Below are positions 1 through 64,000 of a stretch of 64,000 bases of DNA, one piece after another. Each line of letters starts with the position of its first letter. The first letter of the stretch is position 1. This stretch comes from Candidatus Saccharimonadota bacterium (GTDB lineage Bacteria; Patescibacteriota; Saccharimonadia; Saccharimonadales; UBA4665): contig JARIHI010000004.1 of NCBI GenBank assembly GCA_029288365.1, positions 1-64,000 of the forward strand. Direction: 5' to 3'. The notes under the pieces were generated by a model. The model saw only the letters and a list, made by a program, of their open reading frames with translations. It ran no database searches and was not told where the DNA came from. Position numbers and translations under genes: made by a program.

Positions 1-196
1 CCCCTGTCCCACCAACGATGAGCATATGATGACCAGTCAGATCGCTAGCGGCAATGGTTCTCTCCATGCCATTGAGAACCGTCAGCTGCTCCTGGTTTAT
101 ATGGCCGGAGCGGCAGATCGCGCGCTGCTCCTGGGCTTGCATCACTGGATCGACGCGTAATTGCACCAGTAGTACTCGGATAGCTTCTCTTTGCAT
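1..196 (-). CDS. Class I glutamine amidotransferase-like protein, C-terminus cut by window edge
   Basis: The minus strand reads from an ATG at 196 to the window edge without a stop. The 65 visible residues (VLLVQLRVDPVM, CRSGHINQEQ, GHHMLIVGGTG) closely match the N-terminus of the protein at 491-1228, so this is a paralogue in divergent orientation with tRNA-Ser between them. In this family the N-terminal Rossmann-like part precedes the catalytic Cys, which would lie outside the window. The substrate is unknown; GMP-synthase-like glutaminase domains of this kind often act on small amine-containing metabolites. The coding call rests on the paralogy. Confidence 0.75.
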   Translation of the reverse strand, partial: MQREAIRVLLVQLRVDPVMQAQEQRAICRSGHINQEQLTVLNGMERTIAASDLTGHHMLIVGGTG

Positions 197-294
197 GGCG
201 TTAGATTACCACCTCTATAAGAGCAGCTCTGTGAAGTATAGGACTTTTTAAGTGAACTGGTATAATTTTAAAGCAATCGGCTTATCACGTATCT

Positions 295-384
295 GGAGAG
301 GTGGCCGAGCGGTTGAAGGTGCACGCCTGGAACGCGTGTGTGGCAGCAATGTCACCCAGGGTTCGAATCCCTGTCTCTCCGCCA
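295..384 (+). tRNA. tRNA-Ser(GGA)
   Basis: Cloverleaf with acceptor GGAGAGG/CTCTCC, a long variable arm typical of class II tRNAs, T-loop GGTTCGAATCC and an encoded CCA at 382-384. The anticodon stem CACGC/GCGTG encloses loop CTGGAAC, giving anticodon GGA (Ser, UCC/UCU). A TATAAT box sits at 260-265 upstream. Confidence 0.95.
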
Positions 385-490
385 TTTTGACGATGTGCGA
401 ACACGGCTTTCAAGCTATTGAGTAGTTTTGATACCCTAATATCTTAGGAGATAAGATGTCCACCTATCCGGCTATTGCTATACTGTGATT

Positions 491-1228
491 ATGTCTCGAA
501 ATGATTTAAAAATTCTGATGGTACAATTGCGAGCTGATGAGGTTATGCGCACGCAAGAGATACGCGCGATGTGCCGATCAGCCAGAATCCAACCAGAACA
601 AATGACTATTATTAACGGGTTAGTGAATCAGCCCATCTCGGTTGGCGACCTAGAAGGACACCATATGCTCATTGTCGGCGGTACCGGTGATTTTTCTATC
701 TTTGACGATGTGCCGATCACCGATAGTCTCGTGAAAGTTTTACAGCATGCCAGAGAGGTAAATTTTCCCGTTTTGGGTAGTTGCTGGGGTGCTCAATTAT
801 TGGCAAAAGTATTTGGTGGCGATGTAGTAACTGATCCCGAAAAAGAAGAAGTGGGCAGCTATTTAACTTGGCCTACTGAATATGCTCGTGATGATCCGTT
901 ATTTTATGACGCTCCACAGGGCTTCTGGGCACAGATCGGACACCACCAAAGTATAGTGCAGTTACCTGAAGGAGCTGTCAGCTTAGCGGCAACCGAGCGA
1001 TGTGAGATCCAGGCGTTTACATGGCTTGGTTCAGCTTTATATGGATTGCAGCTTCATTCTGACTTAAACAAGGACGAACTCATAGAGCGAGTGGTGCATT
1101 ACCGAGAAAGTTATGCCGCTGACCCAGCACTATTTAATGCGATTATAGATAATGCTAAAGATTCACCGTATACCGATAACTTGATTGCTAAATTTATTGA
1201 CCGCATCGTGCTGCCACCCCTAGCGTAG
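491..1228 (+). CDS. Class I glutamine amidotransferase (GATase1) domain protein
   Basis: A 245-residue protein with the GATase1 fold. The nucleophile elbow is GSCWGAQLL (Cys near residue 96), and a His in the GLQLHSDLN segment is the likely second catalytic residue. The family hydrolyses glutamine and passes ammonia to a partner synthetase; solitary members resemble GMP-synthase glutaminase domains and often have unknown acceptors. ATG 491 is preferred to the GTG at 485 because neither has a clear ribosome-binding site. It is a paralogue of the partial gene at 1-196. No synthetase partner is adjacent. Confidence 0.85.
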   Translation: MSRNDLKILMVQLRADEVMRTQEIRAMCRSARIQPEQMTIINGLVNQPISVGDLEGHHMLIVGGTGDFSIFDDVPITDSLVKVLQHAREVNFPVLGSCWGAQLLAKVFGGDVVTDPEKEEVGSYLTWPTEYARDDPLFYDAPQGFWAQIGHHQSIVQLPEGAVSLAATERCEIQAFTWLGSALYGLQLHSDLNKDELIERVVHYRESYAADPALFNAIIDNAKDSPYTDNLIAKFIDRIVLPPLA

Positions 1229-1303
1229 ACCCCTTGTGATATTGCGGAACTAGCGATATAATCAGTTAAATAACTTGTCAATTATTTAAGAATTCTTTAA
1301 TCG

Positions 1304-2353
1304 ATGAAAGACGCCTATCTCCAACATCTAGCCGCTTCGTACGAAACCTATCCTGAATTTGACTGTCCCCAAAAGTTAGCGGAAGCAAATGAGCAAGCAC
1401 AGGCAGTATATAATGACCCGGGCATAAGCGCGGAAGATAGGTATGCCAGATTATACGGAATAGTTGACCAAATCAACGCGGATCTAGAGGGTCAAAACGT
1501 CACCTTGGGCGAAGGCAGTGTTTTAGTAAATAATCATGCATTTTGCCCTGTAAGCGTTTCATGGGAAGAGGGGGCCGGAAAAGCATATGACAAAAAAGTA
1601 CCCCCACCAATTGTTATCAAGGTTCCAGTGCTTGGACCAACTTTCGGAATTTTTGAAGGGCTTGTTGTATGTGAGTTTAACGAAGGCACAGCTGACTCTG
1701 ACTATATGTCAGACAAAATTTATTGCCAAATACAACCTATCCGCAATGAAGATGATGTATTACCATCAGAAATCCCTCCCAATACACGACTTCTACTGCC
1801 CCTAGAGCACTTCAATGAAATGGTGTTGTTGCAACCCACGCCAGCCGTACACCCCACCGAAAGCCAACTTATGCATACCATTGTTGGCTTAGCAAATATA
1901 CCTTCTCGTGTTCGTTCGCCCCAACATATAGCAGCTGTATTTCGAGGTATCGTTACCAATAGCACTCTACGCGAAGTGCCTCAACAACGAACCGTTGACT
2001 GGGTTATAGACCAATACAATGAATACCTCGGGTACCAGCATGAATTAATCAACGTACTATCGAGTGAAGCAATTATTTATTTTGCTGGAGCAGGAGATGA
2101 AGAGTTGCACGGCGAGGTAGTTACTGATGTAGAAATACAAGGTCAAGTAGTTGGGTTTGTCGACATGCAAAATTATCAAAAAACTCCGGGTAAAAAAGTA
2201 CCTCGATTCATTCCATATCATCGTCCTTCTACACCAGTACTAGGCCTAGCGATCACACGCAGAAACGAAGATGATGAAACAGAGCTTGTGCACATTCCTG
2301 TAAAATCTTGTCGTAAGCTCCAAATTGTCAGCGAGCACTCTGAGGTTCAGTAA
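1304..2353 (+). CDS. Hypothetical protein, 349 aa
   Basis: Not recognised. The N-terminal third is helical and acidic; the middle (residues about 60-180) has short beta-rich stretches such as PIVIKVPVLGPTFGIFEGLVV; the C-terminus ends in a hydrophilic segment. There is no signal peptide or membrane segment, so it is probably cytosolic. It stands alone, with its own start after an AT-rich gap. Codon use is like the neighbours, so it is probably a real gene. Confidence 0.7.
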   Translation: MKDAYLQHLAASYETYPEFDCPQKLAEANEQAQAVYNDPGISAEDRYARLYGIVDQINADLEGQNVTLGEGSVLVNNHAFCPVSVSWEEGAGKAYDKKVPPPIVIKVPVLGPTFGIFEGLVVCEFNEGTADSDYMSDKIYCQIQPIRNEDDVLPSEIPPNTRLLLPLEHFNEMVLLQPTPAVHPTESQLMHTIVGLANIPSRVRSPQHIAAVFRGIVTNSTLREVPQQRTVDWVIDQYNEYLGYQHELINVLSSEAIIYFAGAGDEELHGEVVTDVEIQGQVVGFVDMQNYQKTPGKKVPRFIPYHRPSTPVLGLAITRRNEDDETELVHIPVKSCRKLQIVSEHSEVQ

Positions 2354-2413
2354 GATTTATTACAGTCTTATATTTAAGCGACATTTAATATTAGGTGGTT
2401 AATGGAGAAAACT

Positions 2414-2605
2414 ATGGCAAAAAAGAATAGCCACCCGGATCATGGGTCGCACCTTTCATTTGGAGTTTTATTGGGCGTTATTATTGGCGCTGCGCTTGGT
2501 ATGCTGCTCGGAAACTTAGCAGCTGGTATAGGTACTGGTATAGCCGCTGGCGCTGCGCTTGGCGGAATTTTTATAGCCACTGAGCATGATAGAAAATATC
2601 GGTAA
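2414..2605 (+). CDS. Small glycine-zipper membrane protein
   Basis: 63 residues. A charged N-terminus is followed by one long hydrophobic region rich in GxxxG/GxxxA spacing (LLGVIIGAALGMLLG, AAGAALGGIF), typical of glycine-zipper or YtxH-like membrane proteins, and a basic tail (DRKYR). ATG 2414 is chosen over 2402 because GGAG at 2404-2407 sits at proper distance before it. The function is unknown; such proteins oligomerise in membranes. A hairpin follows the gene. Confidence 0.7.
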   Translation: MAKKNSHPDHGSHLSFGVLLGVIIGAALGMLLGNLAAGIGTGIAAGAALGGIFIATEHDRKYR

Positions 2606-2640
2606 ACAAGATTACAGAAACAAAATATTCTGTCATCTGC

Positions 2641-2675
2641 TATAAAGGATGCTTTTATAGAGCAACCTTTTTATT
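2641..2675 (+). terminator. Probable rho-independent terminator
   Basis: CTATAAA and TTTTATAG around a short loop form a stem within a TGCT...AGCA frame, followed by a T-rich run, just downstream of the glycine-zipper gene. Confidence 0.5.
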
Positions 2676-2746
2676 TTTGCAGTAAATTTCTCCAGATATT
2701 ACATGTATATGGGTATTCCAACTGTGTTACCTATATACTGATAACC

Positions 2747-3310
2747 ATGGAAGAAAAGATTATTATTGCCGTACTTGCCGGCACGACCCGCCCATTGCGA
2801 GAATCAATCAAAGCAGCCCGTTATGTAGCTCAGATCGGTCAAACGTTTGCTGATGTAGAAATTATTTTTGTCGATCCCATTGAATACGAATTTCCAAACG
2901 ATGGAAACGATACTGAGAATAAAAACCCTGACTACAGCGCCATTACCGCAAAAGCAGACGCCTTTTTTATAGTAACTCCAGAGTATAACCACGGTTACCC
3001 GGGCAGTCTCAAACGGATGCTTGATAGTGAGTACGCCAACTACAAACATAAACCGGTTGCTCTAGCCGGTGCGAGCAATGGCCCATGGGGTGGTGTTCGT
3101 GTATGTGAGGCTTTGCTGCCGGTACTACATCGAATGGGTATGGTAATTATTCAGCCTGAAGTGTATTTCCCGCGTGTGCAAGATATCTTTGACGAAGAAG
3201 GAAAAATTAAAACTACATTTGCTGCACTTCAAGAAAAAAATATTCGTGCATCCTACCAAGAGCTTATTTGGATGGCCCGAACACTTAAGCAGGGCGGGGC
3301 CGTGCACTAA
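2747..3310 (+). CDS. NADPH-dependent FMN reductase family protein
   Basis: 187 residues of flavodoxin-like fold. An N-terminal beta strand and phosphate-binding loop (AGTTRPLRES, residues 11-20) and the EYNHGYPGSLKRMLD segment (about 83-97) are signatures of the NADPH:FMN/quinone reductase family, which reduces flavins or quinones with NAD(P)H in the cytosol. SNGPWGG follows as the second flavin loop. A TATACT box at 2734-2739 lies exactly 7 bases before the ATG, implying a leaderless mRNA. A small membrane protein follows after 5 bp. Confidence 0.9.
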   Translation: MEEKIIIAVLAGTTRPLRESIKAARYVAQIGQTFADVEIIFVDPIEYEFPNDGNDTENKNPDYSAITAKADAFFIVTPEYNHGYPGSLKRMLDSEYANYKHKPVALAGASNGPWGGVRVCEALLPVLHRMGMVIIQPEVYFPRVQDIFDEEGKIKTTFAALQEKNIRASYQELIWMARTLKQGGAVH

Positions 3311-3315
3311 AATAC

Positions 3316-3600
3316 ATGCCAAAACGTTTCGACATCACCAAATGGCTGAAAGATAAATATGGTCGAGTTGTTCTATTCGAAGCGCCCAATATACCATTAA
3401 TCAGCTGGGCTGTATGCACCGTTGTTGGTGCACTTATAGAAGAACCTAGTACACTTCATAACATCATAAACGTGGTAGCATTTGGGTCACTGTTTACGTG
3501 GGCGTGGCTTGAGATAGCCGACGGTACAACATATTTTCGTCGAGTTCTTGGAGTAGCTATTATGGTCGTCGCGATTATGAACTTTATAGATAAATTATAA
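3316..3600 (+). CDS. Small predicted membrane protein, 94 aa
   Basis: A basic amphipathic N-terminus (PKRFDITKWLKDKYG) is followed by two or three hydrophobic segments (about 28-42, 50-66 and 72-90). No family is recognised. It starts 5 bp after the FMN reductase stop and is probably co-transcribed with it. Its topology suggests a small inner-membrane protein; the function is unknown. Confidence 0.65.
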   Translation: MPKRFDITKWLKDKYGRVVLFEAPNIPLISWAVCTVVGALIEEPSTLHNIINVVAFGSLFTWAWLEIADGTTYFRRVLGVAIMVVAIMNFIDKL

Positions 3601-3656
3601 AGCATAAGCAGAAAATCGTTTGAGGTCCGTTTAATATATGATAGCGTAAGAAGTAT

Positions 3657-4529
3657 ATGGAGTTCTATCTTGCTGATACCCTGACAGATTTTTTGAACAA
3701 TACATTGGTACGTATCATATTAATAGTTGCCGTCATTGTACTCGCACGGGGTATAGCCGGCCTAGCCATTGAGCGTATGGTACGTCGGAGTGTTCGTGCT
3801 CATAGATACGCCGATAAGCTCGATGAAAAAAAGCGTGAGCAAACGCTTATAACTATTTTTCATACGGCCACAACCTTAGGGCTGTGGGTCATCGGCATAT
3901 TGGTTATTTTGAGTGAGCTTAATGTAAACTTTGCCGCTCTGGCTACCGGTGCCGGAGTAATCGGCTTAGTGATAGGCGTTGGTGCACAAAACTTCATTCG
4001 AGACGTATTAGCTGGCATTTTTATTATTATCGAGAATCAATACCGTGTAGGCGATATCATAACCATTAAGATCAACAATACCGAAGTATCAGGAGTAGTA
4101 GAAGAAATAACTGTGCGCATAACTCGTCTGCGCGACCTTGATGGTAATCTCCATGTTGTGCAAAATGGTTCTGCCGCATTTATAACTAACCGCTCGTTTG
4201 ACTTTGCTAATGTAAATGTTGATATTGGTGTCAGCTACGACGCGAGTATTGATAATGTAGAGACCGTATTAAATGAAGTTGGCACGGTAATGGCCAAAGA
4301 CAAGTCATGGCAAGATCACATTATCGAACCTATCCAGTTTCTACGTGTAGATAGTTTTGGCGACTCATGCGTCAATATCAAAGCACTAGGCAAGGTTAAG
4401 CCCGGTATGCAATGGGAGGTAGCAGGAGATTTTCGACGGCGATTAAAGGCAGCTTTTGACAAACACGATATCATTATCCCATTCCCACAACTCGTAGTTC
4501 ACCAAGCAGCTCCTAACAAGAAAAAATAG
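3657..4529 (+). CDS. mscS: Small-conductance mechanosensitive ion channel, MscS family
   Basis: 290 residues. Two N-terminal transmembrane helices (about 17-38 and 68-88) precede the pore helix TM3, recognisable by ATGAGVIGLVIGVGAQNF. The beta domain (VGDIITI, VVEEITVRITRLRD) and alpha-beta C-terminal domain follow. The family opens on membrane tension to release osmolytes during hypo-osmotic shock. It has only the minimal three-helix core of E. coli MscS. It is monocistronic, with an AT-rich promoter region upstream. Confidence 0.95.
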   Translation: MEFYLADTLTDFLNNTLVRIILIVAVIVLARGIAGLAIERMVRRSVRAHRYADKLDEKKREQTLITIFHTATTLGLWVIGILVILSELNVNFAALATGAGVIGLVIGVGAQNFIRDVLAGIFIIIENQYRVGDIITIKINNTEVSGVVEEITVRITRLRDLDGNLHVVQNGSAAFITNRSFDFANVNVDIGVSYDASIDNVETVLNEVGTVMAKDKSWQDHIIEPIQFLRVDSFGDSCVNIKALGKVKPGMQWEVAGDFRRRLKAAFDKHDIIIPFPQLVVHQAAPNKKK

Positions 4530-4596
4530 TAAGCCCTAGCTACATTAGTAATATTACTTATAGTTTGCTTGCCGCTATCTCTTTATCATTAGGCGT

Positions 4597-5154
4597 ATGG
4601 ATTTTATTGAAGAAGCTTTTCGGCATATACCACGGCATAAGTTCTTGCCAGAAGAAGTACATGAAAGTGCACATTTAGACAGAGCACTACCGATTGGCTT
4701 TGATCAAACCAACAGCCAGCCGACTACGGTAGAATACATGCTGAGATGGCTTGAGGTCGAACCGGGAGACATCGTATTAGACATTGGGTCTGGATCAGGC
4801 TGGACATCAGCACTGCTTGCACACATAGTGGGGAAATACGGCAAAGTATACGCTGTGGAGAAAATTCCTGAGCTTGTTGATTTCGGACGACAAAATTGTG
4901 CTCGCCTCAATATAAAAAACGTTACTTTTTTTGCAGCCACTAGCGAACCCGGGCTGCCTCCTTATGCACCTTATGATCGTATATTAGTCAGCGCCACAGC
5001 ACCCGAAGTACCCACAACACTCATCAACCAGCTAAAGCCGGAGGGCAAGCTTGTTATACCTATCCGGCACGATGTTCTCGAAATTATGAAATCAACCACT
5101 AACGAGCTTATTATTAGTAAGCATCCTGGCTTCACATTTGTGCCTCTCGTTTAG
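4597..5154 (+). CDS. pcm: Protein-L-isoaspartate O-methyltransferase
   Basis: 185 residues. The class I SAM-methyltransferase core is clear: motif I LDIGSGSGWTSALLA (about 65-79), preceded by the family signature SQPTTVEYML that forms the isoaspartyl substrate pocket, and VSATAPEVPTTLINQLKPEGKLVIP later. The enzyme methylates isoaspartyl residues in aged proteins to start their repair. It is slightly short at the C-terminus compared with typical Pcm (about 210). TATCAT at 4584-4589 lies 7 bases before the ATG, so it is probably leaderless. Confidence 0.92.
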   Translation: MDFIEEAFRHIPRHKFLPEEVHESAHLDRALPIGFDQTNSQPTTVEYMLRWLEVEPGDIVLDIGSGSGWTSALLAHIVGKYGKVYAVEKIPELVDFGRQNCARLNIKNVTFFAATSEPGLPPYAPYDRILVSATAPEVPTTLINQLKPEGKLVIPIRHDVLEIMKSTTNELIISKHPGFTFVPLV

Positions 5155-5202
5155 TGATAAAAGTAGTGGTACATTACCCCGCATAATGCTACGCTAATAA
5201 GC

Positions 5203-5616
5203 GTGTTCCACTATCGTAAAACTAGAAAAATTTACAAAAGTTACCCTAAACCTAAAGTCTGTAATTTCTGTGACCCCGAAACACTAAAGAACATCATCCA
5301 CGAAACACCATACTCTTATATAGTTCCTAATCGTGTCTTTTACGATGTATGGGAAATGCATAACGTCACTGATCATTTGTTGCTTATGCCTAAGCGTCAC
5401 GTCCACACTTTCAGCGAACTCACTGATGGGGAAAAGTTAGACATAATGCATTTAGTTGGAGAATATGAGTCTAAGGAGTACAACGTCTACGCTCGTGCCA
5501 GCAAAAACAAGCAACGTTCAGTAAGCCATCAACACACCCATCTCATAAAAACTCATCACAAACCGGCTCGCATATCGCTAACTATTAGGCGTCCGTATCT
5601 ACTTATAAAGGTTTAG
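5203..5616 (+). CDS. HIT family protein
   Basis: 137 residues. CNFC near the N-terminus may bind zinc, LLLMPKRHVHTFSEL is the family core, and HQHTHLI near residues 106-112 is the histidine-triad motif (HxHxHxx). HIT proteins are nucleotide hydrolases or transferases acting on AMP-linked substrates. The GTG start is supported by TACGCT at 5190-5195, exactly 7 bases upstream, consistent with a leaderless message. The exact substrate cannot be told. Confidence 0.85.
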   Translation: MFHYRKTRKIYKSYPKPKVCNFCDPETLKNIIHETPYSYIVPNRVFYDVWEMHNVTDHLLLMPKRHVHTFSELTDGEKLDIMHLVGEYESKEYNVYARASKNKQRSVSHQHTHLIKTHHKPARISLTIRRPYLLIKV

Positions 5617-5661
5617 GTCTATGGTAGTAATCGTAAAAAAAGTATGTTATAAAAATTACAA

Positions 5662-6138
5662 ATGAGCTTTCGAGCAGATTTTTCCCATATCTCAGAATAT
5701 GATGCGCATCGGCCCTCGTGCGTTGCAGAATTAGCTGACGAAAGAGCCTTGCTCACGGCTATGTTTGCACTCGCTAACTCCGATCCTGAAAACGGAGCCG
5801 CTAGTCTGCCGGCAGAAATCATGGCTGTCGAACGACAAGACTCAGGCATAGTAGTAGCTTCACTGGTCCTTATGGATATGGATATGAAACCACAACACGA
5901 CGACGAAATAACAGCTGTGGTCAGAGAAGGTATATGGATAGATGTGCGTCATAGACAGATAGTTATCAACGGCTTGCACGCCCGAGAAGCTTATTTTAGG
6001 CGGAGAGGCAAACCCGCAGCCACCGATAGATCTAAAGTAAGCTATGGCCTGGAAGACGCACCTGCCCACGAAGCTGTTGGCACGCCTGATAAACATCCTG
6101 CTCAGGAGCAAGAAGAGCGAGAGCTGGCACACGTATGA
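5662..6138 (+). CDS. Hypothetical protein, 158 aa
   Basis: Not recognised. Soluble, mixed alpha/beta, with an acidic lysine-poor N-terminal half and a charged C-terminal tail (PAQEQEERELAHV). TATAAA at 5648-5653 lies 8 bases before the ATG, matching the leaderless pattern of the neighbouring genes and supporting a real start. It heads a run of three uncharacterised genes. Confidence 0.6.
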   Translation: MSFRADFSHISEYDAHRPSCVAELADERALLTAMFALANSDPENGAASLPAEIMAVERQDSGIVVASLVLMDMDMKPQHDDEITAVVREGIWIDVRHRQIVINGLHAREAYFRRRGKPAATDRSKVSYGLEDAPAHEAVGTPDKHPAQEQEERELAHV

Positions 6139-6214
6139 CTTACACCTGTCTTACAAAGTAAAATCTATAAACATTATTAGTATTTATGTATAAAATATGC
6201 TATAATTGCAAATA

Positions 6215-6610
6215 ATGACAATCAATTGGATTGATGGAAAAATAGACGGCGCTCAGGCAAAGATGGAGACGCCTTATGTAAGCGAGCTTGTCCGCACCAT
6301 GCAACATGGTGACGTGGCTTATATTGATAGCACTGATTATTGGGTAGATACGGATTCTCATATATGGGTTGATGGCAAAGCTTCGCGATACTCAGAAGAA
6401 GATGTTGAGGATGGTATAGATGATGAATTCGGGGGCATGGTCCGCGTAATACGGATAGAACAGGGAGGAATAAGCGGCTTCATCATTGACGCTACAGCCA
6501 CTCACGGCTCATTGTTTGACGGAAGCGCCGACAGCAGACTTGATCCTCAAGACCGGCTTCAGTCAACAGGTGAGTACGAACTAGAACCCCTTCCTGTTAT
6601 GGCTGGATAG
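6215..6610 (+). CDS. Hypothetical acidic protein, 131 aa
   Basis: Not recognised. Strongly acidic (YSEEDVEDGIDDEFGG) with predicted beta strands and no membrane segment. ATG 6215 is chosen because TATAAT at 6201-6206 is 8 bases upstream; the TTG at 6206 overlaps that box and is unlikely to be used. Confidence 0.6.
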   Translation: MTINWIDGKIDGAQAKMETPYVSELVRTMQHGDVAYIDSTDYWVDTDSHIWVDGKASRYSEEDVEDGIDDEFGGMVRVIRIEQGGISGFIIDATATHGSLFDGSADSRLDPQDRLQSTGEYELEPLPVMAG

Positions 6611-6642
6611 ATAGTGAAAAAGGCTTGGAAGAGCTAACCGCC

Positions 6643-6747
6643 ATGCTGGCAAGACAATTTGCTATAGAGCTTGGAGCAAGCGCACTCGTTGCCTGTCTAG
6701 AAAGCGAGACAGATGCGTCCTCCGATGACGATGAACCAGATGCTTAG
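6643..6747 (+). CDS. Possible 34-aa acidic peptide
   Basis: A short open frame after the acidic protein gene, MLARQFAIEL followed by an Asp/Glu/Ser-rich tail. It may begin further upstream at a TTG (6625). It has no ribosome-binding site and no recognised family; listed because the gap is otherwise empty and the frame continues the acidic character of the upstream gene. Confidence 0.3.
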   Translation: MLARQFAIELGASALVACLESETDASSDDDEPDA

Positions 6748-6822
6748 TTATACCGTTCTCGGGTACTTTTCTTCGCTCTGTCGGTTTTGATAAAAAATTA
6801 AGAATAATTTATAATTACTTCT

Positions 6823-7434
6823 ATGGGAACTGCTGTTTTCCCTGAAGTTTTGAACTCCCAGCCGCCCCAAGTGGCAGTTTTAGAAACGTGGCAAAATTTA
6901 GACCACTCACTTGCAAACCTGCTTCACAATCAAGGAGACAGGGCAAACGTTATTGCTGACCTGGATGCTCACTTAAACACACTGCCAGTATTTATCGAAA
7001 GTTTTTTGGGAGAAGAGGCTGACTATGGTGACATTATGGATGTGCACGGCCTCCTCATAGGCTTGCACGAAGCATCACTTATTAAAAGTGTAGCTACACG
7101 CGGCCTTGATGCACGTAAGCTACAGCTCACTTCAGTGGCAGATAGAGAAGCTACTGCTGTGGCTATAATGTATGCGTTATACGACGAACCATATGACTCC
7201 GAGGTTACTTTATCCCAGCTTGCTGCCACCAACCTTAGCCGTTCTTTACGTGTATTACTAACGGCCAATATAAACGTTCTGTATGACAGCTACCAAGAAA
7301 TACGAAATGCGGAACACGCCGAAAAAGTAGCAAAATTTAAAGCTCGTGCAAAAAGTATAGGCAACATGACGCTGCGCGCAGGAGCCACCGGTCTGGCTGC
7401 TTTTTACATAACGCGTCGACTGCAGTACCGCTAG
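6823..7434 (+). CDS. Hypothetical alpha-helical protein, 203 aa
   Basis: Not recognised. Mostly alpha-helical, with a basic helix (EHAEKVAKFKARAKS) and a weakly hydrophobic C-terminal segment (MTLRAGATGLAAFYITRR) that could be a membrane anchor. TATAAT at 6810-6815 is exactly 7 bases before the ATG, so the mRNA is probably leaderless. Confidence 0.65.
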   Translation: MGTAVFPEVLNSQPPQVAVLETWQNLDHSLANLLHNQGDRANVIADLDAHLNTLPVFIESFLGEEADYGDIMDVHGLLIGLHEASLIKSVATRGLDARKLQLTSVADREATAVAIMYALYDEPYDSEVTLSQLAATNLSRSLRVLLTANINVLYDSYQEIRNAEHAEKVAKFKARAKSIGNMTLRAGATGLAAFYITRRLQYR

Positions 7435-7520
7435 TATCTATATACTTCCTTAGTTAATTTTTAATTAACTTTTGATCTTTATTATATATGCAAGGTCATA
7501 ATATATAAGGAGGGAAGCCA

Positions 7521-7691
7521 ATGGCTAGCAACGAACCAAAAGGACCGGGGCGAAAAGGCGCCGTATCGAAACGAACTCAGTTCCAAAATCCCAAAACGAA
7601 ACTGTGGTCAAAACGCGATACAAAAACCGGTAAAATTATAGATACTAAAACCAGCGGCGGGAAGTTTAAGGGCGTCCGTAAAGAAAAGTAG
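7521..7691 (+). CDS. Small basic protein, 56 aa
   Basis: Begins MASNEPKGPG and is rich in Lys, Thr and Gly, ending GVRKEK. A strong Shine-Dalgarno AAGGAGGG at 7507-7514 stands 6 bases before the ATG, which makes it convincing despite its size. It has no hydrophobic core, so it is probably disordered and could bind nucleic acid. The stop overlaps the region just before the gene at 7693. Confidence 0.75.
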   Translation: MASNEPKGPGRKGAVSKRTQFQNPKTKLWSKRDTKTGKIIDTKTSGGKFKGVRKEK

Positions 7692-7692
7692 C

Positions 7693-7926
7693 ATGTTTTT
7701 GCACTACTACTTTGATACGCGCACGACAGCCCAAGGCACGCATGAGATACACCACCAAGGCTGTACGCGTATGCCGCCGTTAGCACAATGCCACTATCTG
7801 GGTATGTTTGAAAGCCCTGAGCAGGCGGTCACCATGGCAAAGGTTATCCATGCAAAAGTTATGACCTGCAAACGTTGTTTGCACATATACACTAAGCAGT
7901 CGGTACGCGTCCGACATCGTACATAA
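7693..7926 (+). CDS. Small Cys/His-rich protein, 77 aa
   Basis: Contains HEIHHQGC, a second Cys in AQCHYLGMFESPEQA and a C-terminal CKRC. The pattern of HExH..C with a distal CxxC and a YLGxFxSxxxA core resembles small putative zinc-binding proteins seen in many bacteria; I recognise the layout but not a name. It begins one base after the preceding stop, so the two are probably translated together. Confidence 0.6.
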   Translation: MFLHYYFDTRTTAQGTHEIHHQGCTRMPPLAQCHYLGMFESPEQAVTMAKVIHAKVMTCKRCLHIYTKQSVRVRHRT

Positions 7927-7971
7927 ATTTAATATTAATTTAACTTTTATGGTGCATACTTTAGGATAATT

Positions 7972-8187
7972 ATGAATAGAATCCTAGTCAGCTCATCACA
8001 AATTTTGTCTGCCGGATATGATGCCTTAACAAGTATACTAGAGATCGAATTCCAAAATGGTGAAATCTACCAGTACTACGACGTTCCACCGCACGTATAC
8101 GAAAGTCTTTTGAATGCACCCTCTAAAAGCACCTATTTTGACCAGCGTATCAAATCTGATTATAGGTTTGAGAAGCTTTTTACCTGA
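7972..8187 (+). CDS. KTSC domain-containing protein
   Basis: 71 residues almost entirely covering a KTSC domain: SSSQILSAGYDALTSILEIEFQNGEIYQYYDVPPHVYESLLNA and the closing KS...YFDQRIK. KTSC domains occur alone or fused to other proteins and have been associated with nucleic-acid-related functions, without a defined activity. Stop codon is TGA. Confidence 0.85.
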   Translation: MNRILVSSSQILSAGYDALTSILEIEFQNGEIYQYYDVPPHVYESLLNAPSKSTYFDQRIKSDYRFEKLFT

Positions 8188-8301
8188 CAGTCAGTGTTAT
8201 ATATTTTACAGAAAGGCGTCCCTCAGTGGTCTTTTATAAAGATAACGATATAACTTGTCAGCCCCACGGGTATGCTGCACATCAAGAAAAGGAGACTGAG
8301 C

Positions 8302-9453
8302 ATGAAATATAGCAGATTACTACTTATAGGACTTCTAATAGCCATACCCCTGCTTGGGTTTACACTTAGCGCCAACGCTCAAAGTTTTAGAACCGGTAAC
8401 AACATCACTGTACCCAGCAATCGAAATGTAGACAGCACATTATACGCCTCAGGACGTACCATTGATGTAGCTGGTACTGTGGATGGCGACGTTATCTGTG
8501 CAGGGCAAAACATTACTATCAGCGGTACGGTCAGTGGTGATGTGCTCTGTGCAGGGCAAAACATCTACATCAACGGAAAAGTGGAAGGGAGTATACGACT
8601 TGCTGCTCAGAATATTAGCGTATCAGGTAACGTCCAAAAAAACGCTAACATCCTAGCCCAAAGTATAACGACGGATAGTAACAGCAGGATTGAGGGTGAT
8701 ATTGGTATAGCGGCTCAAGATAGTACGATAAACGGAGTAATCGGACGAGACCTAGCAGTGGCCTCAGGCAACATAACGATCAACAATACTGTGGGCCGAA
8801 ATATCCACGCCAACACTAATCAGCTTACTTTACAAAATGACGCTCAAGTGAAAGGTTTCGTTGATGTCACAAGCCCAAACAATATTGAACGCCAAAGCGG
8901 CGCTACAGTAACCGGTAAAATAACCCGTCACCAACCTGCCACCAATAAAAATCATAATACGAGCTGGATAGGACTTGGCTGGCTATTTACGCTGTACGTC
9001 ATTGTCGCTATGCTGCTTGTCAGCATTGCTCTCGTTTTGCTTATGCCCGGAGCTTTTCATACCGCTACTAGTACCGCACTTGCCGGTATGGGTAAAACCA
9101 TCCTTATTGGTATAGCAGCTACGGTGGTTGTGCCGCTGATTATTATCGGCCTAATGCTCACTATTGTAGGTATACCGCTCGGTATATTACTTCTGCTCGG
9201 GTGGTTGATACTGTTATTTTTATCTGGTCCTTTTGCGGCGTATCTGCTAGGACGGCTACTGGTGCGCGACGGTGTCCATAACGCAATCTTGATTATGCTG
9301 ATAGGCGCAGTGGTGCTCCTTATTTTATACCTGATACCATTCCTTAACTTCATAGCATTACTGTTAGCACTCTGGTTTGGTGTAGGGATGATTTTGCAAA
9401 CATTGCCGTGGCGTAAGCCCCATTATCACGTGCAAAACAATGCGCCTAAGTAA
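8302..9453 (+). CDS. Secreted/membrane polymer-forming (bactofilin-like beta-helix) protein
   Basis: 383 residues. A signal peptide ends near ANAQS. The first half is a run of short repeats alternating VDGDV/VSGDV/VEGS and AGQNI/AAQNI, as in polymer-forming right-handed beta-helix (bactofilin-like) domains. The C-terminal half has four hydrophobic segments, the last ones rich in Gly, Leu and Ile. ATG 8302 has AAGGAG at 8289-8294 before it, which decides against ATG 8272. Probably an envelope scaffold; it neighbours another exported protein. Confidence 0.8.
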   Translation: MKYSRLLLIGLLIAIPLLGFTLSANAQSFRTGNNITVPSNRNVDSTLYASGRTIDVAGTVDGDVICAGQNITISGTVSGDVLCAGQNIYINGKVEGSIRLAAQNISVSGNVQKNANILAQSITTDSNSRIEGDIGIAAQDSTINGVIGRDLAVASGNITINNTVGRNIHANTNQLTLQNDAQVKGFVDVTSPNNIERQSGATVTGKITRHQPATNKNHNTSWIGLGWLFTLYVIVAMLLVSIALVLLMPGAFHTATSTALAGMGKTILIGIAATVVVPLIIIGLMLTIVGIPLGILLLLGWLILLFLSGPFAAYLLGRLLVRDGVHNAILIMLIGAVVLLILYLIPFLNFIALLLALWFGVGMILQTLPWRKPHYHVQNNAPK

Positions 9454-9551
9454 ATTTATTTGAGATTTATACAACCAGGTGTCGTTGAAATATCTTTAAC
9501 CGAAGATGCGTAAATCGACACAAACCATATTGTTAATGGTAGAGTTAAACT

Positions 9552-11294
9552 ATGAAGCGCTTTGTTATTGCCCTAACGATTGGGTTGGCAGTGTCTGCAC
9601 TTGCAAGCAGTAACACTTCGGCATCCGTTAATGATTTTCGATTTTCCTCTTTCGCAGCCGACTACTACTTGCGCAAAGACAAAGCTGGCCGATCAGAAAT
9701 GGAAATAAAAGAACGTTTAGTCGCTATATTTCCTGACTTTGATCAAAACCACGGCATAGAACGTGCCATACCGACACAGTACGACAATCATCCAGTGAAC
9801 CTGACTATTCAGACAGTAACGGACGATTATGGACGTACACTACCATACTCTACATACAACAGTGGCACAAGCAAGGTTGTACGGATAGGCGATCCGCATA
9901 CATACGTGCACGGCGAACAATTGTATCGTATTACCTACACGGTGCATGACGTAACCCGAAAGCTCCATAACAGCGACGAGCTATACTGGAATGTCAATGG
10001 TACATGGTGGCGACAATCATTCACATCAGTTTCTGCAAAATTACACATTCCGAAAGAATTACAGCAAGCGTATGATGGACATGCAGCATGTTATGCAGGT
10101 GCCGCACTGAGCAATAGCTCAACTTACTGCACTGCTAGCGCCGATGTGCAGCCTAATGAAACGATAGTGAGCACAACTACAACCCGCCAGCTCAATGCGG
10201 GTGAAAATTTAGCGTTTTTCACTGGCTTCAAGGCCGGCACATTTAAACGATATGTAAAACCACCTATGCCGTTATGGCAAAAAATTATTATTCCGATAGC
10301 TCTTACTATAGGTGTGATCTGGTATATCATCGTTCCGGTATACGCTATTGCAAAAGGCCTGAAACGGTGGCGATTGTCAGGGCGAGACGTCGAGGGTAAA
10401 AATACAATTGTGCCGGAATATCTCCCTCCATCAGGAAAAAGCGTGTTACTTGCGAGCGTTATTTTGTCAGACCGATTACAGAACAAAGCTGTATCGGCAA
10501 CTATTATAGATTTGTCTGTTCGCCACTATATGAAAGTTTACGAAATTGAAAAAGGGCAATACGAACTAGAGCTGGCAAAGGATATAGGTGATCTTTTGCC
10601 CGAAGAGCAACGTGTGGTGACTATGTTTTTCGGAAGTGCTCCGACGCTTGGGGATCGAGTAAACCTTAAAGACAAATCTTCGTTATACACAGAGATTGCC
10701 GAGCTGGGTCGTACCATATATGATCAGACTATTGGTACCGGTCTAATGGCAGATACCAGAAAATCTCAAAAACATATTAACCTAGCAGGTGGATTGCTGC
10801 TTGGGTTTAGTATTGTGACATTTAGTATCTTTGGGATAGCAGTAGGGATCGCCCTATTAATCATTGGCAACAAGATGCCAGCTCGCACTCTGGAAGGCAT
10901 TGAGTTAAAAGAATATTTGTTAGGGCTGAAAGCATATATGCAGATGGCAGAAGCTGAGCGAATTCAGCAACTGCAAAGTCCATCAGGCGCCGAGCGCATG
11001 CCCATAGATACTACTGATAATAGTACGCTCATTAAGCTATATGAGAGACTTTTACCTTATGCCATACTATTCGGTATAGAAACAGAGTGGGCAGGGCAAT
11101 TTGCACATCTGTATACAGCACCGCCGGACTGGTACAGCGGCACATCGCCCACCTTTAATGCAGCCTACTTTGCTGCAAGCTTAGGAAGTTTCAGCAGCAG
11201 CACCTCAGCCAGTTTTTCGCCACCTACAAGTAGTGGTGGCTCGTCGGGCGGGTTTTCTGGAGCAGGTGGTGGCGGGGGCGGGGGAGGCTGGTAG
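9552..11294 (+). CDS. DUF2207 domain-containing predicted membrane protein
   Basis: 580 residues. Signal peptide, an extracytoplasmic DUF2207 beta domain (DYYLRKDKAGRSEMEIKER, VHDVTRKLHNSDELYWNVNG), one transmembrane segment near 240-260, a cytoplasmic region, paired helices near 410-450 and a C-terminal Ser/Gly tail ending in an almost pure glycine run and Trp. This architecture, including the glycine tail, is typical of DUF2207 proteins. Function unknown; commonly envelope-associated. Confidence 0.88.
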   Translation: MKRFVIALTIGLAVSALASSNTSASVNDFRFSSFAADYYLRKDKAGRSEMEIKERLVAIFPDFDQNHGIERAIPTQYDNHPVNLTIQTVTDDYGRTLPYSTYNSGTSKVVRIGDPHTYVHGEQLYRITYTVHDVTRKLHNSDELYWNVNGTWWRQSFTSVSAKLHIPKELQQAYDGHAACYAGAALSNSSTYCTASADVQPNETIVSTTTTRQLNAGENLAFFTGFKAGTFKRYVKPPMPLWQKIIIPIALTIGVIWYIIVPVYAIAKGLKRWRLSGRDVEGKNTIVPEYLPPSGKSVLLASVILSDRLQNKAVSATIIDLSVRHYMKVYEIEKGQYELELAKDIGDLLPEEQRVVTMFFGSAPTLGDRVNLKDKSSLYTEIAELGRTIYDQTIGTGLMADTRKSQKHINLAGGLLLGFSIVTFSIFGIAVGIALLIIGNKMPARTLEGIELKEYLLGLKAYMQMAEAERIQQLQSPSGAERMPIDTTDNSTLIKLYERLLPYAILFGIETEWAGQFAHLYTAPPDWYSGTSPTFNAAYFAASLGSFSSSTSASFSPPTSSGGSSGGFSGAGGGGGGGGW

Positions 11295-11315
11295 GCCGAA
11301 ATAGTCTTCGCAAAA

Positions 11316-11768
11316 TTACTCTTCGGACTCAGCTACAAATCCGGGTGAATGTGGTTGATAATGCGAGGTTGGTGTTATTCCAGCTGCCCATACGTGCACA
11401 ACTCCTTCTTTGAGTACTATGGTATTCCCTCCGCGTATACTATTTCCTATTCTACGCATCAGAGGAAGAGAGGGCTCCGCTCGGCCTATATAAGTCGCTA
11501 CTTCGTTCTCAAGATCATCCAACGCTGCCGCAGGGACACAGTCAAACTCATCCGCATAATAGTCTGGACGTTCCTGTTGAATAGTCTTTGACGCTTCTTC
11601 AATCTCCGCCATTTTAATTTCTCTATAAAAGAACCGTAAACTAGCAAATCCACGTATCACTCCGTCAAGGCTTACTTTGCCAAGAACTCTTTTGAGGAAC
11701 GGTTGGCTCTCAAAAGCCGCTTCTTCAAAACCGAAACCTACATGCGTACCTGAAAATTCATATGCCAT
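11316..11768 (-). CDS. Hypothetical protein, 150 aa
   Basis: Not recognised. Contains an alpha-helical charged middle (REIKMAEIEEASKTIQQERPDYYADEFD) and no membrane segment. Convergent with the DUF2207 gene. A TATAGT box lies 10 bases upstream of the ATG on the minus strand. The reading frame is uninterrupted and has ordinary codon use. Confidence 0.6.
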   Translation of the reverse strand: MAYEFSGTHVGFGFEEAAFESQPFLKRVLGKVSLDGVIRGFASLRFFYREIKMAEIEEASKTIQQERPDYYADEFDCVPAAALDDLENEVATYIGRAEPSLPLMRRIGNSIRGGNTIVLKEGVVHVWAAGITPTSHYQPHSPGFVAESEE

Positions 11769-11928
11769 AATAATTTATACTATACTATTTATTTTCTAAA
11801 AGTCAATATCTATACTCTCAAAATAAATTCTGGGCGCGCGATAAATATCGCACGGATTTTGCCAAATATTTTACAGCTCAATTACAGGGGTAGCGCTACA
11901 CTAAAGTTGCATAAATAGGAGCACTTTT

Positions 11929-12399
11929 ATGGTAGTCAACAATATTTCCGAAGATAAAGATACTTCAAATAAACAGGGTGAGGATCAAGAAAAACTCCAG
12001 AAAGCAGCCGAAACCGCTCAAGATGTACTTATCAAGGCTGAAAGTGTGTTTCCATTCGTTCTTTTCCCAGACACCATCACCGTTAGCCGGATGAAAGTTG
12101 CTGTTATTCGGCGTTCATTTTTTAGAGTAGCCGATGTTATAAGTCTGCAAATTGACGATATATTAAATGTCGAAGTTGACACCGGGCCACTATTTGGTGC
12201 TTTGAATATTTTCACCAGAGTATATGGCAGTGACCCTTTACAAATTAAATATCTGGATCGCAAAAGCGCTATAGACGTAAAGCGTATACTCGAAGGTTAC
12301 GTTATCGCGCGCAAACGCGAAATCGATACATCAGGCATTGAAAAAGGGCAGCTCATTATGTTATTAACACAACTCGGTAGTGACTCAGCCATGACATAG
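11929..12399 (+). CDS. PH-like domain hypothetical protein, 156 aa
   Basis: After a charged N-terminus (to about residue 35) the rest reads as a small beta-rich domain closed by a helix: FPDTITVSRMKVAVIRRSFFRVADVISLQIDDILNVEV, then FTRVYGSDPLQIKYL and KSAIDVKRILEGYVIA. This fits bacterial PH-like domains, but the family call is by eye. AGGAG at 11917-11921 precedes the ATG at good spacing, and TACACT farther upstream is a plausible -10. Confidence 0.6.
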   Translation: MVVNNISEDKDTSNKQGEDQEKLQKAAETAQDVLIKAESVFPFVLFPDTITVSRMKVAVIRRSFFRVADVISLQIDDILNVEVDTGPLFGALNIFTRVYGSDPLQIKYLDRKSAIDVKRILEGYVIARKREIDTSGIEKGQLIMLLTQLGSDSAMT

Positions 12400-12561
12400 A
12401 TCGCACTCTTTAGTGTAAGCGGCCTGGCGACCCTGGTCATCCAGATTCTTATCCACCAGTTGCGTCTAATCTGAATCTTCTCATTGCTTCTAATTTTCTA
12501 CTATAAGGAATTTTACAGACATCGTTCACAGCAGCTCTGCTACACTTTTAGTGGAGGATTT

Positions 12562-13194
12562 ATGATAATTACAAAGTACGAACACGCCTGTTTTACAGTC
12601 CAAGAAGACAATACTCTCCTAATAATAGATCCTGGGGCTTTTAGTAACGTGCCTACATTGAAAAAGGTTGCTGCAATCATACTTACTCACGTACATGGTG
12701 ATCATGTAGATGAATCAAAGATAAAGCAAATTATCACTGACAACCCTGGTATAAAAGTCTTTTCTACCCAAGAAGTAGCTGATGCATTTCCTACTTTGCA
12801 ACCCCTGGTAGTGCAACCTGGCACCATGCATCAAATAGGGGCGTTCACGCTTGCGTTTTTTGGCGGAGAACATGCGACTATTCATCCATCCTGGCCCAGG
12901 GCTCAGAATATAGGAGTTCTTATAAACAGTACTCTATATTATCCAGGAGATTCGTTTGTACTACCCGGACGCCCTATAAAAGTTTTGGCTGCACCTGCGG
13001 CAGCTCCCTGGCTTAAAATTAGCGAAGCTATAGATTTCATTAGCGAAGTTAAGCCCGAACTTGCATTTCCTACTCACGATGCCATTTTGTCCAAAGAAGG
13101 ACAACAGGTACAGGATAGTATGCTGGAACCAGCTGCCAAGAAGGCTGGGACCAAATACCAACGCCTGCAAATTGGCCAATCTATCACCGTTTGA
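12562..13194 (+). CDS. Metallo-beta-lactamase fold hydrolase (UlaG-like)
   Basis: 210 residues. The metal-binding signature THVHGDHVD is at about residues 45-53, with further His ligands in GGEHATIH and FPTHDAIL. The short single-domain form is like the UlaG/L-ascorbate-6-phosphate lactonase branch, but substrates vary widely. ATG 12562 is chosen because GGAGG at 12553-12557 precedes it; an upstream in-frame start at 12484 would add a non-conserved stretch. Ends with TGA. Confidence 0.85.
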   Translation: MIITKYEHACFTVQEDNTLLIIDPGAFSNVPTLKKVAAIILTHVHGDHVDESKIKQIITDNPGIKVFSTQEVADAFPTLQPLVVQPGTMHQIGAFTLAFFGGEHATIHPSWPRAQNIGVLINSTLYYPGDSFVLPGRPIKVLAAPAAAPWLKISEAIDFISEVKPELAFPTHDAILSKEGQQVQDSMLEPAAKKAGTKYQRLQIGQSITV

Positions 13195-13220
13195 TGTGAC
13201 TTGGCTCACTTACTTATTAT

Positions 13221-13317
13221 AGCCCTGAGTCAATTTCGTATGTGAGGTACGGCTTCTAAGTATGTTTTATAACATACTTAGACATTCCGTGGTCAAATAG
13301 AAAGTCGACTCAGGGCT
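13221..13317. terminator. Long nested hairpin between convergent genes
   Basis: AGCCCTGAGT (13221-13230) pairs perfectly with ACTCAGGGCT (13308-13317), and inside it TAAGTATGTT (13257-13266) pairs perfectly with AACATACTTA (13271-13280). The structure spans the whole space between two convergent genes. It could be a bidirectional terminator without a U tract, or a separate structured RNA. Confidence 0.6.
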
Positions 13318-13331
13318 TAAATCCCCTTTGT

Positions 13332-14036
13332 TTAAGAAACTTCTGTCCCAACGTGCTCGCCACGCGCTACTCGACGAATATTGTCTTCTTGCAACGCATC
13401 AAATACTACTATTTTTAGCTTGTGTTCCATCGCCAATGCCATAGCAGCTTTATCCATAACCCGGATATGATCATTGTCTACAGCTTCTTTAAAGCTAACG
13501 TGGTCTAGTCTGACAGCGTCGCTATATTGCGCAGGATCCTTATTGTATACCCCGTCAACTTTTGTAGCTTTATAAACTGCCTGGCAATCCAATTCTAGCG
13601 CTAGATTTACTGCTGCGGTATCAGTAGTAAAGTATGGACGTCCCACGCCGCCTGCTACAATAACTACTCGCCCAGCTGCCAAGTGCTTTTCAGCTAATCT
13701 GTGAGAAAAATTTTCGCTTACTTGTTGGGCGAAGATGTTTGATAAACATCGGGTTGGCACATCATGTTTTTCAAAAATATCCGTTAGGGCGATAGCATTC
13801 ATAACGGTGCCAAGCATCCCCATATGATCCGCCGTAACTCGCTTGATACCTTTACCGGCAATTTGCGCCCCGCGTACGAAGTTGCCGCCACCCACCATAA
13901 TAATTATCTGAGAACCATTTTCGGCAAAAGCTTTAACTTCTTGGGCTAACCATCCGCCAAACTGAGGATCTATGCCGTGCTCGTATTGGCCGGCTAATTG
14001 TTCGCCAGAAATCTTTAGTAACACGCGTTTCTGCAT
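13332..14036 (-). CDS. pyrH: UMP kinase
   Basis: 234 residues of the amino-acid-kinase fold. KRVLLKISGEQLAG at the start holds the phosphate-binding Lys and Gly, GGGNFVRGAQIAGKGIKRVTADHMGMLGTVMNA is the bacterial UMP-kinase signature, and ATKVDGVYNKDP the ATP-binding loop. It phosphorylates UMP to UDP with ATP. ATG 14036 fits the family start; a TATAGT box lies 8 bases upstream on the minus strand. It is not next to rpsB, tsf or frr, its usual neighbours. Confidence 0.95.
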   Translation of the reverse strand: MQKRVLLKISGEQLAGQYEHGIDPQFGGWLAQEVKAFAENGSQIIIMVGGGNFVRGAQIAGKGIKRVTADHMGMLGTVMNAIALTDIFEKHDVPTRCLSNIFAQQVSENFSHRLAEKHLAAGRVVIVAGGVGRPYFTTDTAAVNLALELDCQAVYKATKVDGVYNKDPAQYSDAVRLDHVSFKEAVDNDHIRVMDKAAMALAMEHKLKIVVFDALQEDNIRRVARGEHVGTEVS

Positions 14037-14153
14037 TAAAAACAACTATATCACACATGAGTTATTAAAAATAGGAAATTGTATTGATAAAAATTCAATA
14101 ATGTTTTATTATATAAACTTACTATACGAAATTTAGGAGTTGATAGAGGAAGT

Positions 14154-14936
14154 ATGACTGGAATTGATAATGCTCCGGCGCGTACAGATGAAATGGTTGA
14201 GGTGAACGCAGCTGCTTTGTTGACAGGTGACGACGAGTTTCTTGAGGAAGTTCCCGAAGGGGAAAGTAAAACCCACGAGGTACTTTGGGTATCCTTAGAA
14301 GATGGCACAAGGGCAGCTGTGCTCGTTCATAAAACTGCTACTGTAAGTGCAGATGCCCAACTAGGCCGAGGAAGCGGTCCTATTGGCATGGACTCAGTTA
14401 TAGGCAATGGCGTAATCCTCGAAGGAGCTGTCTTTACCGATGTAGAGATTAGAGACCACGCACATATAAAACCCAATGCAAGAGTTGGAGATATTCGCAG
14501 AGCAACTTTAGACAGAAACACGCATAAAACTGCTTTAGGAAAAATTGTTATAGAAGAGCGTGTAATAGTTGGGAGTGGCGCTCGTATACATGCGCCAACA
14601 GCAGGAGATACGACTCGCATCGAAGCTGAAGCACAAATTGGGGCAGGCGCAAGGCTTGGTGTCACTAGAGATAAAACCATCTTACCCAAAGCCGTAGAAA
14701 TTGGCACAAAGGCACTTATCGCACGCGGCACAGTTTTAGGAACCGGTGTAGTAATCGGAGCCGGTTCCGAAATTCCAGAGGGCTACGAAATAGCAAGTAA
14801 TGTCCGAATTCCTGAGGGATTACGGTTCTTAAGAGGCTATCGACAACCACCCAGCAAACAGCGACCAAGTCGAAGACAAATCATACCCAAATCTTGGTTA
14901 AGAGACCTTCAAGGGTTCTACGAAGAAATCAAATAA
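14154..14936 (+). CDS. Left-handed beta-helix (hexapeptide repeat) protein
   Basis: 260 residues. Residues about 65-220 consist of hexapeptide-like turns (VIGNGVILEGAVFTDVEI, RVIVGSGARIHA, AQIGAGARLGV, VVIGAGSEIPEGYEI). This is the fold of acyl- and nucleotidyl-transferase C-domains, but there is no nucleotidyltransferase domain here and the catalytic His cannot be assigned. The C-terminus is basic (PPSKQRPSRRQ). Function unknown. Confidence 0.65.
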   Translation: MTGIDNAPARTDEMVEVNAAALLTGDDEFLEEVPEGESKTHEVLWVSLEDGTRAAVLVHKTATVSADAQLGRGSGPIGMDSVIGNGVILEGAVFTDVEIRDHAHIKPNARVGDIRRATLDRNTHKTALGKIVIEERVIVGSGARIHAPTAGDTTRIEAEAQIGAGARLGVTRDKTILPKAVEIGTKALIARGTVLGTGVVIGAGSEIPEGYEIASNVRIPEGLRFLRGYRQPPSKQRPSRRQIIPKSWLRDLQGFYEEIK

Positions 14937-14963
14937 TTTCAAATTTGCAGTATACTAAACTGT

Positions 14964-15761
14964 ATGAAAATTTATTCGTGGAACGTGAACGGTATCCGAG
15001 CGGTTATTCGCAAAGAGGCCTTTACGCCTTTCATTAAAGCGTCTCAACCAGATATACTGTGCCTGCAAGAAACAAAAGCCAAACAAGGCCAAGCCGAAAT
15101 TGACCTGCCTGATTACCGTGAATTTTGGTACTCGGCAGATAAGCCAGGCTATAGTGGAACTGCTGTGTTTAGCAAGCCAAAACCACTACAGGTAATCAAT
15201 GGCTTGCCCCGAGGTATTATTGAAGAATACAAGGTTACCGGCGATACTTACGGTGACCCAAACCTAGAAGGCAGAGTTATTGCAGCAGAATATGAAAAAT
15301 TTTGGGTTGTTACGGTATACACTCCCAATGCTAAAGATGATCTCAGTCGTATCCCGCTACGATACAAGTGCTGGGACCCCGCATTTTTGGCTTACTGTAA
15401 AGAATTAGAAAAAACAAAACCAGTAGTATTTTGCGGTGATTTAAATGTCGCCCATACCGAATTGGACTTGGCTAATCCCAAACCAAATCAAGGTAAAAAA
15501 GGGTTTACTGATGAGGAGCGTGAAGGCTTCCAAAATTTTATAAACGCTGGATTCATTGATACATTCCGAATGTTCAAACAGGGAAATGGTTACTATACCT
15601 GGTGGAGTCATTTTGCCAAGTCACGCGAACGAAACGTCGGCTGGCGGATTGATTATGTGCTTGTAAGTCAAAGCTTAAAAAATAACGTAAAAGCAGCCGA
15701 TATACACCCTGATGTTATGGGATCAGATCACTGCCCGGTGAGCATTACTTTGGACGTATAG
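14964..15761 (+). CDS. xth: Exodeoxyribonuclease III (AP endonuclease)
   Basis: 265 residues of the endonuclease/exonuclease/phosphatase fold. KIYSWNVNGIRAV, LCLQETKA, GYSGTAVFSK, VFCGDLNVAH, WRIDYVLVS and GSDHCPV give all the metal-binding and catalytic elements of the ExoA/Xth AP-endonuclease group. It cuts DNA at abasic sites in base-excision repair. TATACT at 14951-14956 lies exactly 7 bases before the ATG (leaderless). It opens a run of nucleotide-sanitation genes. Confidence 0.96.
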   Translation: MKIYSWNVNGIRAVIRKEAFTPFIKASQPDILCLQETKAKQGQAEIDLPDYREFWYSADKPGYSGTAVFSKPKPLQVINGLPRGIIEEYKVTGDTYGDPNLEGRVIAAEYEKFWVVTVYTPNAKDDLSRIPLRYKCWDPAFLAYCKELEKTKPVVFCGDLNVAHTELDLANPKPNQGKKGFTDEEREGFQNFINAGFIDTFRMFKQGNGYYTWWSHFAKSRERNVGWRIDYVLVSQSLKNNVKAADIHPDVMGSDHCPVSITLDV

Positions 15762-15784
15762 ACCTTACACGATACACTAAAGTC

Positions 15785-16315
15785 ATGAAAGTGGCAGTAG
15801 CTTCAAAAAATCCGGTGAAAGTAGCAGCTGCCAAAAAAGCTTTTGAGGAATACTTTCCTGATGAAACCATAGAATATGTAAGTTTGAGCACTGATTCGGG
15901 CGTTGGCAAACAACCGATGAATGCTACCGAAACAGCGACAGGGGCATGCAGACGTGCTGAAAATGCGCGAGATAGCGGAGCAGACTTTGCAGTAGGCATA
16001 GAGGGTGGATTAAGCGTAGTTACACTTGATAATCAGGAGTATGCATTTGAGCAAACTTGGGCCTGCATCCTTGATACTAAAACTGGACTAAGTGAAATCG
16101 GTTCAGGACCAGCCTATCCTTTACCCCATAATGTAGTCGTTTTAATCAAGCAAGGTAAAACCCTAACCGACGCTATGGCTATAGAATATGGAACTATAGA
16201 CCTTGGGGCCAATGATGGATTTAATGGCTGGTTATCCAATAATAAAATTGATCGCACCGAAGCCTCAAAAATCGCAGTTTTCTTAGCTCTCTGCGGATTA
16301 TATAAAGAAAAATAA
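15785..16315 (+). CDS. Non-canonical purine NTP phosphatase (YjjX-like)
   Basis: 176 residues. ASKNPVKVAAAKKAFEEYFP, the SGVGKQPMNATETATGACRRA segment and AVGIEGGLS are typical of inosine/xanthosine triphosphatases of the YjjX family, which remove deaminated purine NTPs from the pool. It lies between xth and a kinase-like gene; TACACT at 15773-15778 is 6 bases before the ATG (leaderless). Confidence 0.88.
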   Translation: MKVAVASKNPVKVAAAKKAFEEYFPDETIEYVSLSTDSGVGKQPMNATETATGACRRAENARDSGADFAVGIEGGLSVVTLDNQEYAFEQTWACILDTKTGLSEIGSGPAYPLPHNVVVLIKQGKTLTDAMAIEYGTIDLGANDGFNGWLSNNKIDRTEASKIAVFLALCGLYKEK

Positions 16316-16394
16316 TCACTATAACTTTTTATTGAAATATTTACAAATGTATTTTTAAGTGTTATGCTGGCTACAATACACTAAGGAGTACTTT

Positions 16395-17138
16395 ATGTCC
16401 TCGCCTTCTGTTGAAGCCATGCTTGAAGCCTTACAACGTGATGACCCGGTTTATGAACCTAATCCGGAAGTTGCAGCAGACTTGCATGAAAAAGTGTTGG
16501 GCATGATGGTGGGCCCAGCCTTTACGGGTAAATCTACAATTATATCTAGAGCTTGTGAACTCGATCCAGAATTTGCAGCCGCATCTTCTTTTACCACAAG
16601 GCCTCGTCGAGAAAGTGATGGAGAAGGGGAGTATGTTTTTCATCCTCATACTTCTGAAGGCATAGGGATCATTTATGGCTTGCAGCAACAGGGCGACCTT
16701 GCTCAATATGTAGCATTTCCGGGACTAGGATATATTTACGGATCTGTACCTAGTGATTATCCAAAGCCGTACAACTTACGGCCTGTTATGGCAACTGCAG
16801 TGGGAGGTATGTTACGAGCACCATTCTTACGTCATCACACCTTAGGTATTGCATGTCCACCAACAGAATGGGATGAACGCGATAGGGCAAGTACACGAAC
16901 TCGTGGCGAAGAGGCCGCAAAGCAACGTTCTGCGCGCGTTAAGGAAGGAGCAAAAAGCTTAGATTGGCTGTTAAGTCATCCTGAAACGCAATGGATTTCT
17001 AATCATAGAGGTGGATTAAAAGTTGCCGCTCAAACCGTTGTCAGGGTGGTTAGACAAGAAGCAGAAGCTCCTCAAGATAATAGACGAATGGGAGAAGATC
17101 TTTATAGACATCTTTCGCGTATTGCCACCGAACTATAG
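16395..17138 (+). CDS. Guanylate-kinase-like P-loop protein
   Basis: 247 residues. Walker A is GPAFTGKST (about residues 41-49), followed by SSFTTRPRRESDGEGEYVF, which mirrors the GMP-binding TTRxxRxGE segment of guanylate kinases. The remainder differs: a proline-rich middle and a charged helix replace the usual lid, so activity on GMP is uncertain. ATG 16395 has AAGGAG upstream at good spacing, favouring it over 16359. Confidence 0.7.
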   Translation: MSSPSVEAMLEALQRDDPVYEPNPEVAADLHEKVLGMMVGPAFTGKSTIISRACELDPEFAAASSFTTRPRRESDGEGEYVFHPHTSEGIGIIYGLQQQGDLAQYVAFPGLGYIYGSVPSDYPKPYNLRPVMATAVGGMLRAPFLRHHTLGIACPPTEWDERDRASTRTRGEEAAKQRSARVKEGAKSLDWLLSHPETQWISNHRGGLKVAAQTVVRVVRQEAEAPQDNRRMGEDLYRHLSRIATEL

Positions 17139-17161
17139 GGTAGTGGTGCTACACTTGGTAC

Positions 17162-17548
17162 ATGGGAAAGAGTGACAAAGATACCACAATACAAGAGTTA
17201 AAAGATCTCATTGAAGCGTTTGCACAAGAGCGCAATTGGAAGAAACACCATACGCCTAAAAATTTAGCTGTCTCGATAGCCATTGAAGCCGCCGAACTCA
17301 TGGAACATTTCCAGTGGGACGATTATCAAAAAAACGACAAACAAGCTATCGCCGACGAGCTAGCAGATATCCTGACTTACATATGTAACTTCGCGAATGT
17401 CTGCGACATTGACATAGCCACCGCATACAAGCGAAAACTTGAAAAATCCGCCAAGAAATATCCTGCAGAGTTATTCGATAAAGCAGGTGATAGCGGAGGC
17501 CACTACTTTCGTATTAAAAATGAATACCGCACCAAAAAGAAGCAATGA
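17162..17548 (+). CDS. MazG-like nucleotide pyrophosphohydrolase
   Basis: 128 residues. EAAELMEHFQW and ELADILTYI form the paired EExxE/ExxD metal-binding helices of the MazG/dCTP-pyrophosphatase family, with the RNW tripeptide near residue 22. The family hydrolyses aberrant or excess (d)NTPs to monophosphates. TACACT is 6 bases before the ATG. The stop overlaps the NUDIX start, so the two are probably coupled. Confidence 0.88.
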   Translation: MGKSDKDTTIQELKDLIEAFAQERNWKKHHTPKNLAVSIAIEAAELMEHFQWDDYQKNDKQAIADELADILTYICNFANVCDIDIATAYKRKLEKSAKKYPAELFDKAGDSGGHYFRIKNEYRTKKKQ

Positions 17549-18021
17549 TGAAAGTTTGTACGGTTTTATTTTTACTCCGTGACAACGAAATTCTGCTTGC
17601 CATGAAAAAACGCGGTTTTGGCAAAGGCTATTGGAACGGAACGGGCGGAAAAGTTGAGCACAGTGAAACTGTAGAGCAAGCGGCGATTCGCGAATGCCAA
17701 GAAGAAATAGGTGTTATTCCTACAAATATAGAAAAGGTAGCAATCCACGATTTTGTATTTGAGGACAAAGTTGACAATATTCAAGCCCATGTATTTATTA
17801 CAAGATCATGGACAGGCAAGCCCACAGAAACTAACGAAATGGCACCGAAATGGTTTGACACAAAAAACATTCCGTACGACCAGATGTGGGAAGATGACAT
17901 CATATGGTTACCCCTGATACTTCAGGGCAAAAAACTCCAAACCCACTTTACGTTCGCTCCAGACGGCAAAGCTGTACGTACCGCGGAACTTACTGTGGTC
18001 AGTGATTTTACGTTACACTAG
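17545..18021 (+). CDS. NUDIX hydrolase (MutT/MTH1-like)
   Basis: 158 residues. The Nudix box is complete: GGKVEHSETVEQAAIRECQEEIGV (in two parts, residues about 31-54). KGYWNGTGGK before the box and the DEFVFED-like region after it resemble 8-oxo-dGTP diphosphatases of the MTH1 group, which sanitise oxidised purine nucleotides. Its start overlaps the MazG stop by four bases, indicating translational coupling. Confidence 0.88.
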   Translation: MMKVCTVLFLLRDNEILLAMKKRGFGKGYWNGTGGKVEHSETVEQAAIRECQEEIGVIPTNIEKVAIHDFVFEDKVDNIQAHVFITRSWTGKPTETNEMAPKWFDTKNIPYDQMWEDDIIWLPLILQGKKLQTHFTFAPDGKAVRTAELTVVSDFTLH

Positions 18022-18025
18022 AAAT

Positions 18026-18754
18026 ATGGATGAGGTGACCAAACGGCCATTTGCAGTGTTTGACATAGACGGCACACTTATCAGGTGGCAGCTTTATCAC
18101 GCTATTACGGATAAGCTCGCTCGCTCGGGCCATATACCTAAATCCATCCACCAAAAAGCCGCAGACGCCCGGATGGTATGGAAGAGACGCGAACACGCAG
18201 AGTCGTTTCATGCATATGAACTCGCTTTGATTGAAGCCTATCACACAATACTAAGCACGCTTACGAAAGAAGCATTTATGCAGGCTGTTCATGAAGTATT
18301 TGATCAATACAAAGATCAAACCTACATCTATACTCGTGATCTCGTACGCCAACTGCAAAAACAAAATTATTTGCTGTTCGCCATTTCCGGCTCACAGACG
18401 GAAATTATAGAAATATTGGCAAATTATTATGGATTTGATGATTTCGGTGGCTCTATATATGAATATAAAAACGGGAAATTTACTGGCAACGAATACGTAA
18501 TGCGCCGCGACGAAAAGCCTCACTACCTTGCTAAGCTAGTCGAAAAGCACAATGCAACTTACACAGACAGCTTAGGTATCGGCGATAGCAGTAGCGATAT
18601 TCCCATACTTGAGGCTGTGGCACGTCCCATAGCCTTTAATCCGGATAGAGCGTTGTTCAAGCACGCTCAGACGCATAAGTGGAGTATTGTGGTAGAGCGA
18701 AAAAATATGATCTACAAAATGGAGCCGGACAATGGATCGTACCTTTTGGCATAA
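18026..18754 (+). CDS. HAD-superfamily phosphatase (subfamily IB, SerB-like)
   Basis: 242 residues. HAD motif I is FDIDGTLIRW (nucleophile Asp about residue 12), motif II FAISGSQTE, and motif IV GIGDSSSDIPILE. The alpha-helical cap between motifs I and II is typical of IB phosphatases. The substrate is unknown. ATG 18026 is chosen because TACACT at 18014-18019 lies 6 bases upstream. The 3' end overlaps the next gene by 23 bases. Confidence 0.85.
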   Translation: MDEVTKRPFAVFDIDGTLIRWQLYHAITDKLARSGHIPKSIHQKAADARMVWKRREHAESFHAYELALIEAYHTILSTLTKEAFMQAVHEVFDQYKDQTYIYTRDLVRQLQKQNYLLFAISGSQTEIIEILANYYGFDDFGGSIYEYKNGKFTGNEYVMRRDEKPHYLAKLVEKHNATYTDSLGIGDSSSDIPILEAVARPIAFNPDRALFKHAQTHKWSIVVERKNMIYKMEPDNGSYLLA

Positions 18755-19529
18755 ACAAACAGTAAATACTCCGTTGTTTCCTGATTTACTATGGAGTCGC
18801 CCAGAAAATCGCCACCATGCCGGAAAGCTACTTATTATAGGGGGGAATGTTCATGGGTTTACCGCACCGGCAACGGCCTACAATGAAGCCATGAAAGCAG
18901 GCGCAGGCGTAGCACGCGTTATACTGCCTGACGCTCTACAAAAGACCGTCGGCACGCTCGTGCCTGAAGCCGAATTTGTACCGAGCACCCCTAGTGGTAG
19001 TTTTGCCCAAAAGGCGCTAGCAGAAATAATAGCTGCAAGCACATGGGCAGACGGGGTACTTTTAGCCGGAGACTACAGCAGAAACAGCGAAACTGCTATT
19101 TTGCTGGAAACATTCACCGAAAAATACTCGGGTCAGTTAACACTTACTAAAGATGCAGCTGACTATTTCGCAAAGTCGCCACGCACATTGTTACACCGCC
19201 CCGACACTACACTTGTGATCAGCCTAGCTCAATTGCAGCAACTTGGCATAAGCAGCAACTTCCGTACCCCCATTACATACAGCATGGGCCTATTACAGTT
19301 TGTTGATGTGCTACATGAATTCACTAGTCAGTTTACAGCCACTGTCATTACTCAGCACGTAGACAATATGTTTGTGGCTACAGACGGGCAAGTGAGCACT
19401 ACTAGCTTAACAAGTCCACAAAAAGTCTGGCGTGTCAGTACGGCTGCTTACGCTGCTACCTGGTGGCTACAAAATCCGTCCAAGCCGTTTGAAGCTATGA
19501 CAACTTTTGTACACAATAAATTTGTGTGA
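18732..19529 (+). CDS. NAD(P)H-hydrate dehydratase-like (YjeF C-terminal domain/NNRD) protein
   Basis: 265 residues of the ribokinase-like NNRD domain: RHHAGKLLIIGGNVHGFTAPATAYNEAMKAGAGVARVILP is the family start. The canonical downstream GPGLG and N(A/S)DGxD nucleotide/substrate motifs are replaced by LLAGDYSRNSE and LTKDAADYF, so the ADP/ATP-dependent repair of NAD(P)HX is uncertain. There is no fused epimerase (YjeF_N) domain. Its start overlaps the HAD gene. Confidence 0.7.
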   Translation: MDRTFWHKQTVNTPLFPDLLWSRPENRHHAGKLLIIGGNVHGFTAPATAYNEAMKAGAGVARVILPDALQKTVGTLVPEAEFVPSTPSGSFAQKALAEIIAASTWADGVLLAGDYSRNSETAILLETFTEKYSGQLTLTKDAADYFAKSPRTLLHRPDTTLVISLAQLQQLGISSNFRTPITYSMGLLQFVDVLHEFTSQFTATVITQHVDNMFVATDGQVSTTSLTSPQKVWRVSTAAYAATWWLQNPSKPFEAMTTFVHNKFV

Positions 19530-19534
19530 TCAAA

Positions 19535-19568
19535 ATAAATACCGGCCACATAGACCGGTGTTTATTTT
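19535..19568. terminator. Bidirectional hairpin terminator
   Basis: AAATAAATACCGG and CCGGTGTTTATTTT form a long stem with a short loop, with U runs in both directions. It ends the NNRD-like gene on the plus strand and tRNA-Leu on the minus strand. Confidence 0.8.
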
Positions 19569-19654
19569 GGTGGGCGAGGAGGGACTCGAACCCTCACATC
19601 CGAATGAATACCAGATTTTGAGTCTAGCGCGTCTACCAATTCCGCCACTCGCCC
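19568..19654 (-). tRNA. tRNA-Leu(CAA)
   Basis: Minus strand: acceptor GGGCGAG/CTCGCCC, D-arm AATTGGTAGACGC, a long variable arm, T-loop GGTTCGAGTCC and encoded CCA (19568-19570). The anticodon loop CTCAAAA between CTAGA and TCTGG gives anticodon CAA (Leu, UUG). Confidence 0.95.
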
Positions 19655-19740
19655 TCAGCACCCCATGCCCCTATAAGCATGACAGGCTTAGGTAACAGAG
19701 GTATATTGTACTATACTTGTAGATGCAAGGCTAGCAAATT

Positions 19741-21015
19741 ATGGCACAGAATCCACTTTTCTCAACCCCGGACAATAAGGATGATACTACGTCGTCCGGC
19801 TATGTGTTACCACCTAGTAAAAAACCGGTTATCGAGCCATCCGCGGAAGCGAAGAATAAGAATGCCGCTGCAAACGTCATACGACAGAAATTGGCCACCA
19901 TTTACGCTGATGAGCCAAATGTCAAAAAAGAGCTTGACCATCTACCTGATGCCTCTCGGCCTCTATCCAAGCATCAAGCGTTCCTTCAAGAATTATTAAA
20001 AAAAGCTACCTCTGTCGCAGAGATACAGACAAAATGGCACAATTATTACTCAGCGTTACCCGAAGAACAAAAGCACCAGGTCTGGCGTGAATTCTATGCT
20101 GAACAATCCAAGCATTCTCGCTATGCGCAATTTGCAACGGATCAAAAAGGATCCGAAAAGCACCCTAACGGTGCGGTGGTATCCAAGCATGAGATTGCTA
20201 CACCATCCGCAGCCCACAAACGCCTACGTGACGCTCGCTCAACCAGGGAAATAAAACATGGTATCGCCAGAAAATTAGAGAAAAACACTCAGGCAGAAAA
20301 ACCACATCCATTAAAATCACTCTTCTTTGGTCTGGCTGTCGGCTTTACGGTACTACTTATTACACTGTTCGGGCTATTTAACGAATTAATTATTGCACCC
20401 TTTATACAACCGAGCCGCAATGTTAGTGCTACACCGATAATACTAAACAGTGATGGTATCGCTGCTGACGGCACCACTAAGGTTATCATTCCTAAAATAA
20501 ACGTAGAAATTCCCGTAGATTACAGCTTGTCCTCAATGGCAGAAAGTGAAGTGCAAAAAGGCCTGGAAAGCGGAGTGGTGCATTATCCAACTACCGTAAG
20601 GCCGGGCGACCAGGGCAATGCTGCATTCTTCGGCCACTCAAGTAATAATATCTTTAATCCTGGTAAATATAAATTCGCGTTCGTGCTCTTGAGCAACCTT
20701 CAAGCCGGCGACATGTTTTACCTCACGTATAACAAAAAAGTATATGCTTACAAAGTTTTTGATAAAAAAATAGTCAACCCCAACGATACCTGGATTTTAA
20801 ATCCTGTAGAAGGCAAGAAAGCTACTGCGGCACTGATCACCTGCGACCCGCCCGGTACAACTTTACACCGTCTTGTTATATGGGGAGAGCAAATTAGTCC
20901 TGATCCTGCTACAAATGCTCAAGCCACTCAACCAGATACGTCTACTAAAGCCAACGACGAACTTATAGGCCCCTCTACTTCCTTGTGGAGCCGTTTTACT
21001 GACTGGCTTTTTTAG
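19741..21015 (+). CDS. Sortase family transpeptidase with long cytoplasmic N-terminus
   Basis: 424 residues. A long charged N-terminus (about 1-188) comes before one transmembrane helix (about 190-214) and a sortase domain. The catalytic triad is visible: His in FFGHSS (about 297), Cys in ALITCDPPGT (about 369) and Arg in LHRLVIWGEQ (about 377). Sortases anchor surface proteins in Gram-positive-type envelopes. The N-terminal extension is unusually long compared with class D/E enzymes. It lies close to surface and PEGA proteins. Confidence 0.92.
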   Translation: MAQNPLFSTPDNKDDTTSSGYVLPPSKKPVIEPSAEAKNKNAAANVIRQKLATIYADEPNVKKELDHLPDASRPLSKHQAFLQELLKKATSVAEIQTKWHNYYSALPEEQKHQVWREFYAEQSKHSRYAQFATDQKGSEKHPNGAVVSKHEIATPSAAHKRLRDARSTREIKHGIARKLEKNTQAEKPHPLKSLFFGLAVGFTVLLITLFGLFNELIIAPFIQPSRNVSATPIILNSDGIAADGTTKVIIPKINVEIPVDYSLSSMAESEVQKGLESGVVHYPTTVRPGDQGNAAFFGHSSNNIFNPGKYKFAFVLLSNLQAGDMFYLTYNKKVYAYKVFDKKIVNPNDTWILNPVEGKKATAALITCDPPGTTLHRLVIWGEQISPDPATNAQATQPDTSTKANDELIGPSTSLWSRFTDWLF

Positions 21016-21034
21016 CTGGCAGAGGCACTAATTC

Positions 21035-22543
21035 TTAAAGATCGTTTTCTGTTCGTATGGGAGTAGCCGTGAGAGCTAGCCCCGGTTCTCCATTTGCCCT
21101 CGGAGTAAAGGTGTAGAGATATTTATAGTTTCGATCATAGGTAGGTTCGTAGACACTGCTGGCACTGACTAAGCGATGGCGATTTATATTGTCGTAATCA
21201 AATACTACTGCTTTGCCTCCGCTCACATAGCTAAATCTGCTACCGTCCATCCAAAGAATTTTGGTCTGCGGAGCGTCAAGAGCATAGGCAAGTTTATAGC
21301 GGTAAGCCCGTTCGTGGTCAATGTCATAAATATGGGCATCTTTACCGTTTTGTAATGCAATAAATTGAGCATTTGCTGAGAAAGAAACATCACTTGGGTT
21401 GTCTACACGTAGAGAAAATAATGCACCAGCCTTTCTTTCTTTCGTATCATTAATTTGGGTAGCAGGGTCCTCATAAATGAAAGCTCGGCCCTCAGTCTGT
21501 GACCCAGCCACCACATACCACTTGCCATCAAAACGTGCGGCATTAAGTAAATACAAGTTGCTGGCCGCTACATTGCGCAAGAAGTACACTTTACCGTCGT
21601 CAAGTAATTTGGCGAAGACTTTGCCCTTCGGTGCACCTTTGGCTGTAATATAGACGATAGTTTTTGAACCGTGAGATTTGTAGGCAACTACATCACTGAG
21701 CACTCTTTGCGGCGTCGGATCGTTGAGTGAAAGACGACTTAATTCTCCAGTTGTCTTGTTGTGCGCATAATATACATCTGGCTTTTTGTCGAATAGCGTA
21801 ATCGTGGTAGCAGCTGCATTTATATCCAATTCTTTTGAGAGATTATGGGATCCTTCTGGTCTCTGGCGGTCAAGCAAAATGTACTCAGTCCCATGAGTAC
21901 CATTCGCAGTGTACGTACGCTGAAATAGCACATGCCGATTATTGTTTGACCATTCCATAACTTTCCACGTAGTTGACGCTTCAGAAGCCGTCAATAAATT
22001 CTCAGGCACAGTAAATGATGTCGCTGTGCCAACTTGATCCTGACCTTTTGAAAGATCAAAAACTTCAAATTGACGCTCATCTTGTGCATTTGGCTGTACG
22101 AGTAACCAGCGGCGATCCGGGCTTGGGGTGGTCAGCCGAGGTGGGCTATCGTACGTTTTTACAGCCTTTTGTTCAAGCTTTTTAGGAAATAGTAATGGAT
22201 ATACAAAATGGTCCACACTCCCGCCATCAACCGTAATACTACGATGCCAGTCGTAATAACCGTTGCGCTTGATGTCCAAAGTGTAATTTCCTGCAGCAAG
22301 GTTGAGTTTAGTGTTTGTCGTTTCTACTTGCTTACTATTAATGTATAGCTGCGCTCCCGCTGGCTCAGACGATACAAAGACTAAACCTTTTTGTACCAGT
22401 TCACCTTGACGAGTCACGTCAAATCCGTAGGCAAAATAAATAAGCGTAGTGGTAGCCAGTAGTATTGCTATAGCAACCAACGCATATCCTATAAAAAGCT
22501 GTATCGAGTGACGTTTTCGTTTTTTAGGGTCCAGGAAATCCAT
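21035..22543 (-). CDS. PEGA domain membrane protein
   Basis: 502 residues. An N-terminal cytoplasmic stretch, a transmembrane helix (about 17-40), then a PEGA domain (VFVSSEPAGAQLYINSKQ, LAAGNYTLDIKRNGYYDWHR). The remaining 380 residues resemble a beta-propeller-like region with repeated short strands (RRWLLVQPN, GKTIVYITAKG). Likely an exported protein anchored by its N-terminus. Convergent with the sortase gene. Confidence 0.82.
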   Translation of the reverse strand: MDFLDPKKRKRHSIQLFIGYALVAIAILLATTTLIYFAYGFDVTRQGELVQKGLVFVSSEPAGAQLYINSKQVETTNTKLNLAAGNYTLDIKRNGYYDWHRSITVDGGSVDHFVYPLLFPKKLEQKAVKTYDSPPRLTTPSPDRRWLLVQPNAQDERQFEVFDLSKGQDQVGTATSFTVPENLLTASEASTTWKVMEWSNNNRHVLFQRTYTANGTHGTEYILLDRQRPEGSHNLSKELDINAAATTITLFDKKPDVYYAHNKTTGELSRLSLNDPTPQRVLSDVVAYKSHGSKTIVYITAKGAPKGKVFAKLLDDGKVYFLRNVAASNLYLLNAARFDGKWYVVAGSQTEGRAFIYEDPATQINDTKERKAGALFSLRVDNPSDVSFSANAQFIALQNGKDAHIYDIDHERAYRYKLAYALDAPQTKILWMDGSRFSYVSGGKAVVFDYDNINRHRLVSASSVYEPTYDRNYKYLYTFTPRANGEPGLALTATPIRTENDL

Positions 22544-22775
22544 ATAGCCTTTCTATTGTAGCGTGGCTCAGAACCTAACTCAAAACACTTTCATATGTAA
22601 AGTTTAGGATTGCAAACGCCGGTATTGATTTAACAGATACTTCTAGTCTAGGTCTACCAGGTAATGAAAACGTAGAAATTACGAACAAAATACTTGCAGC
22701 CTCTGAGCACAAGCGGTAAGATAGAAGCAACTCGCATGGACATTAATTAGCGAATTAATGGGGTAATAACAGTTC

Positions 22776-23900
22776 GTGAATAAAAACTATATCGTACTAA
22801 ACGGCAAGCACTATGACGCTGTAACAGGGGCGCTTCTCAAGTCTCCTCATACCAGCTCGTCCCATGCAGTTCATGTTGGAACCGCCTCTAAGTTGACCGC
22901 CAAACCTCCAAGTCGTTCGACACGCATAACGGTAAAAACTTCTGTAAAACCTGTCAAAAAGGCCGCCTCACGAACACACCACACTGGACCAAAAACCCTA
23001 CACAGCCATAAGCCGCAGCAGCCACAAACCCTTATGCGACACGCTGTTAAAAAACCGACGCATAATAAAAAATCTGCTTTCAAGCAAGTATATCCGGTGA
23101 CAAAAAAGTCTGAGATCACAGTGACGCCAAAGATCTCAGCTGTAAGCATTGATGGTGTACGCTCTCATAGAGCTCAACAAATCCATAAAAGTCACCAGAT
23201 AAGCCGCTTTGCCGTCGCCTCAGCAACAACAATCCCTACTAAGTTTCAGCCTCTCGCAATCAAGCCCGCGCCCAAACCTAAATCTTCCCATGCACACACA
23301 ACCACGCACTCCGGTACTCATCCCCACTCAAAAACCAGTGTTGTAGCACATACGTTAGCCGATAAGAAAGCCTCTTTGCTTGAGCAAGCACTTGCAAATG
23401 CCAAAAGTCATGAAGAACGCACACCCAAGCCAACACGCCGCTCAAAACACCGTCGCTTTATTAGTTCCCTCACTGGGTTAGCAGCTGTATTGCTTATTGG
23501 TGGCTTCGTGGTGTATGCCAACAGGGCCTCGGTAGAGCTCCAAGTTGCTTCGGTACGCGCCGGATTTCAAGCCTCAATGCCAAGTTATACGCCCACTGGG
23601 TATCAACGCCAAACCGCAAAAGCCGGCGATGGAAAGGTAACAATCAGTTTTATGTCACCCATGCAACAAAAAGATTTCACACTTACACAGCAATCTTCAA
23701 GTTGGGACAGCCAAACACTATTTGATAGCATTGTGGCCCAAGAGACAACCACCTACCAAGCCATCCAAAGCAAAGGACGCACTATTTATATGTATGGGAA
23801 TACTAAAGCTGCCTGGGTAGACGGCGGTATCCTTTACAAGGTCGACGGCAAAACCCCACTCAATAACGATCAAATCGTCGCACTCGCCACTAGCATGTAG
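22776..23900 (+). CDS. Membrane protein with Lys/His/Thr-rich N-terminus and C-terminal DUF4367-like domain
   Basis: 374 residues. Residues 1-210 are low-complexity, rich in Lys, His, Ser and Thr, with no hydrophobic segment. A transmembrane helix (FISSLTGLAAVLLIGGFVVYA, in part) near 226-246 follows, then an exported domain (PSYTPTGYQRQTAK, QQSSSWDSQTLFD, YMYGNTKAAWVDGGILYKV) that resembles DUF4367. The start is GTG. This design suggests a DNA- or wall-binding cytoplasmic tail, but that is inference. Confidence 0.65.
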   Translation: MNKNYIVLNGKHYDAVTGALLKSPHTSSSHAVHVGTASKLTAKPPSRSTRITVKTSVKPVKKAASRTHHTGPKTLHSHKPQQPQTLMRHAVKKPTHNKKSAFKQVYPVTKKSEITVTPKISAVSIDGVRSHRAQQIHKSHQISRFAVASATTIPTKFQPLAIKPAPKPKSSHAHTTTHSGTHPHSKTSVVAHTLADKKASLLEQALANAKSHEERTPKPTRRSKHRRFISSLTGLAAVLLIGGFVVYANRASVELQVASVRAGFQASMPSYTPTGYQRQTAKAGDGKVTISFMSPMQQKDFTLTQQSSSWDSQTLFDSIVAQETTTYQAIQSKGRTIYMYGNTKAAWVDGGILYKVDGKTPLNNDQIVALATSM

Positions 23901-23948
23901 ATTCTGTAATCTGTTTTTAGTTACGTATCTTTTGCTATACTACATCTG

Positions 23949-25427
23949 ATGAACACCACCTCAGACCCGAAGAAACCGACACGGAGTGTTGTACGTACGC
24001 GATTTGCGCCAAGTCCCACCGGCTACTTACATGTCGGTGGTATTCGTACGGCTTTATTCGCATGGCTTATTGCCCGACAACATAACGGTCAATTTATTTT
24101 GCGCATTGAGGACACCGACCAAGCCCGCGAAGTGCAGGGCAGCGCCAAACATATACAGGAGAGTTTAGCTTGGTTAGGGCTCGACTGGGATGAAGGGCCT
24201 GGCAAAGACGGCCCAAGTGATCCATATTTTCAAAGTCAGCGGCTAGATATATACAAAAAATGGGCAACAAAACTTGTCCAAGAGGGCAAAGCCTATGCTG
24301 ATCCGTATACGGCTGAAGAGGTCCAGGCTTTCCGCGAGCATGCTAAAGCCAACAAGAAGCCATTTTTATACAGGGAACATCGTCCTGAAAATCCTCCCGT
24401 ATGGGATGGTGGTCAACCGCTTCGACTCAAATCAAACCCAAAGCCGTATGCCTGGCATGACGAGGTTATGGGTGATATGCAGGCCGGAGCAGAAGTCATT
24501 GACGACTTTATACTCATGAAGTCTGACGGATTTCCGACTTATAATTTTGCGCACATCATTGATGATCATGAAATGGGCATTACCCATGTAATTCGCGGGC
24601 AAGAATTTTTAGCCAGCGTACCAAAATATCTTGACCTTTATGAAACGCTGGGAGTCCCGGCACCTATATTTGCAACCATGCCACACATCCTTGGTTCTGA
24701 CGGCACTAAGAAACTCAGCAAACGCGATGGCGCGAAAGACATCTTAGAGTATCGTGAAGAAGGCTACTTACCCGAAGCAATGCGTAACTTTCTGGCTAGT
24801 CTGGGGTGGAATGACGGCACCGAACAAGAGGTATTCACCACAGAAGAATTACTAGAAAAGTTTAGTCTGGATCGAGTCCAAAAAAGCGGAGCGCGTTTTG
24901 ACGAACGTCGTCTGCTGTGGCTTAACGGTGCACATATCCGCCTATTGCCGCTAGAAAAATTGGCGCACATTGTTGGCAATAAACTAGGAGGAGCCAGCTT
25001 TTGGCCACCAGAAGCATTTGATTTTGATGAAACATACCGAACCGATGTACTCAGAGTTGTTCAAGAACGCTTAAAATTCTTCCAGGAACTACCGGAACTA
25101 TCAAAATTCTTTTTTGTAGACCTACCGGTAAACATAAGCCTGATTGATGATAACAAGCAGCTCAAAAAATTTAGCCGCAGCGAGCTCCACAATATGCTTG
25201 AAAGTGCAAAACGTAGTCTGGAAGAAAGTGACTTCACTGTAGACGACCTTACCGAAAGGCTTAATCGGCTCTTGGAAGCCACTGGGCAAAAACCCGGTGT
25301 ACTTTTTAGCCTCATCCGCATCGCCGTTACTTGGGCACCAGCTAGCCCAGCCCTCGCCGATACCCTGCACGTACTTGGCAAAGAAAAATCATTAAATCGC
25401 ATAGAAGCTTGTATAAAAATACTGTAG
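23949..25427 (+). CDS. gltX: Glutamate--tRNA ligase
   Basis: 492 residues. The class I signature PSPTGYLHVGG (HIGH motif) is at about residues 21-31 and KLSKRDGA (KMSKS) at about 256-263. The insert and anticodon-binding helical domain match bacterial GluRS. It charges tRNA-Glu; a tRNA-Glu(CTC) gene is at 33.5 kb. TATACT at 23936-23941 lies exactly 7 bases before the ATG (leaderless). The next gene starts 6 bases after its stop. Confidence 0.97.
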   Translation: MNTTSDPKKPTRSVVRTRFAPSPTGYLHVGGIRTALFAWLIARQHNGQFILRIEDTDQAREVQGSAKHIQESLAWLGLDWDEGPGKDGPSDPYFQSQRLDIYKKWATKLVQEGKAYADPYTAEEVQAFREHAKANKKPFLYREHRPENPPVWDGGQPLRLKSNPKPYAWHDEVMGDMQAGAEVIDDFILMKSDGFPTYNFAHIIDDHEMGITHVIRGQEFLASVPKYLDLYETLGVPAPIFATMPHILGSDGTKKLSKRDGAKDILEYREEGYLPEAMRNFLASLGWNDGTEQEVFTTEELLEKFSLDRVQKSGARFDERRLLWLNGAHIRLLPLEKLAHIVGNKLGGASFWPPEAFDFDETYRTDVLRVVQERLKFFQELPELSKFFFVDLPVNISLIDDNKQLKKFSRSELHNMLESAKRSLEESDFTVDDLTERLNRLLEATGQKPGVLFSLIRIAVTWAPASPALADTLHVLGKEKSLNRIEACIKIL

Positions 25428-25433
25428 GCACTT

Positions 25434-25964
25434 ATGGCAGTTGTTCTTGTAAACGGTATATCAACAGCTGGAAAATCTTCTGTTGCTAAGGAGTTACTAG
25501 CACGAGGCTACGAAGCGTACGACACCGAACAGAATGGTATAAGCGCCTGGTACAACAAAGAAACCGGTACGCGAACTGCTGAATTTGGTGAGATACCAGA
25601 GAGAACCCCCGAGTGGTTGCATAGACACGAATGGCGAATATCAATTAAACGGATAATAGAAATCGCCAAATATGCTCAGGAAAAAATTGTATTTTTATGC
25701 GGAGGATCAGCAAACGAGCAAGAAATTCTAAAGTTATGTAAAACTGTTATTTGGCTCAAGACTGATGAAAAAACTATTTTGGAACGAGTTGGCAATCCAC
25801 GAGACCATAATTACGGCACAGAACCGCACGAACTCGCCCGCATCCTAAAAGGAAATGCGCAAAAAGAAGCTGAATATATGCGCATGGGCGCTATCATGAT
25901 TAACGCAACCCAGCCGCTTGGTAAAGTCGTGGATGATATTCTAGAGGCAGTTGTACACGGCTAA
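25434..25964 (+). CDS. P-loop kinase-like ATPase (AAA/CPT-like)
   Basis: 176 residues. VLVNGISTAGKSSVAKEL gives a Walker A motif (GISTAGKSS, residues 8-16) near the N-terminus; IVFLCGGSANEQEI and a lid region RVGNPRDHNYG with a conserved Arg follow. It belongs to the P-loop small-molecule kinase superfamily, similar in layout to chloramphenicol-phosphotransferase-like or adenylate-kinase-like proteins. Substrate unknown. Follows gltX by 6 bp. Confidence 0.75.
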   Translation: MAVVLVNGISTAGKSSVAKELLARGYEAYDTEQNGISAWYNKETGTRTAEFGEIPERTPEWLHRHEWRISIKRIIEIAKYAQEKIVFLCGGSANEQEILKLCKTVIWLKTDEKTILERVGNPRDHNYGTEPHELARILKGNAQKEAEYMRMGAIMINATQPLGKVVDDILEAVVHG

Positions 25965-26004
25965 AGCTGGAATAATAGGCATAAGCACTGTTACAATAGA
26001 GCTT

Positions 26005-27327
26005 ATGATTGATGATTTCGTGAGACCGCCTAATAGCGGTACAGGCAAACGCCCAGGCAAAAAACCAAATCAAACTGAAGATTTTTTACCCGATCTCTCC
26101 CAAGACAGTTCTGTAGCACCAGAACCAGAGTCAACGTTTGTCACACCCGAAGAGGCGGCCAGTCAAGACGAATTTGACGAAACTATTGACCTCGGCGAGC
26201 CAGACGTTAACGCTGAAAGACCCAATAGCAGCAAGAGTCCAAAGCAACCTTCTAAACCACATTGGTGGACACGCTTTAACAACTGGTTTAAGGGCTTGAG
26301 TAAAAAGAAAAAAGCCTTGTTTATTATTGCGGTCTTACTTGTGCTGGTTGGCATAGAAGCTGGGATCTACGCACTGATATCCGGCAAAAATCCTGTCGAA
26401 CAGGTTGCTATTATCCAGCCTAAAAAGAAGCCTTCCACAACAGTCGCATCTAACTTAACTGGTCTACAAGTTGCCCCTGAGCTTAACGACAAGCCAGTAA
26501 CCGGCGTTATGGTGGAAAATAGCGTAGATGCCCGCCCCCAAGCTGGACTCTATAATGCTGGTGTTGTATTCGAAGCTATTGCCGAAGGTGGCATAACACG
26601 CTTCCTTGCGCTTTACCAAGACACTGCACCTGAATCTATCGGCCCCGTTAGATCAGCCCGACCGTACTTCATAGACTGGGCGCTTGGTTTTGATGCGACA
26701 TACGCACACGTTGGTGGTAGCCCTGAGGCCTTGCAAAAAATCCGCAACGAAAACGTCAAAGACATGGACCAGTCATACAACTCCAAGTACTTCCAGCGTG
26801 TTACCAGCCGCTACGCGCCCCATAACGTGTTTACTTCTAGCGCTCAACTTGCGCAATTGGAGCAATCTAAAGGCTACGGTAAAAGTAATTTTACGAGTTT
26901 CCCGCGAAAAAAAGAACGCCCCAGCAAGCAGCCAACTGCTAAAACAATTGCTTTGACTATATCGAGTGCTCGGTTCAACGTACTCTATACTTACGATCCT
27001 ACAAGCAATAGTTACCTGCGTACACTAGGTGGCCAACCGCATACAGATGAAAAAACCAATAAACAAATCACTCCTAAAGTTGTGGTAGCTATGGTTATGA
27101 ACTATAGTATCGCAAGCGATGGGAAGCACTCGGTTTACAATACTATTGGCAATGGTCATGTGTACATTTTCCAGGATGGCACTGTCGCTGAAGGGACTTG
27201 GGAAAAAACCGATAAAACTAAACAAATTACTTTCACTGATGCAGCGGGCAAGCCAATAAAACTTAACCCCGGTCAAACGTGGCTTACTGCTGTCAATAGC
27301 GCAAACAGCGTTACTTACCAACCATAA
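26005..27327 (+). CDS. DUF3048 domain-containing membrane protein
   Basis: 440 residues. A disordered acidic N-terminus (residues 1-85) and a transmembrane helix (KKKALFIIAVLLVLVGIEAG, near 108-128) precede the exported DUF3048 pair (PVTGVMVENSVDARPQAGL, GPVRSARPYFIDWALGFDATYAHVGGSPEAL). DUF3048 is the YerB-like family, usually a lipoprotein; here it is TM-anchored. The start at 26005 is decided by TACAAT at 25992-25997, exactly 7 bases upstream; an earlier ORF start at 25951 is unlikely. Confidence 0.88.
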   Translation: MIDDFVRPPNSGTGKRPGKKPNQTEDFLPDLSQDSSVAPEPESTFVTPEEAASQDEFDETIDLGEPDVNAERPNSSKSPKQPSKPHWWTRFNNWFKGLSKKKKALFIIAVLLVLVGIEAGIYALISGKNPVEQVAIIQPKKKPSTTVASNLTGLQVAPELNDKPVTGVMVENSVDARPQAGLYNAGVVFEAIAEGGITRFLALYQDTAPESIGPVRSARPYFIDWALGFDATYAHVGGSPEALQKIRNENVKDMDQSYNSKYFQRVTSRYAPHNVFTSSAQLAQLEQSKGYGKSNFTSFPRKKERPSKQPTAKTIALTISSARFNVLYTYDPTSNSYLRTLGGQPHTDEKTNKQITPKVVVAMVMNYSIASDGKHSVYNTIGNGHVYIFQDGTVAEGTWEKTDKTKQITFTDAAGKPIKLNPGQTWLTAVNSANSVTYQP

Positions 27328-27348
27328 CAAGGATATACAAATACCTTC

Positions 27349-28893
27349 ATGGATCAATTGCAGCAATTTGTACGAAAGGGCAAACTTTACACTTACATTT
27401 TGCTTGTGCTGGCAAACGCATTGCTCATATGTGTCTGGTGGATATCCAGCGAGCTATGTGGGTGGTCGCTAACAGTTACGCTGTTGTTGTTAGCTGTTGC
27501 AGCATTTGTTTTACCGCTTTTTGTCGTACGTATTGTGAGTACTATCTTTATCCAACCTCTCAAATTTGTTTGGCAAGCGGTGCTATATATTGCGCCGGAA
27601 ACTACCAGTGTAGCGGCTCCGGAAATCCATAACGTACGATACGCCCAAGAACTCGTAACTAACTTGGTAAATCACATATACCGTCTAGCGGACGTTGCCA
27701 CGGAAGTCGCAAGCCACACTACCGATGAAGCAGCCAGCCTAGAGCACAATTTTATTGCCAACAATATACCGCTACCACTTGTAGTGTTAAGCAAGGACGA
27801 AACAATCCTTTTTGCCAATGAAGCTTTACTGGAATATGTGGAAGCCAAGAGGGAAGATGCTTTTGGCCAGAGTGTTTACTCACGATTAGATCTTGCATTC
27901 GAAAGCAACGATACGCTTGACACGTGGCTCAAAGAAGCCAAGGAAAAACACGTAACAGCCACGCGTACCTGGGAGCGTGTACGCTTAACCTTGCCAGGAG
28001 AGGGACAGCCTAAAACAAAACTTTTAGACTTAGTTGCTTACTATAATAAAGAGAATCCTGCCGGTTATGAAACCATGTTAATTTTGTTTGACCATACCAA
28101 GTCATACTCACAAGATGATCAGGCAATTAGTTTTGTGGCGCTCGCTGTCCATGAGCTCCGTACACCCCTAACTATGCTTCGCGGGTATATCGAAGCAATT
28201 GAGGAGGATTTGAACGGTAAAATCAGCAATGAATTGAGTGGTTTTCTGCAAAAAACCCAGGCTGCAGCCGGACAACTGGCAACGTTCGTTAATAATATCC
28301 TCAACGTAGCTCGCGTGGAAGATGATCAAATGGTCCTGAACCTCCAAGAAGAAAAATGGCAAGATGTCCTACCGGCTACTATTGAAGAGCTGAAAATACG
28401 AGCTGAAGTGCGAGGGATTACTATTAAAGCTTCAGTGGAAAAGGATTTGCCAAATGTGGGGCTAGACCAAGTGTGCATGTACGAGGTCATGAGTAACCTC
28501 ATAGACAATGCTATCAAGTACAGTGGCGACGCTAAAGAAGTAATTATTACCAGCAAACTCTCCAAGGAAGGTTTAGTAGAGACCACGATCCAAGATAAGG
28601 GTGTGGGTATACCTGAAAGCGCTATTCCTTATATTTTTGATAAATTTTACCGTGATCATCATAACCGCGCGCAAATTGGTGGTACTGGCTTGGGGCTTTT
28701 CTTGTGCAAAACGTTTATCAAGGCACATGGGGGCAATATATGGGTACACTCTAAAGAGGGCGAGGGCAGCACCTTTGGCTTCACACTTGTGCCTTACAAA
28801 GACCTTGCTGAAGAGCTAAAAACCGATAATAATGAAAGTATTACCACCAACGCACACGGCTGGATTAAAAACCATTCGCTATACAGGAGATAA
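27349..28893 (+). CDS. Sensor histidine kinase with PAS domain
   Basis: 514 residues. Two N-terminal transmembrane helices (about 15-35 and 40-62), a cytoplasmic PAS-like domain (about 140-250), HisKA dimerisation domain with phospho-His in AVHELRTPLTML (about 267) and an HATPase domain (N box NLIDNAIKY, G1 DKGVGIPE, G2 GGTGLGLFLCK). It phosphorylates its partner response regulator, encoded 2 bases downstream. The signal is unknown. Confidence 0.93.
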   Translation: MDQLQQFVRKGKLYTYILLVLANALLICVWWISSELCGWSLTVTLLLLAVAAFVLPLFVVRIVSTIFIQPLKFVWQAVLYIAPETTSVAAPEIHNVRYAQELVTNLVNHIYRLADVATEVASHTTDEAASLEHNFIANNIPLPLVVLSKDETILFANEALLEYVEAKREDAFGQSVYSRLDLAFESNDTLDTWLKEAKEKHVTATRTWERVRLTLPGEGQPKTKLLDLVAYYNKENPAGYETMLILFDHTKSYSQDDQAISFVALAVHELRTPLTMLRGYIEAIEEDLNGKISNELSGFLQKTQAAAGQLATFVNNILNVARVEDDQMVLNLQEEKWQDVLPATIEELKIRAEVRGITIKASVEKDLPNVGLDQVCMYEVMSNLIDNAIKYSGDAKEVIITSKLSKEGLVETTIQDKGVGIPESAIPYIFDKFYRDHHNRAQIGGTGLGLFLCKTFIKAHGGNIWVHSKEGEGSTFGFTLVPYKDLAEELKTDNNESITTNAHGWIKNHSLYRR

Positions 28894-28895
28894 TT

Positions 28896-29291
28896 ATGGA
28901 AGAGTCTGCGAGTCAAAAAAACGGTAAAAAAATTCTCTGTATCGAAGATGAGCTGTTTATTGGCGAACTGTACAGCCGTGCCCTTCAGAAAGCTGGCTAC
29001 GAGGTAACCGTCGAACTGGACGGGCAAAAGGGGCTGGAGCTTGCCCAAACTAACCGATTTGATATTATCCTGCTTGACCTGATGATTCCTACAATTACCG
29101 GTATCGACGTACTGCGCCAGTTACGAGATCCTGCTAAAACTCCTAAGTTAAAGGCCAAAATTATCATTACTACTAACCTAGAGCAGCGCGATGAGATTAA
29201 AGCCGATATTGAAAGTCAGGCAGACGGCTATATCGTAAAGGCAAACATCACCCCTCGTGAACTCGTCGAATTCCTTGGTTCTATAGACTAA
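28896..29291 (+). CDS. Stand-alone response regulator receiver protein
   Basis: 131 residues, a single CheY-like receiver: acidic pair ED at 17-18, phospho-acceptor Asp near 61 (IILLDLMIP), Thr near 92-93 and Lys in GYIVKAN near 113. There is no DNA-binding output domain, so it signals through protein contacts or another phosphotransfer step. It forms an operon with the upstream histidine kinase. Confidence 0.92.
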   Translation: MEESASQKNGKKILCIEDELFIGELYSRALQKAGYEVTVELDGQKGLELAQTNRFDIILLDLMIPTITGIDVLRQLRDPAKTPKLKAKIIITTNLEQRDEIKADIESQADGYIVKANITPRELVEFLGSID

Positions 29292-29685
29292 ACCATTCTT
29301 ATCCTAGATTTCTTAAATTCTTTCGCGGATATTTTAAGAAGAGTTTTATAAAAACTTAAGAATTGTATTGACATGCATTAGTTACGCCGGACTATACTAA
29401 TAGTTAGCCATGTGCGGGCTTTTGGGTTATCCAGATTCCTCCGCGCAGACTATATAAGACCCCAGGGAAGCATACTCACTGATCGAAAATTAAGCGTCAC
29501 TGCAATTCCTTTCACAGCAATGTTTTATGAAGCACTATCTGCAGGCACGGTCAGATATCTGTAATTCATAAACATTCCCCAATAAAAGCCGTCCACCGAA
29601 GTTGCAAATTATTCGGTTTCTCTTTTAATTATCAAATCTTTGAGTCGCAGCACACACTTCGTACTGCAGGGGAGGCTTATAACTT
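29292..29685 (+). promoter_or_regulatory. 394-bp gap: terminator-like hairpin, promoter and long leader of the umuDC-type operon
   Basis: TTCTTAAA/TTTAAGAA forms a weak hairpin at 29310-29341, after the response regulator gene. TTGACA at 29370-29375 with TATACT near 29395 (19-bp spacing) is a likely promoter. The transcript would have a leader of nearly 290 nt with a hairpin GTGCGGG/CCGCGC at about 29412-29445, which is unusual here where most genes are leaderless. No LexA box of the E. coli or Gram-positive type is visible. GGGGAGG precedes the next ATG. Confidence 0.55.
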
Positions 29686-29952
29686 ATGGAATCTTACTTT
29701 TTTAACAAAGAAGTCGTCGTAGACGCAGTGTACTTCAAAAATCAAAACCACAGCCTCAAGAGCTATCCAAAACACATGGTGGTCGACGGACAAGGCATCA
29801 CCTTTAAGACTGGCTTGGAACGTTTGATGCATGAGGGCCACCGCATTGTACAGCTATTTGAAATGACCGATGGAGAGCGCCGCTACCGGCTTAAACTTGA
29901 TCGAGAAGCAGGCGCCTGGAAATTACTTCGTGTCGCCGAAGTAGCAAGGTAG
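29686..29952 (+). CDS. Hypothetical protein, 88 aa, upstream of umuD-like gene
   Basis: Not recognised. Small mixed alpha/beta protein with alternating charged and aromatic residues (MTDGERRYRLKLDREAGAWKLLRVAEVAR). GGGGAGG at 29670-29676 precedes it with a proper spacing. It is 4 bases upstream of the umuD-like gene, so it is likely part of the same operon and could modulate the translesion polymerase; this is inference from position only. Confidence 0.65.
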   Translation: MESYFFNKEVVVDAVYFKNQNHSLKSYPKHMVVDGQGITFKTGLERLMHEGHRIVQLFEMTDGERRYRLKLDREAGAWKLLRVAEVAR

Positions 29953-29956
29953 CACC

Positions 29957-30313
29957 ATGACAGACAATATTACTTACGAACCTATTGAAGGCAGCAGTGT
30001 TAGTATCCATACCGGTTTTCCAAATGCAGCCGACGACTCGCGCTTACAAGCGCTCAACCTTAACACTTTGCTTATTAAAAACCCCAATAGCACATTCCAT
30101 TTTCGTGTCACCGGTACCCAGTGGCAAAGTGTTGGTATATTCGACCAAGATATAGCGCTTGTTGACCGAGCATTGCAGCCACAGCCTAACGATATCGTTG
30201 TCTGGATTTATAATAACGACTTTGCGCTGAGTACTTTTAGGTATATACCTAAAAAGGCAAAAATTTGGGGCGTTATAACTACTACTATCCATCAACTCAA
30301 AAATAGAACCTAA
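29957..30313 (+). CDS. UmuD'-like protein without catalytic dyad
   Basis: 118 residues aligning with the UmuD' core: TGFPNAADDSRLQALNLNTLLIKNPNSTFHF parallels UmuD GFPSPAADY...LNQLLIQHPSATYF (shown in part), then VTGTQW replaces VSGDSM and FALS replaces FTVK. The catalytic Ser is thus Gln55 and the catalytic Lys Ser92, and the Cys-Gly cleavage site is Thr19-Gly20. The protein seems to be born as an uncleavable UmuD'. The adjacent umuC gene supports assignment to a PolV-like complex. Confidence 0.8.
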   Translation: MTDNITYEPIEGSSVSIHTGFPNAADDSRLQALNLNTLLIKNPNSTFHFRVTGTQWQSVGIFDQDIALVDRALQPQPNDIVVWIYNNDFALSTFRYIPKKAKIWGVITTTIHQLKNRT

Positions 30314-30316
30314 CCT

Positions 30317-31645
30317 ATGCAAAACTCCAACCCTAACCCTGATAACAAAAACTTATTTCCAGACAAAGTGTTTGCGCTGGTTGACTGTAATAATTTCTTC
30401 GTTAGCTGTGAGCGATTGTTCCGTCCCGACCTAGAAGCTCAACCCGTTGTAGTATTGAGTAGTAACGATGGCTGCATCATAGCACGGAGCAATGAAGTAA
30501 AAGCCTTTCATATCCCCATGGGAGCACCAGCATTCAAGCACGAACAGTCCCTTACTCAGAATAAAGTACAGCGATTTTCAGCCAGCTTTGAACTATACGG
30601 TAATATCTCTCGCCGCATTACAAATCTTATCAGTGAAATAACTCCTCGGATCGAAGTTTATTCAATTGATGAATCGTTCTTAGATATCTCTTCGCTATCT
30701 ATCACAAATTATCGAGCTTGGGCACTGGGAGTACGTGCCAGAATATTACAAGAAATCGGCATACCTGTTTCAATAGGAGTCGCCCCCAGTAAAACCCTTG
30801 CGAAACTAGCAAGTGAAATCGCCAAGCAGCAACCTATTCATCAAGGAGTTTTTAGTTTTGCAGCAGTCACTCAACAGGCCCATGACACCGCACTTTCATC
30901 TGTGTCTACTAAGGATGTATGGGGTATAGGACGACGACTCGCTCTCCGGCTAAAGGTCGAGGGGATTCACAATGCTTTGCAATTATCCGCGCTGGCACCC
31001 CGACGCGCTCAACAGCTACTAAGTATCAGAGGGCGTCAAATGATCGCCGAGCTAAAAGGCCTAAGTTGCTTTCCTCTTGAGCAGACTCATAAACTACAGA
31101 AGAGCATTATGCGTGGCCGCACATTTGGTGAAGACACAAACGAAAAACTTATCATCGAGTCAGCTATTGCCACTATGACTTCACGAGCTACTTTTCGCTT
31201 GCGTGAAGAGGGTCAGGCTACCCTCAGGGCAGGACTATTTATAGAAACTAACCGGCACAAACCCGGGTATCAACACTGGTACAGAGAAATTATCTTTGTG
31301 GCACCTACAGTCGATACCGGCCAAATTATCACAGATCTTTGCCAAATATTCTCTACAATTCATGAATCCGGCCAGCTTTATCATCGTTTGAACGTTTATC
31401 TATTTGACTTTGTATCCGGCCAGCATTTGCAAACTGACTTGTTGGATGTCGTTGACGTTCGCAAACACGCTAAGGCCGTTGCTCGAATGGAGGCCATCGA
31501 CAGTATCAATAGCCGTTTTGGCCGAGATCATATCTACTATGCCGCCGAGAATTTAAACAAAGCCTGGCAACCGCGCCGCAAACTTACCACGCCCCGCTAT
31601 GTCAGTAGCTGGAAAGAATTACCAGTAGCACGCATAGTACAATAA
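30317..31645 (+). CDS. umuC: Y-family DNA polymerase, UmuC subunit
   Basis: 442 residues. FALVDCNNFFVSCERLFRPDL is the Y-family start with the first catalytic Asp; YSIDESFLDI carries the second acidic pair; the HhH and little-finger regions follow, and the C-terminus (SINSRFGRDHIYYAAENLNKAWQPRR, in part) is the UmuC-specific DUF4113. It is a translesion polymerase. It starts 3 bases after the umuD-like gene, so the pair is an operon. Confidence 0.95.
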   Translation: MQNSNPNPDNKNLFPDKVFALVDCNNFFVSCERLFRPDLEAQPVVVLSSNDGCIIARSNEVKAFHIPMGAPAFKHEQSLTQNKVQRFSASFELYGNISRRITNLISEITPRIEVYSIDESFLDISSLSITNYRAWALGVRARILQEIGIPVSIGVAPSKTLAKLASEIAKQQPIHQGVFSFAAVTQQAHDTALSSVSTKDVWGIGRRLALRLKVEGIHNALQLSALAPRRAQQLLSIRGRQMIAELKGLSCFPLEQTHKLQKSIMRGRTFGEDTNEKLIIESAIATMTSRATFRLREEGQATLRAGLFIETNRHKPGYQHWYREIIFVAPTVDTGQIITDLCQIFSTIHESGQLYHRLNVYLFDFVSGQHLQTDLLDVVDVRKHAKAVARMEAIDSINSRFGRDHIYYAAENLNKAWQPRRKLTTPRYVSSWKELPVARIVQ

Positions 31646-31652
31646 AAAGGCC

Positions 31653-32084
31653 ATGAAACTACATTTTATTACCGTTGGAAAACCAAAACTTAGCTACGCA
31701 AACATGGGATGGGAAGAATACTTGCATCGACTACAGCGCTACCATGAAGTAAAGATTTCTCATATTCCAGACAAGTTCGGGCATAATAGCGATAAGATTC
31801 TGAAAACAGCTGGTAACGCTTACATTGTAGCTTTGGAGCTTACCGGTAAGCAATTTACGAGTCCGGAACTGGCTGAATTTCTAAAGAAGCGTGAACTCGA
31901 AGCCCGGGAAATTTGCTTTATTATCGGTGGTCCAGAAGGACTCCCTCAAGCAGTTGTCGACGCCACTAATTCACAGTGGAGCTTCAGTAAACTTACGTTT
32001 CCGCATGATCTCGCCATGGTTATATTACTCGAAGCCTTGTACCGCGCCAGTACTATCAATGCTGGGTTGCCCTATCATAAATAA
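31653..32084 (+). CDS. rlmH: 23S rRNA (pseudouridine1915-N3)-methyltransferase
   Basis: 143 residues, SPOUT class. ITVGKPK at the start, FIIGGPEGLP (SAM-binding knot) near 89-98, FSKLTFPHDLAMVILLEALYRA and the C-terminal GLPYHK are RlmH signatures. It methylates 23S pseudouridine 1915 in the 70S ribosome. It is near the usual length (about 155) and ends with the family's YHR/K tail. Follows umuC by 7 bp. Confidence 0.93.
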   Translation: MKLHFITVGKPKLSYANMGWEEYLHRLQRYHEVKISHIPDKFGHNSDKILKTAGNAYIVALELTGKQFTSPELAEFLKKRELEAREICFIIGGPEGLPQAVVDATNSQWSFSKLTFPHDLAMVILLEALYRASTINAGLPYHK

Positions 32085-32580
32085 AGATACTGAAATAGTA
32101 AGGAAAATGAGTAAGGAGGCAATGCGTACAAGGTGGGGGAGCGGCGAAGAATATAACAAAGTATAGCTATCGTATAGCTACAACCCCTTTGTTTTGCGCA
32201 CACTGGTCCTGAAAACAGGATACTGTAAAGCCTCCAGGACCAGTACACAGACCTTCCTAGATTCGATTTACAATTTCGCGGCTATTAGCCTCGCGATGTG
32301 ATACTCCGGTGATGTACCACGATGTCTTACTGTACCGCAAGGTAGCCGTACTACATGTCATCAACTAACCGAGTCAATACGAGCGAGCAAACCCTGCTAA
32401 CTTCTCGAAGAAGCAGCCATAGGAATACAAGTCGATGACCAGGTTTTAGGTAGCTTGGTGCGCCACCTCCTTACTTTTGAACAGAGCGCGCATGGGTAAA
32501 CGCACACCTACAACTTTACCAAGGCAAAACTTCTCCCTGGAAAGCTACTTCCATTTTTACATAGGCTTGCAACGGCTTTC
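32085..32580 (-). ncRNA. Probable non-coding transcript or leader, unit 1 (no supported ORF)
   Basis: About 500 bp without a credible gene. On the minus strand a promoter-like TTGAAA/TAAAAA pair (32554-32582) precedes the repeat module at 32526-32582. GTAAGGAGG (plus 32466-32474 read on minus) is exactly complementary to CCTCCTTAC at the other end (32111-32119 read on minus), about 350 nt apart. CTGGTCCTG/CAGGACCAG at 32205-32244 is a strong hairpin near the 3' end. Strand is inferred from similarity to unit 2, which ends in a minus-strand hammerhead. The direction is uncertain. Confidence 0.4.
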
Positions 32581-32582
32581 AA
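32526..32582 (-). repeat. Module repeated at 33251-33304, copy 1
   Basis: Both copies share AAAACTTCTCC, a GAAAG...ACTT...CATTTTT core and a flanking TTTCAA/ATTCAA hexamer that reads as TTGAAA/TTGAAT on the minus strand. Identity is roughly 75-80% by eye with a 2-base indel. On the minus strand the module is promoter-like followed by the first transcribed bases, or a short AUG peptide MEVAF/MKVTF. Confidence 0.6.
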
Positions 32583-32612
32583 GGTTAAAAGGCAACATTT
32601 TGGGTGAGAATT

Positions 32613-32676
32613 TTCACACTCTTTTCGTCCTTTTGGACTCGTCAGTATGACTACACAGTCATATAAGAGTTGTGAA
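32613..32676 (-). ncRNA. Type III hammerhead ribozyme (minus strand)
   Basis: Read on the minus strand: stem III TTCAC-A-ACTCTT pairs with AAGAGT-GTGAA (one bulged A); cleavage base A at 32664; stem I TATGAC-TGTGTA-GTCATA; core CTGACGA; stem II GTCC-AAAA-GGAC; then GAAA. All conserved core positions are present. Stem sequences differ from the other three hammerheads in the window while the pairing is kept, which supports function. It would cut a minus-strand transcript at its 3' end. Confidence 0.85.
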
Positions 32677-33290
32677 TAGAGGAGGACGCAGGGACAAAAG
32701 GTTAGGGATAATAAAATAATTTATCATCGGCTTTGGTTTTGTCCGCTGGCCCTGGAGGGGAGACCGGTTAAGGTCTTCGCACCCCTCCAGGGACCCGCGA
32801 GCTCATTTTACAGACCTCAGCGAATCCGACAGCCAAAAGTCTGTATAGCCCTTAGAGGCTATGTCAAAACCTTCGGTCCAGCTATGTGCTGCCGCGGAGC
32901 TACGATGTTACGGTGTGACGTGCGTCAGCGAGAATTTCCTGCGCTGTAGCAGCAGTACTTCAATGCCGCCAGCGTGGAACTTTAGACAAGTTCCTGAGCT
33001 CACTAGTAGGTAGCCATGCCGTCTTGACTGCCCATACCCTTACCGTACTTGAGGAGCACCTCCCCGGCCAGAGAGATGTGCCAGCGGAAGGGTTACTTCA
33101 TCCGACCCATCACCTCGCTCGTCCTCACGTTTCAGCACCCGCAGTGCGGAGGATTTCTACACGAGGAGTATCCATGCCTCCCAGCAGTTTGTCTGGTTAC
33201 ACCCCCTCTATTCGAATTATCACCCTCAGGCGATAGGAGCAACCCTCCGGAAAACTTCTCCAGAAAGTCACTTTCATTTTTGCACAAAGC
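32677..33290 (-). ncRNA. Structured non-coding RNA ended by a hammerhead, unit 2
   Basis: About 610 bp with no supported ORF on either strand. Read on the minus strand it contains a very strong hairpin, CCCTGGAGGGG/CCCCTCCAGGG at 32751-32795 with inner AGACC/GGTCT, and further stems: ACAGAC/GTCTGT, ATAGCC/GGCTAT, GAACTT/AAGTTC, GGACAAAA/TTTTGTCC. The repeat module with a TTGAAT/AAAAAT pair at 33276-33304 is a possible promoter. A frame PFRWHISLAGEVLLKYGKGM is interrupted upstream by TAA and has no start. I do not recognise RNase P, tmRNA, SRP or 6S motifs. Confidence 0.55.
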
Positions 33291-33304
33291 AAATGGCAAT
33301 TCAA
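33251..33304 (-). repeat. Module repeated at 32526-32582, copy 2
   Basis: Second copy of the module, about 725 bp from the first. It includes AAAACTTCTCC (33251-33261), the CATTTTT core and ATTCAA (33299-33304), which reads as a TTGAAT hexamer on the minus strand 17 bp before AAAAAT. Confidence 0.6.
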
Positions 33305-33347
33305 CTTAAATGAAGAGGATTTGATAATTAGTAAATTTCTATACTTT

Positions 33348-33363
33348 TGACCTCACGGGGAAT
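33348..33363. repeat. Duplicate of the tRNA-Glu 3' end (att-like)
   Basis: TGACCTCACGGGGAAT is identical to 33503-33518 inside tRNA-Glu, covering the 3' part of the T-arm, the acceptor strand and the discriminator base, but not the CCA. It is a direct repeat 155 bp away, as left by tyrosine recombinases that insert at tRNA 3' ends. No integrase gene is in the window. Confidence 0.6.
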
Positions 33364-33469
33364 AAACATATAACTTTCATCGATTCTCGAAAACTAAAAT
33401 TTTCTGCGCCGTCGATTCGGTTATTGAACCAGGGTTCGCTCCATTTCTCCAGAGAGAAATTACCAAAAC

Positions 33470-33499
33470 AAAAACCCCACCACAGTGGGGCTCTTGTTT
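33470..33499 (-). terminator. Terminator of tRNA-Glu
   Basis: On the minus strand GCCCCAC-TGTG-GTGGGG followed by TTTTTGTTTT, directly after the tRNA 3' end. Confidence 0.85.
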
Positions 33500-33574
33500 T
33501 GGTGACCTCACGGGGAATCGAACCCCGATTGCCAGGATGAGAACCTGGTGTCCTAGCCGTTAGACGATGAGGCC
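33500..33574 (-). tRNA. tRNA-Glu(CTC)
   Basis: Minus strand: acceptor GGCCTCA/TGAGGTC, D-arm CGTCTAACGGCTAGGA, anticodon arm CCAGG-TTCTCAT-CCTGG giving anticodon CTC, T-arm CGGGGTTCGATTCCCCG and encoded CCA. 75 nt. Its last 16 non-CCA bases are duplicated at 33348-33363. Confidence 0.95.
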
Positions 33575-33752
33575 ATGAGCGAGAAAGGTACAATATGTTG
33601 CTCGCATATATTTACTTGGCGAGCGATTGGTCTGATACAACGTATGAGGCCATTTTACGACCAAGCTATACTAGCATACCTGTTAACTTCCGTCCAGATA
33701 TAGAACAGATTGCGTTATCAGGCCGAACATGGGAAACTAAAGTATAAGCGGT

Positions 33753-35060
33753 ATGGAACAGCAGGCTATGTATATTGTGGTGGGTTCAGTAGTCGGGCTA
33801 TTCGCAGTGGCAATAATTTTTATATTACTTAGGGCATTTCGCAGCCGTTCGGGTGGTGTAGTAAACGATTCAAAATTACTCGCAAATCTACGTGATGAAA
33901 AGCAAAAGTCTGAAATTATCCTCAACACTATAGAAGACGGTGTAGTGCTTCTGGACGAACAAAAAACTATCCAGCTTTTTAATCCAGGAGCAAGCCATAT
34001 TACCGGTTGGGACACCGACGAAGCTCGCGGTCTTGATTATCATGCGGTAATGAAACTAGTCAACGACAAAGAAGAACTATACGACAGCAAAAAAGATCCG
34101 GTTAATCGAGCCTACAAGGAAGGGGTTACGATACGTGATAACAAGGCTGTACTCGTAACGCGCTCCGATAAGCGCATACCAATTAGTTTGAGTGTGTCGC
34201 CGCTTCTAGACGCGCGTAAACAAGTTCGGGCCGCTGTAGCCGTATTCCGTGACGTAAGCCAAGAACGTAAGCAAGAAGAACAGCGAGCCGAATTTATTAG
34301 TACTGCCAGTCATGAAATGCGCACACCCGTTGCCGCTATTGAAGGGTACTTATCCCTATCCCTCAACGACAAAGTAAGCACTATCGATACTCGAGCTCGC
34401 GCCTACCTTGAGAAAGCCCATAGTTCCACACAACACCTTGGACAACTCTTTCAAGACCTCTTAACTAGTGCCAAGGCAGAGGACGGACGACTCACCAGCC
34501 ACCCACAACTGGTTGAAATCGGTTCATTTCTAGAGCAGCTTGCCCAAGATTTACGTTTTGCCGCAGAAAAGAAGAACTTGCCGGTTGAACTGGTTATTGG
34601 CTCACATAGTACCGGGGCAAGCGGAGGTAGCATCACAAAGACTGTTCGACCCCTTTATTATGTCAACGTTGACCCAGATCGTATCCGTGAAGTTATCACC
34701 AACCTTTTCGATAATGCCGTAAAGTACACCACCGAGGGCAAGATTTCTATCGGTATTACCGGCAACAATGAAATTGTGCAAATATACATCAAGGATAGCG
34801 GTGCAGGTATACCCCCGGAGGACATAAAACATCTATTCCAGAAATTTTACCGCGTTGACAGCTCGGCTACTCGCACTATCGGTGGCACCGGGCTAGGCTT
34901 ATTTATCTGCAGAAAAATCGTTGAGCTATACAACGGCAAAATATGGGTTGAAAGTGAATTAGAAAAAGGTAGCACTTTTTATATCAATCTTCCGCGTTTA
35001 TCAACCCAAGAAGCCACTAGTATCCAAAAAGCCATCGCTCAAGGAGTTAGACAAGCATAA
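33753..35060 (+). CDS. Sensor histidine kinase (PAS, HisKA, HATPase)
   Basis: 435 residues. One N-terminal transmembrane helix (about 5-27), a PAS domain (EIILNTIEDGVVLLDEQKTIQLFNPGA..., about 47-165), HisKA with phospho-His in TASHEMRTPVAAIEGY (about 187), and an HATPase domain (NLFDNAVKYT, DSGAGIPPED, GGTGLGLFICRK). It pairs with the response regulator that follows after 57 bp. The signal is unknown. WalK-like in layout, but shorter. Confidence 0.93.
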   Translation: MEQQAMYIVVGSVVGLFAVAIIFILLRAFRSRSGGVVNDSKLLANLRDEKQKSEIILNTIEDGVVLLDEQKTIQLFNPGASHITGWDTDEARGLDYHAVMKLVNDKEELYDSKKDPVNRAYKEGVTIRDNKAVLVTRSDKRIPISLSVSPLLDARKQVRAAVAVFRDVSQERKQEEQRAEFISTASHEMRTPVAAIEGYLSLSLNDKVSTIDTRARAYLEKAHSSTQHLGQLFQDLLTSAKAEDGRLTSHPQLVEIGSFLEQLAQDLRFAAEKKNLPVELVIGSHSTGASGGSITKTVRPLYYVNVDPDRIREVITNLFDNAVKYTTEGKISIGITGNNEIVQIYIKDSGAGIPPEDIKHLFQKFYRVDSSATRTIGGTGLGLFICRKIVELYNGKIWVESELEKGSTFYINLPRLSTQEATSIQKAIAQGVRQA

Positions 35061-35117
35061 ACGGTTTTATGATACAATTGAGCATAAAGAATATAAAGTA
35101 AAACAGGGTAACAATTT

Positions 35118-36518
35118 ATGACAAAAGTGCTGTTGGTCGAAGACGATAATAACTTGCGAGAAATCTATGAAGCACGCCTCGCAGCCGAGGGTTATGAAAT
35201 CTCAACCGCCAAAGATGGTGAAGACGCACTGGCTGTCGCCAAACAAGTGAAGCCCGATCTTATAATTTCTGATGTCATGATGCCACGTATTAGTGGTTTT
35301 GAAATGCTTGATATTTTACGTAACACCGACGGTCTAAAGCACGCTAAGGTCATTATGCTTACAGCGCTGGGTCAAGCCGAAGATAAAACTCGTGCCGATA
35401 GCCTAGGCGCAGATCGTTATCTTGTAAAGTCACAAGTAACCCTGGAGGATATAGTGAAGGCAGCCGATGAATTGTTAAATCCCGACGCTACAAGTGACGC
35501 GACGGCTACTTCACCAGCAGCAAATGCAACCACAACTGCAGCTGACACACTTTCACCTACCGCAAGTCCCGAAGTAGCTGCTGCAGCCCATCAAACTGTA
35601 GCTGTAGAAAACGCGCCAGTATCGCCCGAACCCGCTAGCGAACCTATGGCAGCACCGGTGACTCCTGTAGCTGTACCGGTTCAACCAGCTCCAGAATCAT
35701 CAACCCCTCAGCCCGTCGCCGTCGTTCCAGAGCCTGCCACAGATGCTACGCCAACAACGGATATTCCTGTTGCACCGGCTCCCGTTCCTCAGCCAACCCC
35801 CACTGATCCTCCCGTTCAAGATACTGAATCTACTGAACCGCTTATCCAAATGCCTCCTCAGCCCGTTAGTACTGAGTCAGCAACAACTACTACCACTCAA
35901 GCCCAATCTACATCGCAAGAAAATGCCGCGGTTAATCAACAGATCGAAAACTTCGTTAATACAACACCAGCCAGTACTCCCCCCGTTGATCCTGCTACTC
36001 AGGCCTCTCCTGTAGTGTCAACATCGACCACATCTGACGACACCAGTAATAATACTGTGGGTAACGAGGCTGTCATAAAAGAGGCTATTGACAATTTAGC
36101 CACCGAGAAAAATCAAAGTACACCTCCTCAGCCCGTCGACCCGCCGGCTACGTCCACCGAAAGCGAGGCAACTACTACTGAATCAGACCAGTCTGCAACA
36201 ACTGAAACCTCTCCAGTCGAACCAAGTGTCAATCAGATCCCGGGCAAGAAAGTTATCTCACCAATCAACGACCTTTCTGCCGATAAAAACGACTTGCAGA
36301 CATTGCTTGCTCAAGAAGAGATGAAAGAAAACCTTGAAAAAGGCACCACCGGTACGCCAGTGGTGGGTGACGCAACCACATCCCAAGCACCACCGGTAGC
36401 TACTGATACTCCTACTCCTTCGGCAGCGCCTTCTGTAGATATGCCTGGAACTACACCACCTCCCGGTGGAGTTTTTACGCCCAACGAAAACGGCAACGCT
36501 AACGAAAACGCTCTCTAA
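35118..36518 (+). CDS. Response regulator receiver with very long Pro/Ala/Thr/Ser-rich tail
   Basis: 466 residues. Receiver domain at 1-122 (LLVEDDNN, phospho-Asp52 in IISDVMMP, MLTAL, Lys in YLVKSQ). The remaining about 340 residues are disordered, rich in Pro, Ala, Thr, Ser, Glu and Gln, with repeats of PPQPV (DNA CCTCAGCCCGT recurs at 35706, 35853 and 36127). There is no DNA-binding domain. The output is unclear; a flexible linker or scaffold role is inferred. A complementary-strand ORF through this region is a shadow. Confidence 0.85.
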   Translation: MTKVLLVEDDNNLREIYEARLAAEGYEISTAKDGEDALAVAKQVKPDLIISDVMMPRISGFEMLDILRNTDGLKHAKVIMLTALGQAEDKTRADSLGADRYLVKSQVTLEDIVKAADELLNPDATSDATATSPAANATTTAADTLSPTASPEVAAAAHQTVAVENAPVSPEPASEPMAAPVTPVAVPVQPAPESSTPQPVAVVPEPATDATPTTDIPVAPAPVPQPTPTDPPVQDTESTEPLIQMPPQPVSTESATTTTTQAQSTSQENAAVNQQIENFVNTTPASTPPVDPATQASPVVSTSTTSDDTSNNTVGNEAVIKEAIDNLATEKNQSTPPQPVDPPATSTESEATTTESDQSATTETSPVEPSVNQIPGKKVISPINDLSADKNDLQTLLAQEEMKENLEKGTTGTPVVGDATTSQAPPVATDTPTPSAAPSVDMPGTTPPPGGVFTPNENGNANENAL

Positions 36519-36551
36519 AAATATTCTCGCCACAAGTGCTATGCTACGTAT

Positions 36552-37226
36552 ATGAGGATTAATCGCTACGTTGCACTTTCTGCCGGCATAAGTCGGCGGG
36601 CTGCTGACATGGCAATTACCGAGGGTCGCGTAGCCATAGACAATCAACGAGCAAATCCCGGACAAACAGTTGGAGACGGTCAAATAGTAGTCCTTGATGG
36701 ACGCGTTATTGTACCTCCTGCCAAAACCACTACTGTTTTACTCAATAAACCCCCGGGATACGTGTGCTCAAGAATTGGGCAGGGCAGTAAAACCATATAC
36801 GAACTTCTGCCTCCAGAGCTTCATGACCTAAAGTCTATTGGCCGTCTAGACAAAGACTCTTCCGGTTTACTACTGCTTACCAACGACGGCGCTTTGGCAC
36901 AAAATCTAACTCATCCACGCCACCAAAAGCTTAAGATATATGAAATCATTTTAGACAAACCGCTCGCGCCGCTTCACAGACAGATGATACAAGATTTCGG
37001 GATACAGCTTGAAGATGGCCCCAGTACATTTAGTATTGAGCGGATCTCAGAAAGGGATGATTTGCACTGGCGTGTCAGTATGCGCGAAGGTCGTAATCGT
37101 CAAATCCGGCGGACTTTTAAAAGTATAGGCTATACAGTAACAGGCCTCCACCGCATACAGTTTGGCCCTTACACTCTTGGTCAAGTGGCAGAAGGAGCTT
37201 ACGATAAGCTACCCGGACGCTTATAA
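36552..37226 (+). CDS. Pseudouridine synthase, RsuA/RluB family
   Basis: 224 residues. N-terminal S4 RNA-binding domain (MRINRYVALSAGISRRAAD, residues 1-60) and the catalytic domain with LNKPPGYVCS and GRLDKDSSGLLLLTNDG, which includes the catalytic Asp; RNRQIRRTF is the conserved C-terminal motif. It modifies a uridine in 16S or 23S rRNA. TATGCT at 36540-36545 lies 6 bases upstream of the ATG (leaderless). Confidence 0.92.
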   Translation: MRINRYVALSAGISRRAADMAITEGRVAIDNQRANPGQTVGDGQIVVLDGRVIVPPAKTTTVLLNKPPGYVCSRIGQGSKTIYELLPPELHDLKSIGRLDKDSSGLLLLTNDGALAQNLTHPRHQKLKIYEIILDKPLAPLHRQMIQDFGIQLEDGPSTFSIERISERDDLHWRVSMREGRNRQIRRTFKSIGYTVTGLHRIQFGPYTLGQVAEGAYDKLPGRL

Positions 37227-37370
37227 ATCTTTTGACAACTACCTCCTTGGGCCAAGTAGAGTCCAGCGTAATGCAATCGAATCAGTGTAAACTGGCCTAC
37301 GCGTAACGCACTACTTGGCACGAGGGGACAGGTGCTAATCTTTTACTTTCGATAGGTAATTTTTACTTAT

Positions 37371-38012
37371 TTAATCAGCCCATAGTTGCAAAAAATTACC
37401 TGCCTCATGAGATACAATAATGTCATCCAGCACAGCTACGCCACCTTCTTTCATATTGTGGTACTTAATGCCAGGCAACGCCTGAGACACGAAAAAAGGA
37501 TTAGCCACAACGACTACAATTCTATCGTCTTCAGCCTCTAGTTGCTCAGGCGCAATAGCCTCTCCGATACTTCTCTGCAAATGAGTCATTAGAGACCCGC
37601 CATTCACTTCAACTACTATTGGGTCAGGGTCCAGATGAGCTTCGATATCTTTCCTGGAGTTCAAAGCCCTTGCTAACGCAGAAGCGCTTCCAACAAGCCA
37701 GGGGTCATCGCCATCTATAGAGGTATCCGGCACCATAGTGCGCACCTCTACGGATGAACCTCTTTCCACAACTTCATTACCTACAAGTACTTTCGCAGCA
37801 TGACGTGCAGTTGCAAGCCGCTGCCTGGCATCACCTTCACACCCAAATTCACCAACTATAGCGACTCTGCCTACACAGTCATGAAGCAGCCTTTCTTCAG
37901 GTAGGGGTGCCACTTCTCGTCTTAATAGTCTCGATAAGCTCCGAGACCCTGGCAATTTTCTAACAGTTTGTCTAGCAAGCTTGCCTGTAGCCGCTAGCGT
38001 TTCACGCACCAT
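37371..38012 (-). CDS. Hypothetical protein, 213 aa
   Basis: Not recognised. A very basic N-terminus (TGKLARQTVRKLPGSRSLSRLLRREV) could be an RNA- or membrane-associating helix; the rest is an alpha/beta domain with RVAIVGEFGCEGDARQRL and IVVVVANPFFVSQALPG. AGGAGG lies 15 bases before the ATG. Monocistronic; the intergenic region 38013-38198 has no other gene. Confidence 0.6.
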   Translation of the reverse strand: MVRETLAATGKLARQTVRKLPGSRSLSRLLRREVAPLPEERLLHDCVGRVAIVGEFGCEGDARQRLATARHAAKVLVGNEVVERGSSVEVRTMVPDTSIDGDDPWLVGSASALARALNSRKDIEAHLDPDPIVVEVNGGSLMTHLQRSIGEAIAPEQLEAEDDRIVVVVANPFFVSQALPGIKYHNMKEGGVAVLDDIIVSHEAGNFLQLWAD

Positions 38013-38198
38013 TGCTTCATAATTATCCCTCCTTTTGTTGCACAGTCTTGTGGGTCAGGACTATTATTGTAGACAAAGAGGAACTACATATCTGTAAGGT
38101 GTTTCACTTCATACGAGTAAAATACATTGCTTCTTAAATCAACACCGGCTAATACTAGCAGAGGATCTTAATTTTGTTGTATTTTCTGCAGCTAGCGT

Positions 38199-38492
38199 TT
38201 AGTGTAAGTGCGGATAGGGGATGGTAAATCTCGTCGCCCATTCGCCCCGTCGGGAACTAGTCATACCCATAGCGTGAAGATCAAGGGGGACAGGATCTTC
38301 AGCACCGTCAACTATCCCTTCAGCCGACCAACATGAAGGCCAGTCCGCAGCAGTTTCAACATAAGAAGTCCTGGTAGTGAAAGTTCCTGTCTGAACTATT
38401 TCACCAGTTCCTTCTTCTAGCACTGCAAAGTGTAATCCAGGGGTTATTTCCTCCATACGTAACGCGCTCTTGGAGTGTCGATTCATACTCAT
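38199..38492 (-). CDS. Hypothetical protein, 97 aa
   Basis: Not recognised. Short soluble beta-rich sequence (LHFAVLEEGTGEIVQTGTFTTRTSYVE), no signal peptide or membrane segment. Divergent from der. Minus-strand AT-rich region upstream contains no clear Shine-Dalgarno site. Confidence 0.5.
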   Translation of the reverse strand: MSMNRHSKSALRMEEITPGLHFAVLEEGTGEIVQTGTFTTRTSYVETAADWPSCWSAEGIVDGAEDPVPLDLHAMGMTSSRRGEWATRFTIPYPHLH

Positions 38493-38565
38493 AATAAACT
38501 TATTTTATTACTTTTTTAAAATTTTGCAAGTTTTCATTCTATATCTGTTATACTATGAGTAACGC

Positions 38566-39924
38566 ATGAGCAAAAAAGTTCCGATAGTAGCGATAGTAGG
38601 CCGGGCAAACGTAGGTAAGTCCAGCCTTTTTAACGCCGTACTGGAACGCCGAGAGGCCATTGTAGCCCGTGAAGCTGGTACTACCCGTGACAGTATTATG
38701 GCCAAAGCCACCTATAGTAACCAAGACTTCTGGTTGGTAGATACCGCCGGCATGAAAGACGCTGAAGACGAGTTCGAATTTACCATCCAAGAACAGATTC
38801 AACAGGCTACGGATAGCGCCGACCTTATATGGGTAGTAGTCGAGGCAAATACAGCTATTAGCGAGGAAGATCGTCGGGTGGCCAAACTTGCACTCAAAAG
38901 CAAAAAACCAGTCTTTTTAGTATTGAATAAAATAGACAAACTCCGTGGTGAAAGCGCTACGTTTGAACGGCTGGGCGTTAAACCAATATTTCCAACGAGC
39001 ACCACTCAGCAGCGCGGTATCAAGGACTTACTTGAAACTACTATCGAGATGTTGCCGAAAGCTAGCATTACAGCGGATTCTAACCGACTACATATTGCGC
39101 TCTTGGGCCGACCAAACGTGGGGAAATCATACCTTTTTAATACCCTGGCTAAAAAACAACAAGCCATCGTGGCTGACCGCGCAGGCACCACTCGGGATAT
39201 AAATCGCAGCGTGGTTCGGTATAAAGGCCAGGAAATTGAACTTATGGACACTGCTGGTATCCGACGAGCCGGCAAAATTGAGCGTGGTATTGAGCATTTT
39301 AGTGTACTGCGCAGCCTGGCCGCTATTGAGCAAGCAGACGTGTGTTTGCTCCTGATTGACGTCAATGAACTTGGCGTACAGCTCGACCAAAAAATTGCCG
39401 GTATGATAAAAGAGGCGGGGAAAGGCTTGATCATTGTTGTTAGCAAATGGGATAGCGCCGAAGGAAAAGATGCATATACCCGCGACGCTTTAGCGCCTCA
39501 AATTGCTGAAATATTTAATTTTGTGCCGTGGGCGCCATTAATATTTACCAGTGCCATAACAGGCAAAAATGTCACACAAATTTTTGAACTGGCACTAGAA
39601 ATAGCCGAACGCCGCAAACAAACTTTTACTACGAAAGATCTGAACAGGTGGCTACAAACTATGATCCACAGCCACCCTCCGGCTGGGCTTAAAAATCGCC
39701 AGCCTAAACTAAACTATATGGTGCATGAAGACGACAACCCTATCCCAGCTTTCAAAATTTTTGGCAGTCAAACTAAATTTTTGCATTGGAGCTATAAGCG
39801 TTTCCTAGAACGTAATCTGCGCGAACAATACGACCTTGTTGGTACACCTTTACAATTATGGTTTATTGAGAAGCACATCCCGCACAAGCATCATGATAGC
39901 CCCACTAAGGCACCGCGAAGGTAA
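38566..39924 (+). CDS. der: GTPase Der (EngA)
   Basis: 452 residues with two tandem G domains. G1 GRANVGKSSLFN (about 11-22) with DTAG at about 58-61, and a second G1 GRPNVGKSYLFN (about 178-189) with DTAG near 228; NKID and SKWD are the two guanine-specificity motifs. A KH-like domain closes the protein. It is essential for 50S ribosome assembly. Pth follows 6 bp downstream. Confidence 0.97.
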   Translation: MSKKVPIVAIVGRANVGKSSLFNAVLERREAIVAREAGTTRDSIMAKATYSNQDFWLVDTAGMKDAEDEFEFTIQEQIQQATDSADLIWVVVEANTAISEEDRRVAKLALKSKKPVFLVLNKIDKLRGESATFERLGVKPIFPTSTTQQRGIKDLLETTIEMLPKASITADSNRLHIALLGRPNVGKSYLFNTLAKKQQAIVADRAGTTRDINRSVVRYKGQEIELMDTAGIRRAGKIERGIEHFSVLRSLAAIEQADVCLLLIDVNELGVQLDQKIAGMIKEAGKGLIIVVSKWDSAEGKDAYTRDALAPQIAEIFNFVPWAPLIFTSAITGKNVTQIFELALEIAERRKQTFTTKDLNRWLQTMIHSHPPAGLKNRQPKLNYMVHEDDNPIPAFKIFGSQTKFLHWSYKRFLERNLREQYDLVGTPLQLWFIEKHIPHKHHDSPTKAPRR

Positions 39925-39930
39925 CCTACT

Positions 39931-40563
39931 ATGGCACTACTCACAAAACGTCCTCTTACGGAAACTGTGATGCCACTCTATACATTAAGTGCCAATAAGA
40001 CGATGCTCGTCGTCGGTTTAGGCAATCCCGGAACAGACTATGAGGGAACCCGTCATAACATTGGTTTTGCATGCATAGATAGATTTGCGGAGGAGAACGA
40101 ATTTGAATCGTGGGTTAACAAAAAAGACTTAAAGAGCTTGCTAACCCAAAAAGTACTCGGTGACACGCGAGTTATTTTGGCAAAACCGACTACTTTTATG
40201 AATCTTAGCGGTGAAGCGATCCAAGCCATTGCATCATTTTATAAAATTGGCTTGGAGCACATTGTAATAATTGCCGACGAGCTTGATATACCGTTCGGGC
40301 AAATCCGCATACGTATCGGCGGCGGTGCAGCCGGCCATAATGGCGTAAAGTCTGTGATTCAGCATTGCGGCGAAGACTTTGGCCGCATACGCATTGGTAT
40401 TGGCCCTAAACTTCATGAGAAGCAAGACAGTGCTGACTTTGTACTAACGCACTTTAGCAAAGAAGAACAAAAAAGGTTGCCTGACCTCATCCGTGAAGTG
40501 TCAGCTATTCTCACTGAAACTGTCTATGGTGACCAGCTCTACGCTGAAACTCGCACATTCTAA
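39931..40563 (+). CDS. pth: Peptidyl-tRNA hydrolase
   Basis: 210 residues. VGLGNPGTDYEGTRHNIGF holds the active-site Asn and His (His about 37), KPTTFMNLSGEA and ADELDIPFGQIRIRIGGGAAGHNGVKSV complete the family. It recycles peptidyl-tRNA released from stalled ribosomes. The first 20 residues may be an extension; translation could start at Met14. Adjacent to der, both ribosome-related. Confidence 0.96.
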   Translation: MALLTKRPLTETVMPLYTLSANKTMLVVGLGNPGTDYEGTRHNIGFACIDRFAEENEFESWVNKKDLKSLLTQKVLGDTRVILAKPTTFMNLSGEAIQAIASFYKIGLEHIVIIADELDIPFGQIRIRIGGGAAGHNGVKSVIQHCGEDFGRIRIGIGPKLHEKQDSADFVLTHFSKEEQKRLPDLIREVSAILTETVYGDQLYAETRTF

Positions 40564-40590
40564 TAGTCATTAGTATTATTGCGTTAAAAA

Positions 40591-40903
40591 TTAAAGAGCC
40601 TCTAGAGGGGGTGGGCACCGCTAGAGGCTCTTTAATCCCTTCAACTCGACCTCAGTGAAGCATCGACGTCTATATATCTTATGACTCGTGCCGGCCCAGG
40701 GGGCCATCTTTTGGACTCACCGTCCCACTACAGGGCAGAGCGAAGTTAAAGGGGTTAGTTTGTTTTAGAGCGTTGCCTGTAATTTTGCAGGCGCTGCATA
40801 AAAAGTGGAGGGTAACAACTCGTCATGACGCGCTCTAAAACAATCTAACAATTTGTTAGAATGGGGTATAAGGTACGTAAACGCTCATATAGAACGCTTA
40901 CAG
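40591..40903 (-). ncRNA. Structured small RNA with own promoter and terminator
   Basis: On the minus strand TTGACA (40933-40938) and TAAAAT (40910-40915) are 17 bp apart. The transcript folds into GTAAGCGTTC/GAGCGTTTAC, TCTAAC/GTTAGA, a large GTTTTAGAGCG/CGCTCTAAAAC domain with an inner GCCTG/CAGGC stem, CCCTTTAACT/AGTTGAAGGG, GGCC stems, and ends with TTAAAGAGCCTCTAG/CTAGAGGCTCTTTAA plus a T run. It lacks conserved RNase P, tmRNA and SRP cores. Both neighbours are on the other strand, so it is not a leader. Confidence 0.75.
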
Positions 40904-40981
40904 GTTGCTATTTTAGCAAATATATTTCATTGTGTCAATACTTTTTAATAAATTTGTATAAATAGCAATAAAATTTCACTT
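40904..40981 (-). promoter_or_regulatory. Promoter of the minus-strand ncRNA
   Basis: TTGACA at 40933-40938 and TAAAAT at 40910-40915 (minus strand), spacing 17. It is back-to-back with the AT-rich region before dprA. Confidence 0.75.
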
Positions 40982-41824
40982 ATGCTTATTCGAATCCCAA
41001 AACCCTTACAAACTATCCCTAATCCTCCTAAGCAGCTATACGCAAGAGGAATTGACCTTCAGGAAATCATAAAGCGACCCAGGGTAGCAATCGTTGGCAG
41101 CCGTAAGCCAACAGCCTACGGAAAAGCTGTTACCGCCACCCTAGCTACCGAGCTAGCAGGGCAAGGAGTAGTCATCGTGAGCGGTCTTGCCTTTGGAGTT
41201 GATACTATTGCACACACTGCTGCATTAAAGGCAAGCGGTTTGACAGTAGCTATACTACCAACCGGTCTTGGTAAAGTTTATCCACGCTCTCATCAGCAGT
41301 TAGCTAATCAGATTGCAAGCCAAGGCATACTGCTTACTGAATATCCTGATGACACTACGCCTTTCAAGGGCAACTTTATCGCCCGCAACAGGCTGATTTC
41401 AGGCCTAAGTGATGTGACGGTCATCACTGAAGCAGCCGAGCATAGCGGCTCGTTACACACAGCAGAGTTTGCGTGCAAGCAAGGTAAAAGACTTCTAGTT
41501 GTGCCAGGTAATATTACCAGCTCAATGAGCAAGGGAACCAACGCCTTGTTACAAACAGGAAGAGCAGCGCCCGTCACATCTACGGAAGATGTTTTATCGG
41601 TGCTCGGTGTTAGCATTACCGAAGTTAAACCTGTCAAATATTCTAGTTCTGATCCAATCGAGCAAAAAATTATAGACCTACTGCATCAAGGGATTACCGA
41701 AAACCATGCGCTTCTTGAAAGAAGTAAATTAGAAGTCCAAATTTTTAATCAGACCTTGACCACCCTTGAACTTTCAGGAGTGATTCAGCGTATAGACACT
41801 GGTGAGTGGAACATTAGTGGATAA
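40982..41824 (+). CDS. dprA: DNA-processing protein DprA
   Basis: 280 residues. Rossmann-like DprA core: VAIVGSRKPTAYGKAV, VSGLAFGVDTIAHTAAL, EHSGSLHTAEFA and KGTNALL. A C-terminal winged-helix (EQKIIDLLHQGITE...) follows, and the N-terminal SAM-like domain is missing, so it is shorter than usual (about 360). It loads RecA onto incoming single-stranded DNA, and fits competence in CPR bacteria. It lies near topA. Confidence 0.93.
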   Translation: MLIRIPKPLQTIPNPPKQLYARGIDLQEIIKRPRVAIVGSRKPTAYGKAVTATLATELAGQGVVIVSGLAFGVDTIAHTAALKASGLTVAILPTGLGKVYPRSHQQLANQIASQGILLTEYPDDTTPFKGNFIARNRLISGLSDVTVITEAAEHSGSLHTAEFACKQGKRLLVVPGNITSSMSKGTNALLQTGRAAPVTSTEDVLSVLGVSITEVKPVKYSSSDPIEQKIIDLLHQGITENHALLERSKLEVQIFNQTLTTLELSGVIQRIDTGEWNISG

Positions 41825-41826
41825 TC

Positions 41827-41880
41827 TTGCAAATTAGTAATTTTTGTGATATAATTTATATACTGTCCTTAGGCAGTATA
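41827..41880 (+). promoter_or_regulatory. Promoter and 5' hairpin of cassette A
   Basis: TTGCAA (41827-41832), 17 bp, TATAAT (41850-41855). The predicted start near 41862 falls in a hairpin TATACTG-8nt-CAGTATA (41859-41880). Confidence 0.8.
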
Positions 41881-41907
41881 TACCGTCCATCTATCAAGGG
41901 TAGTGTC

Positions 41908-42225
41908 ATGACCACACATGTCTCCGCCTCACCCAAAAGAGTGCGCTGCAAGAGTGCAGGAAAGAAGGTCACCTTCCTCTTCGACCAGCAGATAGCCGGA
42001 ATCGAGAGCGAGAAGACCTACAACCGACAGACGTGGCACCGTGCCACCGAACCCGCCCTCAGATCCGTGCTCAGCGAACTGTTCGACCTCAAGCACGTGA
42101 GAGCCGTCATAGTGAGAAGCAGACGCATCACCATCCTCCGAGATGGCGCGAAGCTCGAACGAATCAGAGGCTGCCTCAGCCGCGCCGGACGAGAACTGGG
42201 ATGGGAGCTGGAGTTCACCGAGTAG
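41908..42225 (+). CDS. Cassette A small orphan protein, 105 aa
   Basis: Begins MTTHVSASPKRVRCK; no recognised family. Basic, alpha/beta in appearance, with a central LRSVLSELFDLKHVRAVIVRSRR stretch and a Trp-containing C-terminus (GWELEFTE). ATG 41908 is chosen over an earlier start because the promoter gives a leader from about 41862 and AAGGG stands 7 bases before it. Third codon positions are almost free of T, unlike dprA and topA. A GC-rich hairpin and hammerhead follow. Confidence 0.75.
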   Translation: MTTHVSASPKRVRCKSAGKKVTFLFDQQIAGIESEKTYNRQTWHRATEPALRSVLSELFDLKHVRAVIVRSRRITILRDGAKLERIRGCLSRAGRELGWELEFTE

Positions 42226-42246
42226 CGTTCCGTACGCTCAGAAGAC

Positions 42247-42294
42247 GCGGTGGGGAAACAAGACTTGAGTAAGATTTACTCGTCTCCCCACCGC
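42247..42294 (+). terminator. GC-rich hairpin in cassette A 3' UTR
   Basis: GCGGTGGGGA (42247-42256) pairs with TCCCCACCGC (42285-42294), and GAGTAA/TTACTC pairs inside. No U tract follows, so it is more likely an RNA stability element than an intrinsic terminator. Confidence 0.65.
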
Positions 42295-42329
42295 TGGCAA
42301 CCCGCACCACTCCTTGATAGATAGACAAA

Positions 42330-42385
42330 CTCACTCTATAACTCTCTAGTTATACTGACGAGTCCTGGAAGAGGACGAAAGTGAG
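42330..42385 (+). ncRNA. Type III hammerhead ribozyme, cassette A 3' UTR
   Basis: Stem III CTCACT (42330-42335)/AGTGAG (42380-42385); cleavage base C42336; stem I TATAAC-TCTCTA-GTTATA (42337-42354); CTGACGA core (42355-42361); stem II GTCC/GGAC (42362-42376); GAAA (42377-42380). All core bases are canonical. Cutting after 42336 would release the mRNA of the cassette A gene with a 2',3'-cyclic phosphate end. Confidence 0.9.
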
Positions 42386-42416
42386 ACACTATAATTGCTT
42401 ATGCTACACTAAATTT

Positions 42417-42581
42417 ATGAAAGCACTAATCTATATAGGTGTAGCAGTGGGTTCTACGATAGGTGGATTTTTAGGCTCTCTCTTAGATGGTGGTACTATT
42501 TTTGGAGTATGGGGCCTGTTGCTCGGTACTATCGGCGCATTTGTCGGCATTTGGGCAGGGTATAAGCTAGGCCAAAATTAA
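42417..42581 (+). CDS. Small glycine-rich membrane protein, 54 aa
   Basis: Two hydrophobic segments with Gly spacing (YIGVAVGSTIGGFLGSLL and FGVWGLLLGTIGAFVGIWAG) and a short basic tail, resembling GlsB/YeaQ/YmgE-like small membrane proteins. ATG 42417 is chosen because TACACT at 42405-42410 lies 6 bases upstream. Its -35 region overlaps the 3' end of the hammerhead. Confidence 0.7.
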   Translation: MKALIYIGVAVGSTIGGFLGSLLDGGTIFGVWGLLLGTIGAFVGIWAGYKLGQN

Positions 42582-42680
42582 GAAATTACAAGGTGTACTT
42601 TATAATTCTTCTTGCAATTTATTTGCAGATGCCGTAGGCTTACGCTTTGTGTACATAACCCGTATACTTAGAAAGCGCAT

Positions 42681-44981
42681 ATGGCAAAAAACCTCGTTAT
42701 AGTAGAAAGTCCGGCAAAAGCCAAAACTATCAGCCCTTATCTCGGAAAAGATTTTAAGGTGTTATCCAGCGTTGGCCACATTCGTAACATTGTTAAGAAA
42801 ACTAAAGATGGTACGCCACCTATTGATACAGCGAATGGGTTTAAGGCAACGTACGAAATCGACAGCGAGAAGAAAAAGGTTGTTGCTGAGCTGCGTAAAG
42901 CCGTAAAAGAAGCCAAAACTGTCTGGCTCGCAACTGACGAAGACCGCGAAGGGGAAGCCATTGCCTGGCACTTATGTGAAGTGCTAAAACTCGACCCCAA
43001 AAAGACAAATCGCTTAGCATTCCACGAAATTACCAAAGAAGCAGTGCTCGCAGCCATTAAAAATCCACGCACTGTTGATATGGACCTTGTAAAAGCGCAG
43101 CAAGCTCGTCAAATACTTGATCGTCTTGTAGGCTTTGAATTATCTCCTGTAGTATGGCAAAAAGTTCCGGGTGGTAAATCTGCCGGACGAGTTCAATCAC
43201 CAGCTGTACGTTTAATAGTAGAACGTGAACGCGAAATTGAAGCCTTTGAAAGTTCAGCGGTTTTTAAAGTAACTGCCGAATTCAAACTTACTGATAACAC
43301 TCTTATAAAAGCCGAACTACCGAAGCGATTTGATACCGAAAAACAGGCTCAAGCATTCCTAGAATCTCTACTTGGCGCTACCTTTAGCGTCTCGGATATC
43401 ACTACCAGCCCAAGTACTCGCAATCCAAGCGCGCCCTTTACTACCAGCACCCTCCAACAAGAAGCCAACAGCCGTCTGGGATTTGGCTCAAGGGCAACTA
43501 TGGCGGCGGCTCAACGACTGTATCAAGAGGGCAAAATTACCTATATGCGTACCGATTCGGTCAATTTATCAAGCCAAGCACTCGGGCAAATGACTACCTA
43601 CATCAAAAATGAATTTGGCGAATCATACCATCAGTACCGCACTTTTAAAACCAAAACTTCAGGCGCTCAAGAAGCTCATGAGGCTATTCGCCCAACCGAC
43701 GTAAAAACCGCAAAAGCCAGCAGTGATGAATACGATCAAAAGCTGTACGATCTGATTCGCAGGCGCACACTTGCAAGCCAAATGGCGGCGGCTCAGCTTG
43801 AAAAAACTACCATAACTATTACTATCTCGACGATTCAAGAAAAATTCGAAGCCAAAGGTGAGGTAATATTATTTGACGGCTTTCTAAAAGTCTACGGCAC
43901 GAATAAGAAAGAGGATGATATATTACCGCCTCTTAAATCCGGCGAAAAACTTACTCTGAATACCGCAAACGCCAGACAAAGCTTCGCACGACCACCAGCT
44001 CGCTACACTGAAGGTAGTTTAGTAAAGAAACTGGAAGACTTGGGGATTGGCCGGCCTTCCACATACGCCACTATTATTTCTACCGTCCAAGCACGCGGAT
44101 ACGTTGAAAAAGGCGAAAGTGAAGGCACACCCCGTGATGTAATTGTGCTGAATTTAGCCCAAAATCGTATCAAAAGGGAAATCGTACAAGAAAAAACCGG
44201 CAGTGACCGTGGTAAATTAGTACCGACTGCTAGCGGCAAAGTAATAAGTGACTTCTTAACTGGTCACTTTGATCAAGTAGTTGACTACGGTTTTACCGCT
44301 AATGTAGAAGAAGACTTTGACAGTATCGCCACAGGTAAACTAGAACGTGACAAAATGCTGCGCAACTTTTACGCACCGTTTCATGAATTAATTGAAAAAT
44401 CAGGCAACATCAAGCGCTCAGAAGTAGCCCAAGCCCGAGAAATTGGCACAGACCCCAAAACCAACAAGCCTATCTATGCCCGGTTTGGGCGATTTGGGCC
44501 AATGCTACAACGCGGTAGTCAAGATGATGAAGAAAAACCTACTTTCGCACCTTTACCAGAAGGCACCACTCTCGATACGGTTAATTTAGAACAAGCTCTG
44601 GAAATGTTCAAGCTCCCTCGTGCCGTCGGTACGACTGAAGCTGGCGAACCCATCAAGGCTAACATTGGACGGTTTGGGCCGTACATTCAGGTAGGCAAAT
44701 TATTTATATCAATCAAGCCGAAGGATCCATTCGAAATTACCGAGACAGAAGCTCGCGAACTATATGCCGACAAGCTTAAGGCAGAAGCCGCGAAAAATAT
44801 TGCTGATTTTGGGGCTGTCAAAGTGTTAAACGGACGGTTTGGGCCGTATGTAACCGACGGTAGTAAAAATGCAAAAATCCCCAAAGATATCGACCCCAAA
44901 ACTCTTACCGAAGCGCAAGCGAAAGCATTACTCGACAAGGCTCCTGCTAAAAAATCCCGCTTTGCTAAGAAAAAGAAATAA
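42681..44981 (+). CDS. topA: DNA topoisomerase I
   Basis: 766 residues. TOPRIM domain (NLVIVESPAKAKTIS, ATDEDREGEAIAWHL), catalytic Tyr about 288 in GKITYMRTDSVNLS, and C-terminal repeats built around RFGPMLQRG, RFGPYIQVG and RFGPYVTDG in place of zinc fingers. It relaxes negative supercoils. TATACT lies 12 bases before the ATG. The dprA-topA neighbourhood is common in bacteria; here cassette A is inserted between them. Confidence 0.97.
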   Translation: MAKNLVIVESPAKAKTISPYLGKDFKVLSSVGHIRNIVKKTKDGTPPIDTANGFKATYEIDSEKKKVVAELRKAVKEAKTVWLATDEDREGEAIAWHLCEVLKLDPKKTNRLAFHEITKEAVLAAIKNPRTVDMDLVKAQQARQILDRLVGFELSPVVWQKVPGGKSAGRVQSPAVRLIVEREREIEAFESSAVFKVTAEFKLTDNTLIKAELPKRFDTEKQAQAFLESLLGATFSVSDITTSPSTRNPSAPFTTSTLQQEANSRLGFGSRATMAAAQRLYQEGKITYMRTDSVNLSSQALGQMTTYIKNEFGESYHQYRTFKTKTSGAQEAHEAIRPTDVKTAKASSDEYDQKLYDLIRRRTLASQMAAAQLEKTTITITISTIQEKFEAKGEVILFDGFLKVYGTNKKEDDILPPLKSGEKLTLNTANARQSFARPPARYTEGSLVKKLEDLGIGRPSTYATIISTVQARGYVEKGESEGTPRDVIVLNLAQNRIKREIVQEKTGSDRGKLVPTASGKVISDFLTGHFDQVVDYGFTANVEEDFDSIATGKLERDKMLRNFYAPFHELIEKSGNIKRSEVAQAREIGTDPKTNKPIYARFGRFGPMLQRGSQDDEEKPTFAPLPEGTTLDTVNLEQALEMFKLPRAVGTTEAGEPIKANIGRFGPYIQVGKLFISIKPKDPFEITETEARELYADKLKAEAAKNIADFGAVKVLNGRFGPYVTDGSKNAKIPKDIDPKTLTEAQAKALLDKAPAKKSRFAKKKK

Positions 44982-44992
44982 TCCGCCCAATT

Positions 44993-45021
44993 TTGCTTTT
45001 TATTTATTTTTATGATGTAAT
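44993..45021 (+). promoter_or_regulatory. Promoter of cassette B
   Basis: TTGCTT (44993-44998), 17 bp, TGTAAT (45016-45021). The start of transcription is likely near 45028. The leader contains a TAGGTG/CACCTA hairpin at 45050-45078. The -35 is just past the topA stop. Confidence 0.7.
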
Positions 45022-45100
45022 GTGTATGCAGGCAATAAAGCCTAGCACCTAGGTGTTGAAAACCTAAGTAAGCACCTACAACGAGCAAGGAAAGGGCTTC

Positions 45101-45427
45101 ATGGCTTCCATAACAGTGACCGTCCAAAGCGAGTGGTCAGAACGTGAGACAGATCTGGAGACAGGCAATGCAGAAGTCTGCGAGAGCGTAAGCATCCGCC
45201 GACTAATAAGCAACGGCGCATCTCTCACTCGAGGAATCCTGCAGAGATTCGCAGAAACAGCCGCTAGGCGCATACTGCTGTGCCACCACCTTACCGTTGG
45301 AGAACCCGTCGTCAAGAATATAGGCGACGACTGGAGTGTCACCTACATCCTGCCAGGATACACCCACGAACAAGCGCAACAGTGTATGCGCCCCATCTCC
45401 AACGTAATGAACAGCAGCCTGCCATAA
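45101..45427 (+). CDS. Cassette B small orphan protein, 108 aa
   Basis: Starts MASITVTVQSEWSE; unrecognised. Beta-strand-rich ends flank a helical middle (LTRGILQRFAETAARRILL) with three Cys. AAGGAAAGGG precedes the ATG. Codons strongly prefer C, G or A at the third position over T, unlike topA just upstream. It is followed by a strong hairpin (45444-45474) and the 3' pairing element; no hammerhead is visible. Confidence 0.75.
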   Translation: MASITVTVQSEWSERETDLETGNAEVCESVSIRRLISNGASLTRGILQRFAETAARRILLCHHLTVGEPVVKNIGDDWSVTYILPGYTHEQAQQCMRPISNVMNSSLP

Positions 45428-45443
45428 GCAAGAGCAATGGAGA

Positions 45444-45474
45444 GGCCCCAGGGGTACCGAAGTCCTCTGGGGCC
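45444..45474 (+). terminator. GC-rich hairpin after cassette B ORF
   Basis: GGCCCCAGGGG/CCTCTGGGGCC around TACCGAAGT; no clear U tract, and the pairing element lies downstream of it. It may stabilise the mRNA rather than end it. Confidence 0.6.
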
Positions 45475-45598
45475 ATACAGTATTAGAGATACATCGCAAT
45501 GTCGTTGCATCATACATCTTGTACCAACCTTTTCTTGCTCAAAATCCTAATTATCTAAAGCAACTTAAGCCCCAATAAGCATTACAAGCATTAGGTTG

Positions 45599-45626
45599 TT
45601 GACTTTAACCTTATGAGGTATATAAT
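45599..45626 (+). promoter_or_regulatory. Promoter of cassette E
   Basis: TTGACT (45599-45604), 16 bp, TATAAT (45621-45626). Transcription would begin near 45633 and end at the terminator at 46314-46336. Confidence 0.75.
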
Positions 45627-45678
45627 GGAGCGCAAGATTTGTGAGCGTTTTATTTTATTTCTGTTCCAAATCGTTCGT

Positions 45679-46275
45679 TGACAAGTGAACATACACGTAA
45701 CGAGTAGTGAGCAGCATTTTTTATTAAGTGTTTTTACTTCTCGTTGCGTGTCAATCGGAGATACGACCAAGCAGAAAGTTTGCTTGTGGGCTCCTTAAGC
45801 CGTAAGAAAGACAAAGGAGCCCTGCGAGAGTCAAGTACAGGAGGATGCGCTCTATGCGCGACGTCCACCGCAAGACCCGCGGCCTCGGCGGCGGCACGAC
45901 GGACACCTTCGGCCACAAGACGACCGGCATCCCGCGCGGCGGCGGCACGGCCGAGACGCTCCACGACGACGGCCTCGACATCGGCCTCCTCAAGCCCGCC
46001 TGGGCCGCCTGCTGAGCAAGCAGCGCCTCGGTAGGTAGAAGTACTCGCAGCACCCTGCAGCGCCCAGCGTCCACCAAACGCCACGGATTACAGAATAACC
46101 TAGCGGTGAATTTCGTGGGCTGAAAAGCTTTCGAGAACTCACACGTGAGATCCGTCGCGGTAGACGTTGGTAAACTCCTTCCAGGGGATTGGAAGCGAAA
46201 TGTGGCGAGTGGGCTTGATGAGAAGAGTTTTCGGGTTCTTCCCGTTCTCCTTTTTCTCTGATTGTTCACTTGTCA
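45679..46275 (+). ncRNA. Closed structured RNA domain (cassette E), with internal ORF
   Basis: TGACAAGTGAACA (45679-45691) and TGTTCACTTGTCA (46263-46275) are perfect 13-bp complements closing about 600 nt. Inside: ACACGTAACGAG/CTCGTTGCGTGT, CCAAGCA/TGCTTG, GGGCTCCTT/AAGGAGCCC, GCGC/GCGC, ACGGAT/ATCCGT and more. This could be a self-closing mRNA or a large structured RNA. It could instead be a mobile unit: the flanks show CGT on both sides, a possible 3-bp target duplication. No group II domain V, tmRNA or RNase P core was recognised. Confidence 0.6.
45854..46015 (+). CDS. Cassette E GC-rich small peptide, 53 aa
   Basis: Begins MRDVHRKTRG, contains repeated GGGT blocks and ends PAWAAC with a C-terminal Cys. 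AGGAGG at 45839-45844 is 9 bases before ATG 45854 (an alternative ATG at 45845 directly follows it). Every codon after the start ends in G or C, which is extreme for this genome. Gly, Thr, Asp and basic residues dominate, and no fold is evident. The reading frame may be incidental to the RNA structure, but the Shine-Dalgarno and codon pattern argue for coding. Confidence 0.55.
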   Translation: MRDVHRKTRGLGGGTTDTFGHKTTGIPRGGGTAETLHDDGLDIGLLKPAWAAC

Positions 46276-46313
46276 CGTTTCGCCTCAAAGTACTGAATCA
46301 GAAAACGTTTGAA

Positions 46314-46336
46314 GGTTGCTGTAGCAGCCTTTTTTA
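46314..46336 (+). terminator. Rho-independent terminator of cassette E
   Basis: GGTTGCT-GT-AGCAGCC stem (one G-U) followed by six T. Confidence 0.85.
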
Positions 46337-46361
46337 GTAGCTAAAAATTTTATAATTTTAC

Positions 46362-46370
46362 TTATCCACA
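46362..46370 (+). promoter_or_regulatory. DnaA box
   Basis: Perfect TTATCCACA upstream of the promoter of the sigma-like gene at 46560. Confidence 0.5.
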
Positions 46371-46491
46371 ACTTGCCCAGATTGCAAGATATTGTATGAT
46401 GAATTTCTACAACACAAAATAAGCAAGAGCGTCATATTTGTGCTACAATATATGTATTAACAACTTTTTGGGAGTTTTAACAAAAAGAGTG

Positions 46492-46520
46492 TTGACTTTT
46501 AGTAATTATAGTTTTATAAT
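46492..46520 (+). promoter_or_regulatory. Consensus promoter of the sigma-region-4 protein gene
   Basis: TTGACT (46492-46497), 17 bp, TATAAT (46515-46520), followed by a leader with CGGAGA before ATG 46560. Confidence 0.8.
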
Positions 46521-46559
46521 TTAAGAAAAGTTAAGAGAAATTAACGGAGAGAAGCAGAT

Positions 46560-47603
46560 ATGGCCAAAGGCGATACCGAGGAGAAAGTCCTTAATACCGA
46601 AGAATTTGCGCAAGTAATTCTGGCAACTATTGATCGTGAACGCGAACGCGAGATTATCTCACGCCGTTTCGGCCTGTTTGATCGTAAAGAAACCTTAGAA
46701 CAAATAGGGGAGCTGCTTGGCATTACCCGCGAACGTGTCCGTCAGTTGGAAAAATCAGTCGTAACCCGGCTAAAGACAAACGCCAAGGCAGGGGAGTTGC
46801 CTCATATACCAGAGCTTGAAAACCGCTTTACCACATACCTGACCGAAAACGGTACAGCCGCACGTATTACCAATATATCCGAAGCTTTGACTGCCGAAAA
46901 CTCTAAAACAGACCAAGCACGCATAGCGTTTTTAGCTGCGCTCTGTCCAAGTATTGTATCGATTAACGAAACTGATGATTATTACCAAGCAATCAGCCTC
47001 AAGAAAGCAAACGATGAAAAAGCCCTGAAAAGCGCCGTTGAAAAAATTGTCGGTACTATAAAAACTCTCAATGAGCCAAAGTCAATAGAAGATATCGCCA
47101 AAGCTGCAAACGCAACCGATATCAAGCAAGTTGAAGCATTAGCGTCTCTATCTAAAAAACTCGCTACTCTAAACGGGCAGTGGGGCCTTATAAAATGGCC
47201 TATGGTTAATCCTAAAAATATTCGCGATAAAATCTACGTTATTCTAAAAGAAAACGGCAAACACATGCATTTCAATGAGATCGCCGATGCCATTAAGCAA
47301 TCAGACTTTAAGCGTAAAGACGTAACCACCCAAGCAATTCACAACGAACTTATTAAAGATAAGCGATTTGTACTTGTTGGTCGCGGTATCTACGCACTGA
47401 CAGAGTGGGGTTACGAAAAAGGAACGGTAGCCGATATTATAACCAACATTCTCCGCGAAGAAGGCAAAGCCCTACATCGTGACGAAATTGTTAAGCGTGT
47501 TCTAGAAAGTCGCTACGTTAAGGAAACAACCATTCTTTTGAACTTGCAAGGAAAGCCACAATTTAAACGAGTAGCAAAAGCCACGTACGCACTTGCAGAA
47601 TAA
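46560..47603 (+). CDS. Sigma-70 region-4-like HTH fused to HARE-HTH/RpoE-delta-like domains
   Basis: 347 residues. Residues about 20-70 (REREIISRRFGLFDRKETLEQIGELLGITRERVRQLEK, in part) are a sigma-70 region 4 helix-turn-helix, which binds -35 boxes. Near 220-285, NIRDKIYVILKENGKHMHFNEIADAIKQ and RFVLVGRGIYALTEWG form a HARE-HTH/RNA-polymerase-delta-type domain; a second similar copy follows (VADIITNILREEGKALHRDEI). It lacks sigma regions 2 and 3, so it is a transcription regulator rather than a complete sigma factor. Confidence 0.85.
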   Translation: MAKGDTEEKVLNTEEFAQVILATIDREREREIISRRFGLFDRKETLEQIGELLGITRERVRQLEKSVVTRLKTNAKAGELPHIPELENRFTTYLTENGTAARITNISEALTAENSKTDQARIAFLAALCPSIVSINETDDYYQAISLKKANDEKALKSAVEKIVGTIKTLNEPKSIEDIAKAANATDIKQVEALASLSKKLATLNGQWGLIKWPMVNPKNIRDKIYVILKENGKHMHFNEIADAIKQSDFKRKDVTTQAIHNELIKDKRFVLVGRGIYALTEWGYEKGTVADIITNILREEGKALHRDEIVKRVLESRYVKETTILLNLQGKPQFKRVAKATYALAE

Positions 47604-47659
47604 GGCGCCGGGTAGAGTAGGGATTAGAGGTCATCTAAGCAAACAAGGTTTCTTTCGTA

Positions 47660-48256
47660 ATGTTACTCGCTCCCAAATATCCTCGACTCGATATACCTGT
47701 TTTTCCTCCCGATACACCTGTTGCCATAAGGCCTGAATTTGAGTATAGGGCCGAGCAGGCAATAAAGCGAGATCCTCAAAATCCTACATTTATACGCGCC
47801 GCTCAAATACGCGCTATGGGTGTCCGTATGAGAAATCTTGCAGATTTTTTAGAGCGGACCGATAGAGAATTAGACATCGTTGCCGGACTCTGTAGAGCAT
47901 TTACAGTGGAACATTCTTGGGGGCTATATCGTGTACAACCAGGGGAACACGGCGGACGATATGACGCTTATTTACCCCCTCGCTTTTCAGTATTGAGAGT
48001 TCCGAGAAATCATATATTGGTAGCTGAAGTAGCAGCTATAGCAAGTGCACGTTGCCTGGCAGATATGCAAGACTCTGATGAATACCTCCAAGTACAAGCC
48101 GGTTTAGCTGGCTATACTGGTACCGATAAATTCATGGCTGCGGACATGGATCCTGGGCAGTTTGACATAGGAGAAGGCATTAAAGAAGCTGACAAAGTTT
48201 TTGGTATTTGGCTCGCTGATATTGAACCTCGCGTAAGTAGAGTTAGTAGAGTATAG
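47660..48256 (+). CDS. Hypothetical protein, 198 aa
   Basis: Not recognised. Proline-rich N-terminus (YPRLDIPVFPPDTPVAIRPEF), a helical middle (IRAMGVRMRNLADFLERTDRELD) and a mixed C-terminal domain with HSWGLYRVQPGEHGGRYDAYLPPRF. No signal peptide or transmembrane segment. Ends with a direct VSRVSRV repeat. Confidence 0.6.
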   Translation: MLLAPKYPRLDIPVFPPDTPVAIRPEFEYRAEQAIKRDPQNPTFIRAAQIRAMGVRMRNLADFLERTDRELDIVAGLCRAFTVEHSWGLYRVQPGEHGGRYDAYLPPRFSVLRVPRNHILVAEVAAIASARCLADMQDSDEYLQVQAGLAGYTGTDKFMAADMDPGQFDIGEGIKEADKVFGIWLADIEPRVSRVSRV

Positions 48257-48952
48257 CCACAATATGCTTACATGGCAATATTTATACGTAGCTGAACAAA
48301 ATACGAACTAATGTAGAGGTCTGCGCATAAACAGTGTAGTCAGTAGTTAAGCAACAGCAAGTCCATCATAACGTTAATGCTTGTGTTGCTGGTGCAGGGT
48401 AAGTACAAAAGCATTTTGTTCCATGAATTCATAAACCGGGAAGACAAACACGCGGAAAAGAGTATATGTAAAACGATATATACCTAACGTCGCACAATGT
48501 ATATTTTGCGACGTTATGTATATATCTACTGAATGATAACTTATACCTCCAAACAGGGGACCTTTACACGACTTTTAGGCATTTAATGCTTTTACGCTCA
48601 CCATCGATACTTGAGTATAGCATGTCCTGTACATACCTCGGCTTAGGCTATGCCTCTAAGCTTATGTTATTAGCCCTAGTGTTACCTAAGTCATTCCTGA
48701 CACTATTATTTGACTTTTCCACAGCATTGTCGTGAAATGTTTGCTTTTTTGACTTTTCCATATTTTTATATTAATTTTATGCTAATCCCCTAGTTTGTTA
48801 CCCTTTTCTATATTTTTTGACTTTTTCCCTACTTTGTATATTTGTATAGTTTTTTATCTATATACACAATACGACGTTTAGTGAACAGAATACGAACATG
48901 CAGGGTAGCATTGCAGGGGGATTATCTACTTTCAACCTTTAGCTAACACTAT
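48257..48952. other. AT-rich intergenic region with long hairpin and three TTTGACTTTTCC repeats
   Basis: No supported ORF in about 700 bp. A perfect hairpin AACGTCGCA/TGCGACGTT with outer ATATATAC/GTATATAT spans 48476-48525. The motif TTTGACTTTT(T)CC recurs at 48709, 48748 and 48816; each contains a TTGACT hexamer with AT-rich sequence 17 bp away, so they may be multiple plus-strand promoters, or binding sites. The region separates convergent gene sets and lies at the 3' end of the dcw cluster. Confidence 0.5.
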
Positions 48953-49879
48953 CTATCGGTAGTACACCCTGTCTGCTACTCTAACATCTACATACTCTTT
49001 TGGCTTCGTACCTTCCCTGTCTAGCTTCCTTTGTACTGCTACGTATGCTCCTATTTGTTGCTGGACCTTTTCATGGAGGCTGAATTTTACGTAGTATGAT
49101 TTGCCAGCAAGGTGAACTTCCAGACGCTGTGCTGCCAGTGGCAACACTAAAGAATTAATTGCTATCTTTTTATCTCTTAGTTCCCCAACTATCAATTGTA
49201 TACTGCGAATATCATTATACGGAAGGGCTTGTGAGCCAACTTTGGGCTGAATACCCGACTGGTCAATAACTACAGGAGTAGTGCTCGCTGCTTTACCATT
49301 ATTTCCGGCGATAACATACCCCTCTGTATTAACCAAATATGATCGCTTGTCTTTGGCTACAAATATCAACGCGGTTGAGGACGGTTGTATATATACAGTG
49401 GGTACATTGCCAAAAAGAGGTAATGAAACTTGCGCCTGCGCAATCTCAGGATAACGCTGTGTTAGGCTGTGACTGAAAGAGGTTGTGTCAAAAGTAAACT
49501 TAGTCCTATTTTGTAGCTTTTGCTGCATAAGCTGTTCGGTTGCCAGTTTATATACGGATGCATCCTGTAAAAGCAAACGCTGCTCGGGCTTTCCCTTAAA
49601 CACTACCTGCACATCGGACGGTACGATGCGCCCATTATAAAGAATAAGCCCTACGATGCCGACAAAAATACCAAACAACCCTATACGTTTTAGCAAAATA
49701 TGTCTGCTATTTTTGGCTGTAACTTCTCCTCGGTTTTTACGAGCAGATGTCCTCTCCCCCTCCTCAATCTCAGTAGGTCGTTGCATACTATAATAAGAAA
49801 AAACTTTATTCGGCGTATTTTCTAGTCGAGGTGACCGGTTACGCGAAGGTGATTTTTTTTGAACACGTTTTTTGAACAT
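48953..49879 (-). CDS. ftsQ: Cell division protein FtsQ-like
   Basis: 308 residues. A charged cytoplasmic N-terminus (RSPRLENTPNKVFSYYSM), one transmembrane helix (RIGLFGIFVGIVGLILYNGRIVPSD, about 64-84), then a POTRA-like exported domain (VQVVFKGKPEQ..., TFDTTSFSHSLTQRYPEIAQAQVSL) and beta domain with NTEGYVIAG. It links division proteins in the divisome. It is the last gene of the cluster; ftsA and ftsZ do not follow. Confidence 0.8.
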   Translation of the reverse strand: MFKKRVQKKSPSRNRSPRLENTPNKVFSYYSMQRPTEIEEGERTSARKNRGEVTAKNSRHILLKRIGLFGIFVGIVGLILYNGRIVPSDVQVVFKGKPEQRLLLQDASVYKLATEQLMQQKLQNRTKFTFDTTSFSHSLTQRYPEIAQAQVSLPLFGNVPTVYIQPSSTALIFVAKDKRSYLVNTEGYVIAGNNGKAASTTPVVIDQSGIQPKVGSQALPYNDIRSIQLIVGELRDKKIAINSLVLPLAAQRLEVHLAGKSYYVKFSLHEKVQQQIGAYVAVQRKLDREGTKPKEYVDVRVADRVYYR

Positions 49880-49897
49880 AATATTAATATTTTTGCC

Positions 49898-51061
49898 TTA
49901 CTTTGCCTGCTCCAGTACTACCACTGCTAACATATGAGCTGCATCAGGATGTGCGAAAGTATGCAATTTCTTGCCTAGTCGCCCACGAATTTCTGGTGAG
50001 TCAAGCAGTTCTGTAAGGACGGTGTATAAATTATTGGTGTCGTCTTCAACACGATCCTGGGAGATGACTTCTATCGCTTCGGCATCAGCAAATGCCTGCG
50101 CATTTTTGACTTGATGTCCACCAGCCAACACAGGATTGGGTACCACTATGCAAGCTTTGGCCTGCATCGCTAATTCGGCCATATTCGTAGCCCCGGCACG
50201 TGCCACTACAACATCTGCCGCACCAGAGTAGCGGTACATATCTTTTAAATAATCTTTAACTAGGACTCTCTCCAACGCCCCTGGATCAAGTTGCTTTGCG
50301 TAAGTTTCTGCTATCTCCTGTTTATGCATATGCCCAGTAGTATGTACAATGTGAAGTTTGGGGTAACGAGCAAGTAGTGAAGGTGCGATCTGTGTTACGG
50401 CATCATTAATCACTTTTGCACCCAATCCGCCGCCAGTTACCAGCAATACCTGATCATCAGAATGAAGCCCTAGGTCCTTTTTGTATATTTTCTGCAAAGT
50501 ATCGTCTACCAATCGATACTCCTGGGCTATCGGAACTCCTACCGTTACTGTTTTGGATGTTGGGTAATTGTATACCCTTTCAGGCAAAGCAACAGCATGC
50601 CGTGTAGCCCATTTGGCAATAATACGATTAGCAAGTCCTGCTACGGCATCAGAGTCATGGGTAATGTACGGAACATGCCAGAATGCACTTGCCAAGCCTA
50701 CTGGCACTCCAACAAAGCCGCCTTTTATAAACAGAGCCTTGGGCCGCAGATTTGCTACAAGCCATAAACTTTGCAGGCACCCTAATATTACAAAAAGCAA
50801 GTCTCGAATATTTAAGAGCGCTGTTTTAATATCAAGTAACTGACGCCAGCCCTCGCCGTGATAACGCCTAAACTTACCAGCAAATATTACTTTCGTCACA
50901 TCGATATACTGACTTTCAGCGACGATACGAGCAAATCTATCACCTCGCTGGCCAATGTAGACTACTTTTACTTCCGGCTTTTGGCGCTTAAGTTCGGCTG
51001 CGACTGCTAAGAGCGGGGTTATATGCCCTCCTGAGCCGCCGCCCGTTACGACTATTGTCAT
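49898..51061 (-). CDS. murG: UDP-N-acetylglucosamine--lipid II glycosyltransferase
   Basis: 387 residues. GT-B fold with TGGGSGGHITPLLAVAAEL at the start and TGGGLGAKVINDAV and ARAGATNMAELAMQ (UDP-GlcNAc site) in the C-terminal half. It makes lipid II from lipid I at the inner membrane. The start at 51061 is preferred because GAGGAGG stands at correct distance; an upstream ATG at 51091 adds no conserved residues. It overlaps the 3' end of ftsW by about 74 bases. Confidence 0.95.
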   Translation of the reverse strand: MTIVVTGGGSGGHITPLLAVAAELKRQKPEVKVVYIGQRGDRFARIVAESQYIDVTKVIFAGKFRRYHGEGWRQLLDIKTALLNIRDLLFVILGCLQSLWLVANLRPKALFIKGGFVGVPVGLASAFWHVPYITHDSDAVAGLANRIIAKWATRHAVALPERVYNYPTSKTVTVGVPIAQEYRLVDDTLQKIYKKDLGLHSDDQVLLVTGGGLGAKVINDAVTQIAPSLLARYPKLHIVHTTGHMHKQEIAETYAKQLDPGALERVLVKDYLKDMYRYSGAADVVVARAGATNMAELAMQAKACIVVPNPVLAGGHQVKNAQAFADAEAIEVISQDRVEDDTNNLYTVLTELLDSPEIRGRLGKKLHTFAHPDAAHMLAVVVLEQAK

Positions 51062-52259
51062 AACTTCCTCCTCTATCAATATAACTGTCACGGACTGATG
51101 ATAAACTAGTATAACGTGAAGCCTGAAATACCACGCCGAGTACCGCCAAAATCATCAATACACTACTACCTCCATAACTTATAAGCGGTAATGTAATACC
51201 CTTTAATGGCAATAATCCTATCATTGCTCCTACATTTATAATAGTCTGTGTACTCAGCCAAACCAATATACCTACAACCACTAACCGAGTAAACTCGTCA
51301 GGCGCACGATCCGCTACCCGCTTTATGCGTGCGAACAACGCAAGCATTAGACCTAATAAAACTACTGATCCGATAAAACCGAACTTTTCGGCATGAATAG
51401 CAAATATGGAGTCGTTTTCTGCCTCTGGCAAATAGCCGTAAGCCTGGACGCTGTTGCCGAGCCCTAATCCCGTCATACCACCAGAGCCCACCGCAATAAG
51501 AGCTTGGCAAGCTTGGTATCCAGTAGACATACAGTCCGCCTCCGGGTTCATAAAGGTCGCAAGTCTCTCACGTCGATACCCACTTGGCGCAATAAGTAAT
51601 ATGGCCCCAACCCCTATGATGGCCCCAATCATAAGGATGCGCTTCAGAGGAAGACCGGCAACGAATACCATAGCCGTTATCATAGCAGCTATAACTGTTG
51701 CTGAGCCAAAGTCACTTTGCAAGCCCGCCACCACAATAGCTACACCGGCTAACACAGCAAAAAGTGGCCTAAGTGTCTGACGAAAATCATCCATCAGATT
51801 TCTTTCCATACGATATGCTAAAAATCCTGCCAACCATACGATAATGGCAAACTTTAAAAGCTCAACCGACTGAAATGAAAAACCTCCCAGCCGTATCCAC
51901 CGGTGAGCCGGATATTCTTGGTTCACCGGCAGTAGTAAGGTTAGTAATGTAGCTACTCCGGCAATCAATAAAAGAGGCTTATACATATGCCTCCACATAT
52001 GAAGCGGAATACGTGCTGCCACGGCGAACAACAGCAAGCCAATACCTATCCCGATAAACTGTCGTAACACATATTGGTTACCGTTTGCGTTCTTTTCTAC
52101 TGCTAACGCTGGACTGATAGAGTAGACCACGATCATACCTACTCCAAGTAAAGCCAAAGCAATGATGAGTAGCCAGTAGTCTGGCTTGTGCCGCCGGGAC
52201 AAGGTTGTACTTTGTCCCATGTTTGCACGGCGCGCTCGTCTTTGGTCGAGCGCCCGCAT
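50988..52259 (-). CDS. ftsW: Peptidoglycan glycosyltransferase FtsW (SEDS family)
   Basis: 423 residues with about ten transmembrane helices. YPAHRWIRLGGFSFQSVELLKFA, NSVQAYGYLPEAENDSIFAIHAEKFGFIG (in part) and LPLKGITLPLISYGGSSVL are SEDS hallmarks; the Asp of the ENDSI loop is in the catalytic position. A basic N-terminus and cytoplasmic C-tail flank the core. It polymerises lipid II at the septum with FtsI. Starts one base after the mraY stop; its end overlaps murG. Confidence 0.95.
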   Translation of the reverse strand: MRALDQRRARRANMGQSTTLSRRHKPDYWLLIIALALLGVGMIVVYSISPALAVEKNANGNQYVLRQFIGIGIGLLLFAVAARIPLHMWRHMYKPLLLIAGVATLLTLLLPVNQEYPAHRWIRLGGFSFQSVELLKFAIIVWLAGFLAYRMERNLMDDFRQTLRPLFAVLAGVAIVVAGLQSDFGSATVIAAMITAMVFVAGLPLKRILMIGAIIGVGAILLIAPSGYRRERLATFMNPEADCMSTGYQACQALIAVGSGGMTGLGLGNSVQAYGYLPEAENDSIFAIHAEKFGFIGSVVLLGLMLALFARIKRVADRAPDEFTRLVVVGILVWLSTQTIINVGAMIGLLPLKGITLPLISYGGSSVLMILAVLGVVFQASRYTSLSSVRDSYIDRGGSYDNSRNGRRLRRAYNPALSSRSRT

Positions 52260-52260
52260 A

Positions 52261-53307
52261 TTAACTAAATCTCCCCAATAAGAATGCTATAAGCCCTAAG
52301 ACACCTGCTACTTGTCCGATAACCCAAAACCGCATGGTCACTTTTGTTTCCGGCCATCCCATAGCTTCAAAATGATGATGAATAGGTGCAATCTTAAATA
52401 TTTTTTTACCACCTCGGAGTTTTTTGGATGATATTTGTAACAAACTCGAACCCGCTTCAGCAACGAATACAATGCCGATCAGTGGCAATAAAAGTACTGT
52501 ATCAGTCAACATAGCTACAACACCCAGTGCTGTACCAAGGCCAAACGACCCAACGTCACCCATAAAAAAGCGCGCTGGGAAAATATTAAACCAGGTATAA
52601 CTAAGTAAGGCGCCTAACATTGTCATACAAAAACCTGCTACACCAAAACGTCCTTCTACAAGTGCAATAATTGCATATACAGCGAATGCTGAGCTTGCCA
52701 GTCCTCCCGCTAAACCATCGAGTCCGTCACTGATATTTACCGCGTTAGCCGTAGCCACCACAACCAGTATGAACAACGGGATAATGAGCCAGCCGATATG
52801 CCAGTCGATGCTTGTCAGTGGTACAGAAATACTGTTAACATCAAGTTTGTAGTAGAAAAACCATCCGCCAATAAGCGCAATAAGTGTGATGAGTAGCAAT
52901 TTAATTTTCGGTGGTATACCGGCCACCCCTGCACCACTACCCCGGATATTAATAATATCGTCGATCAACCCTACAGTGGCTGCCCCCACAAAAGCAGCCA
53001 AGGGTAACCAGGTTTCCGTTCGGTCAAGGTTAAACACAAGAGTCACAACGGCTACAGATACGACAAATATTACTCCAGCCATTGTTGGAATATGTCGCTG
53101 ATGTTTGGCAGCATGCAGCTTCGTAAATACTTTGGCTGCCTCACCGGTTGCAGCAGCTTTTCGGGGCTTTTTCCACCATTGCCATTTATACGCGCTGGTA
53201 GTATAAAGAGGCGTTATAATCATGCTAAGCAAAAAACCAAGGCTACCGAGTAATAAAATCTGTATTAACGTGGCGGATTCAACTGAAAAAAAGAGTGTGT
53301 CGTTCAT
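52261..53307 (-). CDS. mraY: Phospho-N-acetylmuramoyl-pentapeptide transferase
   Basis: 348 residues, about ten transmembrane helices. RHIPTMAGVIF, LIDDIINIR (catalytic Asp pair), NAVNISDGLDGLAGG, FMGDVGSFGLG and PIHHHFEAMGWPETKVTMRFW are all MraY motifs. It attaches phospho-MurNAc-pentapeptide to undecaprenyl phosphate, giving lipid I. It precedes ftsW directly, as part of the same transcription unit. Confidence 0.97.
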   Translation of the reverse strand: MNDTLFFSVESATLIQILLLGSLGFLLSMIITPLYTTSAYKWQWWKKPRKAAATGEAAKVFTKLHAAKHQRHIPTMAGVIFVVSVAVVTLVFNLDRTETWLPLAAFVGAATVGLIDDIINIRGSGAGVAGIPPKIKLLLITLIALIGGWFFYYKLDVNSISVPLTSIDWHIGWLIIPLFILVVVATANAVNISDGLDGLAGGLASSAFAVYAIIALVEGRFGVAGFCMTMLGALLSYTWFNIFPARFFMGDVGSFGLGTALGVVAMLTDTVLLLPLIGIVFVAEAGSSLLQISSKKLRGGKKIFKIAPIHHHFEAMGWPETKVTMRFWVIGQVAGVLGLIAFLLGRFS

Positions 53308-53337
53308 GATAATGCTTTCTGTTTAGTATACATCATA

Positions 53338-55089
53338 TTAACCTTTTGTAGGCACATTAAAATTGTCTATTAACATGTGAGCGACATCGCCAAATATAGG
53401 CTGAGCCGCTTGCGAACCAGCGTAACCAGCAATTTTTGGCCTGTCTACTCGCACAGCAATGACGTACTCAGGAGTATTACCACCCACAAACCCTATATAA
53501 GTACCATTAAAATCGTGCTCTAAATAACCTCCCGCCGGATTAGCTATTTGCGCGGTGCCGGTTTTACCGCCTACGCTGTATGCGTCACTAAATTTTCGTT
53601 TAAAATGATGTTTTGCAACCACATACTCCAAGAGTGGCTGCATTTCCTTTGATACTTCAGGCTTCACCGCTCGTTGGACGAGTATTTTTGGTTTGTTTTT
53701 TGCTACGCTTCCGTCATTTTTTATAGTAGATTCTAGCAGATGAGGTTGGTTATAGGTCCCGCCGTTCAGCATGGCAGCATACGCGCCAGCCATTTGTAGA
53801 GTGGTTGCCGTCATAGCTTGTCCGAAAGAGGTATTCGCGTACGTAATATTAAGGCCATATCCGCTTGTCGGACTTGGTACGGTACCAGGATTTTCATAAC
53901 CCTGTTCTATGCCGGTTGGTTTTCCAAACAGGTAATGATTGCTCATGTAATCATGCCACGCTTGGCGCCCCTGGCGATTGAGTTCACCACTACCCATTTG
54001 CATGAGGAGCCATGTAGCTCCGGTATTTAGAGAGAGGTTTAATATATCGGCGATATTTTTTGTGCCCGGACCGCCGTCTTCTTCAATATTTGATACTACT
54101 GCATCATCCACTTTAATTTTGCTTTGGTCATAGTAAGTTGAATTTGGCTTAACCACACCTAAATCCAGCGCTGCAGCGGCGGTCAACGGCTTCATAACCG
54201 ATCCGACTTCTAGTGCTTCGGTAATAGCCATGTTATTAAATAAGTTAGCATCAGTAACTTGAGCATAGTTTGCCGGATCGTACGTCGGATAATTAGCCAT
54301 GGCTTTTACGGCACCGGTTTTCGCATCTAATACCACCACACTTCCCGAGGATGATTTTGCCGTCTGAAGCCCTTGCTGCAACAACTGCTCAACTTGCTTT
54401 TGCATACCGATATCAATCGTTAAAACTACGTCATTTCCTGATTTTGCCGGTTTTCGTACATTATCTTCACTTGCCGCCAACGGCACACCATTAATATCAG
54501 TGACGGCTTTAAGCTCGCCTGGTGTACCAGTCAATTGCTTATTAAGCGATTGTTCTATGCCATATTTACCAACTCCAGCATCATCCACAAACCCCAACAA
54601 CTGTGCAGCCAGTGTACCTTGAGGGTAAGTCCGGTACTCTTGAGCCTGTGCGCCGATACCAGCCAGCTTGTATTTTAAAAGAGTGTCGCGCTGCTCTTGA
54701 GTAACTTTCTTAGCTAATACCTGATAACGCCCCTGGGCAGCTATAGCGTTCTCGTATTTTTTTCTGTCCCCTCCGAGTACTTTTATTAAAGCATCAGCGG
54801 TCTTTTTCTTATCTTTTACTAGCTGCGGGTCAGCATATATCGTAAATAATTGATGATTTAATACAATTGGTATCGTGCGATCACCGTCATGAGCCTTGAT
54901 AATCCCGCGAGATGCTGCAATTTCATATTCTTTATACTGATCACTTTGGGCAGCTGTCTTGTAGTGGTCATGTTGAATGATTTGCAGATAAAACAACCTG
55001 ACTACAAAGATAGCAAATACAAATACAATTAACGCGTACCAAATGTGTACGCGCTTAACAGAAACGGAAGTGATAGAAGATGATTTCAT
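53338..55089 (-). CDS. ftsI: Penicillin-binding protein 2/3 (FtsI)
   Basis: 583 residues. Short cytoplasmic N-terminus, one transmembrane helix (about 15-32), a dimerisation domain, and a transpeptidase domain with SVMK (in EVGSVMKPLTA, about 297), SLN (SLNTGATW) and KTG (GGKTGTAQIAN) motifs in order. There is no PASTA domain. It crosslinks septal peptidoglycan with FtsW, encoded two genes downstream. Confidence 0.95.
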   Translation of the reverse strand: MKSSSITSVSVKRVHIWYALIVFVFAIFVVRLFYLQIIQHDHYKTAAQSDQYKEYEIAASRGIIKAHDGDRTIPIVLNHQLFTIYADPQLVKDKKKTADALIKVLGGDRKKYENAIAAQGRYQVLAKKVTQEQRDTLLKYKLAGIGAQAQEYRTYPQGTLAAQLLGFVDDAGVGKYGIEQSLNKQLTGTPGELKAVTDINGVPLAASEDNVRKPAKSGNDVVLTIDIGMQKQVEQLLQQGLQTAKSSSGSVVVLDAKTGAVKAMANYPTYDPANYAQVTDANLFNNMAITEALEVGSVMKPLTAAAALDLGVVKPNSTYYDQSKIKVDDAVVSNIEEDGGPGTKNIADILNLSLNTGATWLLMQMGSGELNRQGRQAWHDYMSNHYLFGKPTGIEQGYENPGTVPSPTSGYGLNITYANTSFGQAMTATTLQMAGAYAAMLNGGTYNQPHLLESTIKNDGSVAKNKPKILVQRAVKPEVSKEMQPLLEYVVAKHHFKRKFSDAYSVGGKTGTAQIANPAGGYLEHDFNGTYIGFVGGNTPEYVIAVRVDRPKIAGYAGSQAAQPIFGDVAHMLIDNFNVPTKG

Positions 55090-55118
55090 GCGTTAGTGAA
55101 TGAAGCTGATCCTTTTGA

Positions 55119-55466
55119 CTAATTTTGCACTACGCTGGCTGGTGCTACAGACACAAGATTTTTTGCTGGCTCGCTATTTTGAACCCGATCTAATGACTGA
55201 AGACGAGCAGAAGCAACTTCAAGATTGTCATGTTCAGTCTTTAGCTGAGTTTGTTGGCGCTCAAGACTCTCAATACTATACCCGAAAGCATTGGTTTTCG
55301 TAACCTGAGTCAGATATAGTAGCCCAAGCAAACAAGCTAAAATAATTAATGCTACAGTATTTGTGATCGGCCCCAGTCGCCGATCTGTTGAGCGGAATGA
55401 AACCGAGTTCTGGTTGCGGACTGCAAACCGTTGTCGACTCATTGCCATTGAACTGGAGTATGTCAT
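55119..55466 (-). CDS. FtsL-like divisome protein
   Basis: 115 residues. A cytoplasmic basic segment (1-34), one transmembrane helix (VALIILACLLGLLYLTQV, about 38-56) and a coiled-coil-like exported part (YSIESLERQQTQLKTEHDNLEVASARLQSL). Its position between rsmH and ftsI, the usual place of ftsL, gives the call; sequence similarity of FtsL is always low. Confidence 0.7.
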   Translation of the reverse strand: MTYSSSMAMSRQRFAVRNQNSVSFRSTDRRLGPITNTVALIILACLLGLLYLTQVTKTNAFGYSIESLERQQTQLKTEHDNLEVASARLQSLDRVQNSEPAKNLVSVAPASVVQN

Positions 55467-55613
55467 AATTTTTCTCTTTTTATTTTTATTACTTTATTTT
55501 CGGGCTCATAGAGCATCTTGGTAATTAAGACGCTCTATGGCCTGCTTTCCTACTGGGGCGCTGAGTATGGGTGTAGTACCCTTACCTTCACCTTGTAGGC
55601 GCGGGAGGTGCTT

Positions 55614-56540
55614 TTAACCTGAATTGGCATGCGCTTCCCTTTCTTTGGTTTTTATTTTTGCTACGACGCGTAGTTTGGCACTTCGCGAACGCGGATTAAA
55701 AACTAATTCATCGTGACCGGCGGTTATAGGTCGTTTGGTCAGTAACCGCAGATCAGTGTCGTATCGGTCTCCAGCAGCTTCGTTGAACGCCTCTTTTACA
55801 ATACGATCCTCTAAGCTGTGGAAACTGATAACACCAAGCCTGCCCCCTGGTGCAAGCAGTCTGAACCATAAAGGCAAACTCTTAAGGAGCAACCCCAGTT
55901 CATCGTTTACCGCTATACGTAATCCCTGAAAAGTACGTGTAGCTGGGTGCATTCTGGAATGCCCCGGGTAAGCCCTGGCAACTATAGTAGCGAGATCGGT
56001 GGTTGTGTGTAGTGGTCGATTAGCCACAATTAGTCCAGCAATTCGTTTGGCGCGTGGCTCTTCACCGTACTCCGCTAAAATTGCCGCTATATCGCCTTGA
56101 CTATAGTTGTTCACTATATCTGCCGCCGATAGGGGCTGGGTTTGGTCCATACGCATATCCAGCGGACCTTCCTGCATAAAGGCAAACCCTCTGCTCGCTG
56201 TGTCAATGTGCGGTGAAGATATACCTAGATCAGCCAAAATAAGATCGAAGTGCCGCTTTTGCTGTACAAGTTTTTGGCTAGCAGCGTAGAAATCTTCTTG
56301 TAAAATTTCTACTGGCTGGCTTTTAAACTTTTGCTTAAGCGTCTCGATAGCTGTCTGATCACGATCAACCAAGACCGTACGCTCAGGTGACATCGTACGC
56401 CCTAGCACAGCTGCGGCGTGCCCGCCATATCCTGCAGTCAAATCAAGGTAAGATGCTCCTTGCTTTGGTGCTAGATACGTTAGCGCTGCATCCACTAGAA
56501 CCGGGATGTGTTGATTATTTATTTTGACTTCCGTGTGCAT
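55614..56540 (-). CDS. rsmH: 16S rRNA (cytosine1402-N4)-methyltransferase
   Basis: 308 residues. HIPVLVDAALTYL at the start, SAM motif LDLTAGYGGHAAAVL, DLGISSPHIDTASRGFAFMQEGPLDMRMDQ, RTFQGLRIAVNDELGLL and ISFHSLEDRIVKEAF are RsmH signatures. It methylates 16S C1402. ATG 56540 is chosen because MHTEVKINNQHIPVL fits the family; a GTG at 56588 would add an unconserved extension. Confidence 0.96.
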   Translation of the reverse strand: MHTEVKINNQHIPVLVDAALTYLAPKQGASYLDLTAGYGGHAAAVLGRTMSPERTVLVDRDQTAIETLKQKFKSQPVEILQEDFYAASQKLVQQKRHFDLILADLGISSPHIDTASRGFAFMQEGPLDMRMDQTQPLSAADIVNNYSQGDIAAILAEYGEEPRAKRIAGLIVANRPLHTTTDLATIVARAYPGHSRMHPATRTFQGLRIAVNDELGLLLKSLPLWFRLLAPGGRLGVISFHSLEDRIVKEAFNEAAGDRYDTDLRLLTKRPITAGHDELVFNPRSRSAKLRVVAKIKTKEREAHANSG

Positions 56541-56896
56541 ATCTGCACTGTTTGTTTTTGTTTTGGTGTTTGTTTTGTACAAGATCACCTAATCAGCAGT
56601 CAACTTTTTGTTTTGCTTTGATTGTTTTTGTTTTTGTTGTAGTTATGCGTATGTATGTATAGAAGTGACTTTGAACTAATGTTCTGATTTTGAAAAAATC
56701 TATAACTTCTGACTTCCGCATAACTAAGTTTGAGAGACTTATGTGTGAGGTGGAGTTTTGGGAGGTGTTTTTGAGTAAAGTGCAAAGGTTTTTAGGGTGG
56801 TTGGCCTTAGTTCCACTGTTGACTGCCGAATAGCTAACCTCGTATAAAGGGGCTTTTCGTTTTTAATTGTTAATGTGCTTTTTTTAACTAACCAAT
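56541..56896 (-). other. Intergenic region between mraZ and rsmH, no gene
   Basis: About 350 bp rich in T and G on the plus strand (A and C on the minus), including runs such as CAAAAACAAAAACAATC on minus, unlikely to be coding. A minus-strand TTGACT is found near 56600, close to rsmH. On the plus strand TTGACT (56819-56824) and TATAAA (56843-56848), 18 bp apart, could drive an antisense transcript into mraZ. Nothing else is seen. Confidence 0.5.
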
Positions 56897-57259
56897 CTAC
56901 GTACCGGCCATGATACGCCAGTACTTTCCGACTCTCACGGCGACAACATCCTTGTCGATACCGGCATAGTCCAGTAAATGTTGCTCGAGCGTTACCCGAC
57001 CCTGTTTTTCGTCGATAGCCGCTTCAGTCTTGCCCATCCGAAACTGTACGTTTAGGTCAGCTGTTTTTTCATCAAGGATATTACCTTGAAGTAACGGCTC
57101 AACCTCTACGTCCCATACCGATTTTGGGTATAGGTGCAGATAAGACTGAAAGCCCCGGGTAACAACTACTCCGCCTGCGAATTCGTCTCGAAGCTCAGCC
57201 GGTATGGTTAACCGTCGTTTGTCATCGAGCTTTCGCTGGAAGTAATCTACCGTGGCCAT
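56897..57259 (-). CDS. mraZ: Transcriptional regulator MraZ
   Basis: 120 residues, two tandem AbrB-like (SpoVT) domains: DDKRRLTIPAELRDEF (about 10-25) and EKQGRVTLEQHLLDYAGI (about 82-99). MraZ binds repeats upstream of its own gene and regulates the division/cell-wall cluster. ATG 57259 begins MATVDYFQRKL, the usual MraZ start; the upstream extension crosses the binding sites and is not translated. Confidence 0.95.
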   Translation of the reverse strand: MATVDYFQRKLDDKRRLTIPAELRDEFAGGVVVTRGFQSYLHLYPKSVWDVEVEPLLQGNILDEKTADLNVQFRMGKTEAAIDEKQGRVTLEQHLLDYAGIDKDVVAVRVGKYWRIMAGT

Positions 57260-57303
57260 ATTTAGTTTGGTTAATTTACTGTGGTTTTTGTTTGTTTGGT
57301 GGT

Positions 57304-57351
57304 TACCCACTGCTACCCACTGACTTGATATTACTACCCACACCTACCCAC
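57304..57351 (-). promoter_or_regulatory. MraZ-binding boxes (four GTGGGTA repeats)
   Basis: TACCCAC occurs on the plus strand at 57304, 57314, 57335 and 57345 (GTGGGTA on minus). They form two pairs with 10-bp spacing and 21 bp between pairs, upstream of mraZ, matching the TGGG direct repeats known to bind MraZ. Confidence 0.85.
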
Positions 57352-57393
57352 GCACAAGTCTATTTATCTAAAAAGTAGCTTTGTTTCCGCTAC

Positions 57394-57431
57394 TTATCCA
57401 CAGATTTATGGCTGTTTGTATGTTATCCACA
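57394..57431 (+). promoter_or_regulatory. Two perfect DnaA boxes
   Basis: TTATCCACA at 57394-57402 and 57423-57431, 29 bp apart in the same direction, in the space between the mraZ control region and cassette C. Confidence 0.65.
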
Positions 57432-57499
57432 ACATGTAGCGTGGCTACTTGTGGCGCGTACACTAGGCTCAAAGTATTTTTCAGCGGTGTCTATGTATA

Positions 57500-57528
57500 T
57501 TGACATATGGCTAATTATTTGATGTAAT
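57500..57528 (+). promoter_or_regulatory. Promoter of cassette C
   Basis: TTGACA (57500-57505), 17 bp, TGTAAT (57523-57528), the same -10 as cassette B. The transcript would begin near 57535. Confidence 0.8.
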
Positions 57529-57534
57529 AAAGTT

Positions 57535-57877
57535 GTAGGAAGTGTTCAGCATTCCCTCGACAAAGGTGGTCTTTGTGCTGATATTGGCTGGGCTTGTACT
57601 CATGATGTTCTTGCCCATCGTTGGAACTGGTGTAATGCCAGAAATGACGGCAGCACCGCACCCCAACAGACAGCTCTACCCCTGGCAGCAAGCAGCATAT
57701 GGCCTGTTGGCTGCAGGAGGCTTGACGGGGTTCATCCTCTTCACCTCAGTGGTCAGCAACGTCAGTTCGGTGCTCACCGTCGTCTACCTCCTGTTCGGTG
57801 GCACGTGCTGGGTGGTCGGTCTCTCCATGCTCTGGCGTGTATCAAGGCCAAGACGACGATGGTAGCATCCTTTCTAC
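57535..57877 (+). promoter_or_regulatory. Helix between cassette C 5' end and post-stop sequence
   Basis: GTAGGAAG (57535-57542), at the predicted mRNA 5' end and including the first base of the start codon, pairs over 8 bases (one G-U) with CTTTCTAC (57870-57877), five bases after the stop. It would sequester the initiation site. Confidence 0.5.
57542..57865 (+). CDS. Cassette C small membrane protein, 107 aa
   Basis: Three hydrophobic helices (about 9-28, 50-68 and 74-95) and a strongly basic C-terminus (SRPRRRW). No family recognised. GTG start with only about 7 bases of leader, so near-leaderless. Codons are rich in C, G and A endings. It is followed by an identical-type hammerhead. The Arg tail on small membrane proteins recurs in cassette D. 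Confidence 0.65.
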   Translation: MFSIPSTKVVFVLILAGLVLMMFLPIVGTGVMPEMTAAPHPNRQLYPWQQAAYGLLAAGGLTGFILFTSVVSNVSSVLTVVYLLFGGTCWVVGLSMLWRVSRPRRRW

Positions 57878-58017
57878 ATAACACAGACAGATCCCTGTAC
57901 GGAGGCTGGAGACAATTACTCACCAATCCGTAGTCTGTGCTAGAAACCATATAATATAGATGCCTCACACGGTATCGTTTCATCACATATTATATATTTC
58001 TAGTCAGGGGTCAACAG

Positions 58018-58066
58018 CAGTTTAGCTTAGCTACTGATGAGACTTGGGAAGTTCAAGTCGAAACTG
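58018..58066 (+). ncRNA. Type III hammerhead ribozyme, cassette C
   Basis: Stem III CAGT (58018-58021)/ACTG (58063-58066), extended by AGGGGT (58006-58011)/ACCCCT (58070-58075) beyond an internal loop; cleavage base T58022; stem I TAGC-TTA-GCTA (58023-58033); core CTGATGA (58034-58040); stem II GACTTG/CAAGTC (58041-58059); GAAA (58060-58063). The core is canonical. Confidence 0.92.
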
Positions 58067-58109
58067 TTTACCCCTCTTCATACAAGCAAGTTGACCTCAG
58101 GGAGGTATA

Positions 58110-58138
58110 TTGACTTTTCTTTATTTTTTTGGTATAAT
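58110..58138 (+). promoter_or_regulatory. Promoter of cassette D
   Basis: TTGACT (58110-58115), 17 bp, TATAAT (58133-58138), start near 58145. Confidence 0.8.
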
Positions 58139-58150
58139 AAACACTGCGGA

Positions 58151-58729
58151 ACCCCTATAGTTTGGCAACCGAGCAACGTGAGGTAGAGACACCCATGTTT
58201 AAAGCTTTTATTCGATTCGTCGTTCTCGTCCTGCTTGCAATCTACGTGCTGATCATGGTCAGCAGCCCTGCAGGCATCAAGATCGTGATGGCCGACGGAC
58301 TCGTCGCGCTCTGCATGATCTGGGCCCTGCTTCGACGGCGCCCCCTGTCTGACGGCCAGAGACTGTTCCACTGGAGCTGCTTCTGGCTGGCTATCGGCAT
58401 CGTGGCCGCTGTTGGCATTGGCGTACAGCAGCAGATCGGCTTGGTGCCGTCGTTGCACTTCATCTGGTTCGCGATTCTCGGCTACAAGGTGCTGAGATGG
58501 CGATTGAACTGGTACGGCCCGCGGTTCAACGGACGCATCAGACGACGCATCGGATTCGGAAGACGACGAAGAGGGAGAACAAGAAGAAGACCGTAAGCGT
58601 TTCGCCGCAGACAAGCCCCTCACGGCAAAGGTTTGAGCATGGATGCTCGCCTTCTACCGTGGTCTGCACCAAACATATATAGTCTCGTACCCAGAGGGGT
58701 GCAAGAATTATATACGTTAGGTCAGGGGT
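58151..58729 (+). promoter_or_regulatory. Three nested 5'-3' helices of cassette D
   Basis: ACCCCT (58151-58156) with AGGGGT (58724-58729 or 58695-58700); GTTTGG (58160-58165) with CCAAAC (58669-58674); CGTGAGG (58177-58183), covering the GAGG Shine-Dalgarno, with CCTCACG (58618-58624). The order is nested, so all can form together as a panhandle. Confidence 0.6.
58195..58596 (+). CDS. Cassette D small membrane protein with Arg-rich tail, 133 aa
   Basis: Four hydrophobic segments (VVLVLLAIYVLIMV near 10-23, MADGLVALCMIWALL near 33-47, FWLAIGIVAAVGIGV near 65-79, LHFIWFAILGYKVL near 88-101) and a tail of about 30 residues ending GRRRRGRTRRRP. Unrecognised. ATG 58195 follows GAGG at 58180-58183. 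C/G-ending codons dominate. The hammerhead after it is identical to that of cassette C. Confidence 0.7.
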   Translation: MFKAFIRFVVLVLLAIYVLIMVSSPAGIKIVMADGLVALCMIWALLRRRPLSDGQRLFHWSCFWLAIGIVAAVGIGVQQQIGLVPSLHFIWFAILGYKVLRWRLNWYGPRFNGRIRRRIGFGRRRRGRTRRRP

Positions 58730-58781
58730 GCAGTTTAGCTTAGCTACTGATGAGACTTGGGAAGTTCAAGTCGAAACTGCA
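58729..58781 (+). ncRNA. Type III hammerhead ribozyme, cassette D
   Basis: Stem III TGCAGT (58729-58734)/ACTGCA (58776-58781); cleavage base T58735; stem I TAGC-TTA-GCTA; core CTGATGA (58747-58753); stem II GACTTG/CAAGTC (58754-58772); GAAA (58773-58776). Bases 58730-58779 equal 58017-58066, a 50-base direct repeat 713 bp away, while the flanks differ but keep stem III pairing. Confidence 0.93.
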
Positions 58782-58797
58782 ATGTATTATTATCATT

Positions 58798-59034
58798 TTA
58801 TTCGTTGCCAAGAATGGTAGCGTAACGCGCCCGGGCACCATAACTAGGGTGCATATGTAGTACTTCACTTTCGCGCTCAAACATATTACCTACTACGTCA
58901 GCTTTTGTAACGGCAGCGCCGTGTTTAGGTGCATGTATATTAAATATTGAAACAGTCGTAGCTAGCGATATAATTGCGGTAACTATTTTCCAAGTAAAAT
59001 ATTCTTTTTTATTGTTATATATTGTATTTTGCAT
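58798..59034 (-). CDS. Small membrane-anchored or exported protein, 78 aa
   Basis: Starts MQNTIYNNKKEY, one hydrophobic helix (IVTAIISLATTVSIFNI, about 16-32), then a hydrophilic tail (ADVVGNMFERESEVLHMHPSYGARARY). Unrecognised. The ATG at 59034 is the likely start, since the earlier frame crosses an AT-rich stretch. Confidence 0.5.
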   Translation of the reverse strand: MQNTIYNNKKEYFTWKIVTAIISLATTVSIFNIHAPKHGAAVTKADVVGNMFERESEVLHMHPSYGARARYATILGNE

Positions 59035-59140
59035 AATGTTTGTTTTGATAGTAAAACAATACAATAATAGCAAAATTTTTATGTTTTGTCAATATTATTT
59101 AATAGAAATACATGTTTTTAATAGTTCGGGGGATAAAAAT

Positions 59141-59563
59141 CTACCATGGCTTAACGGACCCAATGATAAGAGCCATCACCAACAACGTGACTAATTCGTG
59201 ACTCACGTTCATAAGTGTTAATTTGGCAGGACGCTGTTCGAAAGCATCATGTGTAATAAAACGTGCCGCCACCAAGCCAAGCCATAGCCAGAAAGCTGTT
59301 GTTAGTGCATCCTGTAAATATGAATTTCCAAAAAACGAATGAGACAAATATATTACATGAGCCAGTACATAGGCGGTGATAAACGATACTACAACGGTAA
59401 CGCCAATAGCTTTGGTAGCGCCAGCTTGCATTTTTTTATCGTCTAGTTTTACTATTTTGGCCCAAGCACTCCCAAACACCGGCTTAGCATACCAAATTGA
59501 ACCCACCACCATACTTGATGCTGTCGCCAATATAATCGCCAGCCAATTGACCTGTACTTCCAT
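59141..59563 (-). CDS. DUF1761 family membrane protein
   Basis: 140 residues with about four transmembrane helices. NWLAIILATASSMVVGSIWYAKPVFGSAWAK is the DUF1761 signature, and ALTTAFWLWLGLVAARFITHDAFEQRP the C-terminal part. Function unknown. Start 59563 is supported by GGAGA just upstream; the longer frame from 59620 is not. Confidence 0.85.
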   Translation of the reverse strand: MEVQVNWLAIILATASSMVVGSIWYAKPVFGSAWAKIVKLDDKKMQAGATKAIGVTVVVSFITAYVLAHVIYLSHSFFGNSYLQDALTTAFWLWLGLVAARFITHDAFEQRPAKLTLMNVSHELVTLLVMALIIGSVKPW

Positions 59564-59628
59564 AGTCTCTCCTGTTTTGCTTATGGTTATAAGTATGCCC
59601 CCAACTATATATTTTTTCAACCACTGTA

Positions 59629-59650
59629 TCTTAACGCTTAAGCGTTAAGA
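59629..59650. repeat. 22-bp perfect palindrome followed by T run
   Basis: Centre at 59639/59640, halves built of TCTTAACGCTT and its complement. It includes the stop codon of the NYN gene. Six T follow on the plus strand. It could be a terminator or an operator for a dimeric regulator. Confidence 0.6.
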
Positions 59651-60190
59651 TTTTTTACGATCACGATAACTCAGCTCTTTGCGTAACTGATCTATTCGTA
59701 CGATATATTTTTCAAATGACTTGAGCAAGCTAGAATACTGCCAGTTGGGCGTCATAATATGAAGTAGCTTCTTCTTTTGATCAAGGTACTCGACAAGCCC
59801 AAAAAAATCACCATCACCCGATACGATGATTGCTTTAGAATAATTTGGCATCTCTTTCATTGCATGTAGTACCAAATCTGCGTCCACATTCCCCTTTGTT
59901 GGTGGTTTGTCTTTTTCGGGCTTTACTTGGTCATCTATAATATTCATATCAACGGTGGGCTTTAAGACCACCACGTAACCGCTATCGTGCATTTGCTCAT
60001 ACAAAGCCACGTGTTCTGGCATATATCCAATAAACATATAGGCTTTTGTCACATTGTATTTCTTTTCCAAATACTGACGGAATTTACGCCAGTCCATTTT
60101 CCACCCAACTTTTTGTGTACCTAGGTTTAGGTTTTGGCTGTCAATAAACGCATATACGATAGGTTTGCGCCGTTGGAATCGCCGTTTCAT
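59645..60190 (-). CDS. NYN domain (LabA/DUF88-like) ribonuclease-like protein
   Basis: 181 residues. AFIDSQNLNLGT has the first acidic residue, GNVDADLVLHAM the central ones and SGDGDFFGLVEYL the last pair of a PIN-like active site of the NYN family. These are usually metal-dependent nucleases. Its stop lies in a perfect palindrome. Substrate unknown. Confidence 0.88.
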   Translation of the reverse strand: MKRRFQRRKPIVYAFIDSQNLNLGTQKVGWKMDWRKFRQYLEKKYNVTKAYMFIGYMPEHVALYEQMHDSGYVVVLKPTVDMNIIDDQVKPEKDKPPTKGNVDADLVLHAMKEMPNYSKAIIVSGDGDFFGLVEYLDQKKKLLHIMTPNWQYSSLLKSFEKYIVRIDQLRKELSYRDRKKS

Positions 60191-60243
60191 AAAACCATAA
60201 TAGCATTTATCCGTACATGTTCGGCATACGGGCCATTTGGTCC

Positions 60244-60624
60244 TTAAATCGTATTACTAATACAAAGTATATTGCCATCTGGGTCTTTAAACCAGGCGGC
60301 CTCTGTTTCACCCATTACGTGTACGTGCCCCCTCATTACAATCCCTTCTATATCGCTATACTCTTCAAACGTAACGTCCTTTTTCTCAAGTTCCTCTATC
60401 ACCGCTTCAACGTCGTCGACCTGCCATGTAGCCGCAGTCGCTTTATTGGTACCAGCGTAGTCTGATACGTACAAAAGCATCTTACTATCTCCACTCTGCA
60501 AGGTCATGGCGCTATTTTCGTTACTCATTATGGGCTTTAAACCAAGTATATTTGTATAAAATTGTTTGGCTGCATCCAAGTTTGCTACCGCTATGACTGG
60601 ATGTACATTACTAGTTCCTAACAT
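60244..60624 (-). CDS. VOC (glyoxalase/bleomycin resistance) family protein
   Basis: 126 residues. SNVHPVIAVANLDAAKQFYTNILGLKP starts the first beta-alpha-beta-beta module and AAWFKDPDGNILCI ends the second. The family includes lyases, dioxygenases and antibiotic-binding proteins, and the metal ligands (His near 5, Glu near 120) cannot be fully confirmed. Confidence 0.88.
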   Translation of the reverse strand: MLGTSNVHPVIAVANLDAAKQFYTNILGLKPIMSNENSAMTLQSGDSKMLLYVSDYAGTNKATAATWQVDDVEAVIEELEKKDVTFEEYSDIEGIVMRGHVHVMGETEAAWFKDPDGNILCISNTI

Positions 60625-60721
60625 ATGTCCTCCTACTCTTAATGGCTGTGCTAATTTTGTCCCATATCTATTGTAAGAGCCTCGGGCTTGCCGTTTCTGT
60701 AGGAATTATTATAGGTTGACT

Positions 60722-62242
60722 CTACAATACAGCATCTTCGCCAAAATGTTTTTGGAGCCGGGCTTTTATGGATCCGGGGTGCCTACCAAATATTTTGGTG
60801 AGCTTTGCTGCATCTACTTTTTTGTTGTCAGAAAACAATTTTACTAATTTTTTGTCGTCAGCCTCTGTCCACGGCCTATAGGCATTCGGGTACGTTTCGC
60901 GCATTTTCGTTAATTTTTCAGTCCAAGTAGCCTGGGATTTTGGCTTCGGCTGTTTCTTTAGTTCCTTTACCCGCTGCGCCGCTCGTGCTCGCAAGTGTGC
61001 ATATTCTACAGTATGTTGGGCAGATTTTTGCCGGAGCATTTTATCTATTTGAAGTGCCAGCGGACTTACTTGCAATGCCATCCGGTTAATACCGTCCAAA
61101 CTGAGTGTATCCAAACTGCGTACCCGTGAAAGCGCCACATATCCCATGCCTTCCACAAAAGCTTTACGTAGGTCAACTTTGGCAGCGTCAAGTGTCATGC
61201 CTTGGCTTTTATGTACTGTGATTGCCCACGCTAATCGTAGGGGTAACTGGGTTAGCCCTGCTCGCTTTTTATCGCCATCGCGCAGTTCCCAGGTTTCTGG
61301 CGTAATGGTAATCTGTCGGCCGTTTTTCAGTTCCACTATTGGATAGTCGGTGTCTTTTTCAAAATCCAGCACTACACCAAGTGAGCCATTAACATATTTT
61401 TTTTCGAGATTGTTTTTAACACACATTACCAGGGCGCCTTTTTTGAGCACCAACTCTTCGTAGGCCAGACAAGATTTTTTCAAACTTTCGACATAGTTTT
61501 TGCTGCCAGTCTTCTGCATATAATAAACGTGCTCTTTACCACTCAATGCTGCGAGCCGACGACGATTGATAGTATCAACGTCGACATTTGTAGTATGGAG
61601 CTCCGTGACTTCACCCACGTCAGCTTTTTGACGTATGAGTAGCTTTTCTGCATGATGTCGCCGGATATCACCTGCCCTTAGCGCTGTTAATATACTTAAA
61701 AACGCATCATCATTTTGGCGATGCTGTTCAATCAAATAACATATGACGGGGTTAAGCTCGTGCCAAGCCTCACTTTCCACGACAAATTTACTGCTCGATT
61801 GTGTGTCACGAGTTACCGGTGGTAGCTGGAAAAAGTCGCCACACAAAATAACCTGTAACCCACCGAAAGGTACGTCTTGACCACGCACTGTACGCGCTAC
61901 CTGCTCTACTAAATCCAATCGAAAGTCATGGAGCATGGAAATTTCATCAATAATCAGCACATCTGTTTTGGCAATGGTATCTTTACGGCCTTTTGGCATA
62001 TCCTGAAAAAAATACTTCGGCAACTCATCGTAGATACCAATACCACTCCAGGAATGAATAGTACTCCCTCCTAAGTGGGTAGCGGCCAAGCCAGTTGTAG
62101 CTGTAACCGCAACAACCTTACCCTGCCCACGGGCGTATTTTATAAATTGATTCAACACGAAAGTCTTGCCTGAACCTGCCGGTCCGGTTAACAACGCGCT
62201 CTTCCCCTCGAGCAAAATTTCTAAAGCTAAAGCTTGATCCAT
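60722..62242 (-). CDS. PIF1-family helicase with C-terminal Myb/SANT-like domain
   Basis: 506 residues. Walker A GPAGSGKTFVL (about 19-29), Walker B LIIDEISML, GDFFQLPPV, and the C-terminal UvrD-like motif AWAITVHKSQGMTL with YVALSRVRSLDTLSL are SF1B PIF1 features. The last 60 residues (YRPWTEADDKKLVKLFSDNKK, HPGSIKARLQKHF, in part) look like a Myb/SANT-type DNA-binding helix bundle. It unwinds DNA structures; mobile elements often carry relatives. Confidence 0.9.
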   Translation of the reverse strand: MDQALALEILLEGKSALLTGPAGSGKTFVLNQFIKYARGQGKVVAVTATTGLAATHLGGSTIHSWSGIGIYDELPKYFFQDMPKGRKDTIAKTDVLIIDEISMLHDFRLDLVEQVARTVRGQDVPFGGLQVILCGDFFQLPPVTRDTQSSSKFVVESEAWHELNPVICYLIEQHRQNDDAFLSILTALRAGDIRRHHAEKLLIRQKADVGEVTELHTTNVDVDTINRRRLAALSGKEHVYYMQKTGSKNYVESLKKSCLAYEELVLKKGALVMCVKNNLEKKYVNGSLGVVLDFEKDTDYPIVELKNGRQITITPETWELRDGDKKRAGLTQLPLRLAWAITVHKSQGMTLDAAKVDLRKAFVEGMGYVALSRVRSLDTLSLDGINRMALQVSPLALQIDKMLRQKSAQHTVEYAHLRARAAQRVKELKKQPKPKSQATWTEKLTKMRETYPNAYRPWTEADDKKLVKLFSDNKKVDAAKLTKIFGRHPGSIKARLQKHFGEDAVL

Positions 62243-62272
62243 TGCCCCATAAGTATAAATGATTACTGGTAA

Positions 62273-62980
62273 TTATTTCTTCGTTTTGGTTTTAGCTTCT
62301 GCGCGAACGAGTTCTTTGCGCTCTGACCGAGGCAGTGAGGCAAAGCCTGTTACTGCCGAAGTAGTATCTATCGTTCGTTTTAATACAGCCAAAGATGGCA
62401 TATGAACCGCAGCAACCAGTAGACCCGCTCTCTTAACACTATTTTGGCCTAGCTTTTTAAACGGGCCGGAAGATGGTTCGCTGGATAGCCTCAGCACTTC
62501 ACAACCGCCCTCAATTATCACTCTTGTCGGGATAGCCATAAGATTATGATATTCTAATGTATCTTTATCCGGCACAAAGACCATAAACGCAGCAACCGTG
62601 CGAAGTCTCTGACTTCTAACATCTTCCAGCGCACCTCGAGCGATCTCTGATCCGGGACCATGTATACGTGAATCGCTTAAGGCTCTCGCTCTCAGCCTCT
62701 CTACAATTTCCTGGTATCCGCGCATCAGAGCTGCTGTAGCTGCCAAAGGACGAACATGGTCAGGATTTAGGGCAAATCCAACCGCTACATTTTGTGCGTC
62801 GTCAATGTATGCAGCACTTATGGCTGCTAAATCCTGTGGCCTTGCAACAAATCTGGACGGATCTTGTATAGGGTGCCCTAAAAAATCATCGGTTCTTAGG
62901 AAAGGCTCACTGAAAGCTTCGGCTGCGGCTTCGTCTTCCAGCTTACTAAAAATCGGATGAACTTCTCTACTTCCACTCAT
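62273..62980 (-). CDS. Hypothetical protein, 235 aa
   Basis: Not recognised. Mostly helical (IVERLRARALSDSRIHGPGSEIARGALEDVRSQRL...) with a Lys-rich C-terminus (VRAEAKTKTKK). No signal peptide or membrane segment. Follows the helicase gene on the same strand and could be functionally linked. Confidence 0.55.
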   Translation of the reverse strand: MSGSREVHPIFSKLEDEAAAEAFSEPFLRTDDFLGHPIQDPSRFVARPQDLAAISAAYIDDAQNVAVGFALNPDHVRPLAATAALMRGYQEIVERLRARALSDSRIHGPGSEIARGALEDVRSQRLRTVAAFMVFVPDKDTLEYHNLMAIPTRVIIEGGCEVLRLSSEPSSGPFKKLGQNSVKRAGLLVAAVHMPSLAVLKRTIDTTSAVTGFASLPRSERKELVRAEAKTKTKK

Positions 62981-63122
62981 ATCTTTTTATAATAAATAGG
63001 ATATGTAAGAAGTAAAGTGCTTACGATTTATTTTGTGCGAATATTCTCAAATAATAAGTACTAACCTTTTTAAAAGCCTTCCCTGGCGGTGTTATTATAA
63101 AAATAAGTAATTGGAGCACATT

Positions 63123-63443
63123 ATGGCAAATATCCCGCAAGGCCCATCAAAAAATAATGCCGAGGAAGCTAACACCCTAGCAGAACACAGTAAAGTAAAT
63201 ACTGTATGGATTTCTATAGCGTTCGTTGTAGTGCTACTGGCGCTTTTTGTCGCGTTTGTGGCGCAAAATGCCCAAAATGTCACGGTTCATTTCTTGTGGC
63301 TTAATGGCACGATATCTCTGGCATTGGCGCTTATTATCGCCACGCTCGTCGGCGCCGTAACTACTTTTATTATTGGCAGTATCCGTATCTGGCAACTGAA
63401 CCGCAAAAACACCCAAACTACAAATCAACAAGGCTCAAAGTAA
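63123..63443 (+). CDS. LapA (DUF1049) domain membrane protein
   Basis: 106 residues. Two transmembrane helices: WISIAFVVVLLALFVAFVAQNAQNV and LALIIATLVGAVTTFIIGSI; NAQNVTVHFLW between them is the LapA signature. The family (lipopolysaccharide assembly protein A) occurs also in monoderms. ATG 63123 follows GGAG at 63113-63116. A single gene divergent from its neighbour. Confidence 0.85.
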   Translation: MANIPQGPSKNNAEEANTLAEHSKVNTVWISIAFVVVLLALFVAFVAQNAQNVTVHFLWLNGTISLALALIIATLVGAVTTFIIGSIRIWQLNRKNTQTTNQQGSK

Positions 63444-63449
63444 GTACAA

Positions 63450-63986
63450 CTATGAAGCTCCTTGTGAGAGCGCTGTTTCTTCGTCTTCAGGTTTTAAGAG
63501 ACGTTTTTTGAGGATTTCGTAGCGCTGGCCAGTCATTGGTGATTCTATGTAGTCGTCATTGAGCAAGTTTACAAATTTTGTAATATCTTTATCGTCCATA
63601 ATGATAATTGCACCTTCTTCATCAGTCATCAGGTCTATACCCATCTCGTCGGCATGGTTTATTAAATCGTCCTGTTTGACTGAGCTAGGCTCGATTTTTT
63701 GCAACTTCTTTATGGCTGCCGGCTTACCTTTGATTAGCGATTGCATGCTCGCACCTTCTGCAAAACTTAATTTAAAATTCGCTTCAATTTCCGCAACTTT
63801 TCTGGCGGCTATACTGGCTGCTTTAGCATCGTAACCAAATAGACTTTTCAACTTGGCTTGGTTAAACACGAATACGTCCTGATTTACCACAAGCAAGTGG
63901 TTTTCACCAGGAACTTTCAAGGCTGATAGTTTATCAAATGGCCGAAACACGCCGTCCTTCAGCATCCATGCTGTGTGGCCTTTCAT
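63450..63986 (-). CDS. DUF4868-like (KwaB-related) protein, possibly longer than the window
   Basis: 178 visible residues. FNQAKLKSLFGYDAKAASIAARKVAEIE and SLIKGKPAAIKKLQKIEPS resemble the C-terminal half of DUF4868, the domain in KwaB of the Kiwa defence system. The start at 63986 is near the window edge; an upstream in-frame extension is possible. KwaA (small membrane protein) is not recognised nearby. Family call is by eye. Confidence 0.5.
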   Translation of the reverse strand: MKGHTAWMLKDGVFRPFDKLSALKVPGENHLLVVNQDVFVFNQAKLKSLFGYDAKAASIAARKVAEIEANFKLSFAEGASMQSLIKGKPAAIKKLQKIEPSSVKQDDLINHADEMGIDLMTDEEGAIIIMDDKDITKFVNLLNDDYIESPMTGQRYEILKKRLLKPEDEETALSQGAS

Positions 63987-64000
63987 TATTTGGTTTGTTG

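Follow-up and report, generated by a model that had tools for sequence, protein, structure and literature searches.

Single-gene cassettes with complementary mRNA ends and predicted hammerhead ribozymes in a Saccharibacteria genome

Results

A 3' UTR partner for the ribosome-binding site of cassette B

The window, a 64,000-nucleotide stretch from a Candidatus Saccharimonadota bacterium (GCA_029288365.1, contig JARIHI010000004.1, positions 1 to 64,000), carries small single-gene units that we call cassettes A to E. Cassette B has the following parts.

45011..45021 (+): predicted promoter, -10-like region TATGATGTAAT, like TGATGTAAT before cassette C at 57520
45051..45077 (+): leader hairpin AGGTGTT-GAAAACCTAAGTA-AGCACCT, with a stem that covaries in the sister cassette B2
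45083..45095 (+): 5' arm GAGCAAGGAAAGG, with the Shine-Dalgarno sequence (SD) inside, ending 5 nt before the ATG (45101)
45101..45427 (+): ORF, 108 aa, orphan
45444..45474 (+): strong 3' UTR hairpin GGCCCCAGGGG...CCTCTGGGGCC
45528..45540 (+): 3' arm CCTTTTCTTGCTC, about 101 nt past the stop

The preliminary description proposed that the SD region of B pairs over 13 bp with its own 3' UTR. The full length of the helix and the position of its 3' strand, about 101 nt after the stop, hold, but the pairing is not purely Watson-Crick. It consists of 12 Watson-Crick pairs and one G.U (45090:45533), with no pure Watson-Crick run longer than 7 bp. The shuffle control and the comparison with ordinary genes that had been called for both favor the pairing. 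Dinucleotide shuffling of the 3' UTR, repeated 1000 times, never produced a 13-bp run of Watson-Crick and G.U pairs, and the B helix has no equal among the native genes compared (0/129 with leader-3' UTR pairing of at least 13 bp counting G.U, or at least 11 bp of Watson-Crick pairs). The energy of the duplex by itself is unremarkable against shuffles (p 0.19). When the whole RNA is folded, pair probability exceeds 0.5 at all 13 pairs.

A DNA search found a second B-like unit in the same genome, B2 (L186, 1440-2020). Its closing helix is a perfect 13 bp and joins the SD to a segment some 100 nt past the stop codon. Three of the 13 helix pairs are altered on both sides between B and B2 (G-C to A-U, A-U to G-C and G-C to A-U), supplying the compensatory changes whose absence the preliminary description had said would count against the helix. 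The leader hairpin stem also covaries between the two. This leader hairpin pattern occurs twice in the genome and in 0 of 118 relatives, and the DNA homologues of B are limited to the B2 leader and otherwise trivial short matches. The ORF products of B and B2 have no sequence similarity detectable by BLASTP. Single-sequence AlphaFold predicts a beta-beta-alpha-beta-beta-alpha fold for the B protein with low confidence (pLDDT 65), with no PDB match at E<=0.001. The B2 prediction has pLDDT 59, and a topology common to both predicted proteins is only suggestive.

Hammerhead ribozymes downstream of the cassette genes

The sequences flanking cassettes A, C and D contain CUGANGA...GAAA cores of type III hammerhead ribozymes (HHRs), which the first reading of the window left unremarked. 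A further hammerhead lies on the minus strand.

41827..41855 (+): cassette A predicted promoter, TTGCAA-N17-TATAAT
41857..41882 (+): cassette A 5'-terminal hairpin TATATACTG..CAGTATATA
41885..41906 (+): cassette A 5' arm, including the SD; partner 42304-42326
41889-41899 with 42312-42322: cassette A helix core, 11 bp
41908..42225 (+): cassette A ORF, 105 aa, orphan, GC3 0.73
42304..42326 (+): cassette A 3' arm
42329..42386 (+): cassette A type III hammerhead, with a complete set of core bases
57575..57865 (+): cassette C ORF, membrane protein, start uncertain (57542 or 57575)
58015..58069 (+): cassette C type III hammerhead, RF00008 33.1 bits, E 7.2e-5
58110..58138 (+): cassette D predicted promoter, TTGACT-N17-TATAAT
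58144..58156 (+): cassette D 5'-end arm, predicted partner 58724-58733, not above chance
58195..58596 (+): cassette D ORF, 133 aa, membrane protein whose tail is Arg-rich
58728..58782 (+): cassette D type III hammerhead, core identical to that of C, RF00008 34.4 bits, E 4.5e-6
32617..32671 (-): type III hammerhead, 3'-terminal in a transcript (about 33320 to 32640) that lacks a long ORF

All four have the features of RF00008, namely the CUGANGA and GAAA core, three stems open at III and NUH at the cut, and all four score below the Rfam gathering score. The A hammerhead reaches 37.8 bits (gathering 48.5; E 1.6e-5), with a predicted cut after CTCACTC, about 42336/42337; the minus-strand copy has E 0.017. 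We built a covariance model, R1, from seven HHRs of this genome, leaving out C and D, whose long stem II misaligned. In the R1 alignment 94% of cells are paired, 11 of 17 pairs have compensatory changes on both sides, and the core is intact. R1 gives 65.9 bits for A and 76.4 bits for the minus-strand copy, both of which it was trained on. Rfam and R1 together place about 11 HHRs in the genome, a genome-wide count that rests on these searches.

Hammerheads were found in 39 of 119 genomes of related Saccharibacteria, at up to 27 per genome, and in 43 of 380 genomes of a phylum-wide sample. A search of 84,980 species genomes for the exact core pattern gave 57 stretches; almost all of them carry titles of Saccharibacteria, other candidate phyla or MAGs, and one is in Mycobacterium. 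Within the phylum of Mycobacterium, 1 of 396 genomes has an HHR, and this is the same Mycobacterium asiaticum case. Some other Patescibacteria and some viral contigs have a local hairpin immediately 5' of the HHR instead. Self-cleavage in the cassettes is predicted from the ribozyme cores. Within the literature collection searched, no paper links hammerhead ribozymes to Saccharibacteria or Patescibacteria.

Several other matches were set aside. Rfam miRNA-like hits (MIR1507, mir-7973) are long hairpins matched by chance, and a viral pattern, GCTTGTCA...CTGANGAG, is noise, with an R1 match in 0 of 80 tested loci among the matches listed. Small genes on one viral contig (L118, 1773-3317) are interspersed with three hammerheads, and a similar ACAAACTACAAAGGA start-site sequence comes after each hammerhead. 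On the minus strand of the window, 33320-32617, which closes with the hammerhead listed above, and about 32600-32100 are neighbors that lack a long ORF; they have a common opening motif (AAAAATGAAAGTGACTTTCTGGAGAAGTTTTCC / AAAAATGGAAGTAGCTTTCCAGGGAGAAGTTTTGCC) and look like related long non-coding RNAs. An intergenic pairing at 40760-40850, GTTTTAGAGCG...CGCTCTAAAAC, encloses about 80 nt and is possibly another structured RNA. A long, nearly perfect intergenic hairpin with arms of about 19 bp lies at 48475-48526.

No hammerhead follows the 3' arm of B, either with R1 run with filters off (best 7.1 bits in the stretch) or with Rfam, and our search found none in B2. Pistol- and twister-like ribozymes, considered by eye after the B 3' arm, were ruled out as lacking a P1 or pseudoknot partner, and all Rfam matches there at E<=10 were implausible.

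Pairing of transcript ends across the class

To describe the class, 108 HHRs were extracted with their flanks, and ORFs were picked by a score that included SD and GC3. Nearly all 108 follow an ORF with an SD (median 146 aa), and the median 3' UTR of well-called units is 117 nt. In 90 cassettes we compared the leader with the 62 nt before the ribozyme. The mean longest perfect run is 8.67 bp, versus 6.69 when leaders and 3' UTRs are mismatched between cassettes. Runs of at least 10 bp number 31 against 2.7 expected from this control, and runs of at least 12 bp number 17 against 0.75. In over half of these 90 cassettes no run exceeds 8 bp, and closure may not be universal. Long 3' arms mostly end 0-6 nt before stem III.

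Many leaders have a common plan: promoter, hairpin (CUUUG-UUGAG...CUC-CAAAG and variants), arm (TGACAAGCAGACA and variants), long hairpin, small hairpin and SD. A permutation anchored on these motifs, which involves no selection on complementarity, gave 10.33 of 13 pairs for a cassette's own arms versus 9.55 for permuted arms (p=1e-4), with compensatory changes at arm positions 7, 8, 10 and 12. The earlier proposal that the RNA closes on itself is thus strongly supported by the mismatched-pair control, the anchored permutation and the covariation of B with B2. In several cassettes a second long-range helix may lie within the first, as noted by eye for leader GGAAAACACACG and 3' UTR CGTGTGTTTTC of the cassette at L045 6502.

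The individual pairings proposed for A, C and D fared differently. The perfect 11-bp pairing of the A SD with its 3' UTR was confirmed (p<0.001 versus shuffles). Taken singly, the SD pairing of C is at chance level (p about 0.9), as is the nested pairing of D (p about 0.36), whose predicted end helix lies outside the SD.

The 3' UTR contains a second partner for the 3' arm in 12 of 41 cassettes (p<0.01), most of which belong to the TGACAAG class. This wobble copy looks like the 5' arm altered by A-to-G and C-to-T substitutions, with G.U pairs preserving its match to the 3' arm (for example, TGACAAGCAGACA and TGGCAAGTGGACA). That one strand has both a weak partner nearby and a strong one far away suggests the layout of a strand-exchange switch. 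An example is cassette E (45599-46285), directly 3' of B.

45599..45626 (+): cassette E predicted promoter, TTGACT...TATAAT
45679..45691 (+): cassette E 5' arm TGACAAGTGAACA, of the family of the commonest arm TGACAAGCAGACA (TGACAAG class)
45693..45751 (+): cassette E leader hairpin ACACGTAACGAG...CTCGTTGCGTGT
45854..46015 (+): cassette E ORF, small (about 53 aa) and high in GC, read from the sequence, orphan by eye
46203..46215 (+): cassette E wobble copy TGGCGAGTGGGCT, able to pair with the 3' arm at 12 of 13 positions
46263..46275 (+): cassette E 3' arm TGTTCACTTGTCA

The E arms (45679-45691 and 46263-46275) pair perfectly over 13 bp, and RNA folding prefers the local wobble hairpin. No hammerhead follows the E 3' arm in the same R1 search with filters off or in Rfam, and a decayed hammerhead there is without support from R1.

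The SD is predicted to be buried in a subset of cassettes

The preliminary description suggested that hiding the SD is the rule. We computed partition-function folds of 30 HHR cassettes with and without the 3' arm. Twenty-five of the 30 have their 5' arm ahead of the SD, in most cases close to the leader's 5' end, and here the mean SD unpaired probability is 0.30 with the 3' arm and 0.33 without it. In the other five (A and four others) the arm covers the SD, which is unpaired with a probability of about 0.00, compared to a mean of 0.45 without the 3' arm. Adding the 3' arm takes this value to about 0 from 0.59 in B, 0.38 in B2 and 0.34 in A. Over these three and the four others, the SD is predicted to be unpaired with a probability of 0.3-0.7 when the 3' arm is left out. 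A 3' UTR complementary to its own SD, as in the icaR mRNA of Staphylococcus aureus, is therefore found in B, B2, A and four others and not in the 25, and the claim of a general rule is not supported. Since the 5' arm is upstream of the SD in 25 of 30, these models indicate that closing the ends is the general pattern and that SD hiding follows from short leaders. The leaders of B, B2 and A are very short, and so their closing helix contains the SD.

It had also been proposed that translation could require strand opening or cleavage. Cleavage of another kind is predicted, in that a self-cleaving hammerhead directly follows the 3' arm in most cassettes, but the cut would lie 3' of the helix and leave it unopened. 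Strand opening is plausible, because many 3' UTRs contain a wobble copy of the 5' arm.

Cassette genes have mycobacterium-like codon usage

Most cassette ORFs are orphans. Searching 94 proteins gave 13 Pfam families, mostly with one member each; a few of the matching proteins probably belong to neighboring genes. Most cassette proteins also lack a PHROG match. In the genome of the window, GC3 is 0.76 for cassettes, 0.40 for native genes and 0.37 for the ribosomal-protein region. Cassette codon usage correlates with that of M. asiaticum ORFs (r 0.86) and not with native genes (0.12) or the ribosomal-protein operon (0.07). The low GC3 of the ribosomal-protein region rules out high-expression codon bias as the cause. 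Cassette GC3 exceeds native GC3 in 27 of 28 genomes, an effect that may be somewhat inflated because GC3 was part of the ORF-picking score; a longest-ORF list made without GC3 has the same trend. In one AT-rich genome the cassettes are AT-rich, yet their GC3 is still above native. TAG is the commonest stop of cassette ORFs (56/108, and 7/9 in the genome of the window), while native genes prefer TAA.

A complete saccharibacterial-type cassette, with arm, leader hairpin, ORF, 3' arm and HHR, lies in a chromosome contig of M. asiaticum (L167, 4480-5330, minus strand). The 104-kb contig carries P450, acyl-CoA dehydrogenase, lipid-transfer and phosphoglucomutase genes and a DNA-phosphorothioation (dnd) cluster. 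No cassette was found in 247 other genomes of the genus or in 395 others of the phylum. The architecture thus occurs in an unrelated genome and a foreign context, as a mobile element would. The transfer was probably of DNA, because the copy bears an AT-rich promoter-like region.

Discussion

The arms, the ribozyme cores, their co-occurrence and their covariation are read directly from the sequence. Transcription start sites, transcript ends, promoters and ribozyme cutting are predictions, and the evidence is computational. We consider it probable that this genome has about a dozen single-gene units with end-sealed, mostly ribozyme-cut mRNAs, that cassette B belongs to them and that the seal blocks translation in B, B2 and A. 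Each unit would comprise its own promoter, a 5' hairpin, a 5' arm, an SD and ORF, a 3' UTR of about 100 nt and a complementary 3' arm. In most units a type III hammerhead 0-6 nt beyond the 3' arm would cleave the RNA as it is being made, so that the new 3' end carries a 2',3'-cyclic phosphate a few nt beyond the helix. The mature RNA would be an end-closed panhandle, resistant to exonucleases, with a terminator dispensable. In cassettes with a wobble copy, the 3' arm may switch between its local and long-range partners. The closing helix of B, B2 and A contains the SD, and the closed form should therefore not initiate translation until opened by a helicase, a competing strand, the ribosome itself or RNase III. 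In B and B2 the seal would form without a recognizable ribozyme.

Plain SD sequestration would make the cassettes autoregulated mRNAs of the icaR type, with an initiation block or an RNase III site and the ribozymes incidental. The helix does cover the SD in B, B2, A and four HHR cassettes, with accessibility near zero, and icaR is a proven precedent (PMC3868564). As a general account this is unlikely, given that the arm does not reach the SD in 25 of 30 cassettes, that mean SD accessibility is independent of the arm (0.30 versus 0.33) and that the 3' arm takes its position from the HHR, 0-6 nt before stem III. The cassettes might instead be ordinary phage or mobile-element genes, recently acquired, in which phage-style HHRs separate mRNAs and end pairing has no special role. 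Prophage HHRs flank genes (Perreault et al. 2011, PMC3088659), HHRs occur on viral contigs, some between small genes (L118), the composition is foreign, and one cassette has moved into Mycobacterium. We hold this to be improbable: the units have their own promoters, are scattered among housekeeping genes and share a recurrent leader architecture, and most of their proteins are missing from PHROG. Their 5'-3' complementarity with compensatory changes would also be needless for processing into separate transcripts.

Hammerhead ends and end-to-end pairing are the geometry required for ligation into circular mRNAs, retrozyme- or viroid-like, and D sits between two HHRs of identical core sequence. 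The promoter of D itself intervenes between the upstream HHR of C and the D gene, however, and nearly all cassettes have a single HHR on the 3' side, so the 5' end should be a triphosphate. RtcB was found in 0 of 8 cassette-rich genomes tested (control genomes positive in 9/14) and reverse transcriptase in only 2 of 8, and circles are very unlikely. Saccharibacteria live on Actinobacteria. The sealed mRNAs could conceivably be made for delivery: nuclease-proof and ribozyme-trimmed, some with a hidden SD, with codons that fit a high-GC actinobacterial host, and opened and translated there. The codon correlation with the mycobacterium (r=0.86), GC3 above native in 27 of 28 genomes and the cassette in a Mycobacterium chromosome agree with delivery, but recent gene capture from high-GC donors would account for the codons as well, and we give delivery little credence.

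If end-sealed, ribozyme-cut mRNAs are the correct reading, ribozymes would be routine makers of mRNA 3' ends across a group of ultra-small bacteria, coupled to an end-tying helix. The role of bacterial hammerheads has been called an open question (PMC6155905). With more than 100 HHRs at a constant position to the gene, many with a structural partner, that role becomes testable. The host-like codons of the orphan genes and the cassette in an actinobacterial chromosome bear on interactions between these epibionts and other bacteria.

In prophages, type III hammerheads flank single genes (Perreault et al. 2011, PMC3088659). The cassettes have in common with these the ribozyme fold and core, the gene-length mRNAs expected from self-cleavage and the varying identities of the genes. 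They differ in being chromosomal single-gene units of Patescibacteria, with their own promoters and many per genome, and in adding a 5' hairpin and a closing helix directly before the ribozyme. Their ORFs are orphans with actinobacteria-like codons, and B, B2 and E have no detectable ribozyme. B, B2 and A resemble the icaR mRNA, whose SD is bound by its own 3' UTR (Ruiz de los Mozos et al. 2013, PMC3868564). The cassette helix is longer, is repeated in unrelated genes with unrelated sequences and is mostly off the SD. In most cassettes it is coupled to a predicted ribozyme-made 3' end. In the icaR type the pairing stops initiation and brings in RNase III. Retrozymes and viroid-like circular RNAs also have type III hammerheads in short, dispersed DNA units (PMC6155905). 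Unlike retrozymes, the cassettes have one ribozyme per unit and code for protein, with no long terminal repeats seen, RtcB absent and reverse transcriptase mostly absent. Each part, the hammerhead and the UTR pairing, is known; the combination as a class appears new.
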